From an uncultured Bacteroidaceae bacterium (GTDB lineage Bacteria > Bacteroidota > Bacteroidia > Bacteroidales > Bacteroidaceae): a stretch of 64,000 nucleotides of DNA. This document shows, piece after piece, positions 1-64,000 of the stretch; positions within the stretch are counted from its first letter, which is position 1; the number at the start of each line of letters is the position of its first letter. Made by a program: the position numbers and the translations under genes. The stretch spans positions 1 to 64,000 of the forward strand of contig CAJONZ010000071.1 of assembly GCA_905236065.1 (NCBI GenBank), in the 5' to 3' direction. The notes under the pieces are model-generated. The model ran no database searches, was not told the origin of the DNA, and saw nothing but the letters and a program-made list of their open reading frames with translations.

Positions 1-141
1 GATGAGGTTCACCTTATCGAACTCTGGGTGCTTGTTGTACTCTTCCTCGATGGTACCGAGAACTTCTTCTACAGCCTGATGATACTCTGGCTCATTTGGA
101 AAACGACGTTTGAGGTCTTCTAAAACTTTTTTTGCGTCCAT
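1..141 (-). CDS. gdhA: NADP-type glutamate dehydrogenase, N-terminal fragment (continues beyond window)
   Basis: Reverse complement of 1-141 reads MDAKKVLEDLKRRFPNEPEYHQAVEEVLGTIEEEYNKHPEFDKVNLI, typical of Bacteroidetes glutamate dehydrogenase N-termini. Confidence 0.8.
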   Translation of the reverse strand, partial: MDAKKVLEDLKRRFPNEPEYHQAVEEVLGTIEEEYNKHPEFDKVNLI

Positions 142-272
142 TTGTAGATTTTGTTTTTTAGATTTTGTTTTTATGTTATTTGTTGTTTCTCTGTGATGAT
201 TGTTCGCGTACACCGTGCAGGTGTTTGCGCCCGTTAGGCAGTCTTTTGCCCCTTTTTTCATTGTTTCGGCTG

Positions 273-280
273 CAAAGGTA
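273..280 (-). promoter_or_regulatory. Putative Bacteroidetes -7 box TACCTTTG for gdhA
   Basis: CAAAGGTA on + strand, about 130 bp upstream of the gdhA ATG; matches TAnnTTTG. Confidence 0.5.
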
Positions 281-506
281 TGTATTTCTCTTTAAACCCA
301 CAAACAAAAATGTAAAAAAAACAGCAAAACAATAGAAAAAGTTACTTTTATTTATCATTTCATGTGTTTTTATGGCTTTTTTCCATCTTTTTGTACTTTT
401 TCAAACAATTTGACAGAAGTCAAGAAAGCACGGTGGACATCGCATGATGAAAAGCCTTTTCGGTGGTTGTTGACTGCCTTGAAGAAGGGGGTGAATTGTT
501 TCGAAA

Positions 507-589
507 ATGACGCAGAACTCTTCTCGTGAATACAGTTCTGCGTGAAATCGAATACAGTTCTGCGTCATCTCCGATAGAGTTCAGCGTTG
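507..589 (-). repeat. Dispersed intergenic element, copy 1 (22-bp-phased AGTTCTGCGT motifs)
   Basis: Reverse complement aligns without gaps over 83 nt to 23983-24065 with about 10 mismatches; GCGT cores at 540, 562 and 584 are exactly 22 bp apart. Confidence 0.75.
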
Positions 590-722
590 TGAAAGGTTGG
601 TTTTTATGGGATTGCAAAGCCGTTTGGTCGGGGAAACGGACAGAAAGGACGCGAAAACAACTTCTTGGCAGGTGAAAAGGCTGATTTGCTGCCCTTTATT
701 TGTTTATTTTTGTAAAAAGAGC

Positions 723-730
723 TAACTTTG
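723..730 (+). promoter_or_regulatory. Putative -7 box TAACTTTG for SusC-like gene
   Basis: TAnnTTTG match just upstream of the SusC ORF. Confidence 0.45.
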
Positions 731-748
731 CACCCCAATATATAAATA

Positions 749-3700
749 ATGTATTTGTTGCGAATGAAAAAAGACATACTATTTTCGGTTTTTATATTGT
801 TTTCTTTAGGTACCTTGGCGCAGTCGTCAGGCAAGAACGAGGATTTTGTGGTGGCTGACACGATCTCGCTGGACAATGTCATCGTGACGGGTTACCAGAA
901 GATTGACAAGCGCTATACGACCAGTTCGGTGACGACCATCAAGATGGAGGATTTGAAGCTGCCGGGCTTCACGAGTATAGACCAGATGATGGAGGGTAAG
1001 ATTCCCGACCTGGTGCTGACGACGAATTCTGGCGAAATCAATGCGACCCCTCGCTTGCGTATTCGTGGTACCTCGACCCTGATTGGTAACCGCGAACCGT
1101 TGTGGGTGCTTGACGGAATCGTGCTGACCGACCCCGTGAACCTGTCGCCCGACGTGTTGAATGACCCCGACTATGTGAACCGGGTGGGCAACGCCATTTC
1201 GGGCATCAACCCACAGGACATCCTGCGTATCGACGTGCTGAAGGACGCGGCGGCCACGGCCTTGTACGGAACCCGTGCGGCCAACGGCGTCATCGTCATC
1301 ACGACCAAGAGCGGTCGGGTGGGCAAGCCCATCGTCTCGTACAGTGCGAACTTTACGGCCCGCCGCCGCCCGCACTATACGGACGGAAAAATCAACCTGA
1401 TGGACTCGAACGAGCGCATCCAGTTCTCCCAGTTTCTGGCCGAGCAGCATTATCTCTATCCCAGCGGAATGCCGCTCGTGGGCTATGAGTATGCCCTGTC
1501 GAGACTTTATTCGGGCGCGTTGAGCCAACAGGAGTTCAACAACGAGGTGAACAAGATGGCCGGACAGAACACGGACTGGTTCGACATCCTGTGCCACAAC
1601 TCTTTTTCGCACGACCACAGTGTGTCGGTGAGCGGCGGTTCGGCGGCGGTGCGCTACTATGCCTCGTTGGGCTACACCGGGCAGGACGACGTGATTAAGA
1701 ACACGACCAACCGTCGCTATACGGGTATGGCGAAAATTGATGTGAAGTTCACGTCGAAGTTCGATATGCAGCTGAACGTCACAGGCTATCAGAACGACCG
1801 AAAGTACAATGCGGCAGAGGTGAATCCGACCGACTATGCCTACAAGACCAGCCGCGCCATCCCAGCTTACAACGACGACGGGTCGTATTACTACTACAAG
1901 AAGAATACGGGCGGCTATGCGGGCTACCTGAACTATAGCATCCTGAACGAACTGGATAACTCGTTCCAGAAGCAGGAAGTGAGCAACATCATGGCGACGC
2001 TCAACCTGCACTACCGTCCGTTGTCATGGATGCACCTGACGGGCATTCTCTCGGTCAACACGTCGTCTTCCAATGCCGAAACGCACTATGGCGAGAGCAC
2101 GTTCCATTCGGCTTCACTCCGCAGGAGCGAGGTGGACGAGCAGCCGGGAACGGACAGTGAGATGCCCTACGGCGGTGAATATACGAAGCAGACCACCAGC
2201 ACGAAGGGCTATACAGCCCGTTTGCAGATGGACATCAACAAATATCTGGGTGAGTATGAGCAGCATGTCATCAACTTCTCGTTAGGTTTTGAGGCTTCCT
2301 CCACGTTGTACAAAGGTTATAAGCGCACAGATCGTGGCTTCTACCTGGACCGTGGCGAGACGTTTGTGGTGAATGTGCCCAGTACGTTCAACAGCTATTA
2401 TGAGTGGATGAAGGGCAATGTGCCGACCATCACGGACGAGCGGACGAACCTGGCCTCGGCCTACGCCACGCTGTCCTATACCTACAACAACCTTTTCACG
2501 CTGAATGCCAACACCCGCTACGACGGTTCGAACAAGTTTGGTAGCCGCAGCAACGAGAAGATTCTGCCCATCTGGTCAGTGTCGGGCAATGCGAACATCC
2601 TGAACATTGCCAAGATTGAGGCCGACTGGGTGGACAACCTGATGTTCAAGGCTTCGTATGGTGAGCAGGGAAACATGCTGGACGACCAGACGCCGGTGAT
2701 GGTCATCAAGAAGGGTACGATGGATGCTTACTACGGCGAGATGGTGACGAAGGCGGCGCTGTTTGCCAATCCTGACCTGAAGTGGGAGAAGACCCACTCG
2801 GTCAATGTGGGTCTGGAGTCGGGCTTCTTCGGCGGTCGTTTGCAGTTTGGCATTGAGTATTACCACAAACGCACGACAGATGCCTTCATGTCGAAGACCA
2901 TCAGCGACGTGAACGGCTACACGTCTTACATTGTCAATTCGGGCACCATCATCAACAAGGGTTTCAACGTGACGCTGTCTGCTACGCCCGTGAAGCTGAA
3001 GAATTTCTACTGGATTCTTTCTGGCAACCTGTCGAAGGTGTATAACAAGGTGACGACCACGCCCGGTGGCTCGACGTATGAGCTGAATAACTTCCTGAAC
3101 GGTACGGCGGTGGTTGAAGGACAGCCTGTGGGCACGTTCTACAGCTATCAGTTCGTCGGACTGAACAGCGAAGACGGAGGCCCCGTCATCAACGACTGGG
3201 AAGACCGGCAAAGCGAGCTTGAGAACCTGGACAACTACGAAGCTTACACCCGTGTGTTAGTTCCGAGCGGCAAGCGTGAGGCCGACCTGACAGGAAGTAT
3301 CAACAATACGTTTACCTACAAAAATTGGCGACTGGGCATCACGCTGACCTATGCCTTCGGGGCAAAGACCCGCCTGTTCCGTCTGTTCGACGGTTTTACG
3401 GGTGGCTACTCCAGCGAGGCCAATGTCAGCCGCGACTTGTTGGAGCGTTGGCAGCGTCCGGGCGACGAGGCATTCACCGACATCCCGTCCATCATGGGCA
3501 GTGGCAACCCAAGCTACTATACGTATGCCAACCACTGGAGTGCGAGCGACCTGTACAAGGGCCCGAAGTTTACGCCCAACTACTGGACGATATATGACTA
3601 TTCGACGGCGCGGGTGGTCAGTGCGGACTATGTGAAGCTGCAGAATGTGTCCTTGACCTACGAGTTTGACAAAAAGCTACTGAGCAAGATGAGGCTGGGC

Positions 3701-3847
3701 CGTCTGGCGCTCACGCTCTCGGCCACCAATCTGCACACATGGTGCGACAAGCGCCTGCGTGGACAGACACCGACGCAGGGCGGCTTCACGGAGGTTCAGT
3801 TGAGCGATTGCCCGGTTTATACGCTGGGCGTGAATGTGGAGTTTTAG
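749..3847 (+). CDS. SusC/RagA-like TonB-dependent outer membrane receptor (alternative start 764)
   Basis: 1032 aa; signal peptide, VIVTGYQ plug motif, PLWVLDGI, DVLKDAAATALYGTRAANGVIVITTKSG signature, C-terminal beta-barrel. Confidence 0.95.
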   Translation: MYLLRMKKDILFSVFILFSLGTLAQSSGKNEDFVVADTISLDNVIVTGYQKIDKRYTTSSVTTIKMEDLKLPGFTSIDQMMEGKIPDLVLTTNSGEINATPRLRIRGTSTLIGNREPLWVLDGIVLTDPVNLSPDVLNDPDYVNRVGNAISGINPQDILRIDVLKDAAATALYGTRAANGVIVITTKSGRVGKPIVSYSANFTARRRPHYTDGKINLMDSNERIQFSQFLAEQHYLYPSGMPLVGYEYALSRLYSGALSQQEFNNEVNKMAGQNTDWFDILCHNSFSHDHSVSVSGGSAAVRYYASLGYTGQDDVIKNTTNRRYTGMAKIDVKFTSKFDMQLNVTGYQNDRKYNAAEVNPTDYAYKTSRAIPAYNDDGSYYYYKKNTGGYAGYLNYSILNELDNSFQKQEVSNIMATLNLHYRPLSWMHLTGILSVNTSSSNAETHYGESTFHSASLRRSEVDEQPGTDSEMPYGGEYTKQTTSTKGYTARLQMDINKYLGEYEQHVINFSLGFEASSTLYKGYKRTDRGFYLDRGETFVVNVPSTFNSYYEWMKGNVPTITDERTNLASAYATLSYTYNNLFTLNANTRYDGSNKFGSRSNEKILPIWSVSGNANILNIAKIEADWVDNLMFKASYGEQGNMLDDQTPVMVIKKGTMDAYYGEMVTKAALFANPDLKWEKTHSVNVGLESGFFGGRLQFGIEYYHKRTTDAFMSKTISDVNGYTSYIVNSGTIINKGFNVTLSATPVKLKNFYWILSGNLSKVYNKVTTTPGGSTYELNNFLNGTAVVEGQPVGTFYSYQFVGLNSEDGGPVINDWEDRQSELENLDNYEAYTRVLVPSGKREADLTGSINNTFTYKNWRLGITLTYAFGAKTRLFRLFDGFTGGYSSEANVSRDLLERWQRPGDEAFTDIPSIMGSGNPSYYTYANHWSASDLYKGPKFTPNYWTIYDYSTARVVSADYVKLQNVSLTYEFDKKLLSKMRLGRLALTLSATNLHTWCDKRLRGQTPTQGGFTEVQLSDCPVYTLGVNVEF

Positions 3848-3929
3848 GAATAGCCCCTTTCCCTTGCTCCCTCATTCCCTTTAGGGCAAGGGGAAAGTCA
3901 ATGGACAGAATGAAAAATGAAAAAATGAT

Positions 3930-5510
3930 ATGAAGAAGAAACTAACATATATTTGCATGGTTGGCCTGGCGCTGTTGTTGCAGGGCTGTGGAAAATTTCT
4001 GGAGGAGTATAGTCAGGACACGGACTATGTGCGTACCTGGAAGGACTTGGACGAGTTGCTGATAGGCGACTGCTATTTGCCGGTGGAGGAATCGAACTAC
4101 ATCAGCTATTCCACCAATGTAGGCTCGTGGCTGCACCTGCTTGCCGACGAGGTGGAGGAATGCCAGTCGGGCTATGTCATGAATCAGGCAGAGGGTGACT
4201 ACCGTGCCAAGTCGTTTGGCTATTACACCTGGCAGCAGCGGGTGGGGCAGAACGAGACGTTCACGGATTTCTATGTGGAGAACGAGACGTGGACGAAGAT
4301 TTATTACTGCATCAATGTGGCCAACAATATTCTGGAGAGCGTGGAGGATGTACCCCAAAGTTCCGATGCAGAGCGGCAAGGGGTGCATAAGGTGAAGGGA
4401 GAGGCACACTTTTTGCGGGCATTCTATTATTTTTGGCTTGCCAATCTATATGGGAAGCCCTACCATCCGGCAACTGCCGCGACCGACCTTTGTGTGCCGC
4501 TGAAGACGAGTGCCGTGGTGGAGGACCGAAAATTTGACCGGGCCACCGTAGCCGAAATCTATGCACAGGTGCTGACAGACCTGGCCGAGGCAGAGAACCA
4601 TCTGGCTCAGAACAAAATGGAGCGGAAGAGTATTTATCGTGCCGATGTCGTGTCCTGCTATCTGTTGTTGAGTCGAGTCTATCTTTATATGCAGAATTGG
4701 CAGAAGGCTGCTGAATATGCGAAGCTGGTCATGGACGCGCATCCGTCGCTGATGAACCTGAACGTGGCGACGGGTAAGTTCTTGGTGAAGGATAATGCGG
4801 AGAATATTTTCTCCATGGGCGGAAGCGATGTCCCCCGCCTGTTCAATTATCTCTGCCAGTCCTACAGCGTGAGCCGTGAACTCTATGCAGCTTATTCCTC
4901 TTCTGATTTGAGAAAAGTGAGATGGTTCTGGCAGAAGGGTAATTTTGTCGGCCCCATCCGTACTCCCGTGGGCAGCACCTATCTGACCTATAATGTGAAG
5001 GATGCGGACTATTACACGAAAGCCTACTCCATGAACTATTATCAGGAGGAAGTCTCTGGCCTCTTCCTGCTTCGCTCTGCGGAAGCGTATCTGAACTATG
5101 CGGAAGCGGAGGCATACATGGGCGATGAGGCCGAGGCGCAACGGGCGGTGACGATGCTCAGGGCGAACCGTTTCGATACGTCTTCGAACTATCAGGTTAC
5201 GGCGACAGGCGCTGACCTGATTTCCGCCATTCGGAGGGAACGACGCCTGGAACTGGTGCTTGAAGGGCATCGTTGGTTCGACCTGCGCCGCTACATGGTG
5301 TGTCAGGTACAGCCGGAAAGCATCTCCATCGCCCATGAGTGGACGACTTATTCCGACCATCTGTCCACGAAAGTGGTGGAGCGTCGCCGCTATGTGTTGG
5401 AAGAGAACGACCCAGCCTACACCCTGCCCATCCCCCAGGAGGTGCTGACCTTCAATACGGGCATGGAGAACAATGTGCGTCCGTGGCGCAATTATACATC
5501 TGTACAGTAA
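3930..5510 (+). CDS. SusD/RagB-like nutrient-binding lipoprotein
   Basis: Lipobox LLQGCGKF; SusD features (HFLRAFYYFWLANLYG, ...RRERRLELVLEGHRWFDLRRY); directly follows SusC. Confidence 0.95.
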   Translation: MKKKLTYICMVGLALLLQGCGKFLEEYSQDTDYVRTWKDLDELLIGDCYLPVEESNYISYSTNVGSWLHLLADEVEECQSGYVMNQAEGDYRAKSFGYYTWQQRVGQNETFTDFYVENETWTKIYYCINVANNILESVEDVPQSSDAERQGVHKVKGEAHFLRAFYYFWLANLYGKPYHPATAATDLCVPLKTSAVVEDRKFDRATVAEIYAQVLTDLAEAENHLAQNKMERKSIYRADVVSCYLLLSRVYLYMQNWQKAAEYAKLVMDAHPSLMNLNVATGKFLVKDNAENIFSMGGSDVPRLFNYLCQSYSVSRELYAAYSSSDLRKVRWFWQKGNFVGPIRTPVGSTYLTYNVKDADYYTKAYSMNYYQEEVSGLFLLRSAEAYLNYAEAEAYMGDEAEAQRAVTMLRANRFDTSSNYQVTATGADLISAIRRERRLELVLEGHRWFDLRRYMVCQVQPESISIAHEWTTYSDHLSTKVVERRRYVLEENDPAYTLPIPQEVLTFNTGMENNVRPWRNYTSVQ

Positions 5511-5583
5511 AAGGAGGGCAAGAAGCGGTTCTTGGCCATCCAAGCGTACGAAAGAAACGATAAGCTACCGATATAAGTGAAAA

Positions 5584-6501
5584 ATGAAGAATATGATTTA
5601 CCATTTACGATTTGGTTTTCTGGTGGGCCTTCTGCTATGCCTTTTCATGCAGGGCTGTAAAAAGGACGAAGTGGAGGTTGACATCAAGGACGTGACCGTA
5701 CCCTTCCTTCCTGCCGTGGATGATAATAGCGAGGAGGCACAGTTGCGCCGTGAGTTCTTTTCGACCTACCATTCCTATTTGCTGTTTAACGACACCTTGC
5801 AGCACTACGAAACAGGCAAGGACATCAATGGCGAGCCGCACTACTTTACCGAGGTGCTCGACATTACCTACGACATTGGTGCGAGCAACACGTCCAACAA
5901 TAAATACACCTACACCTTGCTCGCCGACACCCAGCAAAAGCGTGAGGCCGTGGCCTACGTGCAGGAATACATCCTCCCCCATATCACGGGAAAGCTGATG
6001 CCCTATTCATGGCTTCTGGTGGATAAGATTACCCGTGAATTTATCGGGGCAATCACCTCGCCAGTGGCCGTTACCGGGCAGCGTGCCGTTGTGATTGCCT
6101 GCAATTCCCTGTCCAAACGCACGGCGGCTCAGAAGCAGACATACACCCGTCAAGTGATGAATGCCATCATTGCCAAACTTGCCAACGACAATGTGGATGC
6201 CTTCGAGGAGTTTTTCGCGGTCAGCAGTTCTTACTACGATAAATCTTTCACGGCCCCGAAAACGAGTGCCGAGAACACCGCCATATTGAATGAGGCAGGT
6301 TTCATCGAGCAGGGACAGCAATATGGAAGCAAAGTCAACGGCCTGTATCCGAGTCAGGAGATAGACATGAGTTCCTTCTCCCGTCAGGTAGTGGCCCTCA
6401 CGTCCGAAGCATTTGAGAAAAAGTATGGAAAGTACCCACTGGTGATGAGAAAATACGAGATCATGCGAAAAATCTTAATGGAGTTGGGATACCAAGAATG
6501 A
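5584..6501 (+). CDS. Lipoprotein, possibly related to SusCD-linked zinc-metallopeptidase-like lipoproteins but lacking HExxH
   Basis: Lipobox FMQGCKKD; position after SusD; no HExxH in the translation. Confidence 0.5.
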   Translation: MKNMIYHLRFGFLVGLLLCLFMQGCKKDEVEVDIKDVTVPFLPAVDDNSEEAQLRREFFSTYHSYLLFNDTLQHYETGKDINGEPHYFTEVLDITYDIGASNTSNNKYTYTLLADTQQKREAVAYVQEYILPHITGKLMPYSWLLVDKITREFIGAITSPVAVTGQRAVVIACNSLSKRTAAQKQTYTRQVMNAIIAKLANDNVDAFEEFFAVSSSYYDKSFTAPKTSAENTAILNEAGFIEQGQQYGSKVNGLYPSQEIDMSSFSRQVVALTSEAFEKKYGKYPLVMRKYEIMRKILMELGYQE

Positions 6502-6534
6502 GAAAATGAAGAATTAAGAATGAAGAATGAGGAA

Positions 6535-7170
6535 ATGAAGAAGAATAGAAATAGATTGCTTTTGTTTGTCGTGTCTTCGTTGCTGATGCTTGTTGCATGC
6601 TCGAAGGATGACACGGTGAGCGTGACAGAGCCTACAGCCACGGGCATGTTTACCGATGTCCGCGACGGGAACGTTTATTCATTCGTGACCATTGATGGGC
6701 TTGATTGGCTGGTGGAGAATTTCCGTTTCGACTTGGGAGACCGGGACAAATGCTGCGTCTATCAGAACGAGGACGATTTCAAGCTGCAAATATATTCAAC
6801 GGAGAACCTTCCGAAGTTCGGAATGCTTTACACCCTGTCTGGTGCGCAAGAAGCGGTGCCCGAAGGCTGGCGTCTTCCAACCGATGCCGATTGGACGGCT
6901 TTGGAGCAGAACGGAGGCTATCTGTCTGCAGCGTTCGGACTCGTTTACGGTGGCTATTTTACCAAAAACACGGTGAATGCAGCGGCGAACGGTAGCCGTT
7001 TCAAGGGTGCCTGGGCCTATTTTTGGAGCAGTACCAAGGATGAGGGCAAGAATGGCATATTCTATTTTGCCCGGAAGAAGTTCTACAACGAGCAGACAAT
7101 GGAGCGCCTCAGCATGGAGCCCGAAGCCTATTTCCTCAGCCTCCGTCTGGTACGCGAAAAGTTAAAATAA
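6535..7170 (+). CDS. FISUMP-domain lipoprotein (Fibrobacter succinogenes major paralogous domain)
   Basis: DVRDGNVYSFVTIDGLDWLVENFRFD...GMLYTLSGAQEAVPEGWRLPTDADWTAL; start 6535 gives MKKNRNRLLLFVVSSLLMLVACSK. Confidence 0.75.
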   Translation: MKKNRNRLLLFVVSSLLMLVACSKDDTVSVTEPTATGMFTDVRDGNVYSFVTIDGLDWLVENFRFDLGDRDKCCVYQNEDDFKLQIYSTENLPKFGMLYTLSGAQEAVPEGWRLPTDADWTALEQNGGYLSAAFGLVYGGYFTKNTVNAAANGSRFKGAWAYFWSSTKDEGKNGIFYFARKKFYNEQTMERLSMEPEAYFLSLRLVREKLK

Positions 7171-7216
7171 AAAATGGAAAGTGAAAAGACTAACTAACAT
7201 AACCGCAAAAACCGCA

Positions 7217-8650
7217 ATGAAAAAGATATTGACCCTATTCCTGCTTTTGCAGGCAACAACCCTGCCGCTGTGCGCACAGCAGCACAACGTGACCTTCACG
7301 GGAAGAATCCTCAAATACCTCCCGACGGACACATTATATATATATGTACAGGGAGGAGAGAAGGAAGGCTACGATACGCTTTCCATCGATAAAAAGGGAC
7401 GTTTCACCTATACGACCTTTGTGAAGGACATGACGGAGGGATTGGTTTTCACCAACAATGGCACTCCAGAGCAAAGCGATGCCTTCAGCGTACTGTTGCA
7501 GCCCGGCAAGAAGATTCATGCGGAACTCTCGCTCCGTCCTTTCTCTGTGAACTATTCAGGCGACGAGGCAGAGAAATCCACCTACGCCAATCAGTATTAT
7601 CAGGCTTTTTCTCGCTCCACAAAGTTGCAGGGCGACACGTTGGCCGCCAACTATCCGACTTTTGCAGCCGCTAAGAAGTTTATCGACAGCGAACTCGGAA
7701 AGATGGAGGCCACGGTGCGAACCGTGAAGGACAAAGTCTTTGCCTCGCAGGCTCAGACTGCACTCGACGATCAACGCACGGGGGCCTATTTCGGTTATGC
7801 CGTCAACAGTGAGAAAGCGGGCCGTTCGATGCAGGCCGATGCCGATTTTCAGGCAATCATCAAGGGAATCAATCCGAACGACACCTTGGAGGTGGCAAAA
7901 ATCTATTCCTATTTGGAGTGGTACTATGCTGCCCATCCAGGCCTGTATGCTCCCATGTCCGCCGAAGGTGCAAAAATCAAATACTTAGGTGAATACACCC
8001 AAAATCAGGAAGTTCGCAACAGGGTTGCCAACATCTATCTGATGAACATTCTTTTCCTTGCCTCCTGGGGCATGGACACTGCCGGCGGTGAGTTGAAAGA
8101 TCTTTATGAGCAATATCTTCAGCTTTCTACCGACACCACCTACACAGCCTTCATTCAGGAGAATCTTGCCCGCATTGCCTCCCAGGCTCCGGGTGAAGAC
8201 CCGATAGACTTCCTGTTGGAAAATGCCGACGGTACGAAAGCCCAATTTGCCGATTTGATGGGCAAGGGCCACGTGACTTACATCGATTTCTGGGCCACAT
8301 GGTGCGGACCTTGCAAGGCCGAAATCCCCCACCTCGACAAGATGGTGGCAGCCTATAAGGAGAAGGGACAGCTCTATTCCAAGGAGAATCCCAAGGGAGT
8401 GCGCATCATCTCCATCTCCATCGACACCAAGCGAGACCTCTGGCTGAACAAGCTGGAGAAGGACAACCCGCAGTGGGAGCAATACATCGTTCCCGACCTT
8501 CAGAACTGTCCCGGCATTACTGGCTACAACATCCAGAGCATTCCGCGTTTCATGCTCTTCGACAAGAACGGGAAACTCTTCAAGTCCGCAGCCCCGCGTC
8601 CCAGCGACGTTGAGACCCGCACCCTGATTGACAGCCTCATGGAACGCTAA
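7217..8650 (+). CDS. TlpA-like thioredoxin-fold protein with DUF4369-like N-terminal region
   Basis: Signal peptide; YIDFWATWCGPCKAEIPHLDKM CxxC motif. Confidence 0.88.
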   Translation: MKKILTLFLLLQATTLPLCAQQHNVTFTGRILKYLPTDTLYIYVQGGEKEGYDTLSIDKKGRFTYTTFVKDMTEGLVFTNNGTPEQSDAFSVLLQPGKKIHAELSLRPFSVNYSGDEAEKSTYANQYYQAFSRSTKLQGDTLAANYPTFAAAKKFIDSELGKMEATVRTVKDKVFASQAQTALDDQRTGAYFGYAVNSEKAGRSMQADADFQAIIKGINPNDTLEVAKIYSYLEWYYAAHPGLYAPMSAEGAKIKYLGEYTQNQEVRNRVANIYLMNILFLASWGMDTAGGELKDLYEQYLQLSTDTTYTAFIQENLARIASQAPGEDPIDFLLENADGTKAQFADLMGKGHVTYIDFWATWCGPCKAEIPHLDKMVAAYKEKGQLYSKENPKGVRIISISIDTKRDLWLNKLEKDNPQWEQYIVPDLQNCPGITGYNIQSIPRFMLFDKNGKLFKSAAPRPSDVETRTLIDSLMER

Positions 8651-8675
8651 CCCCCAACCCCAAAAGGGAGGGCTA

Positions 8676-8703
8676 TTTTAACTTTTAACTTTCAACTTTT
8701 AAC
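8676..8703 (+). repeat. 4 x 7-bp heptamer element (TTTTAAC family)
   Basis: ttttaac ttttaac tttcaac ttttaac. Confidence 0.8.
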
Positions 8704-8717
8704 TCAGGAAAATTTCT

Positions 8718-9854
8718 TTGAAGCGTCTCGCTACATATCTCATCGCCCTGTTTTCAACCCTCTGCGTGGCGGCTCAGGATATGCAGGCCGACAGCGTTAC
8801 ACTGACGCTGCCTACGGATGTCTATGCCTACTACGTCACCGTTACGCCTGGCAACACCTTCACAACCATGCTGGGTCATGCGGCTTTGCGTATGCAATGC
8901 CCCTCTGCCGGACTCGACTATTGCTTCACCGTCAAGGCTCCGGAAATCGGCAATGAGTTTACGGCTATGACCTTGCGCACCCTGAAGGCTGGTCTTGTGC
9001 CAGAAGAGACGCCGCAGTTTTTCCAAGACTACATCAGCGAGGGGCGGGGCATCGACGAATACCCCCTGAATCTTACGTTGCAGGAGGCTCGCACCTTGTG
9101 GCGACTCTTGGACGAGGAAGTGGCTCGCGGACTTTATAGGAACGTCGATTACATCCACAACGGTTGTACACAGCAGGTTGCCATCGTGCTCTTTGCCGCC
9201 CTTGGGCAACGCCCGCTTCGCATCGACTCCGTGGCCAACACCCTCTTGCCTTACGAGAATCGCCGTCAGATTCTGGCTCGCTACATGAATCCTTCCTACT
9301 GGAAAGGCTTTGTGGGGCACAGCCTCTACGGTGGCACCCCCGACGAATCCGTCTATGGCCGTGCCAAACTCATCATGCCTGCCGACTTGGCCGCAGCTTT
9401 ACGGCAGATGGAGCTTGCCCGTCCCGCAACCACGGTGGCAAAGCCCACGCTTTCCACCACGCCGCCCGCCTTCTCTCCGCTCATGGCTACGGCACTTTTC
9501 CTGTTGCTTTGTCAGATTCCCGTTAGGCATTCAGTCGTCGATAAGGTTCTGCTCATCGTCTATTCCCTTTTTGCCCTCCTGCTTTGCTGGATTGTTTTCG
9601 TCTCAAAGACACCGGGCACCGAGTGGAACTGGTTGCTCATTCCCTTCAATCCTCTCCCCGTTTTGCTTTACAAGTGGCGAGGCCGCACGTTCCATGTGCT
9701 TTGTGCCGTGGTGCTGCTTGCATTCCTTGTGTTCATGGCGTTCAACCTCAACCGCCTTTTCTTCCTGGAGCAACTGCTCGTTGTGACGGGAATCCTTATA
9801 CGTGTCATTTATCATTCATTTAATATAAACCTTTTAAAACAAAGACAAGTATGA
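8718..9854 (+). CDS. DUF4105-family protein with C-terminal transmembrane segments (TTG start)
   Basis: YYVTVTPGNTFTTMLGHAALRM..., YIHNGCTQQ, hydrophobic C-terminus; TTG at 8718. Confidence 0.75.
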   Translation: MKRLATYLIALFSTLCVAAQDMQADSVTLTLPTDVYAYYVTVTPGNTFTTMLGHAALRMQCPSAGLDYCFTVKAPEIGNEFTAMTLRTLKAGLVPEETPQFFQDYISEGRGIDEYPLNLTLQEARTLWRLLDEEVARGLYRNVDYIHNGCTQQVAIVLFAALGQRPLRIDSVANTLLPYENRRQILARYMNPSYWKGFVGHSLYGGTPDESVYGRAKLIMPADLAAALRQMELARPATTVAKPTLSTTPPAFSPLMATALFLLLCQIPVRHSVVDKVLLIVYSLFALLLCWIVFVSKTPGTEWNWLLIPFNPLPVLLYKWRGRTFHVLCAVVLLAFLVFMAFNLNRLFFLEQLLVVTGILIRVIYHSFNINLLKQRQV

Positions 9855-11164
9855 AAAAGATTTTCTCTTTTCTCTTTTTGGCCGCATTAAGCGCATCGGC
9901 TTTCGCAGAGACGGACGACAAGTACCATTGGTACTACGACAAAGTGGAAGCCAACCCCACAGGCAAGGGCTTGGTCTATGCTTCAGAGGAAGGCACCGAC
10001 CCAACCGAAGCCGATTTTCAGGCATCCGTGGAAAAACAGTTCGTGGTTTACAGTCTCTCCAGCACCAGCCTCTTTGTCTGGGCTAAACCCGCAGCCGGCT
10101 ATCAGTTTGCCGGATGGTTCCCCGACTACGACGTTTCCATGGCCTCCCTGCTCTCAGCCAGCGAGTCAACCGCCATTTCGGTTAGCACAATGTCCGAGTC
10201 GGAGGACGACATCGTAGAGGGCTACGGATTTGAGCCCGATGCCACCTACTACGGCGTCTTCACCAAGGTAAAGGTGCAGTATGTGCCCGGACAGGAAAAT
10301 GTTGGCTCCATCGACATCGACAAGGTGGCTAACGACTTGGGCGACAACATCACCATCACGGCCACTCCCAGCGACGAGACCATCAAATTCGACTACTGGA
10401 CCGACTCCAAGGGCAATAAAATCACGGCCAATCCCTTCACAGCAACCGTTTCCGACATGGAAACCTACACGGCCCATTTCTCCGGCGAGTCCATCATCAC
10501 CATCGACTTCGGCAAGGCAGGCAGCAAGTTCGTCGCCTTCTCCAGCAACGTCGGTGCCACGCTTGGCGCAGGCATCAAGGCTTACCGGGTGGCTCCTGTC
10601 GTAAAGGCATTCTACGACGATGACTACCACTACATCGAATTCGACGAAAGCGAGAACGCTTGGGGCTATTGGGACAATGTCTATGACGACGATTGGAATA
10701 TTGTTTCCTCCAACTTCGTGAGATATACCGGCCAGGTTCCCGAATTCACGTCTTCCTATAAACTGGAAGAGTTTGGCTACTCCTATTACGCCGGCGATGC
10801 CGCCATCCTGACGGGCGAAGGCGAACTTTCCATCGTGCTCAACGGTGATGACACCCCGTCCGGCTTCAACAACTACCTCGTCCCCACTGCTGACGGCCCC
10901 GTTGACATCGCCTCCCTGCCTGCCACCGACGGCGACAGCAACGCCATGACCTACTACCTCTTCAATGGCCGTGACTTCGTGAAGGCAACCTCTGGCACCG
11001 TGCCACAGGGACAGTGCTACCTTGCCCTCGATGCCACCCAGTATCCGCTTCCCGACACCATCGCTGTTGCTCCCGCCAAGGTGAAGGGCGACATCGACGG
11101 TGACGGCAAGATTACCGTGGCCGACATCACCAAACTAATTGAAATCTACAACCAGGGCAAGTAA
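9851..11164 (+). CDS. Secreted protein with C-terminal dockerin-type Ca-binding repeat
   Basis: Signal peptide; ends GDIDGDGKITVADITKLIEIYNQ; ATGA overlap with upstream gene. Confidence 0.75.
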   Translation: MKKIFSFLFLAALSASAFAETDDKYHWYYDKVEANPTGKGLVYASEEGTDPTEADFQASVEKQFVVYSLSSTSLFVWAKPAAGYQFAGWFPDYDVSMASLLSASESTAISVSTMSESEDDIVEGYGFEPDATYYGVFTKVKVQYVPGQENVGSIDIDKVANDLGDNITITATPSDETIKFDYWTDSKGNKITANPFTATVSDMETYTAHFSGESIITIDFGKAGSKFVAFSSNVGATLGAGIKAYRVAPVVKAFYDDDYHYIEFDESENAWGYWDNVYDDDWNIVSSNFVRYTGQVPEFTSSYKLEEFGYSYYAGDAAILTGEGELSIVLNGDDTPSGFNNYLVPTADGPVDIASLPATDGDSNAMTYYLFNGRDFVKATSGTVPQGQCYLALDATQYPLPDTIAVAPAKVKGDIDGDGKITVADITKLIEIYNQGK

Positions 11165-12252
11165 TGAAACTCCTCTTTTACCTATTCCTGACGGCTTGCT
11201 GTGCCTCCTGCGCACAGCAAGCCTTTACCATTCACGGTCGGGTTCCCGGCTTGCAGGCCGGCGTCGTCATTGGCCTTCTCGATGCCGAGGACCAAACCGT
11301 CGGCGAGATTGCCGTTGACACCGTGAAGGCCGACGGCGAGTTCTTCATCACTGGAAAAATATCCCATCCCACGCTCTGCACCCTGACCACCAACAACCTC
11401 GACCTGATTGCCGACGAAGTGGCTGCTGGCAACTACGACCACGTCCGTTGGACCTACACCCCCGTCTTCGTCGATAACGTCGAAATGGAAGTCCACGTCG
11501 CCCGTTACGACCTCATGGGCGACGAGCCCATCACCGACGACTTCTGCATCACCGGCGGCGAAGCACAGGCCGACTTCAACGAATACAACCAATTGCTCAA
11601 GGCGTCCGACAGCCCCGACCTGAAAGCGCTTGCCCAAACCTTCATCCAGGGCCATCCCACCTCCGTCGTCTCCCTCATGCTGGCCAACCGTATGCTGCAC
11701 AACGCCTACAACCTGACCAAGGAAGAGATAGCGTTCCTGGAGCAAACCATCACGGGTTGTCCGCTCGACACCGCCCGCTACACCGAGTTCCGTCATCGTG
11801 CCGCACTGGCCAGGCAGACTGCCGTCGATAGTTCCATTTCCGATCTCGACATGACGACCCCATCGGGCGAGCCATGCAGCCTCTCCGACGTGGTTGAAAG
11901 CTACAAGGGGCGCTACTTGCTCGTTGACTTCTGGGCCAGCTGGTGTGGCATCTGCCGTGCCGGCACCCCACACCTCAAGGAATACTACGCCCAATATCCC
12001 CGCGAGCAGTTCGACATCATCTCCGTCTCCACCGACGAGAAGCCCGCTGCCTGGCACACCGCCATGGAGAAAGACGCCATGCCCTGGGCACAATACTGCC
12101 TTACGCCGCAAGGAGCCAAGGACTTCTACGAGAAGTATCAGACCATCGGCGTCCCCTACTACCTCATCGTCTCCCCCGAAGGTAAAGTCCTCTGCAACCC
12201 TGGAGGAATAGAGGCCATTCAAGCCAAGCTGAAGGAGCTACTGGGACAATGA
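11164..12252 (+). CDS. TlpA-like thioredoxin-fold lipoprotein with DUF4369-like N-terminus
   Basis: YLLVDFWASWCGICRAGTPHLKEYY; TAATG overlap with previous gene. Confidence 0.88.
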   Translation: MKLLFYLFLTACCASCAQQAFTIHGRVPGLQAGVVIGLLDAEDQTVGEIAVDTVKADGEFFITGKISHPTLCTLTTNNLDLIADEVAAGNYDHVRWTYTPVFVDNVEMEVHVARYDLMGDEPITDDFCITGGEAQADFNEYNQLLKASDSPDLKALAQTFIQGHPTSVVSLMLANRMLHNAYNLTKEEIAFLEQTITGCPLDTARYTEFRHRAALARQTAVDSSISDLDMTTPSGEPCSLSDVVESYKGRYLLVDFWASWCGICRAGTPHLKEYYAQYPREQFDIISVSTDEKPAAWHTAMEKDAMPWAQYCLTPQGAKDFYEKYQTIGVPYYLIVSPEGKVLCNPGGIEAIQAKLKELLGQ

Positions 12253-12275
12253 ACAACGAACAATAAATAATTAAC

Positions 12276-12356
12276 AATCAGCCCCCTCCAAACCTTCCCC
12301 CTATAAGGGCGTGATGCCATCCGGATGGCCCCCCCCCTTGGGGCTTGGGGGACTTT
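12276..12356. repeat. C-rich/G-rich inverted-repeat intergenic element with CCGGATGG core
   Basis: agccccctccaaaccttccccctataagggcgtgatgccatCCGGATGGcccccccccttggggcttggggg. Confidence 0.5.
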
Positions 12357-12364
12357 AATTTTTT

Positions 12365-14050
12365 ATGGACGACAAAAAAGTAATCTTCTCAATGGTCGGA
12401 GTGAGCAAGACCATTCAGCAGAACCAAAAACAAGTGCTCAAAAACATCTACCTCTCCTTCTTCTACGGAGCCAAAATCGGCATCGTCGGCCTGAACGGAG
12501 CCGGTAAATCCACCCTGATGAAAATCATCGCCGGCATCGACCAGCAATACCAGGGCGAAGTCGTCTGGGCACCCGGCTACACCGTCGGCTACCTGCCACA
12601 AGACCCGCCGCTCGACGAGACCAAGACCGTGAAGGAGAACGTCATGGAGGGCGTACAGCACATCTACGACACCCTGCGTGAGTATGACGAAATCAACGAG
12701 AAATTCGGTTTGGAGGAATACTACGGCGACCCCGACAAGATGGAGAAGCTGATGGCTCGTCAGGCTCAGTTGCAGGACGTCATTGATGCCACCGACGCCT
12801 GGAACATCGATGCCAAACTCGACCGGGCCATGGATGCCCTCCACTGCCCGCCCGCAGACTGGGCTGTGACCAATCTCTCCGGCGGTGAACGTCGCCGCGT
12901 CGCCCTCTGCCGCCTGCTCCTCCAGCAGCCCGATGTCCTCCTGCTCGATGAGCCTACCAACCACCTTGATGCTGAGAGTATCGACTGGTTGGAGCAGCAC
13001 CTTCAGCAATATCCCGGTACCGTCATCGCCGTCACCCACGACCGCTACTTCCTCGACGACGTCAGCGAGTGGATTCTTGAACTCGACCGTGGCGAGGGCA
13101 TCCCCTGGAAAGGCAACTACTCCAGCTGGCTTGACCAGAAGAGTCGCCGCATGGCCCAGGAGGAAAAGACCGCCTCGAAGCGACGCAAGGCACTGGAACG
13201 CGAGCTCGAATGGGTACGCATGGCACCCAAGGCTCGTCAAGCCAAGGGAAAGGCCCGTCTGAACTCCTACGACCGAATGCTCAACGAAGAGCAGAAGGAG
13301 AAGGAGGAGAAGCTTGAAATCTTCATCCCCAACGGCCCGCGCCTCGGCAATAAAGTCATCGAGGCCCAGCACGTTGCCAAAGCCTTCGGCGAGAAGACCC
13401 TCTACACCGACCTCAACTTCACCCTGCCGCCCAACGGCATCGTCGGTGTCATCGGCCCCAACGGAGCCGGCAAGACCACCCTCTTCCGCCTCATCATGGG
13501 GCTCGATACTCCCGACAGCGGCACTTTTGAGGTGGGCGAGACCGTCTGTCTGGCTTACGTCGATCAGCAGCACAAGGACATCGACCCGCAGAAGACCGTC
13601 TATCAGGTTGTCAGCCAAGGCAACGAAACCCTCCGCATGGGGGGACGCGACATCAACGTACGAGCTTACCTAAGCAAGTTCAACTTCAGTGGAGCCGACC
13701 AGGAAAAGCTCTGCGGCGTGCTCTCCGGCGGTGAGCGTAACCGTCTTCAGCTCGCCCTCGCCCTCAAGCAGGAAGGCAACGTCCTCCTGCTCGACGAGCC
13801 TACCAACGACATCGACGTCAACACCCTCCGCGCTTTGGAGGAAGGCTTGGAGAACTTCGCCGGCTGTGCCGTTGTCATCAGCCACGACCGTTGGTTCCTC
13901 GACCGTATCTGCACCCACATCCTCGCTTTTGAGGGTGATGGTCAGGTCTTCTATTTCGAGGGCAGCTATACCGACTATGAGGTGAACAAAGCCAAGCGTC
14001 TCGGACTTGAGGAACCTAAACGTATTAAGTACCGCAAGCTAATGGAATGA
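12365..14050 (+). CDS. ettA: Energy-dependent translational throttle protein EttA (ABC-F ATPase)
   Basis: 561 aa; two Walker A (GLNGAGKST, GPNGAGKTT), two LSGGE signatures, ABC-F layout and EttA-like start MVGVSKTIQQNQKQVLKNIYLSFFYGAKIGIVG. Confidence 0.95.
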   Translation: MDDKKVIFSMVGVSKTIQQNQKQVLKNIYLSFFYGAKIGIVGLNGAGKSTLMKIIAGIDQQYQGEVVWAPGYTVGYLPQDPPLDETKTVKENVMEGVQHIYDTLREYDEINEKFGLEEYYGDPDKMEKLMARQAQLQDVIDATDAWNIDAKLDRAMDALHCPPADWAVTNLSGGERRRVALCRLLLQQPDVLLLDEPTNHLDAESIDWLEQHLQQYPGTVIAVTHDRYFLDDVSEWILELDRGEGIPWKGNYSSWLDQKSRRMAQEEKTASKRRKALERELEWVRMAPKARQAKGKARLNSYDRMLNEEQKEKEEKLEIFIPNGPRLGNKVIEAQHVAKAFGEKTLYTDLNFTLPPNGIVGVIGPNGAGKTTLFRLIMGLDTPDSGTFEVGETVCLAYVDQQHKDIDPQKTVYQVVSQGNETLRMGGRDINVRAYLSKFNFSGADQEKLCGVLSGGERNRLQLALALKQEGNVLLLDEPTNDIDVNTLRALEEGLENFAGCAVVISHDRWFLDRICTHILAFEGDGQVFYFEGSYTDYEVNKAKRLGLEEPKRIKYRKLME

Positions 14051-14052
14051 CG

Positions 14053-14090
14053 AAGCTGCTCTTTGGCGATGGGTTGCCAAAGAGCAGCTT
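14053..14090. terminator. Bidirectional intrinsic terminator between convergent genes
   Basis: AAGCTGCTCTTTGGC-gatgggtt-GCCAAAGAGCAGCTT then T-run; perfect 15-bp stem. Confidence 0.9.
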
Positions 14091-14100
14091 TTTTTACTTT

Positions 14101-15243
14101 TTACTTTTTCTGGATTTCTTTCTTGTAGCATCTTCTGCGCTTGACGATTTGGGCGTCGAGGTATTGCCACTGTGTCTGGGTTTTGACGTTTTCCTCAAGG
14201 ATGCAGTTGGTTTCGGCCCATTTGAAGCCCATCTGCTGATAGACGGGGATGAGGTCGGTGAAGAGGAGGGCGTTGATTCCTCGGCCTTGCCAGTCGGGGT
14301 GGACGGCGATGAGGAGGAGCTCTACGCCGTCTTCGTGTTTGAACTTGAGGGATTTGAGCAGGTGGAACCAGCCGAAAGGTAGGAGTTTCCCCTTGGATTT
14401 CTGCAGGGAGCGGACGATGGAGGGCATGGAGATGCCGACGGCGACGACTTGGTTGGTGTCGTCGGTTTCGACGAGGGTGACCATGCGGAGGTCGAGCAGG
14501 GGCAGGTAGGTCTTGACGTAGCCTTCTATCTGGCGGGGTGTCATGCGGGAGTAGCCGAAGAGGGGGCTGTAGGCGTCGTTGATGACGTCGAAGATTTTCT
14601 GCCCGTAGCCGTTCTGGAAGATGTCGCGCTTGCCGTTGAGTTTCTTGATGTGTACTTTCTCGCGCTGCATGACGATTTGGCCGACGCGGGCGTATTTGTC
14701 GGGCACCTTGTCGGGCACGTCCATGTGGAGTTCCATCCACTCGGCTTCTTTCTGGTAGCCGAGTCGTTCGAGGTACTGGGGGTAGTAGGGGTAGTTGTAG
14801 AGGGTGGACATGGTGCCGAGGCGGTCGAAACCTTCGGTGAGCATTCCTTCCTTGTCCATGTCGGTGATGCCCATGGGGCCCTGACAGTGGGTCATGCCGC
14901 GCTCGCGTCCCCATTGCTCCACGGTGTCGAGCAGTGCCTTGGCCACATCGATGTCCTCGATGAAGTCAATCCAGCCAAAGCGTACGTTCTTGACGTTCCA
15001 GGTGGAGTTGGCGCGTTTGTTGATGATGGCGACGACTCGTCCGGCGACTTTCCCGTCTTTGTAGGCGAGGAAAAGTTGCATCTCGCTGAACTCCAGTCCG
15101 GGGTTTTTCTTGGGGTTGAAGGTGTCGCGCAGCGAAAAGTCGAGGTCGGGCACGGCGTAGGGATGGTTCTTGTAGAGCCAGTAGTTGAAGTTGATGAAGG
15201 CGGTGAGGTCTTTGGGGCTTTGTACGGGATGGATTTCTATCAT
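14101..15243 (-). CDS. GNAT-fold acetyltransferase-like protein
   Basis: 380 aa; GRVVAIINKRANS, VAVHPDWQGRGINALLFTDLIPVYQQMGFKWAETNCILEEN. Confidence 0.65.
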   Translation of the reverse strand: MIEIHPVQSPKDLTAFINFNYWLYKNHPYAVPDLDFSLRDTFNPKKNPGLEFSEMQLFLAYKDGKVAGRVVAIINKRANSTWNVKNVRFGWIDFIEDIDVAKALLDTVEQWGRERGMTHCQGPMGITDMDKEGMLTEGFDRLGTMSTLYNYPYYPQYLERLGYQKEAEWMELHMDVPDKVPDKYARVGQIVMQREKVHIKKLNGKRDIFQNGYGQKIFDVINDAYSPLFGYSRMTPRQIEGYVKTYLPLLDLRMVTLVETDDTNQVVAVGISMPSIVRSLQKSKGKLLPFGWFHLLKSLKFKHEDGVELLLIAVHPDWQGRGINALLFTDLIPVYQQMGFKWAETNCILEENVKTQTQWQYLDAQIVKRRRCYKKEIQKK

Positions 15244-15249
15244 GATGCT

Positions 15250-15843
15250 TCAGGAGTTAAACGTTTCTCGGAGTACTTGTTCGACGACGGCGGGGAAGTA
15301 CTGCATTTCAAGCTGGTGTTCTTTCTCGGCGATGGTTTCAACGGTGTCGTCGGGGGAGAGGGAGGTGCGGAACTGGGCGATGATTTCGCCGCCGTCGCAG
15401 ACGGGGCTGACGTAGTGGACAGTCATGCCGGTCTCGGTCTCTCCGGCAGCTTTCACGGCTTCGTGTACGTGGTGGCCCCACATGCCTTTGCCGCCGAACT
15501 TGGGCAGCAGGGCGGGGTGCAGGTTGATGATGCGGCGTGGGTATGCCTGGATGAGGTAGTCGGGGATGAGAGGCAGGAAGCCGGCGAGGACGATGAACTG
15601 GATGTCGTATTGCTGCATGACGGGCAGGACGTTGGCGGGGGTGCCTAATTCCTGCTTGGTGATGAGGACGGTGGGGATGCCCAGTTTCTGGGCTCGCACG
15701 AGGGCATAGGCGTCGGGGCGGTTGCTGACGACGAGTTTTACGGTTACGGGGTTGGACGATGCTGCGTTCTGGTGGGTTTGGAAGTGGCGGATGAGGTTTT
15801 CGCAGTTGGTGCCACTGCCTGAAACAAATATGGCGATGTTCAT
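15250..15843 (-). CDS. purN: Phosphoribosylglycinamide formyltransferase
   Basis: MNIAIFVSGSGTNCENLIRHF; FIVLAGFLPLIPDYLIQAYPRRIINLHPALLPKFGGKGMWGHHVHEAV. Confidence 0.95.
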   Translation of the reverse strand: MNIAIFVSGSGTNCENLIRHFQTHQNAASSNPVTVKLVVSNRPDAYALVRAQKLGIPTVLITKQELGTPANVLPVMQQYDIQFIVLAGFLPLIPDYLIQAYPRRIINLHPALLPKFGGKGMWGHHVHEAVKAAGETETGMTVHYVSPVCDGGEIIAQFRTSLSPDDTVETIAEKEHQLEMQYFPAVVEQVLRETFNS

Positions 15844-15875
15844 TGTTTTTGAAAGTTATTGAGGGGGCTGATTAT

Positions 15876-17999
15876 TCACAAATTCTTATTGAAAAAATCA
15901 ATGAGTTGGCGGCGAAGGTGGAGGCTGGTGCCTGGCCGTTCGCTGATGCTGTGGGTGCGCATGGGGTAAGAGAGTTGGTAGAAGGTCTTGCCCTCCTGGA
16001 CGAGGCGGTTGACGAGCATTTCGCAGTTTTGGTAGTGGACGTTGTCGTCGCCGGTGCCGTGGATGAGGAGGAGGTTACCTTGGAGTCCGCTGACGTAGTT
16101 GATGGGGGAGCCACGGAAGTAGCCGTCGGGGTTTGCCTGTGGGGTGTTCATGTAGCGCTCCTGGTAGATGGTGTCGTAGAGGCGTTGGTCGCTGACGAAG
16201 GCGATGGCGACGCCGGTCTTGAAGATGTGGGGGTAGCGGAACATGCAGTTGAGGGTCTGGCTGCCGCCACCGCTCCAGCCTGTGATACCGATGCGGGTAG
16301 AGTCCATCCATGCGTATTGGCGACAGAGGGACTGGATACCACGTGCCTGGTCTTCGCTGGCGGCGACGCCTACCTCGCCGTAGATGCATTTGCGCCAGTG
16401 GCGACCACGTGGGCTGTTGGCTCCTCGGTTTTCGATGGAGACGACGACGTAGCCTTGCTGGGCGAGGTATTGCCAAAAGAGACTGGTCTCCCAACGGTCT
16501 TGCACGGTGGCGGAGGCGGGTTCGCCATAGACGTAGTCGATGACGGGATATTTCTTGGCGGGGTTGAAGTCGCGGGGCTTAATGATCCAGGCATCGAGCA
16601 GGAGGTTACCGCTTTGCACCTTCACGAGTGTTTTGTTCAGTCCGAGTTCCTTGGCTTTGGCCGTTGCCGCTTCGTTTTGTTCCAGGGTTTCCGTCACGGT
16701 CCATCGGCCTTTCTTGTCCATCTGCAGGATGCGGTATTGGGGCGGTGTGGTGGCGGTGCTGTAGCGTTGCATGGCGTGGTCGCAGGTGGGGGAGAGGTCG
16801 TAGCTGTATTGTCCGGGGCGTTCCTGTGTCTGTATTTTCTCCACCTTGCCATTGCCGTAGAGGCGGGTGCGGTAGAGGTAGCGCTCGGTGGCGCGGTCTG
16901 GCGGTGTGGCCATGAAGTAGAGGTAGCCGTGCTTTTCGTCGAGGGCTACTTCTTCGACGACATCCATGGGAGCGTTGGTGAGGCAGGTCCATTGTTTACC
17001 ATCGGTGGAGACGCGGTAGATGTGTCGCCAACCGTCGCGTTCGCTGGTGAAGGTGAAGTATTTGTTGCCTTTCAGGAAGTGGATGTTGTCGTTGGTCTCC
17101 ACCCAGGCCGAGTCGGTGTCGGTGAGGAGGACTGCCAGTTTCCCATCCTCGTGTTTCCAGACGGTGTTGGTGTTCTGGGCGCGGTTCATCTGCTGGATGA
17201 GCAGAGTGTTGCTGCCGGGAATGTACTCCATGCGTGGCAAGTAGTTTTCACGTGGGTTGCCGGGAATGGGGAGCCAGGTGGTCGTGGCTGTGGCGACCTC
17301 GACAAGACCGATGCGGACGGCGGAGTTGAGGGTGCCGGCCTTGGGGTAGGGGAAGTGTTGCACGGTGGGGTAGAGGCTATCGACGTTGTTGATGATGTCG
17401 AACCAGCCCGTGCCGCTGGTGTTCGACTGCCAGTAGGCAATTTGCCGGCTGTCGCCGCTCCAGCGGAAACCGTCGCGGCAGTCGAATTCTTCCTCATAGA
17501 CCCAGTCGAAGGTGCCGTTGACGATGGTGTCGTTGCCGGAGTGGGTGAGTCGTTGCGGTTGTGCGGTTGCGCGGTCTCGCGGTTCTACGGCTTCCACATA
17601 TATATTATTCTTGCAGACGTAGGCTACCCGCTTGCCGTCGGGGGAGAATTTTGCAAATTGCAGGGAGGCGACGGGCAGGTTTTCGCCCAGCTTGTGGCGG
17701 TCGCCCGTCTGGAGGTTGACCAAATAGAAGTCTCCCCGGGTGGCATAACGCCAAACCCGTTGCCGATTGGTGAAGTCGAGGGCATAGTTGCCGTCGTTGC
17801 TGGTGGCATAGTATGAGTTGACAGCTTGATGGCCGGATGCCTCGTAGGGCATACCGCTCTCGGTCCACTGGACGGCGTCGGGACGCTGGGTGGGCAGTAT
17901 CTTCCACGGCTGCATGGCTTCTTCCAGCGTGAAGGTGGATTGGGCATGGCTGGTCGTACAGTGGAATGCCAAAAGGAGGAGAAGGAGAGGCTTATTCAT
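15876..17999 (-). CDS. S9 family dipeptidyl peptidase IV-like secreted peptidase
   Basis: Start MNKPLLLLLLAFHCTTSHAQ; GITGWSGGGSQTLNCMFRYP (GxSxG), LLLIHGTGDDNVHYQN. Confidence 0.92.
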   Translation of the reverse strand: MNKPLLLLLLAFHCTTSHAQSTFTLEEAMQPWKILPTQRPDAVQWTESGMPYEASGHQAVNSYYATSNDGNYALDFTNRQRVWRYATRGDFYLVNLQTGDRHKLGENLPVASLQFAKFSPDGKRVAYVCKNNIYVEAVEPRDRATAQPQRLTHSGNDTIVNGTFDWVYEEEFDCRDGFRWSGDSRQIAYWQSNTSGTGWFDIINNVDSLYPTVQHFPYPKAGTLNSAVRIGLVEVATATTTWLPIPGNPRENYLPRMEYIPGSNTLLIQQMNRAQNTNTVWKHEDGKLAVLLTDTDSAWVETNDNIHFLKGNKYFTFTSERDGWRHIYRVSTDGKQWTCLTNAPMDVVEEVALDEKHGYLYFMATPPDRATERYLYRTRLYGNGKVEKIQTQERPGQYSYDLSPTCDHAMQRYSTATTPPQYRILQMDKKGRWTVTETLEQNEAATAKAKELGLNKTLVKVQSGNLLLDAWIIKPRDFNPAKKYPVIDYVYGEPASATVQDRWETSLFWQYLAQQGYVVVSIENRGANSPRGRHWRKCIYGEVGVAASEDQARGIQSLCRQYAWMDSTRIGITGWSGGGSQTLNCMFRYPHIFKTGVAIAFVSDQRLYDTIYQERYMNTPQANPDGYFRGSPINYVSGLQGNLLLIHGTGDDNVHYQNCEMLVNRLVQEGKTFYQLSYPMRTHSISERPGTSLHLRRQLIDFFNKNL

Positions 18000-20589
18000 G
18001 ATCTTTCTTGGTTCTGAACGTAAAGAAACAGGCGGCACCGCACAGCAGGATGAGCAGGGCAAGGGCGCAGTAGGCAATGGTCTCGGTGGTGTGTACCGAT
18101 TGCGGGTCGTAGGTGAAGGTGACCTCGTGTTTGCCTGCGGGAACATTGAGAGCTCGTAGCACGTAGTTGGCTCGGCCTATTTCGGCGGGTTGGCCGTCGA
18201 TGGTGGCTGTCCATCCCGGATAATAAACCTCGGAGAAGATGACGAGTCCGCCCTGTTTGCTGTCGATGTCGTATTTTGCCTCCACGGGACCATAGCTGGT
18301 AAGCCGGACAGTGCCTTCGCCACCGGCTTTCAGGAATCCGAAGTCGGCCTTTGCCACGACGGCGGTGTGCTTGAGGTTGACGTGCTTCAGGCCGTCAAGC
18401 TCTTCGTTGGCGTTGTCCACGTATTTCACGTCGGACACGAACCATGCGTTGCCGTTGGCAGTGTTGTTTTCCACAGGCATCTTCGTCTTGCCGTCTTCTC
18501 CGGCTCCGAAGATGAACCAACGGGTGTTGAGCATGTTGATGACGGGGAACAACGAGTCGGTATTGATGACGGAGAAGTCATAGACGGGGTATTGTGTCTG
18601 GGCGGCTATCATGGCTGCCGTGTCGAGGGGTGCCTGGCGCAGGGCCTCATACACTTTGCTCATTTCCGGGGCAATGTTGGCCTCGATGAGTTCCTGATAG
18701 CGGCGGAGTTTTGCTGCATGGTAGCCTCCCACGCTGCTGTAGAATGCACTGGTGGTGTTGTCGTTGAAGGTGGAGACGGTGAAGTTGAGCACACGGTAGT
18801 CGCGGCCCGTTCCACTGTTTGAAAGGATGTAGTCGTCGGCTTCCGTCTTCTGAATGCTTGCCACGCCCTGCGGATAGACGAACATGGCGTCGTAGAGGTA
18901 GCGTTTGTTCACTTGCCATAGGTCGATGAGGCAAAGCAACAGGAGGACAATGCTCAGTGTGGTTATCTTTTGGGGACTGGCCGATTCTTCCGTCTTGCTC
19001 TTGGTGTAGGCATACCAAGCCATGGCTGCCGCACCCAGGAGGATGAAGATGATGCTACGCCAAGCGTCGCTGGTGAGCATGGCCAAGCGCATTTGACTGA
19101 TGCTGGAGAGTATCTGCTGCCCTGTTGCCGCATCGAAATATCCTTTGCCTACATAGGTGGCAATGGCGGTGCGGTCGTTCGTGCTGAGGCATTCATTGGC
19201 AGTGAGCATGAAAATCAGGCAGACTACCACGGTAATGCCTGTGGCAATGGCCAGGGCTTTTCGGTTGGGCTTCTCGACAAACAGCTTCAGTCCCCACATG
19301 GCCATGAGCGGAATAGTAAACTCTACGACCACCAGGATGCTGGCCACGGTGCGGAATTTGGCATACATGGGAACGTGGTCGATGGCAAAGTCGGTGAACG
19401 CCATGAAGTTGTGTCCCCAACTCAACATCAAGGTGATGACGGTGGCAATGAGCAGTGCCCACTTCATGGGGTTTTTGTTTGGAATGAGGATGAGGCTCAG
19501 GATGAAGAGCATACAGACGATGGCTCCCAGATAGACGGGACCGCTGGTGCCAGGTTGCTCACCCCAGTATTGCGTGAAAGCGTTGTAGATGCCTGCTTGG
19601 TTCAAACGTGGGTCGGCCTTCTTCATGGCAGTCTGGTTCATGGACAGCGGCATACTGGCTCCGCCCCGGTAGTTTGGAATGAGGAAGGTCATGCTTTCGT
19701 CAATGCCATAGCTCCATGCCGTGATGTAGGAACGTTCCAGGCCAGTGTCCGTCTGGTCCTCAGTCTTGTGCTCCTTGACCAGCTCCGATTTGCCACGCAT
19801 GGTCTCCTTCTGGTATTCGTAGGTGTGGTACAGGTTGGAAAGGTTCAGGCACAGGGCAATCACACAGGCAAAAGCCACGCTGGCCGTTCCCTTGCAGAAA
19901 GCGGCAATTTGTTTCCGGCAAACGGCCTCAATGAGGAAGGCAATGAACATCAACAGTTCCGGCAACAGAAAGTAGTAGGTCATCTGCACATGGTTCGCCT
20001 GAATCTGTAAGGCGGCAAAGATGGCCAGCAGCACACTGCCCCACAGGTATTTTCCCCGGTAGCAGAGTACCATGCCTGCGATGGTTGGTGGAATATAGGC
20101 CAGGGTCATCACTTTCCAAATATGGCCTGCGGCAATGATGATGAAGAAGTAGCTGGAAAAAGCCCAGATGATGGCTCCCAATGCGGCCATCCATTGCCGG
20201 AAGTTGAAGGCTCTCAGCAGGATATAGAATCCGAGCATGGAGGCAAAGATGTACCACACGTAGTCGGGAAACCACAAGTGATAGGCTTTCTCGACAAATG
20301 CCATCGGCTTGATGGAATTGTACGATGGGGCAATCTGATACGTTGGCATACCGCCAAAAAGCGAGGTGTTCCAACGTGGCGTTTCTCCGTTGTGGCTGGC
20401 TCGGTAAGCGTTGGTTTCCACATTGATACCGTCGTTTGCGTTGCTGTCGTGCTGCTCCAGGCGACGTCCGTCGAATGTTGCCGGCGCAAAATAGGTAAAG
20501 GCAATGACTGCGAAAAGCAGTATGCAGAGTGCATCGGGCAACAGTTTCTTGAAATCAAATTTCATATTGTTCTTGTTTACAGTTTTCAT
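17992..20589 (-). CDS. YfhO-family multi-pass membrane protein
   Basis: 865 aa; many TM helices; EVYYPGWTATIDGQPAEIGRANYVLRALNVPAGKHEVTFTYDP. Confidence 0.9.
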   Translation of the reverse strand: MKTVNKNNMKFDFKKLLPDALCILLFAVIAFTYFAPATFDGRRLEQHDSNANDGINVETNAYRASHNGETPRWNTSLFGGMPTYQIAPSYNSIKPMAFVEKAYHLWFPDYVWYIFASMLGFYILLRAFNFRQWMAALGAIIWAFSSYFFIIIAAGHIWKVMTLAYIPPTIAGMVLCYRGKYLWGSVLLAIFAALQIQANHVQMTYYFLLPELLMFIAFLIEAVCRKQIAAFCKGTASVAFACVIALCLNLSNLYHTYEYQKETMRGKSELVKEHKTEDQTDTGLERSYITAWSYGIDESMTFLIPNYRGGASMPLSMNQTAMKKADPRLNQAGIYNAFTQYWGEQPGTSGPVYLGAIVCMLFILSLILIPNKNPMKWALLIATVITLMLSWGHNFMAFTDFAIDHVPMYAKFRTVASILVVVEFTIPLMAMWGLKLFVEKPNRKALAIATGITVVVCLIFMLTANECLSTNDRTAIATYVGKGYFDAATGQQILSSISQMRLAMLTSDAWRSIIFILLGAAAMAWYAYTKSKTEESASPQKITTLSIVLLLLCLIDLWQVNKRYLYDAMFVYPQGVASIQKTEADDYILSNSGTGRDYRVLNFTVSTFNDNTTSAFYSSVGGYHAAKLRRYQELIEANIAPEMSKVYEALRQAPLDTAAMIAAQTQYPVYDFSVINTDSLFPVINMLNTRWFIFGAGEDGKTKMPVENNTANGNAWFVSDVKYVDNANEELDGLKHVNLKHTAVVAKADFGFLKAGGEGTVRLTSYGPVEAKYDIDSKQGGLVIFSEVYYPGWTATIDGQPAEIGRANYVLRALNVPAGKHEVTFTYDPQSVHTTETIAYCALALLILLCGAACFFTFRTKKDHE

Positions 20590-20657
20590 TTCTTCATTTC
20601 ATCCTGTGGCTTCCCCTTGTTTGATAGAGGGGAGGAGACAGGGAAGAGTAGCCTTTT

Positions 20658-21761
20658 TTACTTCTGTAGTTTCACCCGCTCGGTGGGTGCCATTTCCACA
20701 TTTCTCTTATCTACTTGGGTCACGATTTTTGCAGCCAGACTCATGAAGGCGATTCCTTGTGGAGAGGCAGGGTCGAGGACGGCGGGCATTCCGTTGTCGC
20801 CGCTCTCACAAATATCCTGAACCAACGGAATTTGTCCTACCAGCGGCACGTTCAGTTCGTTGGCCAATTGCTTGGCACCGTCTTTCCCGAAAATGTAATA
20901 CCGCTCGTCTGGATGTTGTGCCGGCGTGAACCATGCCATGTTCTCCACCAATCCGAGGATGGGCACGTTCACCTTCTCGTTCATATACATGTTCACACCT
21001 TTTCGTGCATCGGCCAAAGCCACCTGTTGTGGGGTGGAGACAATCACGGCTCCCGTAATGGCCAGCGTCTGAATCAACGTTAGGTGGATGTCGCTGGTGC
21101 CTGGCGGTGTGTCGAGAATGAGGTAGTCCAGTTCCCCCCACTTTGCTTCGCTGATGAGTTGCTTCAGTGCGTTACAAGCCATACCGCCACGCCACAGGGT
21201 TGCCTGGTCAGGGTCAACAAAAAAGCCGATGGACAGCAGTTTCACGCCATATTTTTCTATGGGGACAATCAAATCACGTCCATCCACCTGCTCGGCATAC
21301 GGTCGCTCATCTTCCACTTGGAACATCTTGGGCATCGACGGGCCGAAGATGTCGCAGTCGAGCAGGCCGACTCGATAGCCCAATTTGGCCAGCCCCACAG
21401 CCAAGTTGGCCGTCACGGTGCTTTTGCCCACACCGCCTTTGCCCGAACTTACGGCGATGATGTTTTTCACTTCCGGCAGTAGTTGGTCGGGTTCGGGTGG
21501 TAGGGCTGTCGCCGATTTCTCGTTGACGGTCACCTCGCAATCCTTATCTACATACATTTTGATGGCTGCCTCTGCCGCCTTCATCACCGACTTGCGGAAG
21601 GGGTCGGTCGGTTTTGGGAAAATGATTGAAAAGCTCACTTTCATGCCATCAATGCGCAAATCGTCTTCCAGCATTTCGGCTTCAATCAGGTTCTTCCCGT
21701 TTCCCGGATAGCGCACCGTCTTCAATGCGTCAATAATCAGTTGGGGATATATTGTAGTCAT
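20658..21761 (-). CDS. Mrp/NBP35-family Fe-S carrier ATPase
   Basis: AVSSGKGGVGKSTVTANLAVGLAKLGYRVGLLDCDIFGPSMPKMF; DYLILDTPPGTSDIHLTL. Confidence 0.95.
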   Translation of the reverse strand: MTTIYPQLIIDALKTVRYPGNGKNLIEAEMLEDDLRIDGMKVSFSIIFPKPTDPFRKSVMKAAEAAIKMYVDKDCEVTVNEKSATALPPEPDQLLPEVKNIIAVSSGKGGVGKSTVTANLAVGLAKLGYRVGLLDCDIFGPSMPKMFQVEDERPYAEQVDGRDLIVPIEKYGVKLLSIGFFVDPDQATLWRGGMACNALKQLISEAKWGELDYLILDTPPGTSDIHLTLIQTLAITGAVIVSTPQQVALADARKGVNMYMNEKVNVPILGLVENMAWFTPAQHPDERYYIFGKDGAKQLANELNVPLVGQIPLVQDICESGDNGMPAVLDPASPQGIAFMSLAAKIVTQVDKRNVEMAPTERVKLQK

Positions 21762-21787
21762 GGTGATTTTATGGTTTATAAATATTC

Positions 21788-22549
21788 TTATTTTCCTGTC
21801 TTTTTCGTACTCACCACTTCATGATTATATGAGCGGTAGCCATCCACGGGAATCTCCACGTCCGGCTCCGTCAGCGTTCCTTCGTGAGGAAGGGCAAATT
21901 TCAGGTATTTGATAGGGATGCCCCTTTCCAGCCACATCCCTTCGTAATAGGTGCGGATTTCGGTCAGCGATGGGTCGGCGTTTGGCTCGCCGTACAGGTC
22001 GAACGTACACGCTAACAACGGCAGGCTGTTTCGTTCCACCATGTATTTCGTATAGGTTGCCAGAAAGTTTGAGTCCGTCTTTACGTTGATGAGGCCACCA
22101 TCTACCAGGAAACGCCTGTAGCGCTCCATGAAAAACGTGGAAGTCAGTCGTTTGCTCGCCTTCTTCATCTGCGGGTCGGAGAAGGTCAGCCACAATTCGC
22201 TTACCTCGTTCTCAGCAAACATGCCGTCAATACATTCGATGTTTGTACGCAGGAATCCCACATTCTTCATGCCTGTGCCGAGTGCTTCCTGTGCCCCGTG
22301 CCACAGACGCGAGCCCTTGATGTCCACACCGATGAAATTCCTATCCGGAAATCGCCGGGCCAGCCCCAGGGTGTATTCTCCCCTGCCACAGCCCAACTCC
22401 AGCACAATGGGGTTTTCGTTGCCGAAAAAATCGCTGTGCCATTTGCCTTTCAAGGCGAATCCCTCCTGTTGCAATTGCCAATAGGGACACTCCACGACGA
22501 GCGGGTTTTTGGCCACATCTGCAAACTTAGCCAGTTTTCCTTTGCCCAT
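21788..22549 (-). CDS. trmB: tRNA (guanine-N7-)-methyltransferase
   Basis: [59 protein letters not shown]. Confidence 0.95.
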
Positions 22550-22657
22550 GTTTTTATTAATTTGGCTGCAAAGGTAGCGAAAATATCCGATATATGCCGA
22601 CTGTCACTCAAAGAATTTGCGTTTTCCTAAAGGAATCCCTGCCTGTACCGCTTCTGC

Positions 22658-23359
22658 CTATAGGTAAAACGCTTCTGTCAACGCTCTATATGTCGGGCTC
22701 ATTTGGTTCTCTGCATCCCGTAGCGTCAGGGTCGTGGTTTCACAGTTGGTGATGATTTTCGTGAACTCCAACAGGGTTCTTTTTGCTGCCTTTCGGGGCG
22801 TGGTTTTCACTTCCGTTCGCCGTGCCAGGAACAAACACTGTAGTGCTGCCTCGCCGATGACCTCCGCTGACACGGCGGTTGGCACAATCAGACACAGGCG
22901 ACCCTCCTCGCTCAACAGCTGTTCCGCTTTTTCCATCAGGGCTGCCGTGGGCAATGCCGACGCATGGCGGGCTGCCTGTCGGGCTGCATCGGGGCATCCC
23001 GTCTCTTCCGTGAAGAACGGCGGGTTGCTCACAATCAGGTCGTAACGCTCACCTTCCGTTTCCATCTCCCGGAAATTTGCCTGCACAATGCGGATGCGTT
23101 CCGGCCAAGGACTCGCTGCCACGTTCTCTGCAGCTTGCTGGGCCGCAGCCTCGTCAATCTCCACACCGACAACCCGCAGGCTGCTGTTTCTTTGCGCCAG
23201 CATCAGGGCTATCAGGCCAGTTCCTGTGCCCACGTCCAAGGCTTTCTTGGCATCATCGACCCGTGCCCATGCGCCTAATAGCACACCGTCCGTGCCCACC
23301 TTCATGGCACAACGGTCGTGGCGGACTGTAAACTGCTTAAAACGAAAACCTTCATTCAT
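22658..23359 (-). CDS. tRNA1(Val) (adenine(37)-N6)-methyltransferase
   Basis: FRFKQFTVRHDRCAMKVGTDGVLLGAWA; YDLIVSNPPFFTE. Confidence 0.92.
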   Translation of the reverse strand: MNEGFRFKQFTVRHDRCAMKVGTDGVLLGAWARVDDAKKALDVGTGTGLIALMLAQRNSSLRVVGVEIDEAAAQQAAENVAASPWPERIRIVQANFREMETEGERYDLIVSNPPFFTEETGCPDAARQAARHASALPTAALMEKAEQLLSEEGRLCLIVPTAVSAEVIGEAALQCLFLARRTEVKTTPRKAAKRTLLEFTKIITNCETTTLTLRDAENQMSPTYRALTEAFYL

Positions 23360-23454
23360 AATGGGGACAAAAGTACGAATTTAATTTCTAAAAATTGGGT
23401 GTGTAGTGCTTTTTTTGTACTTTTGCGCCTTGAAAGGCAAAAAATAAAGCATAT

Positions 23455-23931
23455 ATGATTACAGAACAAGACAAATCTTTCATGCAGCAGGCCATCGACC
23501 TGAGCATTGAGAATGTGGCCAACGGTGGTGGGCCTTTCGGTGCTGTCATCGTCAGGGATGGCGAAGTCATTGCCACGGGAGTGAACCGTGTCACCGCCAA
23601 CAACGACCCTACGGCCCATGCGGAAGTGAGCGCCATTCGTGCAGCGTGTCAGCGGATTGGTGACTTCCGTCTGACGGGTTGCACCATCTACACCAGCTGT
23701 GAGCCTTGTCCCATGTGTCTCGCCGCCATCTATTGGGCAGGCATAGGGCGCATTTTCTATGGCAATACGAAGGTGGATGCTGAAACTATCCACTTTGGCG
23801 ACAAATTTATCTACGAGGAGATTGAGCGTAAGCCCGAAGAGCGCAGCATCCCCACCCGGATGTTGATGCGTGAGCAAGCCCTCCGTGCTTTCCGTGCATG
23901 GGAAGACAAAACCGACAAGGTGGAGTATTAA
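23455..23931 (+). CDS. Nucleoside deaminase (guanine deaminase-like CMP/dCMP family)
   Basis: HAEVSAIRAAC; TSCEPCPMCLAAIYWAGI zinc motifs. Confidence 0.9.
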   Translation: MITEQDKSFMQQAIDLSIENVANGGGPFGAVIVRDGEVIATGVNRVTANNDPTAHAEVSAIRAACQRIGDFRLTGCTIYTSCEPCPMCLAAIYWAGIGRIFYGNTKVDAETIHFGDKFIYEEIERKPEERSIPTRMLMREQALRAFRAWEDKTDKVEY

Positions 23932-23982
23932 CCCATTATTATTTTTTTATTCTTATTTGTTTATCTCTATTTCAGTAAGTTG

Positions 23983-24065
23983 CAACGCTGAACTCTATCG
24001 GAGATGACGCAGAACTCTATTCGACTTCACGCAGAACTCTACAAACGAATAGAGTTCTGCATCAC
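23983..24065 (+). repeat. Dispersed intergenic element, copy 2 (22-bp-phased ACGC(A/T)GAACTCT motifs)
   Basis: ACGC cores at 23985, 24007 and 24029 (22-bp spacing); ends in hairpin 24031-24060 with perfect 11-bp arms; homologous to 507-589 inverted. Confidence 0.8.
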
Positions 24066-24144
24066 GACGGAGAGAGTTAAGAAGCAAATCGGAAAGAGTG
24101 GGGACAGCGGGTGAAAACGCTTAGAAGGAAGGGCTCACAAAAAA

Positions 24145-24183
24145 ATGTACCCGTGCGAAGGGAAAACCGTCGCACGGGTACAT
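24145..24183 (-). terminator. Intrinsic terminator for ilvE
   Basis: ATGTACCCGTGCGA ... TCGCACGGGTACAT perfect 14-bp stem; A-run on + strand gives a U-run on the minus transcript. Confidence 0.85.
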
Positions 24184-24215
24184 TCTTACTATTGAAGCGG
24201 TTGGATGCAGTCAGT

Positions 24216-25238
24216 TTAGTCGATGACTACACGGGTCCAGCCGTGGATGTCGGGCTCGGTGCCGTACTGGATGCCACGGAGCAGGTTGTAGAGCTTTGTG
24301 GAGATAGGACCGGGCTTGCCGTCCTTGCTGATGACATAGCTCTTGTTCAGGTCGTGGTCGTCAATTTTGCTGATGGGGGAGATGACGGCAGCGGTGCCAC
24401 AGGCTCCGGCTTCCTCGAAGGTCTCCAATTCCTCTTCAGGAATTTGGCGACGCTCCACCTTCAGGCCAAGATCCTCAGCCAGTTGCATGAGCGACTTGTT
24501 GGTGATGGAGGGCAGGATGGAGGTGGATTTCGGTGTGACGTAGGTGTTGTTCTTGATGCCAAAGAAGTTGGCGGCACCACACTCGTCCATGTATTTCTTC
24601 TCTTTTGCATCGAGGTAGAACTCGCAGGCATAGCCCAGGTCGTGAGCCATCTTGTTGGCCCGCAGACTGGCAGCGTAGTTTCCACCGACTTTATAGATGC
24701 CGGTGCCGAGGGGGGCACTGCGGTCGTATTCGCGGATGATGACGTAGGGGTTGCAGCTGAATCCGCCCTTGAAGTACGGACCTACCGGGGTGACGAAGAT
24801 GAGGAAGAGGTACTCGGAGGCTGGATGTACGCCCACCTGTGCGCTGGTGCCGATGAGCAGCGGACGGACGTAGAGGGTGGCTCCTGTCTCGTAAGGCGGA
24901 ATGAAACGCTCGTTGAGGCGTACCACCTTGTCAACCATTTCGTTGAACTTCTCCGTGGGGAGTTCGGGCATCAGGATGCCTCGGCAGGTGGATTGCAGAC
25001 GGGCGGCGTTCTCATCGCTGCGGAACACACGCACCTTTCCGTCGGGGCAGCGGTAGGCTTTCAGACCTTCGAATGCCTCCTGTCCGTAGTGTAGGCAGGT
25101 GGCTGCCATGTGCATGGGAATTGTCTCTTCGGAGCATACTTCTATCTCGCCCCATTTGCCGTCGCGGTAGTAGCAACGTACATTGTAGTCGGTTTTGTGA
25201 TAGCCAAAACCTAAAGTTGACCAATCGTAGTTTTCCAT
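24216..25238 (-). CDS. ilvE: Branched-chain amino acid aminotransferase
   Basis: 340 aa; YGQEAFEGLKAYR, VGGNYAASLRANKMAHDLGY, DECGAANFFGIKNNTYVTPKSTSILPSITNKSL. Confidence 0.95.
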   Translation of the reverse strand: MENYDWSTLGFGYHKTDYNVRCYYRDGKWGEIEVCSEETIPMHMAATCLHYGQEAFEGLKAYRCPDGKVRVFRSDENAARLQSTCRGILMPELPTEKFNEMVDKVVRLNERFIPPYETGATLYVRPLLIGTSAQVGVHPASEYLFLIFVTPVGPYFKGGFSCNPYVIIREYDRSAPLGTGIYKVGGNYAASLRANKMAHDLGYACEFYLDAKEKKYMDECGAANFFGIKNNTYVTPKSTSILPSITNKSLMQLAEDLGLKVERRQIPEEELETFEEAGACGTAAVISPISKIDDHDLNKSYVISKDGKPGPISTKLYNLLRGIQYGTEPDIHGWTRVVID

Positions 25239-25461
25239 AATTATAATGTTTTTACAGCCCCTCTCCCTCGTTCCCTCTCCCCTTGTCGGGCGAGGGAAGG
25301 GTCTGCGGATTGGCGACCAGTGGTCGGAAAAAGGCAGCGGAATGAAGGGTTCTGTGATTTTATTTCGTGCAAAAGTACATAAAATCTCTCATACGACAAT
25401 CGTTTTTGGATAAAAAAAGCATTTAGTAAAGGGAAATGCGTAAAAGTAAAATAAAAATGCT

Positions 25462-25469
25462 TACCTTTG
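25462..25469 (+). promoter_or_regulatory. Putative -7 box TACCTTTG for gltX
   Basis: TAnnTTTG match directly upstream of the gltX start. Confidence 0.5.
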
Positions 25470-25482
25470 TGGCATAAAAAAC

Positions 25483-27051
25483 ATGGATATGAGTGAAAGA
25501 AAGGTAAGGGTGCGTTTTGCACCAAGTCCTACGGGTCCCCTGCACATTGGAGGTGTGCGTACGGCCCTGTATAATTATTTGTTCGCAAAGCAGCATGGTG
25601 GAGACTTGATTTTCCGCATAGAGGACACGGATTCAACCCGCTTCGTTCCGGGTGCGGAGGAGTATATCATAGAGTCGTTCAAGTGGCTGGGCATCCCCTT
25701 CGACGAAGGTGTGAGCTTCGGCGGCGACCATGGTCCCTACCGGCAGAGTGAGCGCCGTGACATCTACCGCAAGTACGTGCAGGTGTTGTTGGAGCGTGAC
25801 AAGGCTTATATAGCCTTCGATACCCCCGAGGAGCTGGACGCAAAGCGCCAGGCCGTGGAGAATTTCCAGTATGATGCCCAGACACGCGGACAGATGCGCA
25901 ATTCGCTGACCCTTTCAAAGGAAGAGGTGGATGCCCTGTTGGCTGCGGGTACGCCCTACGTGGTGCGCTTCAAGATAGAGCCCGGACGCGACGTGGTGGT
26001 TGACGACATCATCCGTGGAGAGGTGGTCATCAACTCCAGCATCCTGGATGACAAAGTGCTGTATAAGAGTGCCGACGACCTGCCCACCTACCATCTGGCC
26101 AACATCGTGGACGACCACTTGATGGAGGTGACGCACGTGATTCGTGGTGAGGAGTGGTTGCCGAGTGCCCCCTTGCATGTCTTGTTGTACGAGGCGTTCG
26201 GTTGGGCCGACACGATGCCCCGCTTTGCCCACCTTCCATTGCTGCTGAAGCCGATAGGCAACGGCAAGTTGTCGAAGCGTGACGGCGACAAGCTGGGATT
26301 CCCCGTGTTCCCACTGGAGTGGCACGACCCGAAGACGGGTGCCGTGTCGAGCGGATACCGTGAAAAGGGCTACCTGCCCGGTGCGGTCATCAATTTCCTC
26401 GCCCTCTTGGGCTGGAACCCCGGCAACGACCAGGAAGTCTTGTCCCTGGAGGAAATGGTGAAGCTCTTTGACCTGAGCAAATGCTCCAAGAACGGAGCCA
26501 AGTTCGACTATGTGAAGGCGGCCTGGTTCAACCATCAGTACCTCCTTCAGCAACCCGACGCTGCCTGGTGCCCTGCTTTCGACAAGGTGCTGAGGGAGGC
26601 GGGCATTGAGGCCACGCCCGAACAGGAGGAGGCCGTCGTCCGCATGATGAAGCTGAAGGTAATAGAATATGTAGATGGCTTGGGCAACAAGAAAAAGCGT
26701 AACATCAGTTTTGCCAGCGACCTTTGGCCGCTCACGAAGTTCTTCTTCGTTGCCCCCACGGAGTTCGACCGTGAAAACGATAAGTTCGTGCGGAAGAACT
26801 GGAAGGAGGGCACCGCAGCGGAAATGCAGCAGATGCTGACGCTGATTGAGGGTATTGACGACTTCAGCGTGGAGGGTCAGAAGGCCGTGATTGACGCTTG
26901 GTCGGAACAGACGGGCATCAAGCCGTGGAACGCTTGGCGTGTAGCGCTGGTCGGCACAGGCCAGGGTCCCGACATGTATGAGTTGAGTGCGTTCCTTGGA
27001 AAGGACGAGGTAATGAGTCGAATGAAATTTGCGATTGAAACGTTGAAGTAG
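25483..27051 (+). CDS. gltX: Glutamyl-tRNA synthetase
   Basis: [29 protein letters not shown] (HIGH); [11 protein letters not shown] (KMSKS-like). Confidence 0.97.
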
Positions 27052-27054
27052 GCT

Positions 27055-28293
27055 ATGTATTCGATAGGAATGTATTTATATGCCCTGGCGGCAGTCTTCG
27101 TCTCACTTTTCTCCCGAAAAGTGCGAAAACTGGTAGAGGGCATACCAGAAACATTTCGTGTGTTGCGTGTGGAGATTAAGCCCGACGACCGTGTGGCGTG
27201 GTTCCATGCTGCCTCGTTGGGTGAGTTTGAGCAGGGGCGCCCGTTGATGGAGCGTTTGCACCGGGAGCATCCCGAGTACAAAATCCTGCTGACCTTCTTC
27301 TCTCCTTCGGGCTATGAAGTGCGGAAAAACTATTCGGGTGCCGATGTGGTTTGCTATCTGCCCTTCGACACGCCGGGGAATGTGCTTTCCTTCCTGCGCC
27401 TTGCCCACCCGGAGATAGGAATCTTCATCAAGTATGAATTTTGGACGAACTACCTGACAAAGGCCCACAAGCGGGGCGTGAAACTCTACAGCGTGTCAAG
27501 CATTTTCCGTCCCAACCAGCACTTTTTCCAATGGTGGGGAAGTATGAAGCCGCTTCGTCAGTTCGACCACCTGTTTGTGCAGAACGAACAGAGCAAGCAG
27601 TTGTTGGGTGAGCATGGCGTAACGTGTGCGACGGTGGTAGGCGATACGCGCCTCGACCGTGTCATTGCCATCAAGAATGCGGCGGCACCGTTGCCCATCG
27701 TCGAGAAGTTCGTGGGCAGGGCACCCTGCTTTATCGCCGGTTCGTCGTGGGGACCCGATGAGGAAATCTACATTCCCTACTTCGCCCAGCATACGGATTG
27801 GAAACTCATCATTGCTCCCCATGTCATCAGTGCCGTCCACCTGAAAAGCATCGAGAAGCTGTTGGCTTCCCATGGCATGAAGGCGGTTTACTATACGGAC
27901 TTGGAACAGGGGACGAAGCAGGTGGCCGATGAGCGGGTGCTGATTGTCAACTGCTTCGGAAAACTCTCCTCCATCTACCGTTATGGCAAGATTGCCCTTG
28001 TCGGTGGTGGATTTGGCGTAGGCATCCACAATGTGCCAGAGGCCGCAGTCTATGGCATACCTGTGCTGTTCGGCCCTAACAACCGAAAGTTCCAGGAGGC
28101 ACAGACCCTGCTCCACTGCGGAGGGGCGTTTGAATACGGCGACGCAGCCACCTTCTCTTCTATCATGGACAGGTTCCTCTCCAACGCCGACTTCCTTCAG
28201 GAGGCTGGCAAGAAGGCGGGAGCCTACATCAATGCCAACGCCGGGGCTGCGGACAAGTGTTTTGAATACATATTTAATAATAAGGGGGACTAA
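27055..28293 (+). CDS. kdtA: 3-deoxy-D-manno-octulosonic acid transferase
   Basis: WFHAASLGEFEQGRPLMERLHREHPEYKILLTFFSPSGYEVRKN; KIALVGGGFGVGIHNVPEAAVYGIPVLFGPN. Confidence 0.95.
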   Translation: MYSIGMYLYALAAVFVSLFSRKVRKLVEGIPETFRVLRVEIKPDDRVAWFHAASLGEFEQGRPLMERLHREHPEYKILLTFFSPSGYEVRKNYSGADVVCYLPFDTPGNVLSFLRLAHPEIGIFIKYEFWTNYLTKAHKRGVKLYSVSSIFRPNQHFFQWWGSMKPLRQFDHLFVQNEQSKQLLGEHGVTCATVVGDTRLDRVIAIKNAAAPLPIVEKFVGRAPCFIAGSSWGPDEEIYIPYFAQHTDWKLIIAPHVISAVHLKSIEKLLASHGMKAVYYTDLEQGTKQVADERVLIVNCFGKLSSIYRYGKIALVGGGFGVGIHNVPEAAVYGIPVLFGPNNRKFQEAQTLLHCGGAFEYGDAATFSSIMDRFLSNADFLQEAGKKAGAYINANAGAADKCFEYIFNNKGD

Positions 28294-28339
28294 GAACTTT
28301 AAGGACCTTGGGAACCATAAGGCCAAAAACTAAAAAACG

Positions 28340-28954
28340 ATGACATTTACACAAACAGCTATTCCAATATTTGCGAAGGTGGTGAAGGATTACCATCTCA
28401 TCGACGATGTTGACCAGCCCATCAACAATCCCTACGGGATGGGCACCATCGAATACTACCTCTACTTGAAGTGCTGGATTGACACTGTACAGTGGCATTT
28501 GGAAGACCTCATCCGAGACCCACAGATTGACCCGGTTGAGGCGTTGCAGCTGAAACGCCGCATCGACAAGAGCAACCAAGACCGCACCGACATCGTGGAG
28601 ATGATAGACTCCTACTTCCTGACTGCCTACAGTGACGTGAAGCAGTTGCCCGATGCCACCATCAACACGGAGAGCCCAGCCTGGGCCGTGGATCGCCTGA
28701 GCATCCTGGAACTGAAAATCTACCACATGCAGGAGCAGGTGGGGCGCCAGGATGTTTCGTCGGAGCATGTGGAGACCTGCCAGAAGAAACTCAATGTGCT
28801 GTTGGAGCAGAAGAAAGACCTCTCTACGGCCATTGACCAGCTGATTGCCGACATCGAGGTCGGTCGGAAGTACATGAAGGTCTATAAGCAGATGAAAATG
28901 TACAACGACCCCAGCACAAATCCGGTACTTTATAAGTTGAAAGTTAAGAGTTAA
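28340..28954 (+). CDS. DUF4254 domain protein
   Basis: NPYGMGTIEYYLYLKCWIDTVQWHLEDLIRDPQIDP; located next to glycosyltransferase genes. Confidence 0.75.
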   Translation: MTFTQTAIPIFAKVVKDYHLIDDVDQPINNPYGMGTIEYYLYLKCWIDTVQWHLEDLIRDPQIDPVEALQLKRRIDKSNQDRTDIVEMIDSYFLTAYSDVKQLPDATINTESPAWAVDRLSILELKIYHMQEQVGRQDVSSEHVETCQKKLNVLLEQKKDLSTAIDQLIADIEVGRKYMKVYKQMKMYNDPSTNPVLYKLKVKS

Positions 28955-28963
28955 AAGTTAAAA
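28936..28963 (-). repeat. 4 x 7-bp heptamer element (TTTTAAC family on minus strand)
   Basis: gttgaaa gttaaga gttaaaa gttaaaa; overlaps the upstream stop codon. Confidence 0.8.
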
Positions 28964-29035
28964 GGAGTACTTCGTACTTGATTCCTTGCACTTTGTACTT
29001 GATTGTTTCTTAAACTTCTAACTTTTAGCTCTTTC

Positions 29036-30139
29036 ATGCGGATTGGTTTTGACGCCAAGCGTCTCTACAATAATTTCACGGGATTAGGCAATCATAGCCG
29101 CACCACAATCGACATCCTGACGGCGGAATATCCTGAGAATGCGTATTATCTCTATACGCCTAAGCTGAGGCTGAACCCCGTGACAAGTCCCTACCTACAG
29201 AAAGCGGGCTGTCACACGGTACAGCCTCAGGGGCTTTTGCGTGGCGGACTGTGGCGCACCGTCGGCTTGCCTGCCGACCTGAAGCGCGACGGCATAGAAC
29301 TGTTCCACGGACTGAGCAACGAGCTGCCCCTCGGCATCCGGCGCACGGGTATTCCCAGTGTCGTGACCATCCACGATGTGGCCTTCCGCACCTTTACCGA
29401 CATGTACCACTGGGCCGACCGTCAAATCTACGACCTCAAATGGCGGTATGCCGTCCGTCAGGCTGACCGCATCATTGCTATCAGCCAATGCACCAAACGG
29501 GACATCATCCGTTTCTACGACATTGATGAACAAAAAATCGACGTGGTCTATCAGCCCGTCACACCCCGCTATTACAGCCCGATTCCCCGCACGGATGCCC
29601 CGCCCTACATGCTCTACGTGGGCGCTGTCAATTCCCGCAAAAACCTGCTTGGCATCGTGAAGGCCATGGAGCTGCTGCCCTCCGACTTGGACTTGCCACT
29701 CTACATCGTGGGCAACGGCCACGAATACAAGCGGGAGGTGCAGAGCTACATTGCCGCCCATGGTATCCAGTCGCGCTTTCGTTGGCTGGGCGGACTCTCT
29801 CACGAGGAACTGCACCAACTTTACACCGATGCCCTGTTGTTCGTCTATCCCTCTTTCTATGAAGGTTTTGGCCTGCCCGTAGTGGAAGCCATGCTCAGTG
29901 GCTGCCCCGTCGTCACGAGCGACCGTAGCAGCCTGCCCGAAGCTGGTGGCCCTTATTCCCTGAAGGCCAATCCCGAATCGCCCGAAGACATCCGCGACAA
30001 GATGTTTCAGGCACTGACCGACACCGCTCTCCGCACCCACATGATAACCGGCAGCCGCGACTATGCCATGCAAACTTTTCATCCCACTGTCCTTGCCCAC
30101 CGCTTGATGCAGGTATATAAGACTGCTTCGTCTTCTTAG
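29036..30139 (+). CDS. Glycosyltransferase family 4-type protein
   Basis: Start MRIGFDAKRLYNNFTGLGNHSR; YPSFYEGFGLPVVEAMLSGCPVVTSDRSSLPEAGG. Confidence 0.92.
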   Translation: MRIGFDAKRLYNNFTGLGNHSRTTIDILTAEYPENAYYLYTPKLRLNPVTSPYLQKAGCHTVQPQGLLRGGLWRTVGLPADLKRDGIELFHGLSNELPLGIRRTGIPSVVTIHDVAFRTFTDMYHWADRQIYDLKWRYAVRQADRIIAISQCTKRDIIRFYDIDEQKIDVVYQPVTPRYYSPIPRTDAPPYMLYVGAVNSRKNLLGIVKAMELLPSDLDLPLYIVGNGHEYKREVQSYIAAHGIQSRFRWLGGLSHEELHQLYTDALLFVYPSFYEGFGLPVVEAMLSGCPVVTSDRSSLPEAGGPYSLKANPESPEDIRDKMFQALTDTALRTHMITGSRDYAMQTFHPTVLAHRLMQVYKTASSS

Positions 30140-30283
30140 TGTTTTTTTCCGTTCATTTCCGCATCAGCGACAAGACAAGTGTCCTCCTCGCCGCATTTTT
30201 GTTGATTTTTACACAAAATATAATCTTGTTAACCCCAAATTTCTTAACTTCGCAGCCTTAATCAAACAAAAAGGAAAAGAATC

Positions 30284-30466
30284 ATGGCAATACCGGTAAC
30301 AAACATCCCAGTGCTGACGGGTGAGGTGGCAGAGCGCTTCATCGAGCAGTGCGAGTACAACGCTAAGCATCTGGCTGGTTCGGAGTGGAGTCAGGAGAAG
30401 GAAGATTGGTTCAATGGAATCATGGAGCGTTCCCTTGAGTTTCAACGCAAAATGGCACACAAATGA
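30284..30466 (+). CDS. Small 60-aa protein overlapping the GNAT pseudogene start (ATGA); antitoxin-like position
   Basis: MAIPVTNIPVLTGEVAERFIEQCEYNAKHLAG...; TGA at 30464-30466 overlaps ATG at 30463. Confidence 0.65.
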   Translation: MAIPVTNIPVLTGEVAERFIEQCEYNAKHLAGSEWSQEKEDWFNGIMERSLEFQRKMAHK

Positions 30467-31067
30467 CACTCGCAGATCTTCTGTTTTCCCCTCAAGGCAC
30501 AGCTGGACTTGACCTATAGTCATTTGACTGTGGGCGGGAGTCTGTCAATAAATTCTTCCGCGAAGAGGCGCAGGATTACCAAGACGAACTGTTTGGTAAA
30601 ACTTACTATTGGGTGCATCGCAACCGTCCAACGGAAGTGGTCGCCGGCTTCACAGTCGCGAACGCCAGTATCTTCACCAAGCGGTTGCCCAATGCCCGCC
30701 AGAAGAAGATTGGCCGCGAGGTACACCACGAGAAGGGGCTTATCAATTACCCGTCAATCCTGCTTGCCCAGTTCGGCGTTGATGTCAAGTACAAGGGGCT
30801 GCACCTCGGCCCGCAAATCATCGACTTCGTGATGCAGTGGTTCACCTCGTCTGACAACAAGTCCGGCTGCCGCCACCTCATCGTCGATGCCTACGACGAG
30901 CCGCATCTGTTGGAGTTCTACCAGCGCAACGGTCTCAACTTTTTCTTTTCTTCGCTTGAACAGGAGATGCAGTACCGCAATTGGGACATCGAGAAGGACG
31001 GTCCATTAGAGAGACCCGCCTCATGTTCCGCGACATGATTCTGCTCAAAAGACCCTCCATCAGATAA
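30463..31067 (+). pseudogene. GNAT acetyltransferase gene, decayed (in-frame TAG at 30517-30519 and apparent 2-bp AG insertion near 31009-31012)
   Basis: Frame from 30463 reads MTLADLLFSPQGTAGLDL*SFDCGRESVNKFFREEAQDYQDELFGKTYYW...; after the lesion another frame gives ETRLMFRDMILLKRPSIR*. Confidence 0.75.
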
Positions 31068-31298
31068 TCCACCGAACCACATAACCACTGAATAACAACT
31101 ACGCAGAGATGGCGACGAACAGGCAGATACACGGATATGAGGAAGTTTCCCAGAAGAGGACTGGCCTTTTGTTTTCTACCGTTGATGAGGGAAGGCGAAT
31201 GGCTGGCGGAGCGGGTTTATACCCCCCCCCTTTTTTTTTTTATATGGGATGTAAGTGGTTTAGAATCAAATAAATCAGCGATAGAGCCGCTAAAGAAT

Positions 31299-31343
31299 AG
31301 AAGGCGCGTTTGTGCCCCGTAACGGGGTGCAGACGCGCCTTCT
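31299..31343 (+). other. Strong nested hairpin upstream of the DUF4886 gene
   Basis: AGAAGGCGCGT ... CCCCGT-a-ACGGGG ... ACGCGCCTTCT; no T-run follows. Confidence 0.6.
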
Positions 31344-31416
31344 GATGTGTGTTTATATGCGTGGCTGGACTGCGCAGAATCAATGTGTTTAACAATATCA
31401 TATCTAATCTAAACAA

Positions 31417-32892
31417 ATGATAATAGCTAAAAGAATTCTGACAATCTTGGCAACGGTACTGCTGTTTAGCGTAAGTGTATTTGCGCAGAGTGGTAACAAC
31501 GAACCCTTGAAGGGTGATGTAAATGAAGACGGCAAAGTCGATGTGGCTGACGTCACGGCCGTTATCAAGATTATAATGGATGGAGAAGAAATGGTAACCG
31601 TGGGCGGTTACTTCTATCTTGGTACCACAGAGCCTACAGCTGTGAATTACAAGACTCTGCCTGGCGTTGTGACCTCTTATACGTCTATCGATGAGGCCAT
31701 CGGAGTAACTGCCACAGTGGAGGCTGGCGAGACGCTCTACATGCTGTGTCCCACGGCCTGGATGCAAGTGAAAAAAGTGGTTGTTGAGGACGAGAACGGC
31801 AAGACTATCTTTTTGGGGGACGAAAAGGATGAGGAAACCATCTCTGGATATACCATTTACAGGACACAGGTTTGGAATGAAACCTTGACGATGACGCTTA
31901 AAACCAAGTCTGTCAGAATCCTGGACCTTGGTAACAGCTATACGGGCGATGCTACGCATTACCTTCCACAAATACTTACAGCCGCCAACATCACTACTGG
32001 TTTTTCGCTATACCGCGTACATCGCACTGGTTCTTGTTTTAGAAATTGGGTAAATCTGTATAAGGGGGAAGATGCAGGCGGCAATTATAAACTTCAAAAG
32101 GTTGCGGGTGAAACCATCAAAGGCATTAGCGGTGGTACAGGCACTGACAGGGGGTGGTTCGTGAATCTGCTCAGACAGGATTGGGATATCATCATTATTC
32201 ATCAGGCATCCGTTTATTCCGCCAGATACGATGAATGGGCTGGCGACGGCGAGGCAGGCGGTTTGACAGAATATATGAGGATTCTTAGGACATATTGCCC
32301 GAAGGCTGCTATAGGTTTCTACATCATTCATAGCTACGCGAGCTGGGCAAGAAATAAAAACAATCCAAGCGAATACGCCTACGCACAAGGTGGCTATCTT
32401 TCTACGGAAAGATGGGAGAACATAGCCAGCGCTGTTGAGAAGTTGAAAGCAAATTATAACATTGATTTCATCATTCCCTACGGTACGGCGGTGCAAAACC
32501 TACGAATGACGAGCATCAATCCTACTGATCCCGTTGACAATACCAAGAAGAATGATTTCTCCTACGATGCCCAGCACATGGCTGACGGCATCGGCGACTA
32601 TGTGGCCGCCTGTGCCTACTTCGAGGCATTGTTTGCCCCGCTGTTCAACGTGACGGTATTGGGCAACAGCTACATCGACACGAATATTCCAGTTCCGCAG
32701 CTAGGCGACGATGACTATTATGACGGCAGGGGCATTCCTGTGCAGATTACTGCCGCCAATGCCTTGCTCGCACAAAGGGCCGCAATACTGGCTGTCAATG
32801 ACATGTTCCACCTGAACAATCCAGAAACGGAAGACATCGTTCCCGAGAACAGCGACACAAGCACGGTGTTTGAGGGCAATGGCATTCCTTGA
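31417..32892 (+). CDS. Secreted dockerin-like + DUF4886 (SGNH-like) protein
   Basis: Signal peptide, then GDVNEDGKVDVADVTAVIKIIMDGE, then RILDLGNSYTGDATHYLPQILTAANI... Confidence 0.75.
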   Translation: MIIAKRILTILATVLLFSVSVFAQSGNNEPLKGDVNEDGKVDVADVTAVIKIIMDGEEMVTVGGYFYLGTTEPTAVNYKTLPGVVTSYTSIDEAIGVTATVEAGETLYMLCPTAWMQVKKVVVEDENGKTIFLGDEKDEETISGYTIYRTQVWNETLTMTLKTKSVRILDLGNSYTGDATHYLPQILTAANITTGFSLYRVHRTGSCFRNWVNLYKGEDAGGNYKLQKVAGETIKGISGGTGTDRGWFVNLLRQDWDIIIIHQASVYSARYDEWAGDGEAGGLTEYMRILRTYCPKAAIGFYIIHSYASWARNKNNPSEYAYAQGGYLSTERWENIASAVEKLKANYNIDFIIPYGTAVQNLRMTSINPTDPVDNTKKNDFSYDAQHMADGIGDYVAACAYFEALFAPLFNVTVLGNSYIDTNIPVPQLGDDDYYDGRGIPVQITAANALLAQRAAILAVNDMFHLNNPETEDIVPENSDTSTVFEGNGIP

Positions 32893-33008
32893 GACCTGAG
32901 TTGGATAATACATGATAAACCCCAGAAGTATTCTGTCTAACTTCTGAGGTTCACTACATTTTGACACTCCCCCGATTAATTTAATATGGATTGTGGATAA
33001 TCATTGGT

Positions 33009-34247
33009 CTAATTGCTTTCGGTTTTAATACAGAAGTGCTCCATCCGTTGCAACAGGGTGGGGTGGGAGTATTGGGTGAACACCACGGCGGGATGGGGCG
33101 TGAGGTTGGCCAGGCTCTTGGCCGACATCTTTTTCAGGGCGTTGCCCAAGGCGACCCCCATGCCGTGTTGGCAGGCAAATTCGTCGGCTTGCCATTCGTG
33201 GCGGCGGGAAATGATGTTGCCGAGCATGGAGGTGATGATTTGTACGGGAGTGAAAAGCAACATGAAGACGGTCATGTTGATGTGGAAAGAGGGAGTGGCA
33301 CAGCCTGCCGCAGCCGCAATCTCCTGACTGTCGATGACGATGCTGAAGAGATAGAAGTTGATGAGGTTTGTGAGCAGGGTCGAGACAATGCCTTTGAGAA
33401 TGTGGCGGTGCTTGTAGTGGCCGATTTCATGGGCCAGCACAGCGACGATTTCGTCAGTGGTGAGTTGCTCCATCAGTGTGTCGTAGAGTACGACGCGCTT
33501 GCGCGGGCCGAAACCTGTGAAGTAGGCGTTGGCCTTGGAACTGCGTTTGCTGCCGTCGATGACATAGATATTCTTCAGCTTGAAATCGACGCGGTTGGCG
33601 AACTCCTCGATGGCGGTGCGTAGTTCGCCTTCGGCCAGTGGGGTTTGCTTGTTGAAGAGTGGTACGATGAGGTCGCTGTAGAGAAACTGGATGACGAGCA
33701 TGATGACGGAGAGGACGCCCCAGGCCACCAGCCAGAAATAAGTAGGCATTTGTCCGTAAATCCATACCACCACACTGATAAGCAAGGCGTAGAGCACGAG
33801 GGAAACCACCATGCCTTTCAGTGTGTCGGCAATGAAGAGGCGTGGTGTGGTGCGGTTGAATCCGTACTTTTCCTCAATGTGGAAGGTGGCGTAGATGGAG
33901 AAGGGGAGTCCGACGGCCCAATCGACCAGATAGAAGATGCCAAAGAAGACGAGGGCGGTCAATATCGGCTGCTGGCTTACGTCGCGGGACACGGAGTCGA
34001 ACCAACTGAAGCCGCCCAAAGCGAACAGGGTGAGCAACAGGGTGGTGTCAACGCAGTTGGAGATAAGTCCGAAGCGGGCGTTTTCGCGGGAATATGCCTG
34101 TTGCCGCTGATAGGCTTGGTCATCGTAGATGCCTTCCAAGAGCCGGGGAATAGGTTGGTGGCTGGCGCGACGGTTCAGGAGGCTCAGGACGATGCTGTAG
34201 ATGAATTCGGCTGCTACGATGGCGATAATTGTCCAGTATAAAACCAT
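33009..34247 (-). CDS. M48 family (Ste24-like) zinc metallopeptidase
   Basis: VLAHEIGHYKHRHILKG (HExxH), multiple TM segments; start MVLYWTIIAIVAAEF at 34247. Confidence 0.92.
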   Translation of the reverse strand: MVLYWTIIAIVAAEFIYSIVLSLLNRRASHQPIPRLLEGIYDDQAYQRQQAYSRENARFGLISNCVDTTLLLTLFALGGFSWFDSVSRDVSQQPILTALVFFGIFYLVDWAVGLPFSIYATFHIEEKYGFNRTTPRLFIADTLKGMVVSLVLYALLISVVVWIYGQMPTYFWLVAWGVLSVIMLVIQFLYSDLIVPLFNKQTPLAEGELRTAIEEFANRVDFKLKNIYVIDGSKRSSKANAYFTGFGPRKRVVLYDTLMEQLTTDEIVAVLAHEIGHYKHRHILKGIVSTLLTNLINFYLFSIVIDSQEIAAAAGCATPSFHINMTVFMLLFTPVQIITSMLGNIISRRHEWQADEFACQHGMGVALGNALKKMSAKSLANLTPHPAVVFTQYSHPTLLQRMEHFCIKTESN

Positions 34248-34261
34248 GTGCGATGTACGAT

Positions 34262-34336
34262 TTTGGCTGCAAAGGTACGGAAAAATGGTAAATGGTAAAC
34301 GGTAAATGGTAAATAATTCGTACCTTTGCAGCCAAA
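34262..34336. promoter_or_regulatory. Divergent promoter pair in an 18-bp inverted repeat flanking a heptamer array
   Basis: TTTGGCTGCAAAGGTACG (34262-34279) and CGTACCTTTGCAGCCAAA (34319-34336); each contains TACCTTTG facing outward. Confidence 0.7.
34287..34314 (+). repeat. 4 x 7-bp heptamer element (GGTAAAT family)
   Basis: ggtaaat ggtaaac ggtaaat ggtaaat. Confidence 0.85.
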
Positions 34337-34350
34337 TTGTACATGAAATT

Positions 34351-35214
34351 ATGAATTCGACAGCCATACTTTTGCTACACTGCCCCGACCGACTGGGCAT
34401 CATCACTGAAATCACCAAATTCATTACCGACAACAACGGAAACATTGTCTATCTCGACCAGTACGTGGACGAGGTGGACCACATGTTCTTTATGCGTGTG
34501 GAATGGGATTTGAAAGACTTTCTCATTCCCGAAGACAAGATAGGGGAATATATTGATACGCTCTACAGCCGTCGCTACGACATGAGGTTCCGCCTTTACT
34601 TTGGCAACGTGAAGCCCCGCATGGCCATCTTTGTGAGCAAGATGTCCCACTGTCTCTACGACCTGCTGGCTCGCTACAAGGCCGGCGAACTGAACGTGGA
34701 AATCCCTTGCATCGTCAGCAACCACGAGGACTTGCGCTACGTGGCCGAGCAGTTCGGCATCCCCTACTACGTGTGGAGCATCAAGAAGGACTGGTCGAAC
34801 AAGCAGGAGGTGGAACAGGCCGAGATGCAGATGCTGCGCGACCTGAAGGTGAACTTCATCGTGCTGGCCCGCTACATGCAGATTATCAGCGACGAGATGA
34901 TTGAGGCTTTTCCCAGCCGCATCATCAACATCCACCACTCGTTCCTGCCTGCCTTCATCGGTGCGAAGCCTTATCACCAGGCTTACGAGCGGGGCGTGAA
35001 AATCATCGGTGCCACGAGCCACTATGTGACGGCTGAACTGGATGCCGGCCCCATCATCGAGCAGGACGTGGTGCGCATCACCCACAAGGACACGCCCGAC
35101 AGCCTGGTGTTGAAGGGCAAGGACCTCGAAAAGATTGTCCTCAGCCGTGCCGTGAAGAAGCACGTGGAGCGCAAGGTGCTGACCTATAAGAATAAAACAA
35201 TTATATTTAGTTAA
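34351..35214 (+). CDS. purU: Formyltetrahydrofolate deformylase
   Basis: MNSTAILLLHCPDRLGIITEITKFI; INIHHSFLPAFIGAKPYHQAYERGVKIIGATSHYVT. Confidence 0.95.
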   Translation: MNSTAILLLHCPDRLGIITEITKFITDNNGNIVYLDQYVDEVDHMFFMRVEWDLKDFLIPEDKIGEYIDTLYSRRYDMRFRLYFGNVKPRMAIFVSKMSHCLYDLLARYKAGELNVEIPCIVSNHEDLRYVAEQFGIPYYVWSIKKDWSNKQEVEQAEMQMLRDLKVNFIVLARYMQIISDEMIEAFPSRIINIHHSFLPAFIGAKPYHQAYERGVKIIGATSHYVTAELDAGPIIEQDVVRITHKDTPDSLVLKGKDLEKIVLSRAVKKHVERKVLTYKNKTIIFS

Positions 35215-35216
35215 AA

Positions 35217-35312
35217 GCCCCTCACCCCTATCCCCTCTCCCCCTATAGGGCGAGGGAAATTGTCCGGATGGTGTTCCTCTCCTCGGGGGAGAGGTGGAGG
35301 TTAGGAGGGGGC
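35217..35312. repeat. C-rich/G-rich inverted-repeat intergenic element with CCGGATGG core
   Basis: gcccctcacccctatcccctctccccctatag ... tCCGGATGGtg ... ctcgggggagaggtggaggttaggagggggct. Confidence 0.6.
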
Positions 35313-35325
35313 TATTTTAAAAATT

Positions 35326-37134
35326 ATGCAAGACATACGAAACATTGCAATCATTGCACACGTTGACCACGGAAAGACCACGCTGGTTGACAAAATGCTG
35401 ATGGCGGGAAATCTGTTCCGCGAGAATCAGCAGACAGGGGATTTGATTCTGGATAACAATGAACTGGAACGCGAACGTGGCATCACGATTCTGTCGAAGA
35501 ACGTGAGCATCAACTATAAAGGTACGAAGATTAACGTCATTGACACTCCGGGACACAGCGACTTTGGCGGCGAAGTGGAGCGTGTGCTCAACATGGCCGA
35601 CGGATGCATCCTCCTGGTCGATGCCTTCGAGGGCCCGATGCCGCAGACACGTTTTGTGTTGCAGAAGGCGCTGGAGATTGGCCTGAAGCCCGTTGTCGTG
35701 GTGAACAAGGTGGATAAGCCGAACTGCCGTCCCGAGGAGGTCTATGAGATGGTGTTCGACCTGATGTTCTCGCTGGGTGCCACGGAAGACCAGCTGGACT
35801 TCCCCGTGGTGTATGGCTCGGCCAAGCAGGGCTGGATGGGTAAGGACTGGCAGTCGCCCACGCAGGACATCAGCTACCTGCTCGACGTGATTCTCGACAC
35901 GATTCCCGCCCCGGAACAATTGGAGGGTACGCCGCAGATGCTGATTACGTCGCTCGACTACTCCACCTACACGGGTCGCATTGCCGTGGGACGTGTACAC
36001 CGTGGCACGTTGCGGGCTGGGCAGAACATCACGATTGTCCATCGCAACGGCTCGTCGGAGAAAACGAAAATCAAGGAAATCCATACATTCGAGGGCATGG
36101 GACACAAGAGCGCCGAGGCCGTTTCGTCGGGCGACATCTGTGCCATCATCGGCTTGTCGAACTTTGAGATTGGCGATACCATCTGCGACTTTGAGGAGCC
36201 GGAGGCTTTGCCCACCATTAGCATTGACGAACCGACCATGTCGATGCTCTTCACCATCAACAATTCGCCCTTCTTCGGCAAGGAGGGTAAGTTTTGCACC
36301 AGCCGCCACATTGGCGACCGCCTGGCCAAGGAACTGGAGAAGAACCTCGCCTTGCGGGTGGAAATGAAGGAAGGAACGACCGACCAGTGGATTGTGTCGG
36401 GACGTGGTGTGCTCCACCTCTCCGTGCTCATTGAGACCATGCGCCGCGAAGGCTATGAATTGCAGGTGGGGCAGCCGCAGGTCATCTTCCGTGAGGTGAA
36501 CGGTGTACGTTGCGAACCGATTGAGGAACTGACCATCAATGTGCCGGAGGAGTTCAGCAGCAAGATGATTGACATGGTGACACGTCGCAAGGGTGACCTG
36601 CTCAGTATGGAGACACAGGGCGAGCGGACGAACCTGGAGTTCGAGATACCTTCACGCGGCATCATCGGTCTGCGTACCAACGTGCTCACGGCCAGTCAGG
36701 GAGAGGCCATCATGGCACACCGATTCAAGAACTACCAGCCTTTCAAGGGCGAGATGACGCGCCGCACGAACGGCTCGATGATTGCCTTGGAGACGGGTAC
36801 GGCTTTTGCCTACGCCATCGACCACTTGCAAGACCGAGGAAAGTTCTTCATTTCTCCGCAAGACCAGGTCTATGCCGGACAGGTCGTCGGCGAACATGTG
36901 CATGAAAATGACCTCGTCATCAATGTGACGAAGGCCAAGCAGCTGACCAACGTTCGTGCTTCGGGTACAGACGAAAAGGCACACATCATTCCGCCCGTCC
37001 TGCTCTCTCTGGAGGAGGCACTGGAGTACATCAAGGCCGACGAATACGTAGAAGTGACACCAAAGTCCATGCGCATCCGCAAGATTATCCTCGACCACCT
37101 GGAGCGCAAGCGTGCCAACAAGACCGAGGAATAA
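35326..37134 (+). CDS. typA: Ribosome-associated GTPase TypA/BipA
   Basis: [70 protein letters not shown]. Confidence 0.97.
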
Positions 37135-37154
37135 GGCTCTTTGATTGAGATAAA

Positions 37155-37203
37155 ACAAAGGGGAGGGTTGCCACCACAAGGACAATCCTCCCCTTCCTTT
37201 GTT
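37155..37203. terminator. Bidirectional terminator between typA and rfbD
   Basis: AACAAAGGGGAGG ... CCTCCCCTTcCTTTGTT inverted repeat between convergent genes. Confidence 0.75.
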
Positions 37204-37218
37204 ATGTGTTACACCTTA

Positions 37219-38103
37219 TTATGATTGTTGGGTCAGCTTTGCGATGCACTCGGCCAGACTCTCCTCCCAGTAAGGAACTTCAATGCCATAAGTCTGCTTG
37301 ATTTTTGTCTTGTCGAGTACGCTGTAGTGCGGACGTGCTGCCGGAGTGGGGTATTCGCTGGTGTGGAGCGGACGCACCTTGCAGGTGGTGATGCCGGCAA
37401 TGCGGTGGATGGCCTTGGTGAAGTCGTACCACGAAATCACACCCTCGTTGGAGAAGTGGTAGGTGCCGGGTACGATGCCCTTGTTGATGGCCGTCATAAT
37501 GGCTACGGCAAGGTCACGGGCATAGGTCGGTGTACCGATTTGGTCGAAGATGACCCCTAACTCGGTTTTTTCCTTGCCGAGACGAATCATGGTCTTTACG
37601 AAGTTGTTGCCGTAGATGGAGTAGAGCCATGCGGTGCGGATAATCATGCTGTTCGGGCAATGGGCCTTCACTGCTTCCTCTCCGGCCAGTTTGGTACGAC
37701 CATAGACGGAGTTGGGGCAGGTGGGTTCCTCCTCGGTGTAGGGAGTGTGGTTCGTGCCGTCGAAGACATAGTCCGTGCTCACTTGAACCATCGAGCCGCC
37801 ACGCTGTCCTACAGCCTGGGCCAAGTAGCCCGGAGCGGTGTTGTTCAGCAGGTTGCAGAAGTCGGCTGCCGACTCTGCCTTGTCAACGGCAGTGAAGGCG
37901 GCGCAGTTGACGATGCAGTCAATCTGGTTTGTCTGGACGAAGTCCTCTACGGCCTCTTGGTTTGTGATGTCAAGCACCGTGGCATCCACTCCTTCGGGAA
38001 TAACCACGTCGGTGAGAAAATAATGGTGTTGGGTGTTTTCTTTGGCAAGGAGTTGCATCTCGTTGCCCAGCTGCCCATTGCAGCCTGTGATGAGAATATT
38101 CAT
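37219..38103 (-). CDS. rfbD: dTDP-4-dehydrorhamnose reductase
   Basis: MNILITGCNGQLGNEMQLL; VNCAAFTAVDKAESA; QVSTDYVFDG. Confidence 0.95.
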   Translation of the reverse strand: MNILITGCNGQLGNEMQLLAKENTQHHYFLTDVVIPEGVDATVLDITNQEAVEDFVQTNQIDCIVNCAAFTAVDKAESAADFCNLLNNTAPGYLAQAVGQRGGSMVQVSTDYVFDGTNHTPYTEEEPTCPNSVYGRTKLAGEEAVKAHCPNSMIIRTAWLYSIYGNNFVKTMIRLGKEKTELGVIFDQIGTPTYARDLAVAIMTAINKGIVPGTYHFSNEGVISWYDFTKAIHRIAGITTCKVRPLHTSEYPTPAARPHYSVLDKTKIKQTYGIEVPYWEESLAECIAKLTQQS

Positions 38104-38115
38104 AGTGTTGTTTGT

Positions 38116-38670
38116 TTATTCCAATTCCAATTCGTTGTTCTTGTCCTGCTTGTAATATTCGCTGAGCATGGCGAGAAGTTTTGACAGATTGTCGATGGCC
38201 GCAGCGGTTTCGGGGGCAATCGACTTCTTTTGTGCCCGCATCAGCATGACGAGGTAGAGGGCGTCGAAGCAGGTCTCAATCTCGCATTTTTCCGCCTCTC
38301 CTTTATTCTTTTTTGCTTGCCTCAATTCAACGATAAAAGGCAACGCCTTGTAGTATTGTGCCGAGTAGAAAGGGTATTTGGGCGATTTCAGCAGTTGCAG
38401 GTGGAGGTCGTTGAGCAGGAGGATGACGTTACGGTTGATTTGCAAATGGCCGCTTTCCTCCACGCCTTCCTCACGCATCATGTTGATGAGGCTTTCGTAC
38501 CAGCCAATCAGTTCGACGGATTTTTCCGGCTCAAGCTCGAAGCGTGGGATGTAGTGCTCGGCAATCTCGTCAATGTCCAGTTGATAAGCTCTTATCATGT
38601 CCTCAACCTGCCACATGTAAAGCAAGTATTCGGCGATGCTCGATTTTTTCAGTTGTTCAGAAATATACAT
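38116..38670 (-). CDS. DUF4924-like protein
   Basis: MYISEQLKKSSIAEYLLYMWQVEDMIRAYQLDIDEI; gene order with LysE-type transporter. Confidence 0.65.
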   Translation of the reverse strand: MYISEQLKKSSIAEYLLYMWQVEDMIRAYQLDIDEIAEHYIPRFELEPEKSVELIGWYESLINMMREEGVEESGHLQINRNVILLLNDLHLQLLKSPKYPFYSAQYYKALPFIVELRQAKKNKGEAEKCEIETCFDALYLVMLMRAQKKSIAPETAAAIDNLSKLLAMLSEYYKQDKNNELELE

Positions 38671-38681
38671 GTCTGGGAATA

Positions 38682-39416
38682 TTACAATTTAAACGGTATG
38701 GCGTGTCCCGTGACGGTGTAGATAATCATCAGTCCGCTGACGACCATTACGATGATGCCGATGATGCGGTTAATCCACCACAGGATGCGTTGGTTGAATT
38801 TTGTGCGAACCTTGTCGATGAGCCACGTGAGGCTGAACCACCAGAAGAAGGCACCGGCAATGATGGCGAGGTAGCCCATGATTTGCGGCACGAGGTTGTC
38901 CACAAGGATGAACGTGAACTGTCCGAAGAGGGCCACGAACATGAAGATGATGAGAGGGTTGCTGACGGTGACGGCAAATCCCGACATGGCAAACGAGTAC
39001 AAGCTGTTGCTTTCTGCGGGCGTGGGGATGTCGTCGTTGATTTTCGTCTGTTTGGGAGCGGAACGGAAGGTATAGACACCGAAAGCGAAGAGCAGAATAC
39101 TGCCGACAATCTTGATGATGAGGGCGATGGCTGGGTTTTCGATGATGTCGATGACAAACGACATACCGTAACCCGTGACGATGGCATAGAGAAAATCACT
39201 GGCGGTGGCTCCGATGCCGGTGGCCAGACCCTCCATGCGTCCCTTGTTCAGTGTGCGTTGCACCGTGAGGATGCCCACAGGCCCCATGGGTGCCGAGACG
39301 ATGATACCGATGATGAAACCCTTGAGCACCTCATCGAACACACCTACCTGCCGCATCCATTCCTGAAACGTTCCGGCAAAGTCGAGACCGAAAAATTCAA
39401 TGCTGAGTAAATCCAT
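38682..39416 (-). CDS. LysE family amino-acid exporter-like protein
   Basis: FIIGIIVSAPMGPVGILTVQRTLNKGRMEGLATGIGA; multi-TM. Confidence 0.88.
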   Translation of the reverse strand: MDLLSIEFFGLDFAGTFQEWMRQVGVFDEVLKGFIIGIIVSAPMGPVGILTVQRTLNKGRMEGLATGIGATASDFLYAIVTGYGMSFVIDIIENPAIALIIKIVGSILLFAFGVYTFRSAPKQTKINDDIPTPAESNSLYSFAMSGFAVTVSNPLIIFMFVALFGQFTFILVDNLVPQIMGYLAIIAGAFFWWFSLTWLIDKVRTKFNQRILWWINRIIGIIVMVVSGLMIIYTVTGHAIPFKL

Positions 39417-39528
39417 CCTTTATGGTTTTGCGGTTTTAGGGTTACGCGGTTCTACGCTTATGTAGCATCTTTCCACCATGCGGATTACGACCCTACAACC
39501 GAATTTTGCTGCAAATGTACGAATAAAT

Positions 39529-39556
39529 CGTCAATGGTAAAGGGTAAATGGTAAAT
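39529..39556 (+). repeat. 4 x 7-bp heptamer element (GGTAAAT family, one degenerate unit)
   Basis: cgtcaat ggtaaag ggtaaat ggtaaat, followed by aatttcTAACTTTG. Confidence 0.7.
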
Positions 39557-39562
39557 AATTTC

Positions 39563-39570
39563 TAACTTTG
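39563..39570 (+). promoter_or_regulatory. Putative -7 box TAACTTTG for the ROK kinase gene
   Basis: TAnnTTTG directly after the heptamer array. Confidence 0.5.
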
Positions 39571-39615
39571 CGCCGAAAACGTAACATGGTTAAATCATTA
39601 AATGGTAAATACGAA

Positions 39616-40584
39616 ATGAAGGAAAAATCAAAACCTTATGTGATTGGTGTTGACCTCGGCGGCACCAACACCGTTTTTGGCATCGTCGATGCATCCGGAA
39701 AGATTATCTGCGAGGCAGGCATCAAGACAGGGAAATATGCCTCTGCCCAGGATTTTGTTACTGCCGGCGTTGCATGTGTCCGTCCGTTGATAGAGAAAGT
39801 GGGTGGCATCCAAACCATTCAGGGCATGGGCATCGGTGCGCCCAATGCGAATTATTATAAGGGTACCATCGAGTTTGCCCCCAACTTGCCATGGGCCCAT
39901 AAGGGAGTCGTGCCACTGGCGCAGATGTTCCAAACAGAACTGGACATTCCAGTCAAAATGACGAACGACGCCAATGCCGCTACCATGGGCGAAATGAAGT
40001 ACGGTGCTGGTAAGAGCCTCAAGGACTTCATCGTCATCACCTTAGGTACGGGTGTCGGAGCTGGCATCGTCATCAACGGCCAGTTGGTTTATGGACACGA
40101 CGGCTTTGCCGGTGAACTGGGTCACGTGATTGTCGATCACGGCAAGGATGCCCGTCTCTGTGGTTGCGGTCGCAAAGGCTGTCTGGAGGCATATTGCTCA
40201 GCTACGGGTGTTGCCCGCACTGCCCGCGAAATGCTGACGACGACCGACACTCCGTCCCAGCTTCGTGAGAAGCCGCTCGACACTATTGAATCTTTGGACG
40301 TTGCCATCGCAGCCTCAAAAGGCGACCAGTTGGCATTGAACATTTTCAACTTCACGGGACGGATTCTTGGTCAGGCTTGCGCCGACTTCGCCGCCTTCTC
40401 CAGTCCCGAAGCCTTCATCTTCTTCGGTGGCCTCTGCCGCTCCGGCGAACTGATTATGAAGCCCATCAGGGAATCCTATGAACAGAGCGTCTTGAAAATA
40501 TTCAAAGGCAAGGCCAAGTTCCTGATTAGCCCCCTCATGGATACCAACGCCGCTGTCTTGGGTGCCTCCGCCTTGGCTTGGTGA
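39616..40584 (+). CDS. ROK family glucokinase-like protein (ORF open from 39568)
   Basis: MKEKSKPYVIGVDLGGTNTVFGIVD; GFAGELGHVIVDHGKDARLCGCGRKGCLEAYCSATGV. Confidence 0.93.
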   Translation: MKEKSKPYVIGVDLGGTNTVFGIVDASGKIICEAGIKTGKYASAQDFVTAGVACVRPLIEKVGGIQTIQGMGIGAPNANYYKGTIEFAPNLPWAHKGVVPLAQMFQTELDIPVKMTNDANAATMGEMKYGAGKSLKDFIVITLGTGVGAGIVINGQLVYGHDGFAGELGHVIVDHGKDARLCGCGRKGCLEAYCSATGVARTAREMLTTTDTPSQLREKPLDTIESLDVAIAASKGDQLALNIFNFTGRILGQACADFAAFSSPEAFIFFGGLCRSGELIMKPIRESYEQSVLKIFKGKAKFLISPLMDTNAAVLGASALAW

Positions 40585-40643
40585 CCATCGCCGGCAACAG
40601 CAACCCAAAGCTTCGCCCGAACGAACAGGCTACCCCATAACCA

Positions 40644-40682
40644 CAGTTCGGCTTCTGCAACCAGTTTGCGGAAGCCGAACTG
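40644..40682 (+). terminator. Intrinsic terminator after the ROK kinase
   Basis: CAGTTCGGCTTCTGCAA-ccag-TTTGCGGAAGCCGAACTG then TTTTT. Confidence 0.85.
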
Positions 40683-40869
40683 TTTTTCTTATCTCTCTCT
40701 TCGTTTATTATCTTCTCTATTCCTTATTTTTTATGTTTTCGGACGTTAAACTTGTGACTAAGTCCCTTGAACTCATGTTCGCCGCCTGGAAACATAAAAA
40801 GCAGCGGTGCGTGAATACATTTTATATGATTGGGTTAGGCGCTTAGAGCGCACTAATAATTGCATTTTT

Positions 40870-40917
40870 ACCCGTTGGCGGAATCAAATACGCATTATTT
40901 TAATTCCGTCAACGGGT
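40870..40917. other. 15-bp stem hairpin (function unassigned)
   Basis: ACCCGTTGGCGGAAT ... ATTCCGTCAACGGGT, one G.U on the + strand. Confidence 0.6.
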
Positions 40918-41198
40918 TATAAATAGTCATCATAAATCTATTTCGTCTCTTCATTATCTTGTGGTTTGCAAACTCGTCGCAAAAGTAGGCTCTAATTTTT
41001 CTTAGGGCTGTAACGATTATGTTTCGATTCTGCAACGTCTTTGTTTCTTGTCCGTATAGCCTGTGTTATTGTTTGTTGTTAATTTTGCAAAACAAATACT
41101 TAACAATGCCATTTTGTAATAAATAGAATTACACTTACATTTTAGTTGAGCGGTTTTTAACTTTAAATATTCAATCTTTTAACTTCTATTTTAATCTT

Positions 41199-42506
41199 AT
41201 GAAAATTAAATCTTTGATGTATCTTGCGATGATTGGAGTGATGTTAGCAGCATGTTCTGATTCTGGTGAAGAGGCATCCTCTACAACATCTTCTAGTGGC
41301 GGGAATAATTTTGGCTCTGATAAAGAATTCTTAGAGCAGACAGGAACAGAGTTGGTCAACTCGTTCAACAGTAGTGACTTCAACAATTTTGAGGCAATCC
41401 GCCGTGTACTGGAGAATGGGGATTATTATGAAGGTAGTGATGTGGAAAGGCATCTTGATGAGGTGTATAACTTTAGACAGGCATTGAATGAATATGGTGA
41501 CACAAAGTATTATAAGCGTACTCTCGTACTTGCTAATTTCAATGGTAACTATTATCTTCAGAATGGAAAATGGCGTTATCAAGCTTCAAATGGCCTCAAA
41601 TGTACGTTTAACGATGCCAACGGCCAGCAAGTGGTTGCTACGGTGAACCATAGCGGCCCATATAAGACAGTGTATCTTTTTGACGAGAGTAGTAGGCATT
41701 ATGAATATTATCCATCTTATACTTACTGGCGAGAGGAAACCCAAATATTGGTTAGCATACCTCAGAGTGTAGTTGTCACAGTGACTCAGGGAGGAAGAAC
41801 TATTCTTGAATCAACAACTACTGTTGACTTAACTAATGTTGTTGAAGGGGCAAAATACGATCTCTCACGTAACAATCTAAATGTTACCTCAAAGACCGTT
41901 GTGAATGGAATTTATACCATTGATGTTTCACAGGCTAAATATACAGCCAACGGTGAGTCTAAAGTCCAGTTCAGTATCAGTAATGCAACTAAGACCCTAA
42001 TCACAGGTACGGCTAAAGGTAGCACTCAATTGACAAACGATGAGGTTACGGCTATTCGCAATGTTGATGCGAAACTTGACATTTTAGGGCGTGTTCAGTT
42101 GCTTGTTACATGCAATGACGGAAAAGCACTTGCAGACCGCATAGAGGAGATTCAAGATTTTCGATATGACGAGACGACCTATAAGCAAGCTCTCCAACGT
42201 GTGAACATTCTCTACTCTACTACGATGAGTTATAACAACAATGCCACCGTGATGGGAAAACTAACATTAGAACCCTTTGATGAGCAATATAGGAGCTACC
42301 AGTGGAATTATAATACTAATAGAGGAGAGTATGTAACCCGCTCAAGATGGGAGAGTAAGCCTGTCATTACATTTACTTCGGACAATTCTTCATATAGTTT
42401 GGAGGAATATTTTACGGAAACAAGATTTCAGACGGTGTATGAAAATTTCAAAAGCCTTGTAGAATCTGTGGCACGTAACTTCACAGATGAGCGGATTTAT
42501 TGGTAA
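41199..42506 (+). CDS. Lipoprotein of unknown function
   Basis: MKIKSLMYLAMIGVMLAACSDSG lipobox; 435 aa; no recognised domain; overlaps the next gene by 20 bp. Confidence 0.8.
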   Translation: MKIKSLMYLAMIGVMLAACSDSGEEASSTTSSSGGNNFGSDKEFLEQTGTELVNSFNSSDFNNFEAIRRVLENGDYYEGSDVERHLDEVYNFRQALNEYGDTKYYKRTLVLANFNGNYYLQNGKWRYQASNGLKCTFNDANGQQVVATVNHSGPYKTVYLFDESSRHYEYYPSYTYWREETQILVSIPQSVVVTVTQGGRTILESTTTVDLTNVVEGAKYDLSRNNLNVTSKTVVNGIYTIDVSQAKYTANGESKVQFSISNATKTLITGTAKGSTQLTNDEVTAIRNVDAKLDILGRVQLLVTCNDGKALADRIEEIQDFRYDETTYKQALQRVNILYSTTMSYNNNATVMGKLTLEPFDEQYRSYQWNYNTNRGEYVTRSRWESKPVITFTSDNSSYSLEEYFTETRFQTVYENFKSLVESVARNFTDERIYW

Positions 42507-44556
42507 GGTCGTATTTCTGTTACTTTTGCTCATTGGACAGGCAAACGCATTGTTGTCTGCCAACCAGGGGCAATTTCAGATAGTAGAGGATTCAACGGAA
42601 TCGAAAGACATCAAGCTGATGTCACTCGATTCCGTTTTAATCATAGCCCAACATCATACTTCAGCACTGCGCACTACATCTGAAGGATACGTGTGGCGCT
42701 TGGACGTAATGCAGAACTTACCCAAAATATTGGGGAATGCAGACCCAATGCACTATGCCCAGATGTTGCCTGGTGTGCAAACCAACGGAGAATATACCAG
42801 TGGGTTGCATGTGCTGGGGTTTGACAACCAGCACAACAATTACACACTATTAGGTGTACCTATATATAACGTAAACCATTTACTTGGCTTCTTTTCATCG
42901 TTCAATGCAAGTCACTTTAATACTATGCATCTGAGCAAATCACCCACTACGGCTTCTTCAGGAAATAGGCTTGGTGCCACACTTGATATGCGGCCAGCAG
43001 ATCAAAATCAGGATACGGTGAGTGGAGTGTTGAGTGTAGGACTTATCTCTTCGCAGGGTACTTTGCGACTACCCATATGTCGGAATACGCAACTCACAGT
43101 GTCTGCTCGTGCCTCCTATCTGAATTGGTTGTACTCGCACTGGCTTAAAGCGGAAGATTTTCAGGTTAAGTATTCGTTCTATGACCTGAATTTTACACTT
43201 GCACATCAGTTAGACTCACAAAATCGTATTTTGTTAGATGCTTACATGGGTGGTGACCGAGGGGATGTAACAGATAATGGATACCAATGCGATATAAGTG
43301 ACTATTGGGGTAACAACTGTGCAGCAATACATTGGATGCATGATAATGTGGCAGGATGGCAGATGAAGCATTCACTTTATGTCACACATTACTACAATCA
43401 AATGTCTCTTGCTATGACCAGCATCCACCTCAGTCTTCCTTCGGGAATTACAGAGTATGGATACAAAGGACTGTTCGCTTTGAAAAGATGGACGATAGGT
43501 ACAGATTTATCTTTGCATTCCGTTAGGGATCAGCAGCCTGAATTGTCGGGTATTTATCATGTCATAAATGATGAGAAAGGACATACTTTTAGTGCAGAGT
43601 GTAGTTTTTATACAGATTATGAACAGCCTTTGAATAACAATATGAAAATGAATCTTGGTTTGCGTGCTACAACTTTTCAGTTTTCTCGGAGAAATTACTA
43701 TTCGTTGAATCCCAATATACAGTTTAATTACTCATGTAAAGGTTGGAATTTTACATTTGGTTATTCTGTTCGTAATCAGAATTTGACGCAAACAGGATTT
43801 TCTTCTATCGGCTTGCCAACGGAATTTTGGACTATAGCAGGTAAAGACGGTGTTATTCCACAACGGGGGCATGGATTTAATAGTGAACTGAAACTGGATT
43901 TATTTGACCGACGTTGGCAATTGGTGCTAGATGGTTATTATAAGTGGCTGGATGGGCAGTTAGAATATGATGGGAATTTTTATGATTTTATAGTGTCAGA
44001 ATATCGTTTGAGCGATCATCTGCTCCATGGACATGGCTGTAATTATGGTGTTAGCATTATGCTCGCTAAATGTACGGGAAAATTAACGGGTTGGTTTTCT
44101 TATTCATGGGGCCGTGCTTTGAGAACCTTTCAAGAAGAAGGATTCCAAGGCACTTATCCTGCCAACCATGAACGCATCCATGAGTTAAACCTATTGGCTA
44201 CATGGAGATTGAACGCCCACATAACGTTGGGAGCCACATTCGTCTTGGCTTCTGGCACCCCATTTACGGCACCCAAATATTTCTATCTTATTAACGGGAA
44301 GGTAGTTGCGCAGTATGCTCAACACAATGCAAATCGTTTACCTGCTTATAATCGTTTGGACTTGTCAGTCAATTTTCGGTTGAGTAAGTTACATTCAAAA
44401 ATTGAGCAAGGGCTGAATATATCTCTCTACAATGCCTTACGGCAGAATAACCCGTTGTATTACGGGATGAAGGTGTATCGTGCAGAGGTGGCATATAAAC
44501 AAACATCTTTTATCATTGACATGCTTCCCTCTGTCAGTTATTATTTGAATTTTTGA
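42487..44556 (+). CDS. TonB-dependent receptor-like outer membrane protein
   Basis: Plug-like YAQMLPGVQTNGEYTSGLHVLGFDNQHNNYTLLGVPIYNVNHLLGFFSSFN, C-terminal barrel ending SVSYYLNF. Confidence 0.82.
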   Translation: MSGFIGKVVFLLLLLIGQANALLSANQGQFQIVEDSTESKDIKLMSLDSVLIIAQHHTSALRTTSEGYVWRLDVMQNLPKILGNADPMHYAQMLPGVQTNGEYTSGLHVLGFDNQHNNYTLLGVPIYNVNHLLGFFSSFNASHFNTMHLSKSPTTASSGNRLGATLDMRPADQNQDTVSGVLSVGLISSQGTLRLPICRNTQLTVSARASYLNWLYSHWLKAEDFQVKYSFYDLNFTLAHQLDSQNRILLDAYMGGDRGDVTDNGYQCDISDYWGNNCAAIHWMHDNVAGWQMKHSLYVTHYYNQMSLAMTSIHLSLPSGITEYGYKGLFALKRWTIGTDLSLHSVRDQQPELSGIYHVINDEKGHTFSAECSFYTDYEQPLNNNMKMNLGLRATTFQFSRRNYYSLNPNIQFNYSCKGWNFTFGYSVRNQNLTQTGFSSIGLPTEFWTIAGKDGVIPQRGHGFNSELKLDLFDRRWQLVLDGYYKWLDGQLEYDGNFYDFIVSEYRLSDHLLHGHGCNYGVSIMLAKCTGKLTGWFSYSWGRALRTFQEEGFQGTYPANHERIHELNLLATWRLNAHITLGATFVLASGTPFTAPKYFYLINGKVVAQYAQHNANRLPAYNRLDLSVNFRLSKLHSKIEQGLNISLYNALRQNNPLYYGMKVYRAEVAYKQTSFIIDMLPSVSYYLNF

Positions 44557-44611
44557 TAAAATGATACAAAGATACGATATGGACATGTTTTTTGTGGAAA
44601 TATGTGTGAAA

Positions 44612-45493
44612 ATGAATCTTTTGTTGTTGTGTCTTTCAATAATTCTTATGGCATGTGAGGGTAATCCAATGCCGGAGGAAGAGAGTAATCTTGTGGTTGA
44701 AGGATGGATTGAAGACGGTGGATTCCCTGTTGTGTTGCTTACGAAAAGCATTCCTCTATCCAGTGATTATCAGGGGTTAGATAGCTTGAATCAGTATTTG
44801 GTGAGATGGGCAAAAGTCTCTGTGTCTGACGGAGACAGCACTGTCGTTCTTACAGGCATGTACCAAAAGGACTGTTACCCACCTTATATCTATACCACAG
44901 GACGAATGCGTGGCAAAGCGGGCAAAACTTATAGCCTGACCATTGAGTATGGTGATTACAGAGCTACAGCTTCCACTAAAATTCCCATTAGTGTACCTTT
45001 GGACTCGGTTGTGGCTACTCCTATTGCAGAATCGGACACACTTTTCTTGGTTGATGCATATTTCATGGACTCGCCTGACACACATGATTACTACATACTA
45101 TTCACTAGTGTGAATACACGAAGTCGTCAGTCCCTTATCAGTTATATGGGCTACATAGATGACACACAGCTTTCAGGAATCCATGTCAAGTTGCCTGTGT
45201 ATCGGGGTAGTGTGTTGTCTGACGATGACTATATTCCGTATTTTACTAAAGGGGATATTGTGGAGGTGAAGTTAGCTCATGCGGATGCAACAGCATTCAA
45301 TTTTTGGAATGATGTGCAGAATTCTGTATCTTTCTCCACCAATATGTATATGCCAGTGATGACCAATGTGCGTACAAATATAACGGGTGGTATTGGCTAT
45401 TGGTTAGGTTACGGGGTCTCTCGTAAATACGTTGTGGTAGGTGAGAGTGATTTGTTTTTTCCTTTCTTCAATATGGAATCGACTACAAGATAA
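44612..45493 (+). CDS. DUF4249-family lipoprotein (ORF open from 44561)
   Basis: LLLLCLSIILMACEGNPMPEEESNLVVEGWIEDGGFPVVLLTKS...; adjacency to a TonB receptor. Confidence 0.78.
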   Translation: MNLLLLCLSIILMACEGNPMPEEESNLVVEGWIEDGGFPVVLLTKSIPLSSDYQGLDSLNQYLVRWAKVSVSDGDSTVVLTGMYQKDCYPPYIYTTGRMRGKAGKTYSLTIEYGDYRATASTKIPISVPLDSVVATPIAESDTLFLVDAYFMDSPDTHDYYILFTSVNTRSRQSLISYMGYIDDTQLSGIHVKLPVYRGSVLSDDDYIPYFTKGDIVEVKLAHADATAFNFWNDVQNSVSFSTNMYMPVMTNVRTNITGGIGYWLGYGVSRKYVVVGESDLFFPFFNMESTTR

Positions 45494-45557
45494 TGCTTAA
45501 TATTTTGAACTGTGGTGAATTTCTCAAACAGGTCTTAGTTGCCCTCAAAGAGATTTC

Positions 45558-45603
45558 AGCAGATATTGTTTTTTTCTTGTTTTTTCAATGAAAAATATCT
45601 GCT
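45558..45603. terminator. Possible terminator hairpin of the 41-45.5 kb operon
   Basis: AGCAGATATT ... AATATCTGCT perfect 10-bp arms around a T-rich loop. Confidence 0.45.
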
Positions 45604-45671
45604 ATTTTGGGAAAATTTATTTCTGCTTAATAAAAACTTCCGAAAACATAGCGATTTTGTGTAAAAAGCTG

Positions 45672-45679
45672 TACCTTTG
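45672..45679 (+). promoter_or_regulatory. Putative -7 box TACCTTTG driving the structured RNA candidate
   Basis: TAnnTTTG match at the 5' edge of the structured region. Confidence 0.55.
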
Positions 45680-45685
45680 CCTCCG

Positions 45686-46005
45686 ACTCGATTAGCCCGA
45701 AAGGGAAAAAGGGTCATGACATATTGTTTATAGGACGTTTACGAACGTTATCTTCGACATCCGAATCTCGCAAGTTCAGCAATGTCTCAGAAGAAACGCA
45801 ACGGGGCGTCCGCGTTGGGTGTATTATACCCTGCCTGTTTTATTATATATGTACGTGCGATACGTATGTGTATATATAAATGGTGGCTTTCTGTATAATA
45901 TCTCACGACGTGGGCTAACTCGAGTTGCTTATCCTGAGACAAGGCAATGCGAGAGCCTGGATGTGGGATAAGCGAGAAAAGCAGAGAGACTCCCACGTCT
46001 TTTTT
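45686..46005 (+). ncRNA. Structured non-coding RNA candidate ending in an intrinsic terminator (family unassigned)
   Basis: Hairpins: CCC-GAAA-GGG (45696-45705), ACGTT-TACG-AACGT (45735-45748), AACGC/GCGTT (45795-45816), GGGTGT/ATACCC (45817-45831), 16-bp hairpin 45844-45878 with four G.U pairs, nested GACGTGGG/CCCACGTC and GCTTATCC/GGATAAGC (45907-45999), then T6. Confidence 0.7.
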
Positions 46006-46076
46006 GTTGGCAAATATCTTTTTTGCATATTCTCCGCATGTTCTTCCGTCCGAATACATTGCATGTCGTCTCAATG

Positions 46077-46283
46077 ATTAGCATCGGTGAACAAATAAAG
46101 GCAGAGCTCAATTCGCAGGAGCGGGGAGTTTCTTGGTTTGCGAACAAATTAGGTTGTTCGCGCATGGCTGTTTACCGAATTTTTGAGAAAAACAGCATTG
46201 ACACGGCTGTCTTATATAGAATTTGCAAAATTCTTAACCGTAACTTTTTCAATGACTTATCAAACGATTTGGAAAATGTGTAA
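46077..46283 (+). CDS. Small helix-turn-helix protein
   Basis: MISIGEQIKAELNSQERGVSWFANKLGCSRMAVYRIFEKNSIDTAVLYRICKILNRNFFNDLS: HTH-like. Confidence 0.7.
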   Translation: MSIGEQIKAELNSQERGVSWFANKLGCSRMAVYRIFEKNSIDTAVLYRICKILNRNFFNDLSNDLENV

Positions 46284-46431
46284 CATGTTTGTTACAGAGA
46301 TGTAACATCTGTGTATCACCGTTTCCTTGTGGGAGTTGTTATTTATTGTGAACTTTGCACCCGAAAAGCTAAACAAATGCAAATTTTATTGCAAGTTTTT
46401 ATTATTAACAACTTAAAAAAACGTGAAAATT

Positions 46432-47076
46432 ATGAAGAAGATTATTATCGCTGCAATCGCAGTACTCGGTTTCACAACTGCAAATGCTCAGTACACCGCT
46501 GAGAAGGGTGACTTCCAGACTTCTATTGACTTCCGTCCGTTTAAGTCTAGCGGTGACATGTTCTCTAATGAGGTTGGCAACACTGTAGGTGTAAATTTCT
46601 CTTACTTCTTGGCTGATAAGCATGCTCTCCGCCTGGGTTTGGGATTTGATACAAACTCAACGAAGGATGCATCTTCTGACGGTAAATTTGGTGTTAATCT
46701 CGGTTATGAGTACCACTTCAAGAGTTATGAGCGCGTTGATCTCTTTGCTGGTGCTCAGGTTGGCTTTGCTACAGCATGGGGTAAGACAAAGCAACAGACT
46801 TACAATAATGCTGGTGAGCCAAATGGTACCGTTGATGTGAAGGCTGCTGGTCTTCCACGTGAATTCTCTGTGGGTGTTTTCACAGGTGTCAACTACTACT
46901 TCTATAAGAAGCTCTATGTAGGTGCTGAAGTGCAGCTTGGCTACGCACATACAAGCTACAGCAAAGGCCAGTCTTATGATGGTGAAAAGGTTATTGACAA
47001 CAAAGAAGCTGCTCCAGGCAAGAACAAAATTGGCTTCAATGTTCTTCCTGCCTTCCGTCTTGGTTGGACCTTCTAA
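46432..47076 (+). CDS. Outer membrane beta-barrel (porin-family) protein
   Basis: MKKIIIAAIAVLGFTTANAQ signal peptide; glycine/aromatic beta strands; ends AFRLGWTF. Confidence 0.85.
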   Translation: MKKIIIAAIAVLGFTTANAQYTAEKGDFQTSIDFRPFKSSGDMFSNEVGNTVGVNFSYFLADKHALRLGLGFDTNSTKDASSDGKFGVNLGYEYHFKSYERVDLFAGAQVGFATAWGKTKQQTYNNAGEPNGTVDVKAAGLPREFSVGVFTGVNYYFYKKLYVGAEVQLGYAHTSYSKGQSYDGEKVIDNKEAAPGKNKIGFNVLPAFRLGWTF

Positions 47077-47091
47077 TCGAACGTAAAAAAT

Positions 47092-47110
47092 ATCACGGCA
47101 TATCCGTGAT
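47092..47110 (+). terminator. Intrinsic terminator after the barrel protein
   Basis: ATCACGG-catat-CCGTGAT then tttc. Confidence 0.65.
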
Positions 47111-47251
47111 TTCTTCAAAATCTAAATAATTTTCAATCGGATTCGTTGTGAAACGAGTCCGATTGTTGGATATATACACCGTCTGTATTTGTGAAACAGT
47201 GTTCTTGAAATCTTTTTCCTCCTAATTGTTTGTTTTCAGGTGAGATTTGTG

Positions 47252-47259
47252 TAACTTTG
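47252..47259 (+). promoter_or_regulatory. Putative -7 box TAACTTTG
   Basis: TAnnTTTG upstream of the 47389 ORF. Confidence 0.4.
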
Positions 47260-47388
47260 CGGCAGAAAAAATAGAATCGTTAAAGAAAACCGTTGAAAAC
47301 GACGTTGTTCTGACCAACGGGATAATTATAGACGTTCCAGCCCGATTGGTCAGGGATGTAAATAATAACGTGGTGTGGTAAACAAAGT

Positions 47389-48522
47389 ATGACCTCTAAT
47401 AATAATAGTATAGAAGCCTTTTTCCTGCTTGTCAGAGCGGGATTGTTTGGTCGTACAGAGGTCATAGAGGGTTTCCTGCCAGATGATGTGGATTGGCAAG
47501 AGGTTTTCCGGTTGGCTAAGGAACAGAGCGTTATCGGTTTGGTTGCAGAGGGCATAGAACTTGTTCGGACGGAGTGGCCCAAGACTCACGGCACACCGCT
47601 TGTGCCGAAACAATGGGCATTGAAGTTTGCCTCTGGAACATTGAGACTGGAACAGCGCAATCAGACCATGAACCGTTTTGTTGCCAAATTGATTAGCTGG
47701 TTGCGTGAAAAAGGCATCTACGCATTCTTGTTAAAGGGGCAGGGTGTGGCTCAATGCTACCAAAAGCCCCTTTTGAGGACATGTGGGGATGTAGATTTGC
47801 TTTTGAGTGAAGAAGATTATCAGGCGGCAATCAATTATTTACTTCCATTCGCATCTTTTTCAAAGGCGGGAAATGAGTATAAGAAAGATTTCGCCGTAAA
47901 GATTGTCGGCTGGTTGGTAGAGCTGCATGGTCGCCTTCGTTGCGGTTTTTCGTCGCGCATAGATAGGGAACTTGACAAGATGTATGATGACACTTTCTCT
48001 GGTGAAAATGTCAGGTCATGGATGAATGGAAATGTACAGGTGTTCATGCTTGGGGAAGAGAACGACATCATCTTTGTTTTTGCTCATCTCTTAAATCATT
48101 TTTATAAAGGTGGTGTGGGAATCAGGCAGGTTTGTGACTGGTGTCGCATGTTGTGGACATTTAGGGATTCCCTTGACTTAGACGTACTTGAGTCCCGTCT
48201 GAAGAAGATGAAGCTGATGAGTGAGTGGAAGGCTTTCGGAATGTTTGCGGTGGAATATTTAGGTATGCCCAAGGAAGCGATGCCCTTCTACAGCGAAGAC
48301 AAAAAATGGAAACGCAAGGCGAAACAGATACGTGCTTTTATCCTGAAGACTGGAAATCTGGGCTCTAACAGGAAGGGAGAGGTGGTTGGCTCTTTGCTGT
48401 CAAGAAAGATGAAATCTTCGAGACAGCGGTTTTGTGATTTGGCAAACCATTTCACTATTTTCCCGCTGGACACATTACGGTTCTTTCCGAGCATCTTTCT
48501 CAATGGATTGTATCAAAAATGA
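47389..48522 (+). CDS. Nucleotidyltransferase-family protein
   Basis: LISWLREKGIYAFLLKGQGVAQCYQKPLLRTCGDVDLLLSEEDYQAAINYLL (G...DxD-like motif). Confidence 0.8.
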   Translation: MTSNNNSIEAFFLLVRAGLFGRTEVIEGFLPDDVDWQEVFRLAKEQSVIGLVAEGIELVRTEWPKTHGTPLVPKQWALKFASGTLRLEQRNQTMNRFVAKLISWLREKGIYAFLLKGQGVAQCYQKPLLRTCGDVDLLLSEEDYQAAINYLLPFASFSKAGNEYKKDFAVKIVGWLVELHGRLRCGFSSRIDRELDKMYDDTFSGENVRSWMNGNVQVFMLGEENDIIFVFAHLLNHFYKGGVGIRQVCDWCRMLWTFRDSLDLDVLESRLKKMKLMSEWKAFGMFAVEYLGMPKEAMPFYSEDKKWKRKAKQIRAFILKTGNLGSNRKGEVVGSLLSRKMKSSRQRFCDLANHFTIFPLDTLRFFPSIFLNGLYQK

Positions 48523-48548
48523 TAAGGGCAATCCGCTATGGTACCAAA

Positions 48549-48590
48549 AACATTCCCTGACTGCCAAGTGTGTGACGGTCAGGGAATGTT
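48549..48590. terminator. Bidirectional terminator between convergent genes
   Basis: AACATTCCCTGAC ... GTCAGGGAATGTT 13-bp stem. Confidence 0.8.
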
Positions 48591-48611
48591 GATTTTGTGT
48601 GCTATCAATGC

Positions 48612-49331
48612 CTACTTCCTTTTCGGCGTCGTAGGCGTTGAGTAGTTGAGGAAGAAGTCGTTCCACACCTTCAGCATACTGCTTTTGTTGGTGGAGATGA
48701 TTTCCGCCTGTCGGGTGTAGTTGCGGTATTCCTTCTTTCGTTTGGGGTCGATGTGGGCAAGGATGTTCCGCTCTGTGGCCTCGAAAATCTCCCCATTCAA
48801 CTGATAGTAGAAAGTGTTGACCAGTGGTAGGGGAAGTTCCTCCTCGTTGACGGAGGCATTGGCATCCGAGAGCTGTGCGCCCCATGCTCCGAGGTTGAGG
48901 CTCGACTGCTGCAGGTTCTGTGAGTTGTTCATCAGTTCCACGGCTCGTTTATCCACGGCATTCTGATCTACGGTGTGGACGAACAGCACACGGGCCACCT
49001 TACCGTTGATGGTGTCTTGACGGAGAATCTTCCCGAAGCTGCCGCTCTCGCCCACTGGCATGAACGTGTCGCCGTTGGGAAATTCCACACGCAGGATGCT
49101 ACCGGGAATGGCCTCCATCAGCGTGTCGTTGCGTGAAAACCAGAGCGTCTGCTTGCCCAGATGGATGTTGCAGGGCACTTGCGTCTTCTTGATGGAGAAG
49201 AACCCCGAATAGATAGTGGCCACACGGAAAGCCTTGTATTCAAAAGGCCATGTGCCGATTGGCTCCCAGTCTTGTGCCTGTAGCGGACAGACTGTTAGCA
49301 GGAGGAAGAGGTATGACAGAAGTTTCTTCAT
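48612..49331 (-). CDS. Secreted protein of unknown function
   Basis: MKKLLSYLFLLLTVCPLQAQ signal peptide; 239 aa. Confidence 0.75.
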   Translation of the reverse strand: MKKLLSYLFLLLTVCPLQAQDWEPIGTWPFEYKAFRVATIYSGFFSIKKTQVPCNIHLGKQTLWFSRNDTLMEAIPGSILRVEFPNGDTFMPVGESGSFGKILRQDTINGKVARVLFVHTVDQNAVDKRAVELMNNSQNLQQSSLNLGAWGAQLSDANASVNEEELPLPLVNTFYYQLNGEIFEATERNILAHIDPKRKKEYRNYTRQAEIISTNKSSMLKVWNDFFLNYSTPTTPKRK

Positions 49332-49407
49332 CTTGTGTTTGTTTTTAAGGTGCGTTCCCCTCCCTTTTTAGGCGTATGGGGGAAGGGGAACGCATGTTCG
49401 GTTTGTC

Positions 49408-50286
49408 TTATTTCGTGCGAACGACCAGATACTTGCTGACGCTCCAGAACTTCTTCACGTCGATGATGCGGAGGGTAACCTCACCGTTCGACGCATCCTT
49501 CATCAGGGTGTAGGAATCAGAGGGGTGGTTCGTCAACAGTTCTGCGCTCTTGGAAGAGAATGGAATGGTTGTGGTCTGACGGATGTCAATCTCCGTGAAG
49601 TAGCTCTTGTTGAAGTCACCATTCTGCACACGGCTCTTCTGGAACACGTTACCGCCGCTGATGATGCCGTTCTTCTTCAGTTCCTTGCCAGTGCCATACA
49701 CATACCATGCCTTGTTGAGGCTCACATCCTGCTGACGTGCCAGCTCCTGGCTTTCGTCGCGTTGCTGCTTCACCGTGGCATTCTCAGCTGTCAGGATAGA
49801 CACGTCGGCATTCAGCACGGCAATCTCCACATCCTTGTCTGCCAACTGGGCGCGGAGTTCTTCCAGCTCTGCGTTCTTGGCCTCCAATTGCTTCAGGAGC
49901 GACTGGATGGTCTCCTTCAGCTTCGCATTGTAAGTGTTGCTGCTGTTGAGTTTCTGCTCCAGTTCCGTGATTTTCTGCTTGTTGTTGGTCAGCGTCTCCT
50001 GAATGAAATCCAGGTTCTCGCGCAACTCATTCTCCGACTTCTTTGCCTCGCCGTTCTTCTTGATCAGATTGACACGTCCCGCAGCCTGGTTGATTTGTGC
50101 GAAACTCTCCTGAATCTCGTTGAACTGTTCAAGCATCTCGTTGAGTTCGCCGTCCCTTGTGTCGAGGGCCTTCTGAAGGGAGTCACGCTCGTTTTGCAGT
50201 TCCTTGGCGCTTTGGCCGTTTCCACACGAAGTGAGCATTGCAGCAACAACAGCTGCTAAAAAAAGAATTTTTTTCATACGATTCAA
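49408..50286 (-). CDS. Coiled-coil lipoprotein
   Basis: LFLAAVVAAMLTSCGNG lipobox; long heptad-rich coiled coil. Confidence 0.8.
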   Translation of the reverse strand: MNRMKKILFLAAVVAAMLTSCGNGQSAKELQNERDSLQKALDTRDGELNEMLEQFNEIQESFAQINQAAGRVNLIKKNGEAKKSENELRENLDFIQETLTNNKQKITELEQKLNSSNTYNAKLKETIQSLLKQLEAKNAELEELRAQLADKDVEIAVLNADVSILTAENATVKQQRDESQELARQQDVSLNKAWYVYGTGKELKKNGIISGGNVFQKSRVQNGDFNKSYFTEIDIRQTTTIPFSSKSAELLTNHPSDSYTLMKDASNGEVTLRIIDVKKFWSVSKYLVVRTK

Positions 50287-51062
50287 TGTTTATATTTGTT
50301 CTTTGATTTACCTTTACCCATGACGACCGACTGGAAATCCGTCGCCTCCGTACCTTCCGCCACACGCTCGGTACCTTGGCCCTTGTCCTTTCCGCCTTCT
50401 TCCACACCGCCCAGCAGGACGACCATTTCGCCCAGCGGCTCGTGGTGGAGGAAATGGCTATGTACCTCGGCCAGAGTGCCCCGCACATGCTCCTCATGCA
50501 CCTTTGAAATCTCCCTCGACACACAGACCCGGCGTTCCGCACCGTAAGCCTCGATAAACTCCTCCAACATCCTCACCACCCGTCGTGGCGATTCATAGAA
50601 CACGACCGTCCGCTCCTCGTCCCGAAACAAGTCAATGCGAGTCCGACGTCCCTTCTTCTGGGGCAGGAAGCCCTCGAACACAAAACGATTGCACGGCAGG
50701 CCACTGCTCACCAAGGCCGGGACGAAAGCCGTGGCTCCCGGAAGGGTCTGCACCTCGATGCCTGCCTTGGCCGCCTCGCGGGCCAAGAGGAATCCTGGGT
50801 CGCTGATACCCGGCGTACCCGCATCGCTGATGAGGGCAATGTCCTCGCCGGCTTGCAAACGCGACAACACGCTCTCCACCGTTCCATGCTCATTGTATTT
50901 ATGGTGGGAAAGCAGGGGCGTGTGGATGTCGAAATGCGAAAGTAGCACACCCGACGTGCGGGTATCCTCTGCGAGTATCAGGCTCACCCCCTTCAGGACA
51001 CGGATGGCTCGCATCGTCATGTCCTCCATGTTGCCGACAGGCGTTGGTACGATATACAACAT
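50283..51062 (-). CDS. rsmI: 16S rRNA (cytidine(1402)-2'-O)-methyltransferase
   Basis: MLYIVPTPVGNMEDMTMRAIRVLKGVSLILAEDTRTSGVLLSHF; ISDAGTPGISDPGFLLAREA. Confidence 0.95.
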   Translation of the reverse strand: MLYIVPTPVGNMEDMTMRAIRVLKGVSLILAEDTRTSGVLLSHFDIHTPLLSHHKYNEHGTVESVLSRLQAGEDIALISDAGTPGISDPGFLLAREAAKAGIEVQTLPGATAFVPALVSSGLPCNRFVFEGFLPQKKGRRTRIDLFRDEERTVVFYESPRRVVRMLEEFIEAYGAERRVCVSREISKVHEEHVRGTLAEVHSHFLHHEPLGEMVVLLGGVEEGGKDKGQGTERVAEGTEATDFQSVVMGKGKSKNKYKH

Positions 51063-51202
51063 TGTGCAAAAATATGAATTAACCCCAACTTGACGAAAAA
51101 AAACCGGGAAAAACAACTTTTTTTCACATTTTTATATCTATCTTTGCACAGAATCCGACAAATGCCAAACGTGAAGTATCAAACACCTGCCCACCGGATG
51201 GC

Positions 51203-51230
51203 ATTCTTCATTTTTCATTCTTCATTCTTC
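51203..51230 (-). repeat. 4 x 7-bp heptamer element (GAAGAAT family)
   Basis: attcttc atttttc attcttc attcttc. Confidence 0.8.
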
Positions 51231-51236
51231 GTTTAA

Positions 51237-52331
51237 ATGAAAACCAAGGAAATAACATTCGACCGATTTATCCGTGCCCTGATAGCCCTCATCGGTCTCG
51301 TCATCGTCTATCTCCTGCTGAAAAAACTGCAGGCCGTCCTCATTCCCTTTTTCGTAGCCTGGCTCGTGGCCTACCTGCTCTATCCCGTAGTCCGCTTCTT
51401 CCAGTACAGATGCCGGCTGCGCTATCGCATCCTCAGCATCATCGTCACCCTGCTTATCCTCGTCGGCCTGCTCGCCGCCATTTTCTTCGTAGCCGTGCCG
51501 CCAGCCATCGAAGAGATTTCGCGGCTGAAAAGCATGGTCGTGGAATACGTAACCACCGACAGCACCGTGACCCAAGTTTCCGCCGAAGTGGAACGGTTCA
51601 TGAAACGGAACATCGACATCGAGCAAATCGTCAGCGCCATGTCCGTCAAGGACGTATCCACCCTCATCGAGCGCAGTCTGCCGCAACTCGTCAACCTCAT
51701 TTCCAACTCCTTCAACACCCTGGCCGCCCTCGTCGCCTCCCTGGTATCCATCATCTACCTCTTCTTCATCCTGATGGACTACGAGCGCATGTGCCACGAC
51801 ATCATCCACATGGTGCCGCCTACCCGCCGCACCATCGTGCGAAACGTCCTTAAAGATGTGGAGCACGGCATGAACGGCTACTTCCGTGGCCAGAGCCTTA
51901 TCGCCCTCTGCGTCGGCATCCTCTTCTCCATCGGCTTCCTCATCATCGACTTCCCCCTCGCCATTCCCCTCGGACTCTTCATAGGCGTGCTCAACCTCGT
52001 CCCCTACTTGCAGACACTGGGCTTCATCCCCACTGTCATCCTCTCCCTCCTGAAAGCTTACGACACGGGCGAGAACTTCTGGGGAATCCTGCTGGCCGCC
52101 CTCATCGTCTTTGCCGTTGTACAGACCATCCAGGACACCATCCTCACCCCGCGCATCATGGGGAAGGTCACCGGACTCAGTGCCGCCGTCATCCTCCTCA
52201 GCCTCTCCGTCTGGGGCTGTCTGCTCGGTTTCATCGGCCTGATTATCGCCCTGCCACTCACCACACTCCTCATCTCCTACTACAAACGCTACGTCCTTGA
52301 GGAAACCGACGAGCCGCAAAAAAAACTGTAA
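51237..52331 (+). CDS. AI-2E family transporter-like membrane protein
   Basis: 364 aa, multi-TM; IGVLNLVPYLQTLGFIPTVILSLL ... SVWGCLLGFIGLIIALPLTTLLISYYKRYV. Confidence 0.92.
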   Translation: MKTKEITFDRFIRALIALIGLVIVYLLLKKLQAVLIPFFVAWLVAYLLYPVVRFFQYRCRLRYRILSIIVTLLILVGLLAAIFFVAVPPAIEEISRLKSMVVEYVTTDSTVTQVSAEVERFMKRNIDIEQIVSAMSVKDVSTLIERSLPQLVNLISNSFNTLAALVASLVSIIYLFFILMDYERMCHDIIHMVPPTRRTIVRNVLKDVEHGMNGYFRGQSLIALCVGILFSIGFLIIDFPLAIPLGLFIGVLNLVPYLQTLGFIPTVILSLLKAYDTGENFWGILLAALIVFAVVQTIQDTILTPRIMGKVTGLSAAVILLSLSVWGCLLGFIGLIIALPLTTLLISYYKRYVLEETDEPQKKL

Positions 52332-52355
52332 AAGAGTACACAAAATCGGTGCTTT

Positions 52356-52389
52356 GCGTAAACAACCCCCGTTTGTTTACGCTTTTTTT
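52356..52389 (+). terminator. Intrinsic terminator
   Basis: GCGTAAACAA-cccccgt-TTGTTTACGC then T7. Confidence 0.85.
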
Positions 52390-52420
52390 GCGTTGTGAAA
52401 AATTTTTTTTGCGGAAACCT

Positions 52421-52428
52421 TACCTTTG
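52421..52428 (+). promoter_or_regulatory. Putative -7 box TACCTTTG for the response regulator
   Basis: TAnnTTTG about 50 bp upstream of the GTG start. Confidence 0.5.
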
Positions 52429-52477
52429 CATCGATTATTTGCACGACACGGCAAACGAGTTAAACCCTTAACGAACA

Positions 52478-52885
52478 GTGAACCCCTACATCAAACCCGG
52501 CATCGAGACAGACAAGGTGAAAATCCTCGTCGTCGAAGACGTCCCCATGACGCTCCACCTGCTCAAGTCCCTGCTCTCCTGCTACACCTTTCAGTTGCAG
52601 ACTGCCAGCGACCAGACGGAGGCCATGTCGTGCATCGAGCACGACACACCCCACCTGCTCTTGCTCGACACCGTCCTGTTCGACGTGGAAACCCTCGGAC
52701 TCATCCAACACCTCCGTGCCCACGAAGAGACCCGCCGACTCCCCATCATTCTCATGGCTTCTTGCCACGAAAACGACAAGATTACCCGCGCACTGGAACT
52801 GGGTGCCAACGCCTACGTCTGCAAACCCTTCGTCGTCGATCACCTCTACAGAACCATCGCCGACCAAATCAACTCCCTTTTTTAA
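52478..52885 (+). CDS. Stand-alone response-regulator receiver domain (GTG start)
   Basis: ILVVEDVPMTLHLLKSLL, HLLLLDTVLFD, ILMAS, ANAYVCKPF: ED, D, S/T and K receiver positions. Confidence 0.85.
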   Translation: MNPYIKPGIETDKVKILVVEDVPMTLHLLKSLLSCYTFQLQTASDQTEAMSCIEHDTPHLLLLDTVLFDVETLGLIQHLRAHEETRRLPIILMASCHENDKITRALELGANAYVCKPFVVDHLYRTIADQINSLF

Positions 52886-53011
52886 TTTCGACCCACGCAT
52901 TGCCGCCCATTCCCTGCGACAAAACGGAAAACAACCTGAGAAAAAAGACTTTCTAAAGAAAGATTTTTCTCACGCTGGGCTGTTCACATCTTCACGCTGA
53001 ACTGTCCAAAA

Positions 53012-53071
53012 TTATTCTCGGCGAGAATAAAAAATATATCGACGCCATATTTAATATTCTCGACGAGAATA
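53012..53071. repeat. 42-bp-spaced tandem palindromes (ATTCTCGnCGAGAAT)
   Basis: TTATTCTCG-G-CGAGAATAA (53012-53030) and TATTCTCG-A-CGAGAATA (53055-53071), half-site CCGAGAATATT downstream. Confidence 0.8.
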
Positions 53072-53296
53072 AAAGATATATCGCCGAGAATATTTTCTTT
53101 CACTTCGGCGTGAGGAAATGTTTAGAGCTTTGTGGGGAAAAATTCAGGTTTTTGGGGAGGAAAGGGTGGGGGTGTGTGCCTTAAAAAAATGTAATAAATT
53201 TGTTTTTTCGTGGAGTTATGCGTACCTTCGCCGCTAATTTGTTGAAAGTGGGCATGGTTTGCCCCGATGGATACATGAACACAAAACAATTGACGG

Positions 53297-54121
53297 ATGG
53301 GAAAGAAATCTCTGAATGTGGTATTCCTGATTGCCGGCAGTGAGCCGTTGGGCAGTGCGGGGATGCAGGCTGACATCAAGGCGGTAACGGCTTGTGGCGG
53401 CTATGCTGCGTGTGCGGTGACGTGTGTGGTGGATGAGGACACGCGGCGTGTGAAAAGTATCTTCCACTTGCCTGTGGATTTGATTGTGTCGCAGGCGGAG
53501 TCGTTTTTGGGCGACATAGCCACGGGATGCATCAAGACGGGTGTGCTGCCGACGGAGGAAATCATCAGGGGCGTGGCGGGTGTGCTGCGCAAGTTCAGTC
53601 AGGTGCCCGTGCTGGTGGATCCGGTGATTGTGGATTCGCTGGGGCAGAAGTTGGTGGCCGACGATGCCATCGAGGCGTACAAGCGGGAGTTGTTTCCGCT
53701 GGCTACGCTGATTACGCCCAACCGCCGCGAGGCGGAGACCTTGCTGGGACGCCCCATCGGGAATGTGCAGGAGGATGTGCGTGAGTTGGGACAGTGGGGC
53801 TGTTCGGTGATTGTCAAGTCGATTGAACGTGGAAAGATGCTGGCGGACGTGTTCTACGATGCCGGGACGGACAGGGTGCGTGAGTTTGTGAAACCGCGCA
53901 TCCTTACGCGCAACGTGAACGGTACGGGCGACTCGTTCTCGTCGGCCATTGCGACGTATGTGGCGACGGGATATTCGTTGGAGGAAGCCGTGGAGAAGGC
54001 GGAGGAGTTCATCAGCCGTGCCATCAGCCTGGGTGCGGAGTATGAGTTTGGCCACGGCTATGGCCCTGTGCATCCGTGTTTCATGGAGGACAAGAGTGTG
54101 CATCAAAGAATCTATAATTAG
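53297..54121 (+). CDS. thiD: Hydroxymethylpyrimidine/phosphomethylpyrimidine kinase
   Basis: VVFLIAGSEPLGSAGMQADIKAVTACGGYAACAVTCV; VNGTGDSFSSAIATYVATGYSLEEAVEKA. Confidence 0.93.
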   Translation: MGKKSLNVVFLIAGSEPLGSAGMQADIKAVTACGGYAACAVTCVVDEDTRRVKSIFHLPVDLIVSQAESFLGDIATGCIKTGVLPTEEIIRGVAGVLRKFSQVPVLVDPVIVDSLGQKLVADDAIEAYKRELFPLATLITPNRREAETLLGRPIGNVQEDVRELGQWGCSVIVKSIERGKMLADVFYDAGTDRVREFVKPRILTRNVNGTGDSFSSAIATYVATGYSLEEAVEKAEEFISRAISLGAEYEFGHGYGPVHPCFMEDKSVHQRIYN

Positions 54122-54135
54122 TCCCCATCCCCCCA

Positions 54136-54163
54136 TTTTAACTTTTAACTCTTAACTTTTAAC
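54136..54163 (+). repeat. 4 x 7-bp heptamer element (TTTTAAC family)
   Basis: ttttaac ttttaac tcttaac ttttaac, 4 bp before the GH127 ATG. Confidence 0.85.
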
Positions 54164-54167
54164 TGAT

Positions 54168-57100
54168 ATGAAAATCCTTAGACGAATGGTGTGTGGCTGC
54201 GTGATGATGGTCGCAGCAGGTAGTACGTGTTTGGTGGCAAATGCGATGGAGGGCGCTCCGGCGGTGAAAGCCAAGGTGCGTACTATCAAGACGGTGGAGG
54301 CCGTGAGCGTAGCGTCGCCGGTGGGCACGGTGCCCCGCCTGCCTTACCAGTTGTGGGTGACTTATTCTGACGGCTATGGGGAGTGGCGGCAGGTGCGCTG
54401 GATGAACTCCCTGCTCAGTACGGAGCAGCAGCAGGCCAATGCGGAGTTGTACCCCGTGGGAAAGGAATACACGGTGAAAGGTTTTGTCATCGGCGACAAC
54501 ACGACGGACAACGGCTACCCCGTGGAGGCGAAGGTGAAGGTGGTGGCCGGTGGCTATCAGACACCTTCCAACCAGCTGAAGGCTACGCCCCTGCCGTTGG
54601 GGAGTGTAAGGATTGTCGGCAAGAACCGCCTGACGAACAACCGCGACTTGGACATCCAGACGCTGTTGGCACTGGATGTCACCCAGCAGCTGTATAATTA
54701 CCGTGACACGTATGGCCTGCCCACCGAGGGCTACACGAAGTCGGATGGCTGGGACTCACCGACGACGAAGTTGAAGGGGCACGGAACGGGTCACTATCTG
54801 AGTGCGCTGGCCTTTGCGTATGCTTCGGCGGAGGACAATCAGACGAAGTTGGCCCTTCGCAACCGCATTGAGCGGATGGTCAATGAGTTGAGGGAATGCC
54901 AGGAACGGACGTTCGTGTGGGACAGCACCCTGAACCGCTATTGGGAAGCCCGCGACTATGCCCCGGAGGAGGAGTTGAAGCAGATGAAGGGCAGTTGGGC
55001 GGCTTTCGACGAATACAAGAAGGACTACAAGCATTACGGCTATGGTTACCTGAATGCCATCCCGGCGGCGCATCCGGCACTGATTGAGTGTTACCGGGCG
55101 TACAACAACGAGGAATGGGTGTGGGCACCCTACTATACGATTCACAAGCAGTTGGCGGGATTGATAGACATTGCCAACGTGATGCATGAGGGTTCCTTGT
55201 TCCTATTGGACGAGCCCATCAATGGGAAAAAATATCTTGATAATGGCGAGATTGGTAGGAAGGCGTTGCAGATTGCCAAGGACATGGGGCTGTGGGTGTG
55301 GAACCGCCTGCACTACCGCACGTATGTGAAGACGGACGGGACGAAGGCGGAGCGTCAGGCCAAGCCCGGCAACCGCTATGAGATGTGGAACATGTACATT
55401 GCCGGCGAGGTGGGCGGCATGGCCGAGTCGTTGGCCCGTCTGTCGGAGATGGTGGATGACGCAACGGAGAAGGCGCACCTGTTGGAGGCTGCCAATTGTT
55501 TCGACGCGCCGGCGTTCTTCGACCCGGTGGCCCGGAATGTGGATGACATCCGCACACGCCATGCCAACCAGCATATCCCGATGATTACGGGTGCGTTGCG
55601 CAGCTATCTCGGCAACGGCAATCCGTATTATTACAACCTGGCCTACAACTTCTGGAACCTGATACAGGGTCGCTATGCCTACGCCATGGGCGGTGTGGGC
55701 AACGGTGAGATGTGGCGTCAGCCGTATTCACAAATGTTGTCGATGAACACCAGCGTGATGAGCGACCACCGAAGGAACATGTACCCGAACCCAGACATCA
55801 ACGAGACGTGTTGCGCCTACAACCTGGCCAAGCTGACGAAAGACCTGAACTGCTATGACCCGGACAATGCGGCCTACATGGACTATTACGAGCGGATACT
55901 CTACAACCAGATTGTGGGCAGCGTGAATCCGAAGGAGTGGGGCGTGACGTATCAGTATGCGGTGGGCATGAATGCCCGGAAGCCGTTTGGCAACGAGACG
56001 CCGCAGAGTACGTGCTGTGGCGGTACGGGCGTGGAGAACCACGTGAAGTATCAGGAAGCGGCGTATTTTGTGAATGAGAACACGGTGTGGGTGGCACTGT
56101 ATATGCCGACAGAAGCCTATTGGGATCGTCCTCATGTCACTATTAAGCAGGATTGTGAATGGCCCGCTGAGAAAAGTGTGATTACGGTGTCTTCGGGCCT
56201 GAATGATGAATCCCTTAAGCCGTTCACGATGAAGCTGCGTGTGCCTTACTGGGCAACCAAGGGCTTTGACGTGAAACTCAACGGAAAGTCGATTGCCAAG
56301 ACCTATCAGCCCGGCAGCTATGTGGAAATCCCGGAACGGATATGGAAATCAAGCGATAAGGTGGAGGTCATCATGCCATTTACGGCGCATATCAACTGGG
56401 GCCCGGACAAGATGGACTTGGCGGCGACGGGCAAGAACGAGATTCGCACACCGTTCAACCCGCAGTGGGTGGGTGCCTTGATGTACGGCCCGCTGGTGAT
56501 GGCTACGCCGGAGATTCACGAATGGAAAGACGCAGAGTTCACCTTGGCCTCGAACCTGTCGGATGTTCAGCTGAACGGTGCGACGGGTGACGACGGTACG
56601 GGCGGGCGGCTCTATACGCTGACTTTTGCGGGCAAACAGTTCCAACCAGACTACTATCAGACGGGGAACGAGACGCACTACCTGAGACTGAACGTGGAGA
56701 CGGGTGGCAAGCAGAAGGCGCGGAAGGGTATCGACAAGACGAACCTGGAGCAGGTGGTTGAGATAGCCAAGGAACGTGTGCAGGGTCAGCAGGCGTGGGA
56801 GTCACTGACGGTGAAGGTTCCGGCCTTCTCTCCGTGGGCTCCGAACGGCTACAAGCGTCTGCTGGAGCAGATGAAGCAGGCGGAGCAGGTGCTTGCCAAG
56901 GAGAAGAAGGCGGTGACGCAGGAAGAAATCAACAAGGCTGCCTCGGCCCTGAACATGGTGATTAACACGATGCGTCCGGGTAACCTGGCTGAGCCGGAGG
57001 ACTTGAACGAGTTGTTGCCGCTGGTGACGGAGTCGAAGAATATCCGCGACAAATCGACCGAGTTGCGGGAAGCCATCAACTATGCCGACATGGTGGTGCA

Positions 57101-57191
57101 GTACGTGAACGATGGTTCGGGAACGCATGACTTGATTGAGAAGGCAATGAAGAGGCTGAAGGAGGCATTGAAAATGAAGAGTGAAAAATGA
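54168..57191 (+). CDS. GH127-like (DUF1680) beta-L-arabinofuranosidase
   Basis: 1007 aa; WAPYYTIHKQLAGLIDIA, ETCCAYNLAKLTKDL, STCCGGTGVENHVKYQEAAYF. Confidence 0.88.
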   Translation: MKILRRMVCGCVMMVAAGSTCLVANAMEGAPAVKAKVRTIKTVEAVSVASPVGTVPRLPYQLWVTYSDGYGEWRQVRWMNSLLSTEQQQANAELYPVGKEYTVKGFVIGDNTTDNGYPVEAKVKVVAGGYQTPSNQLKATPLPLGSVRIVGKNRLTNNRDLDIQTLLALDVTQQLYNYRDTYGLPTEGYTKSDGWDSPTTKLKGHGTGHYLSALAFAYASAEDNQTKLALRNRIERMVNELRECQERTFVWDSTLNRYWEARDYAPEEELKQMKGSWAAFDEYKKDYKHYGYGYLNAIPAAHPALIECYRAYNNEEWVWAPYYTIHKQLAGLIDIANVMHEGSLFLLDEPINGKKYLDNGEIGRKALQIAKDMGLWVWNRLHYRTYVKTDGTKAERQAKPGNRYEMWNMYIAGEVGGMAESLARLSEMVDDATEKAHLLEAANCFDAPAFFDPVARNVDDIRTRHANQHIPMITGALRSYLGNGNPYYYNLAYNFWNLIQGRYAYAMGGVGNGEMWRQPYSQMLSMNTSVMSDHRRNMYPNPDINETCCAYNLAKLTKDLNCYDPDNAAYMDYYERILYNQIVGSVNPKEWGVTYQYAVGMNARKPFGNETPQSTCCGGTGVENHVKYQEAAYFVNENTVWVALYMPTEAYWDRPHVTIKQDCEWPAEKSVITVSSGLNDESLKPFTMKLRVPYWATKGFDVKLNGKSIAKTYQPGSYVEIPERIWKSSDKVEVIMPFTAHINWGPDKMDLAATGKNEIRTPFNPQWVGALMYGPLVMATPEIHEWKDAEFTLASNLSDVQLNGATGDDGTGGRLYTLTFAGKQFQPDYYQTGNETHYLRLNVETGGKQKARKGIDKTNLEQVVEIAKERVQGQQAWESLTVKVPAFSPWAPNGYKRLLEQMKQAEQVLAKEKKAVTQEEINKAASALNMVINTMRPGNLAEPEDLNELLPLVTESKNIRDKSTELREAINYADMVVQYVNDGSGTHDLIEKAMKRLKEALKMKSEK

Positions 57192-57226
57192 AGAATCGTG
57201 AGAAGGAAGAATGAAAAATGAAGAAT
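57176..57226 (+). repeat. GAAGAAT/GAAAAAT heptamer arrays (two 3-unit blocks)
   Basis: gaagagt gaaaaat gaagaat cgtgagaag gaagaat gaaaaat gaagaat; first block covers the GH127 stop. Confidence 0.8.
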
Positions 57227-57276
57227 GCCCCTTTTCCCTGGAGGGTGAGGGGCTGAATAACACACCGATATGATTT

Positions 57277-58740
57277 ATGAAATTAGGATTTGACAACGAG
57301 AAATATTTGAAGATTCAGTCGGAGCATATCCGCGAAAGAATTGCGAAGTTTAACGGAAAGTTGTATCTGGAGTTGGGCGGCAAGTTGTTTGACGACCATC
57401 ATGCCAGCCGGGTGCTTCCGGGTTTTCAACCTGACAGTAAGTTGCGGATGTTCTCCCAACTGAGCGACAGCATTGAGATTGTGATTGTCATCAGTGCGGA
57501 GGACATTGAGAAGAACAAGGTGCGGGCCGACCTGGGCATCACCTACGACGAGGATGTGCTTCGTCTGCGTGAAGAGTTCATCGCTCGTCAGTTTAAGGTG
57601 GGTTCGGTTGTCATCACCCATTACGACGGCCAGCGGACGGCAGACACGTTCCGAATGCGTCTGGAAAGGATGGGCATCAAGACGTACATCCACTATCTGA
57701 TTGAGGGCTATCCGCATAACGTTCAGCTGATTGCCAGCGAGAATGGCTTTGGCAAGAACGACTACATCGAGACGGAGCGTCCGCTGGTGATTGTCACAGC
57801 CCCTGGCCCTGGTTCGGGCAAGATGGCTGTCTGCCTCAGTCAGCTGTATGGGGAAAACCGCCGTGGCATCCATGCCGGTTATGCCAAGTTTGAGACCTTC
57901 CCCGTGTGGAATCTGCCGCTGAAGCATCCCGTCAACATTGCCTACGAAGCTGCCACTGCCGACCTGAACGATGTCAACATGATTGACCCGTTCCATTTGG
58001 ATGCTTACAATAAAATTGCCGTTAACTACAACCGCGACATCGAGATTTTCCCGGTGCTGAACGCCTTGTTCGAAGGCATTTATGGCGAGAATCCCTACAA
58101 GTCGCCGACCGACATGGGCGTGAACATGGTGGGTTTCTGCATTTCGGACGATGAAGTGTGTTGTCGCGCCAGCAAGGATGAGATTGTGCGTCGCTACTAC
58201 GATGCCACCAACAAATTGGTCGATGGGGCTTGCAACGACTCGGAGGTGAGCAAGATACAGTTGCTATTCAATCAGGCGAAAATCACGACCGACTATCGCC
58301 GCACAACGGTTGCAGCGAAGAAGCTGCGTGAGGAGTGTGGACACACTTCCGCTGCCATCGAACTGGCCGACGGCACCATCATTACCGCCCATTCCTCACC
58401 CTTGTTGGGTTGCTCGGCGGCTTTGATTCTGAATGCCACCAAGCATCTGGCACGTATCAACCATGAGCTGAAGCTGATTCCGCAGTCGATGATAGAGCCG
58501 ATACAGAAGACCAAGATTGACTATCTGGGTGCCCGCAACCCCCGTCTCCACACAGACGAAGTGCTGGTTGCCCTCTCCGTGCTTTCCCAACGCGACGAGA
58601 ATTGCCGCCGTGCGTTGGAACAACTGCCTGCCCTGCGTGGCTGTCAGGTGCATTGCACCGTGATGCTGAGTGAGGTTGACCGAAAGATTTTCAAGAAACT
58701 CGGCGTCGGCCTTACGTGCGAACCTTATAAGAAGAGATAA
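57277..58740 (+). CDS. DUF1846 family protein
   Basis: [59 protein letters not shown]-like start; [18 protein letters not shown]. Confidence 0.92.
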   Translation: [487 protein letters not shown]

Positions 58741-58789
58741 GTCGAAGATTGTCTGCAGCAATAAGTACAACCTAAAAACCTTACAACCT

Positions 58790-61567
58790 ATGAGAAAGAT
58801 TTTTTCGCTTTCCATCCTCTTCCTTGTCACAATGGGAATGCAGGCGCAGGCTCCCGTGTGGCCTGAAACGAATATACAGACACGGCCTGGTGCCCGTTGG
58901 TGGTGGCTGGGTTCGGCGGTCGATGATGACAACCTCACTTCCTTGATGAAGGAATATGCCGAGACGGGCATCGGCACGTTGGAAATCACGCCGATTTATG
59001 GAGTACAAAATGCCAGGAACAACATCACTTACCTGAGTACGGAGTGGATGGACAAACTGAAAAAGGTGGAAAGTTTGGGAACGGAGTACGACATGCAGAT
59101 TGACATGAACATGGGTACCGGCTGGCCCTTCGGTGGGCCGTGGGTTCCCCTCTCCGAGGCTGCTGGAAAGTTGGTCTATACCAACAAGGACTTTACCGTC
59201 TCTGCCTCTGCGCCGACCATCACCTACGACGTCACTCCGGTGGCCAACAGTACGCTCAACTGTGTCATGGCTTATCCACTGTCCATTGCAGGTGCCGACA
59301 CGGTCGATGTCACGGGCTTTGTCACCAATAAAACACTCAGTTGGACACCCGAAAAGACCGGGCGTTGGCGCATCATTGCCGTCTTCAACGGTCACACCAT
59401 GCAGATGGTGAAAAGGGCGGCTCCCGGTGGTGAGGGCTATGTGCTCGACCACCTTGACAGTGCTGCCGTGGCTCATTACATCAAGCACTTTGAGGATGCC
59501 TTTGCCCGAAACGGCAACCCCTATCCCACGACCTTTTTCAACGACTCCTACGAGATTTTCGGTGCTGACTGGTCGCCTCGTTTCTTCGAAGAGTTTGAGC
59601 GGCGTCGTGGCTACAAGTTGCAATACCACTTGCAGGAACTCTTTAAAATGACTACCGACTCTAAGTCGCAAGTCCGCTCCGACTACCGTGAAACCATGGC
59701 TGACATGTACCTTGATAACTTTATCAAGCCTTGGAACGACTTTGCCCATCGCCATGGTGTCCTGACTCGCAACCAGTCGCACGGTTCCCCTTCCAACCTC
59801 ATTGACACCTACGCCTCGGTCGATATTCCTGAGATTGAGGGTTACGGCATGACACCGCTCAACATCAAGGGACTGCGTCGAGACGACGGCTTTACGGCCA
59901 AGAACTCCAGTGACTTCGCCACCCTCAAGATGGCTTCCAGTGCCGCCCACGTCACAGGCAAGAAATGGACATCGAGCGAAACCTTCACTTGGTTCACCGA
60001 ACATTTCCGCACATCGCTCTCGCAGATGAAGCCCGAAATGGATCTCATGTTCCTTGCCGGTGTCAACCGCATGTTCTTCCACGGTACAACCTACTCTCCC
60101 AGAGAGGCTGCGTGGCCTGGCTATAAGTTCTATGCCAGCATCGACATGTCGCCCACCAACAGCATTTGGAAAGACGCCCGAAACTTCATGGAGTACGTGA
60201 ACCGTTGCCAAAGTTTCCTGCAATGGGGACAGCCAGACAACGACATCCTTGTCTATTTTACCTGCTACAACTCTTGGCACACTGCCGGTACCGACTGGCT
60301 ACGCCTCTGTGCCATCTCCGACTTTCCCAATCAGTACGGAAAACTCGACCGTGCCGTCGATTCGCTCGATGTCTATGGCTATGGTTGCGACTACATTACC
60401 GACCGCATGATTGAACAGTTGCGTTATGAGGATGGTGTGTTCATCACCGAGGGAGGCGCACGTTACAAAGCCTTGCAAATCCCTGTTGACCAGTATATGC
60501 CTGCGCAGACCAAGGCACGGCTTGACTCCTTGGCAGCTTTGGGGGCAAACATCATTGTCAATAAACGTGACGAGGCCCTTTTCACGGCTATTTGCCAGCC
60601 TGAACCCATGCGCCGCCAGTTAGGTCTGCGTTACATCCGTCGCTCTAATCCCACGGGGCATCACTATTTCATTAGCAACCTCACTGCCAACGATGTGGCT
60701 GACTACGTTTCGCTGGCTGTCGATTTCCAGTCCGCAGCCCTCTTCAATCCTGCCGACGGAACCATTCGCCAGGCTTTGGTCAACGACGAGGGAAAAGTCT
60801 ATCTGCACCTTTGCTCCGGTGAGTCCGTCATCCTGCAGACCTACGACTACGACATCGCTTCGGCATCCCTGCCGAAAGACTGTGAGTTATCGACGCTCAC
60901 CGTTCAGGAAATACCCCTCACTGGCTCTTGGACGCTGACCTTCAACGAAGCAGCCTTGGCCGACAATTCCACCTATTCACATACCTACACCCTCGCAGCA
61001 CCGCAGACATGGGAAACCCTCGACGACCACACCGCCCAGCTGATGGGTACCGGCGTCTATGAGACCACGTTCAACCTCACAGCCGAGCAACAGGCCACTT
61101 ATCAGCAGTTTGAACTCCTGTTGGGCGACGTTCGTGAGTCTGCCAACGTCTATGTCAACGACCGCTATGTGGGTTGTGCCTGGCATGTCCCCTTCGTGCT
61201 CGACTGCACCGATGCCCTTCAAATTGGCGACAACACCCTCCGCATTGAGGTGACAAACTTGCCTGCCAACCGCATCCGCCGCATGGATCAAGACGGCACA
61301 CCGTGGCGTATTTTCGAGGACGTCAACATCAGCACCATTTCTTCGGGCAACAACGTCGGCACTACTGCCAACAGCTTTGCCGCCTGGGCCTTGGTTCCCT
61401 CGGGCCTGAACGCCGCCGTCAGCCTCCGTGCCATCCAAGGGACGGGTACGACACCACAAAAAATCTCCTTACAGGAAATCCGGCAAGCGATTGCCGACTA
61501 CCTGAAAGGAGATGCTTCCGTGAGAATCACTGACATCATGCAGAAAATCAGCGATTACTTGCGATAG
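58790..61567 (+). CDS. GH106-like alpha-L-rhamnosidase family glycoside hydrolase
   Basis: Start MRKIFSLSILFLVTMGMQAQ; PGARWWWLGSAVDDDNLTSLMKEYAETGIGTLEITPIYG; C-terminal beta-sandwich region. Confidence 0.75.
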   Translation: MRKIFSLSILFLVTMGMQAQAPVWPETNIQTRPGARWWWLGSAVDDDNLTSLMKEYAETGIGTLEITPIYGVQNARNNITYLSTEWMDKLKKVESLGTEYDMQIDMNMGTGWPFGGPWVPLSEAAGKLVYTNKDFTVSASAPTITYDVTPVANSTLNCVMAYPLSIAGADTVDVTGFVTNKTLSWTPEKTGRWRIIAVFNGHTMQMVKRAAPGGEGYVLDHLDSAAVAHYIKHFEDAFARNGNPYPTTFFNDSYEIFGADWSPRFFEEFERRRGYKLQYHLQELFKMTTDSKSQVRSDYRETMADMYLDNFIKPWNDFAHRHGVLTRNQSHGSPSNLIDTYASVDIPEIEGYGMTPLNIKGLRRDDGFTAKNSSDFATLKMASSAAHVTGKKWTSSETFTWFTEHFRTSLSQMKPEMDLMFLAGVNRMFFHGTTYSPREAAWPGYKFYASIDMSPTNSIWKDARNFMEYVNRCQSFLQWGQPDNDILVYFTCYNSWHTAGTDWLRLCAISDFPNQYGKLDRAVDSLDVYGYGCDYITDRMIEQLRYEDGVFITEGGARYKALQIPVDQYMPAQTKARLDSLAALGANIIVNKRDEALFTAICQPEPMRRQLGLRYIRRSNPTGHHYFISNLTANDVADYVSLAVDFQSAALFNPADGTIRQALVNDEGKVYLHLCSGESVILQTYDYDIASASLPKDCELSTLTVQEIPLTGSWTLTFNEAALADNSTYSHTYTLAAPQTWETLDDHTAQLMGTGVYETTFNLTAEQQATYQQFELLLGDVRESANVYVNDRYVGCAWHVPFVLDCTDALQIGDNTLRIEVTNLPANRIRRMDQDGTPWRIFEDVNISTISSGNNVGTTANSFAAWALVPSGLNAAVSLRAIQGTGTTPQKISLQEIRQAIADYLKGDASVRITDIMQKISDYLR

Positions 61568-61570
61568 TTT

Positions 61571-62152
61571 TCACGGTTCATTTAGATACGCCTGCATATT
61601 CTTCTTCTCGCTACTGGAAAAGGCTGGCAGAATGAAGTCGTCGATGCGCCACTCGCCCTCCTCTTTCACCAAGGGGAGGGTGACTCTTTCTGAGGAACCG
61701 CAGTTTGTGATGGTAATGTAGCACGTGGCACGGCTTCTGCTTTCCACCTGCACGGAGTCAATTCGCATGGCGAGGTCTTTGTCCCAGTCCTGTCCCATAA
61801 TCCAGTGGTCGCTGTCGAAGAAGCCGATGTCTTCCTGCAGGCTGTCTTTCTCCAGAATCTGCTCATACAGCTTCATATAGGAGGCAGACAGGTAGCCGCA
61901 GGTATCTGCATAGAAAGGCAGGTCGGTAGCAAGGTACTGACCGAAAATGTGGTCGTAGATGGCCGTGATGCGTTTCCTTACGTCTGCTTCCACCTCTGAG
62001 TCCACCGTTTCTTCTCTTATTGAAGGATTATCCACCACTTCTTCCTTTGCCAACGTGTCATTGTCAACGTGGCGGTTTGGGGTATTGTTGCCACAGGCCA
62101 TCAGCAAAAGTGCGGATAGCAGGTACCATCTGAAATGTGAGGCTTTTCTCAT
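61571..62152 (-). CDS. Small lipoprotein of unknown function
   Basis: YLLSALLLMACGNNTPNRH lipobox; 193 aa. Confidence 0.75.
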   Translation of the reverse strand: MRKASHFRWYLLSALLLMACGNNTPNRHVDNDTLAKEEVVDNPSIREETVDSEVEADVRKRITAIYDHIFGQYLATDLPFYADTCGYLSASYMKLYEQILEKDSLQEDIGFFDSDHWIMGQDWDKDLAMRIDSVQVESRSRATCYITITNCGSSERVTLPLVKEEGEWRIDDFILPAFSSSEKKNMQAYLNEP

Positions 62153-62784
62153 ATCGCTTGTGTGAGTCTTTCCATCAAGTCCTTTGTCCAGTCTTCGTTG
62201 TTTTGGGGACAGAGCGTCTGGATGCCCATCTGCTCCGCTGCCTGGCAGTTGGCCGGACTGTCGTCGATGAACAGGGTCTCTGAGGGCAGTGCCTGTTCAC
62301 CGCTCAACATTTTTTCAAATATCCTGCGGTCGGGCTTCATCACGCCGCATTCGTAGCTGAGGTAGAGTGCGTCGAAGTAATGGTCGATACCGTGTCCCTC
62401 GCCGTCGAAGTCCGTACTCTGTGCCCACTGCATCATGAAGGGGTTGGTGTTTGACAGGAGGCAAACGCGGTAGCCTTTCTTTCGCAGGGTCCGTAGAGCC
62501 AATAGGTTTTGTTTGGGAACGGCCAGCACATAGCCATGCCAGGCATGGTAGCAATCCTCCTGTGTGAGTTCTTTGCCCACAAGTTTGCTCAGTTCGTCCC
62601 TGAAAGTCTCGGTAGAGATTTTCCCTTCTTCCAACAGACCAAAGATGCCCGTCTGGTGGAATACGTCTAAATGCTTACGGGCATCCTTCAGGCCAATCTT
62701 CTCGAACTGCTGGACGGCCTGCTCATAACTGAGGTGGATAACGACTCCACCCAAGTCGAAGGCGATGGTTTTGAACATTTTCAT
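62149..62784 (-). CDS. HAD-superfamily hydrolase
   Basis: FKTIAFDLGGVVIHLSYEQAVQQF; CLLSNTNPFMMQWAQ; LFIDDSPANCQAAEQMGI. Confidence 0.9.
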   Translation of the reverse strand: MKMFKTIAFDLGGVVIHLSYEQAVQQFEKIGLKDARKHLDVFHQTGIFGLLEEGKISTETFRDELSKLVGKELTQEDCYHAWHGYVLAVPKQNLLALRTLRKKGYRVCLLSNTNPFMMQWAQSTDFDGEGHGIDHYFDALYLSYECGVMKPDRRIFEKMLSGEQALPSETLFIDDSPANCQAAEQMGIQTLCPQNNEDWTKDLMERLTQAI

Positions 62785-62791
62785 GAGTCAA

Positions 62792-64000
62792 TCAGTGATT
62801 GCGGAAATTCCATTTTGAGTTGTCGCTGCTAAAGTCGTACTCGGCAAGGGTAGGGGTACTGTCGGCGGCTGAATAGAGGCAAAGCCGGGTGTTGACGCTG
62901 TCGCTACCAGGAATGCGCTTGGGCAGGAGACGGAAGGTGCCGTCGGTAAGTTGCTCAATGCGCCACAGCTGTTCGTCGGCCCCTGTAAAGGTTGGGGCGG
63001 TGGTCAGTTCCTTGTTGGCAGTGGCGGCCAGGGCGCGATCGGTGCCTTCGATGAGGATTTTGAAATAGGGGTTGCTGAGGTAGCCGCCTGCTTCGGGTAC
63101 GGGTACGACCGTCCAACGCTGGTGGGGACGGAACATGTAGTCGCCGCAACGCAGGGCAATTTCTCCGGTGGGCCATGTGCCGATGACTTCCTGTAGGGGC
63201 TGGTTGGGAATGGACTTCAGCGGTTTCGACAAATCCATCTGCCAGAAGCGTTCGCGCTCTTGCTGCATACGGACGAAATCGACGGCCAGTTCCAAGGCAT
63301 AGCCTCGACGCTCGGACTCAATTTCAAAGGTGCCGCCCTTGAAGGATTCTCCAGCCACGGGCCAATCGTTTTTCCAGAGTAACGGACGGATGCCGAGCAC
63401 GGAGCGGCCACTGCGCTCAAAGTCTGCCTCATAATGGCACGACATGATTTCCACGCCCTCGTCGATGATGGTGCGTCCGAAGTGGCCGGGGCCGCAGACA
63501 CGGTCGCCGGCGGCAATGACCATGCGTCCGCCGCCGTGGAACATGTCACGTCCCACGTTGTCGAGATAGGGCCCGGTTACTGAGCGGGAACGCCCCACGA
63601 CGATGTTGTAGGTAGAGTTCACGCCGTCGCAACAGGTACCGTGGGTGCCCAGCAAGTAATACCAGCCGTTGCGGTAGATGAGGTCGGTGGCTTCACAGTC
63701 GATGGCGATGTCTTTCTCCTTGTTGCCTTTCTTGCGGAAACCCGTCTTGGGGTCGAGTTCGATGAGGCGGATGGTGCCGAAATAGGTGCCGTAGCTGACC
63801 CAAAGGCGCCCCGTGGTGGGGTCGAGTAGCATACCAGGGTCGATGGCGTCCTGGTCTTCCATGCCGTCACTGGCGCAGACTTCTACGGCCTCCGTGAATT
63901 TGAAGTCGGGCGATTTGGGGTCGAGGGTCTTGTTCCACATGGTCAGGATGCGGCCATTGTGTCCGCCACCCAGTCCTCCGCCCGTGGCTCCATATATAAT
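62792..64000 (-). CDS. GH43-like glycoside hydrolase (partial; continues past window end)
   Basis: Frame stays open to 64000 (IIYGATGGGLGGGHNGRILTMWNKTLDPKSPDF); DAIDPGMLLDPTTGRLWVSYGTYFGTIRLIELDP; GRSRSVTGPYLD. Confidence 0.82.
   Translation of the reverse strand: MIYGATGGGLGGGHNGRILTMWNKTLDPKSPDFKFTEAVEVCASDGMEDQDAIDPGMLLDPTTGRLWVSYGTYFGTIRLIELDPKTGFRKKGNKEKDIAIDCEATDLIYRNGWYYLLGTHGTCCDGVNSTYNIVVGRSRSVTGPYLDNVGRDMFHGGGRMVIAAGDRVCGPGHFGRTIIDEGVEIMSCHYEADFERSGRSVLGIRPLLWKNDWPVAGESFKGGTFEIESERRGYALELAVDFVRMQQERERFWQMDLSKPLKSIPNQPLQEVIGTWPTGEIALRCGDYMFRPHQRWTVVPVPEAGGYLSNPYFKILIEGTDRALAATANKELTTAPTFTGADEQLWRIEQLTDGTFRLLPKRIPGSDSVNTRLCLYSAADSTPTLAEYDFSSDNSKWNFRNH

Follow-up and report, generated by a model that had tools for sequence, protein, structure and literature searches.

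The closest described systems are the terminator-type riboswitches, in which a structured core with long-range loop-loop pairing lies behind its own promoter, and a strand common to the antiterminator and the terminator is followed by a U-run and a gene on the same strand. A single genome can contain many of them, preceding unrelated genes, and the c-di-GMP-I/GEMM riboswitch is an example of a multi-copy riboswitch preceding diverse genes. Leader-peptide and ribosomal-protein attenuators follow the same antiterminator/terminator logic. 6S RNA (RF00013, RF01685), a stable RNA of some hundreds of nucleotides that forms a long rod with a central bubble, is encoded at a single gene-independent locus, and Bacteroidales-1 RNA (RF01693) is a structured RNA of Bacteroidales. 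The 6S RNA of Bacteroides is known as a transcript of its own (PMC7366714).

Here we describe an RNA of about 320 nt encoded in the window, by which we mean the whole stretch of 64,000 nucleotides of an uncultured Bacteroidaceae bacterium that was analysed. The element resembles the terminator-type riboswitches in all features named above, but it carries no known aptamer sequence (no Rfam match), is much longer (about 297 nt at the median from the promoter to the terminator strand a′ defined below) and has an extra conserved pairing beyond the U-run. Unlike in leader-peptide and ribosomal-protein attenuators, inner ORFs are not enriched and the downstream genes do not form one pathway. Unlike 6S RNA, the element is a multi-copy leader with pseudoknots and a gene-proximal terminator. 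Judging by its relatives, the interval is one copy of a large, elaborately folded RNA family of gut and rumen Bacteroidales. It probably serves the HTH gene at 46074 as its 5′ leader and belongs to an order-wide, orphan family of riboswitch-like attenuator leaders.

The locus and the distribution of the family

The RNA lies between a DUF4249 gene, which ends at 45493, and a small HTH gene, which begins 68 nt past the RNA 3′ end. It has a promoter at its 5′ side and a terminator-like stem with a U-run at its 3′ end. A long hairpin (AGCAGATATT...AAATATCTGCT) at 45555-45606, between the DUF4249 gene and the promoter, gives a weak chance match to Rfam and probably terminates the upstream operon. 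The following features were read in the sequence of the locus:

45672-45679, + strand: promoter box TACCTTTG, a Bacteroidetes-type -7 element; RNA 5′ end expected at about 45684-45686
45696, + strand: motif CCCGAAAGGG
45735-45748, + strand: motif ACGTTTACGAACGT
45795-45816, + strand: motif AACGC...GCGTT
45817-45831, + strand: motif GGGTGTATTATACCC
45844-45878, + strand: AU-rich hairpin with four G.U pairs
45942 with 45955, + strand: AGGC with GCCT
46000-46005, + strand: U-run T6 (TTTTTT)
46074-46283, + strand: gene of a small Cro/C1-like HTH protein (69 aa), the proposed target of the leader

The preliminary description had called the interval a structured RNA of the + strand with a promoter-like box, a terminator-like end and no convincing ORF, and this stood in every part. 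All of its motifs are present on the + strand, including the four G.U pairs of the AU-rich hairpin, and this strand folds to -117.3 kcal/mol compared to -90.9 kcal/mol for dinucleotide shuffles (z -4.66; 0 of 100 shuffles equal). No supported ORF was found within the interval. The promoter and the 3′ end recur across the family, as detailed below. The Rfam search and the comparison of homologues for covariation that had been suggested were both carried out.

Rfam 15 gave no match in the whole window at the gathering score and nothing credible around the element at E<=5. Likewise, nothing was found on the element in 15 homologous loci at gathering and relaxed thresholds. Neither 6S model (RF00013, RF01685) matched the window or these 15 loci. 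In 13 related genomes RF00013 gave nothing above its cut-off, while the controls did match; the genome search with RF01685 gave no match anywhere, controls included, and is uninformative alone. Bacteroidales-1 was also rejected, as its model does not match the element; it matches another locus of the same genome (G000:C16:9224-9441). No such RNA is described in the searched text of open PMC papers, including PMC2864571, PMC11109978 and PMC7366714. We call the family undescribed in this sense, as neither Rfam 15 nor the open papers searched contain it.

With a blastn-type search, 30 of 101 related genomes proved to contain homologues, some of them in several copies. For the 3′ domain, a covariance model (R1) was built on 29 sequences (98.1% of cells paired; two-sided changes in 22 cells vs 2.9 in shuffles), and it matched in 77 of 290 good Bacteroidales genomes. 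Its E-values are rough, and this prevalence is a lower bound because the large searches used strict filters by which weak copies are lost. The RNA is present in 40 of the 45 genomes of the window's genus, with a maximum of 16 copies in one genome, and in none of the 199 good Bacteroidota genomes outside Bacteroidales in a phylum sample. Most of the genomes sampled are MAGs, the window's own included (88% complete). When named genomes were scanned with a pattern, at least 119 matches resulted, nearly all labelled as Bacteroidales or uncultured bacteria and one as a Clostridia MAG; among the carriers are the cultured Xylanibacter rarus (strain 109), Phocaeicola massiliensis (DSM 17679) and Bacteroides bouchesdurhonensis. 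A search of phages, plasmids and viral contigs gave no match, and an origin from a phage or plasmid was rejected on this ground.

A long-range fold and the two partners of strand a

The helices were spotted on the first ~45 copies, and the majority of the copies in which they were tested were retrieved later. In the swap test, a strand was scored with its own partner and with the equivalent stretch of other copies. The elements of the fold in the window's copy are as follows:

45686-45695, + strand: P0 5′ strand ACTCGATTAG, with which the RNA begins; pairs with 45915-45925
45695-45698 with 45711-45714, + strand: GCCC/GGGT hairpin (RNAalifold, 34 copies)
45733-45739 with 45805-45811, + strand: GGACGTT with GGCGTCC, enclosing P4 (RNAalifold, two-sided changes)
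45751-45755 with 45790-45794, + strand: helix P4, 94.7% paired in 34 copies
45757-45762, + strand: K2, ACATCC, hypervariable; pairs with K2′ at 45959-45964
45766-45772, + strand: K1, TCTCGCA; pairs with K1′ at 45948-45954
45808-45829, + strand: T5 and P6 5′ strand, the proposed antiterminator arm; 45809-45816 pairs with a, the remainder with 45893-45906
45839-45880, + strand: variable tip of the P6 arm, including the AU-rich hairpin (45844-45878); sequence not conserved
45893-45906, + strand: P6 3′ strand, conserved TATAATATCTCAC
45907-45914, + strand: switching strand a, GACGTGGG, nearly invariant; common to the T5 arm and the terminator
45915-45925, + strand: P0 3′ strand CTAACTCGAGT, just after strand a (swap test)
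45927-45934 with 45966-45973, + strand: P2 hairpin, GCTTATCC with GGATAAGC; its loop holds K1′ and K2′
45985-45994, + strand: strand b, AGAGACTCCC; its partner in most copies is b′ (GGGAGTC-like), beyond the U-run
45992-46005, + strand: a′, CCCACGTC, the terminator-like 3′ strand (45992-45999), followed by TTTTTT

A nine-helix pseudoknotted model had 91.7% of its cells paired in 34 full-length sequences and contained 145 two-sided changes, compared to 43.8 in shuffles and no more than 30 in slid controls. RNAalifold adds the GGACGTT/AACGTCC and GCCC/GGGT helices to this model. The core that is conserved across the copies consists of K1, P2, P4 and the GGACGTT domain, with P2 being 100% paired (5 two-sided pairs). 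In the swap test, K2, a hypervariable helix of 7-10 bp adjoining K1, scored 19.17 with its own partner and 9.21 ± 0.18 with swapped ones (n=156; 96% vs 15% over threshold). The corresponding values are 18.8 and 16.1 ± 0.15 for K1, 15.13 and 12.67 ± 0.23 for P0/P0′ (0 of 100 swaps as high) and 15.57 and 12.41 ± 0.17 for b/b′; control stretches in the P0 and b/b′ tests gave nothing comparable. The K1 loop variants covary as well (TCTCGCA/TGCGAGA, CTTCGCA/TGCGAAG, TCTGGTAAAT/GTTTACCAGA and CCTGGAAA/TTTCCAGG).

The fold is thus dominated by long-range and pseudoknotted helices, and here the preliminary description, which had seen the fold in local hairpins, did not hold. The CCC-GAAA-GGG hairpin, the 'UNCG' hairpin and GGGTGTATTATACCC all compete with better supported longer-range helices. 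As a local hairpin, GGGTGTATTATACCC is paired in only 80% and is better explained by its membership in the P6 arm. The AU-rich hairpin is the species-specific tip of this conserved arm.

The window's copy has a complete core, and no convincing b′ was found downstream of its U-run. Downstream b′ is likewise absent in two other copies (L018 and L022) and in the closest HTH-linked relatives (L260-L263). Past the U-run of L014, L016, L049, L080, L135 and L160, which also have an HTH-like gene downstream, a b′-like complement is present. In related copies, the functional unit does not end at the U-run, as the preliminary description had it, but runs as far as the start codon of the next gene. A second, more divergent copy in the window's genome (G000:C65:558-652, locus L077:558-652) precedes a 300-aa ORF without a Pfam match and has a GATACCC/GGGTATC pairing that fits b/b′.

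In the comparative data, strand a has two competing partners. With a′, 99.1% of the cells are paired, and the duplex scores -13.96 with its own partner vs -12.10 ± 0.12 when swapped. The other partner, T5 (45809-45816), is the base of the long P6 arm, the apex of which is the AU-rich hairpin. The whole T5/P6 arm duplex reaches -24.4 kcal/mol with its own strands compared to -18.1 ± 0.32 kcal/mol with swapped ones (n=132). In swap tests on non-overlapping windows of this arm, strand a alone (9 nt) scored -10.68 against its own T5 and -9.84 ± 0.09 against swapped ones, and the 22 nt preceding a scored -13.40 and -9.56 ± 0.21, respectively. In several copies in which a differs, T5 and a′ often change along with it. 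For example, L070 has GGCGTGAGC as a, GCTCACGTC as T5 and CTCACGCC as a′, and L126 has AGCGTGAGT, GCTCACGCT and CTCACGCT at the same places, with matched changes in both partners. The best double changes of a:T5 come from the more distant copies, and the alignment of 34 close relatives contains one-sided changes only. Compared to a:a′, the a:T5 pairing is less secure, and its covariation is weaker than that of the other helices. Attenuators are usually recognised by such a strand, which stays complementary to two exclusive partners, one of them a terminator. Across the family, a promoter and a same-strand gene, a stem followed by a U-run and a strand with two exclusive, co-conserved partners were all found, as in an attenuator leader.

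Position relative to genes and the alternative readings

We anchored ~207 copies (167 non-redundant) on strand a. A TAnnTTTG promoter is found 150-420 nt upstream of it in 181 of 207 copies, compared to 23 of 179 in a control stretch. The 8 nt that follow a′ contain at least five T in 153 of 166 copies, compared to 6 of 160 in the control. The U-run is weaker in some copies (CTTTCGT), which could result in poor termination. The median distance between the promoter and a′ is 297 nt; in B. thetaiotaomicron, 5′ UTRs have a median length of 32 nt (PMC7366714). In 151 of 157 copies, the RNA shares its strand with the dominant downstream ORF, the start codon of which is typically located 54-80 nt past a′, and the upstream ORF has the same orientation in 84 cases and the opposite one in 49. 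Such a position directly upstream of a same-strand gene points to a cis-regulatory leader, and does not support the free-standing intergenic ncRNA of the preliminary description. A leader-peptide attenuator was rejected, as inner ATG ORFs of at least 10 codons are no commoner in the leaders than in shuffled leaders (0.81 vs 0.90).

The RNA could instead act in trans, as an sRNA or a scaffold RNA (6S-like included) that has its 3′ end at the terminator at 46005, the HTH gene being a mere neighbour that is expressed independently. A good terminator stem and U-run with no downstream b′ are seen in the window's copy, in L260-L263, L018 and L022, so that the RNA could end constitutively at the U-run here, and its stability and size would suit an abundant ncRNA. 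However, the same-strand gene at its typical spacing, the large number of copies within a genome, preceding unrelated genes, and the conservation of the HTH linkage itself argue against this explanation, and we consider it unlikely. 6S RNA proper, which had been put forward as an alternative, was rejected, for the element has up to 16 copies per genome, lies before many different genes, has a pseudoknotted fold and matches no 6S model.

To an action of the leader on translation or mRNA stability we assign a similarly small probability. Here the pseudoknotted core and b/b′ would work beside the start codon, and the U-run would be structural or single-stranded. The b/b′ pairing, which is strongly supported, needs an RNA that continues beyond the U-run. 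In the distant HTH-linked copies L272:1423-1500 and L274:1399-1479, the start codon is at or nearly at the U-run, the ATG of L272 directly abutting it (CCACGCTTTTTTTATGCATATCGG), and termination and translation start would overlap there. Nevertheless, a U-run right after a′ is almost universal, and a also remains complementary to a strand further upstream that competes with the terminator strand, a property for which a device acting on translation alone would have no need.

A mobile or selfish structured element (a retroelement, an attC-like cassette or an inserted repeat) is very improbable, for although its copies are many, dispersed and divergent within genomes, they point in the direction of the gene that follows, have a promoter at their 5′ end, are absent from phages, plasmids and viral contigs, recur before the same types of genes and display conserved pairing with G.U pairs, a sign of selection at the RNA level.

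The proposed switch and its targets

As an attenuator leader, the RNA would work as follows. RNA polymerase would start just past TACCTTTG, and P0 at the 5′ end, the GGACGTT domain and the P4, K1 and K2 strands with the P2 loop would fold into a compact two-domain core. Strand a, upon emerging, would pair with the T5/P6 arm, and the terminator would be blocked (ON). Binding of a ligand or a protein would put the core into its other state and free a, which would then pair with CCCACGTC beside the U-run, causing a stop at about 46005 and leaving an RNA of ~320 nt (OFF). Comparison of the copies shows the family itself, its promoter, its helices, both competing partners of a, the U-run and the leader position; we infer that a:a′ would act as a terminator in vivo and that the OFF state would be the one favoured by the signal. 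In most copies, the window's not being among them, b/b′ beyond the U-run would be a further layer, possible only in read-through RNA, that perhaps locks the ON form or shapes access to the start codon. A pairing at this place is hard to reconcile with a pure termination switch, and part of the control may be translational.

The 69-aa protein encoded downstream of the window's copy has a weak match to HTH_3 (E 0.0018, below the Pfam cut-off). The RNA is located directly upstream at 15 of 25 loci that encode relatives of this protein, far above chance for a handful of copies per genome, which makes the RNA-HTH pair a conserved unit. The HTH protein would be a target of the leader at the least, and it may also be a regulator associated with it. 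Between its gene and that of an outer-membrane beta-barrel protein (46435), an inverted repeat with a third half-site, TGTAACATGTTTGTTACAGAGATGTAACAT, is present at 46281-46312 and could be an operator for the HTH protein.

The other downstream genes are diverse. Among 133 downstream proteins scanned against Pfam, NCBIfam and PADLOC, 18 match LRR_5 (BspA-type) and seven match TIGR04117 (Cys-Xaa-Xaa-Xaa radical SAM targets); the others are spread over lipoproteins, small unknown proteins, methyltransferases, SNF2 helicases and further types. Neither a single pathway nor a common defence theme was found in this set, and the diversity is too great to suggest a ligand. Small Cys-rich peptides of ~90-150 aa with C..CC repeats and an N-terminal SRR(D/E)FFKKAAK motif, which resembles a Tat signal, are a recurrent target; their ORFs follow L009, L153, L154, L158, L176, L177, L178, L193, L203 and L217.

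By way of analogy, the multiple copies and diverse targets recall second-messenger riboswitches. It is conceivable, at somewhat less than even chance, that the family is a new class of riboswitches, one of the largest known, which responds to a global signal (e.g. a second messenger or an envelope signal) and controls a scattered Bacteroidales regulon. Such a regulon would comprise BspA-type leucine-rich-repeat surface proteins, Cys-rich radical-SAM target peptides, lipoproteins, restriction or defence genes and small HTH regulators, and a three-way exchange of strands (T5 : a : a′ plus b:b′) would be built into the switch.

If the attenuator-leader reading is right, dominant bacteria of the gut and the rumen possess a multi-copy RNA switch missing from Rfam 15. 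Its size, its long-range hypervariable helix and its pairing across a terminator would be of structural interest, and what the RNA senses becomes a concrete, testable question. Furthermore, the family would offer a handle on how Bacteroidales control their surface adhesin-like and other accessory genes.
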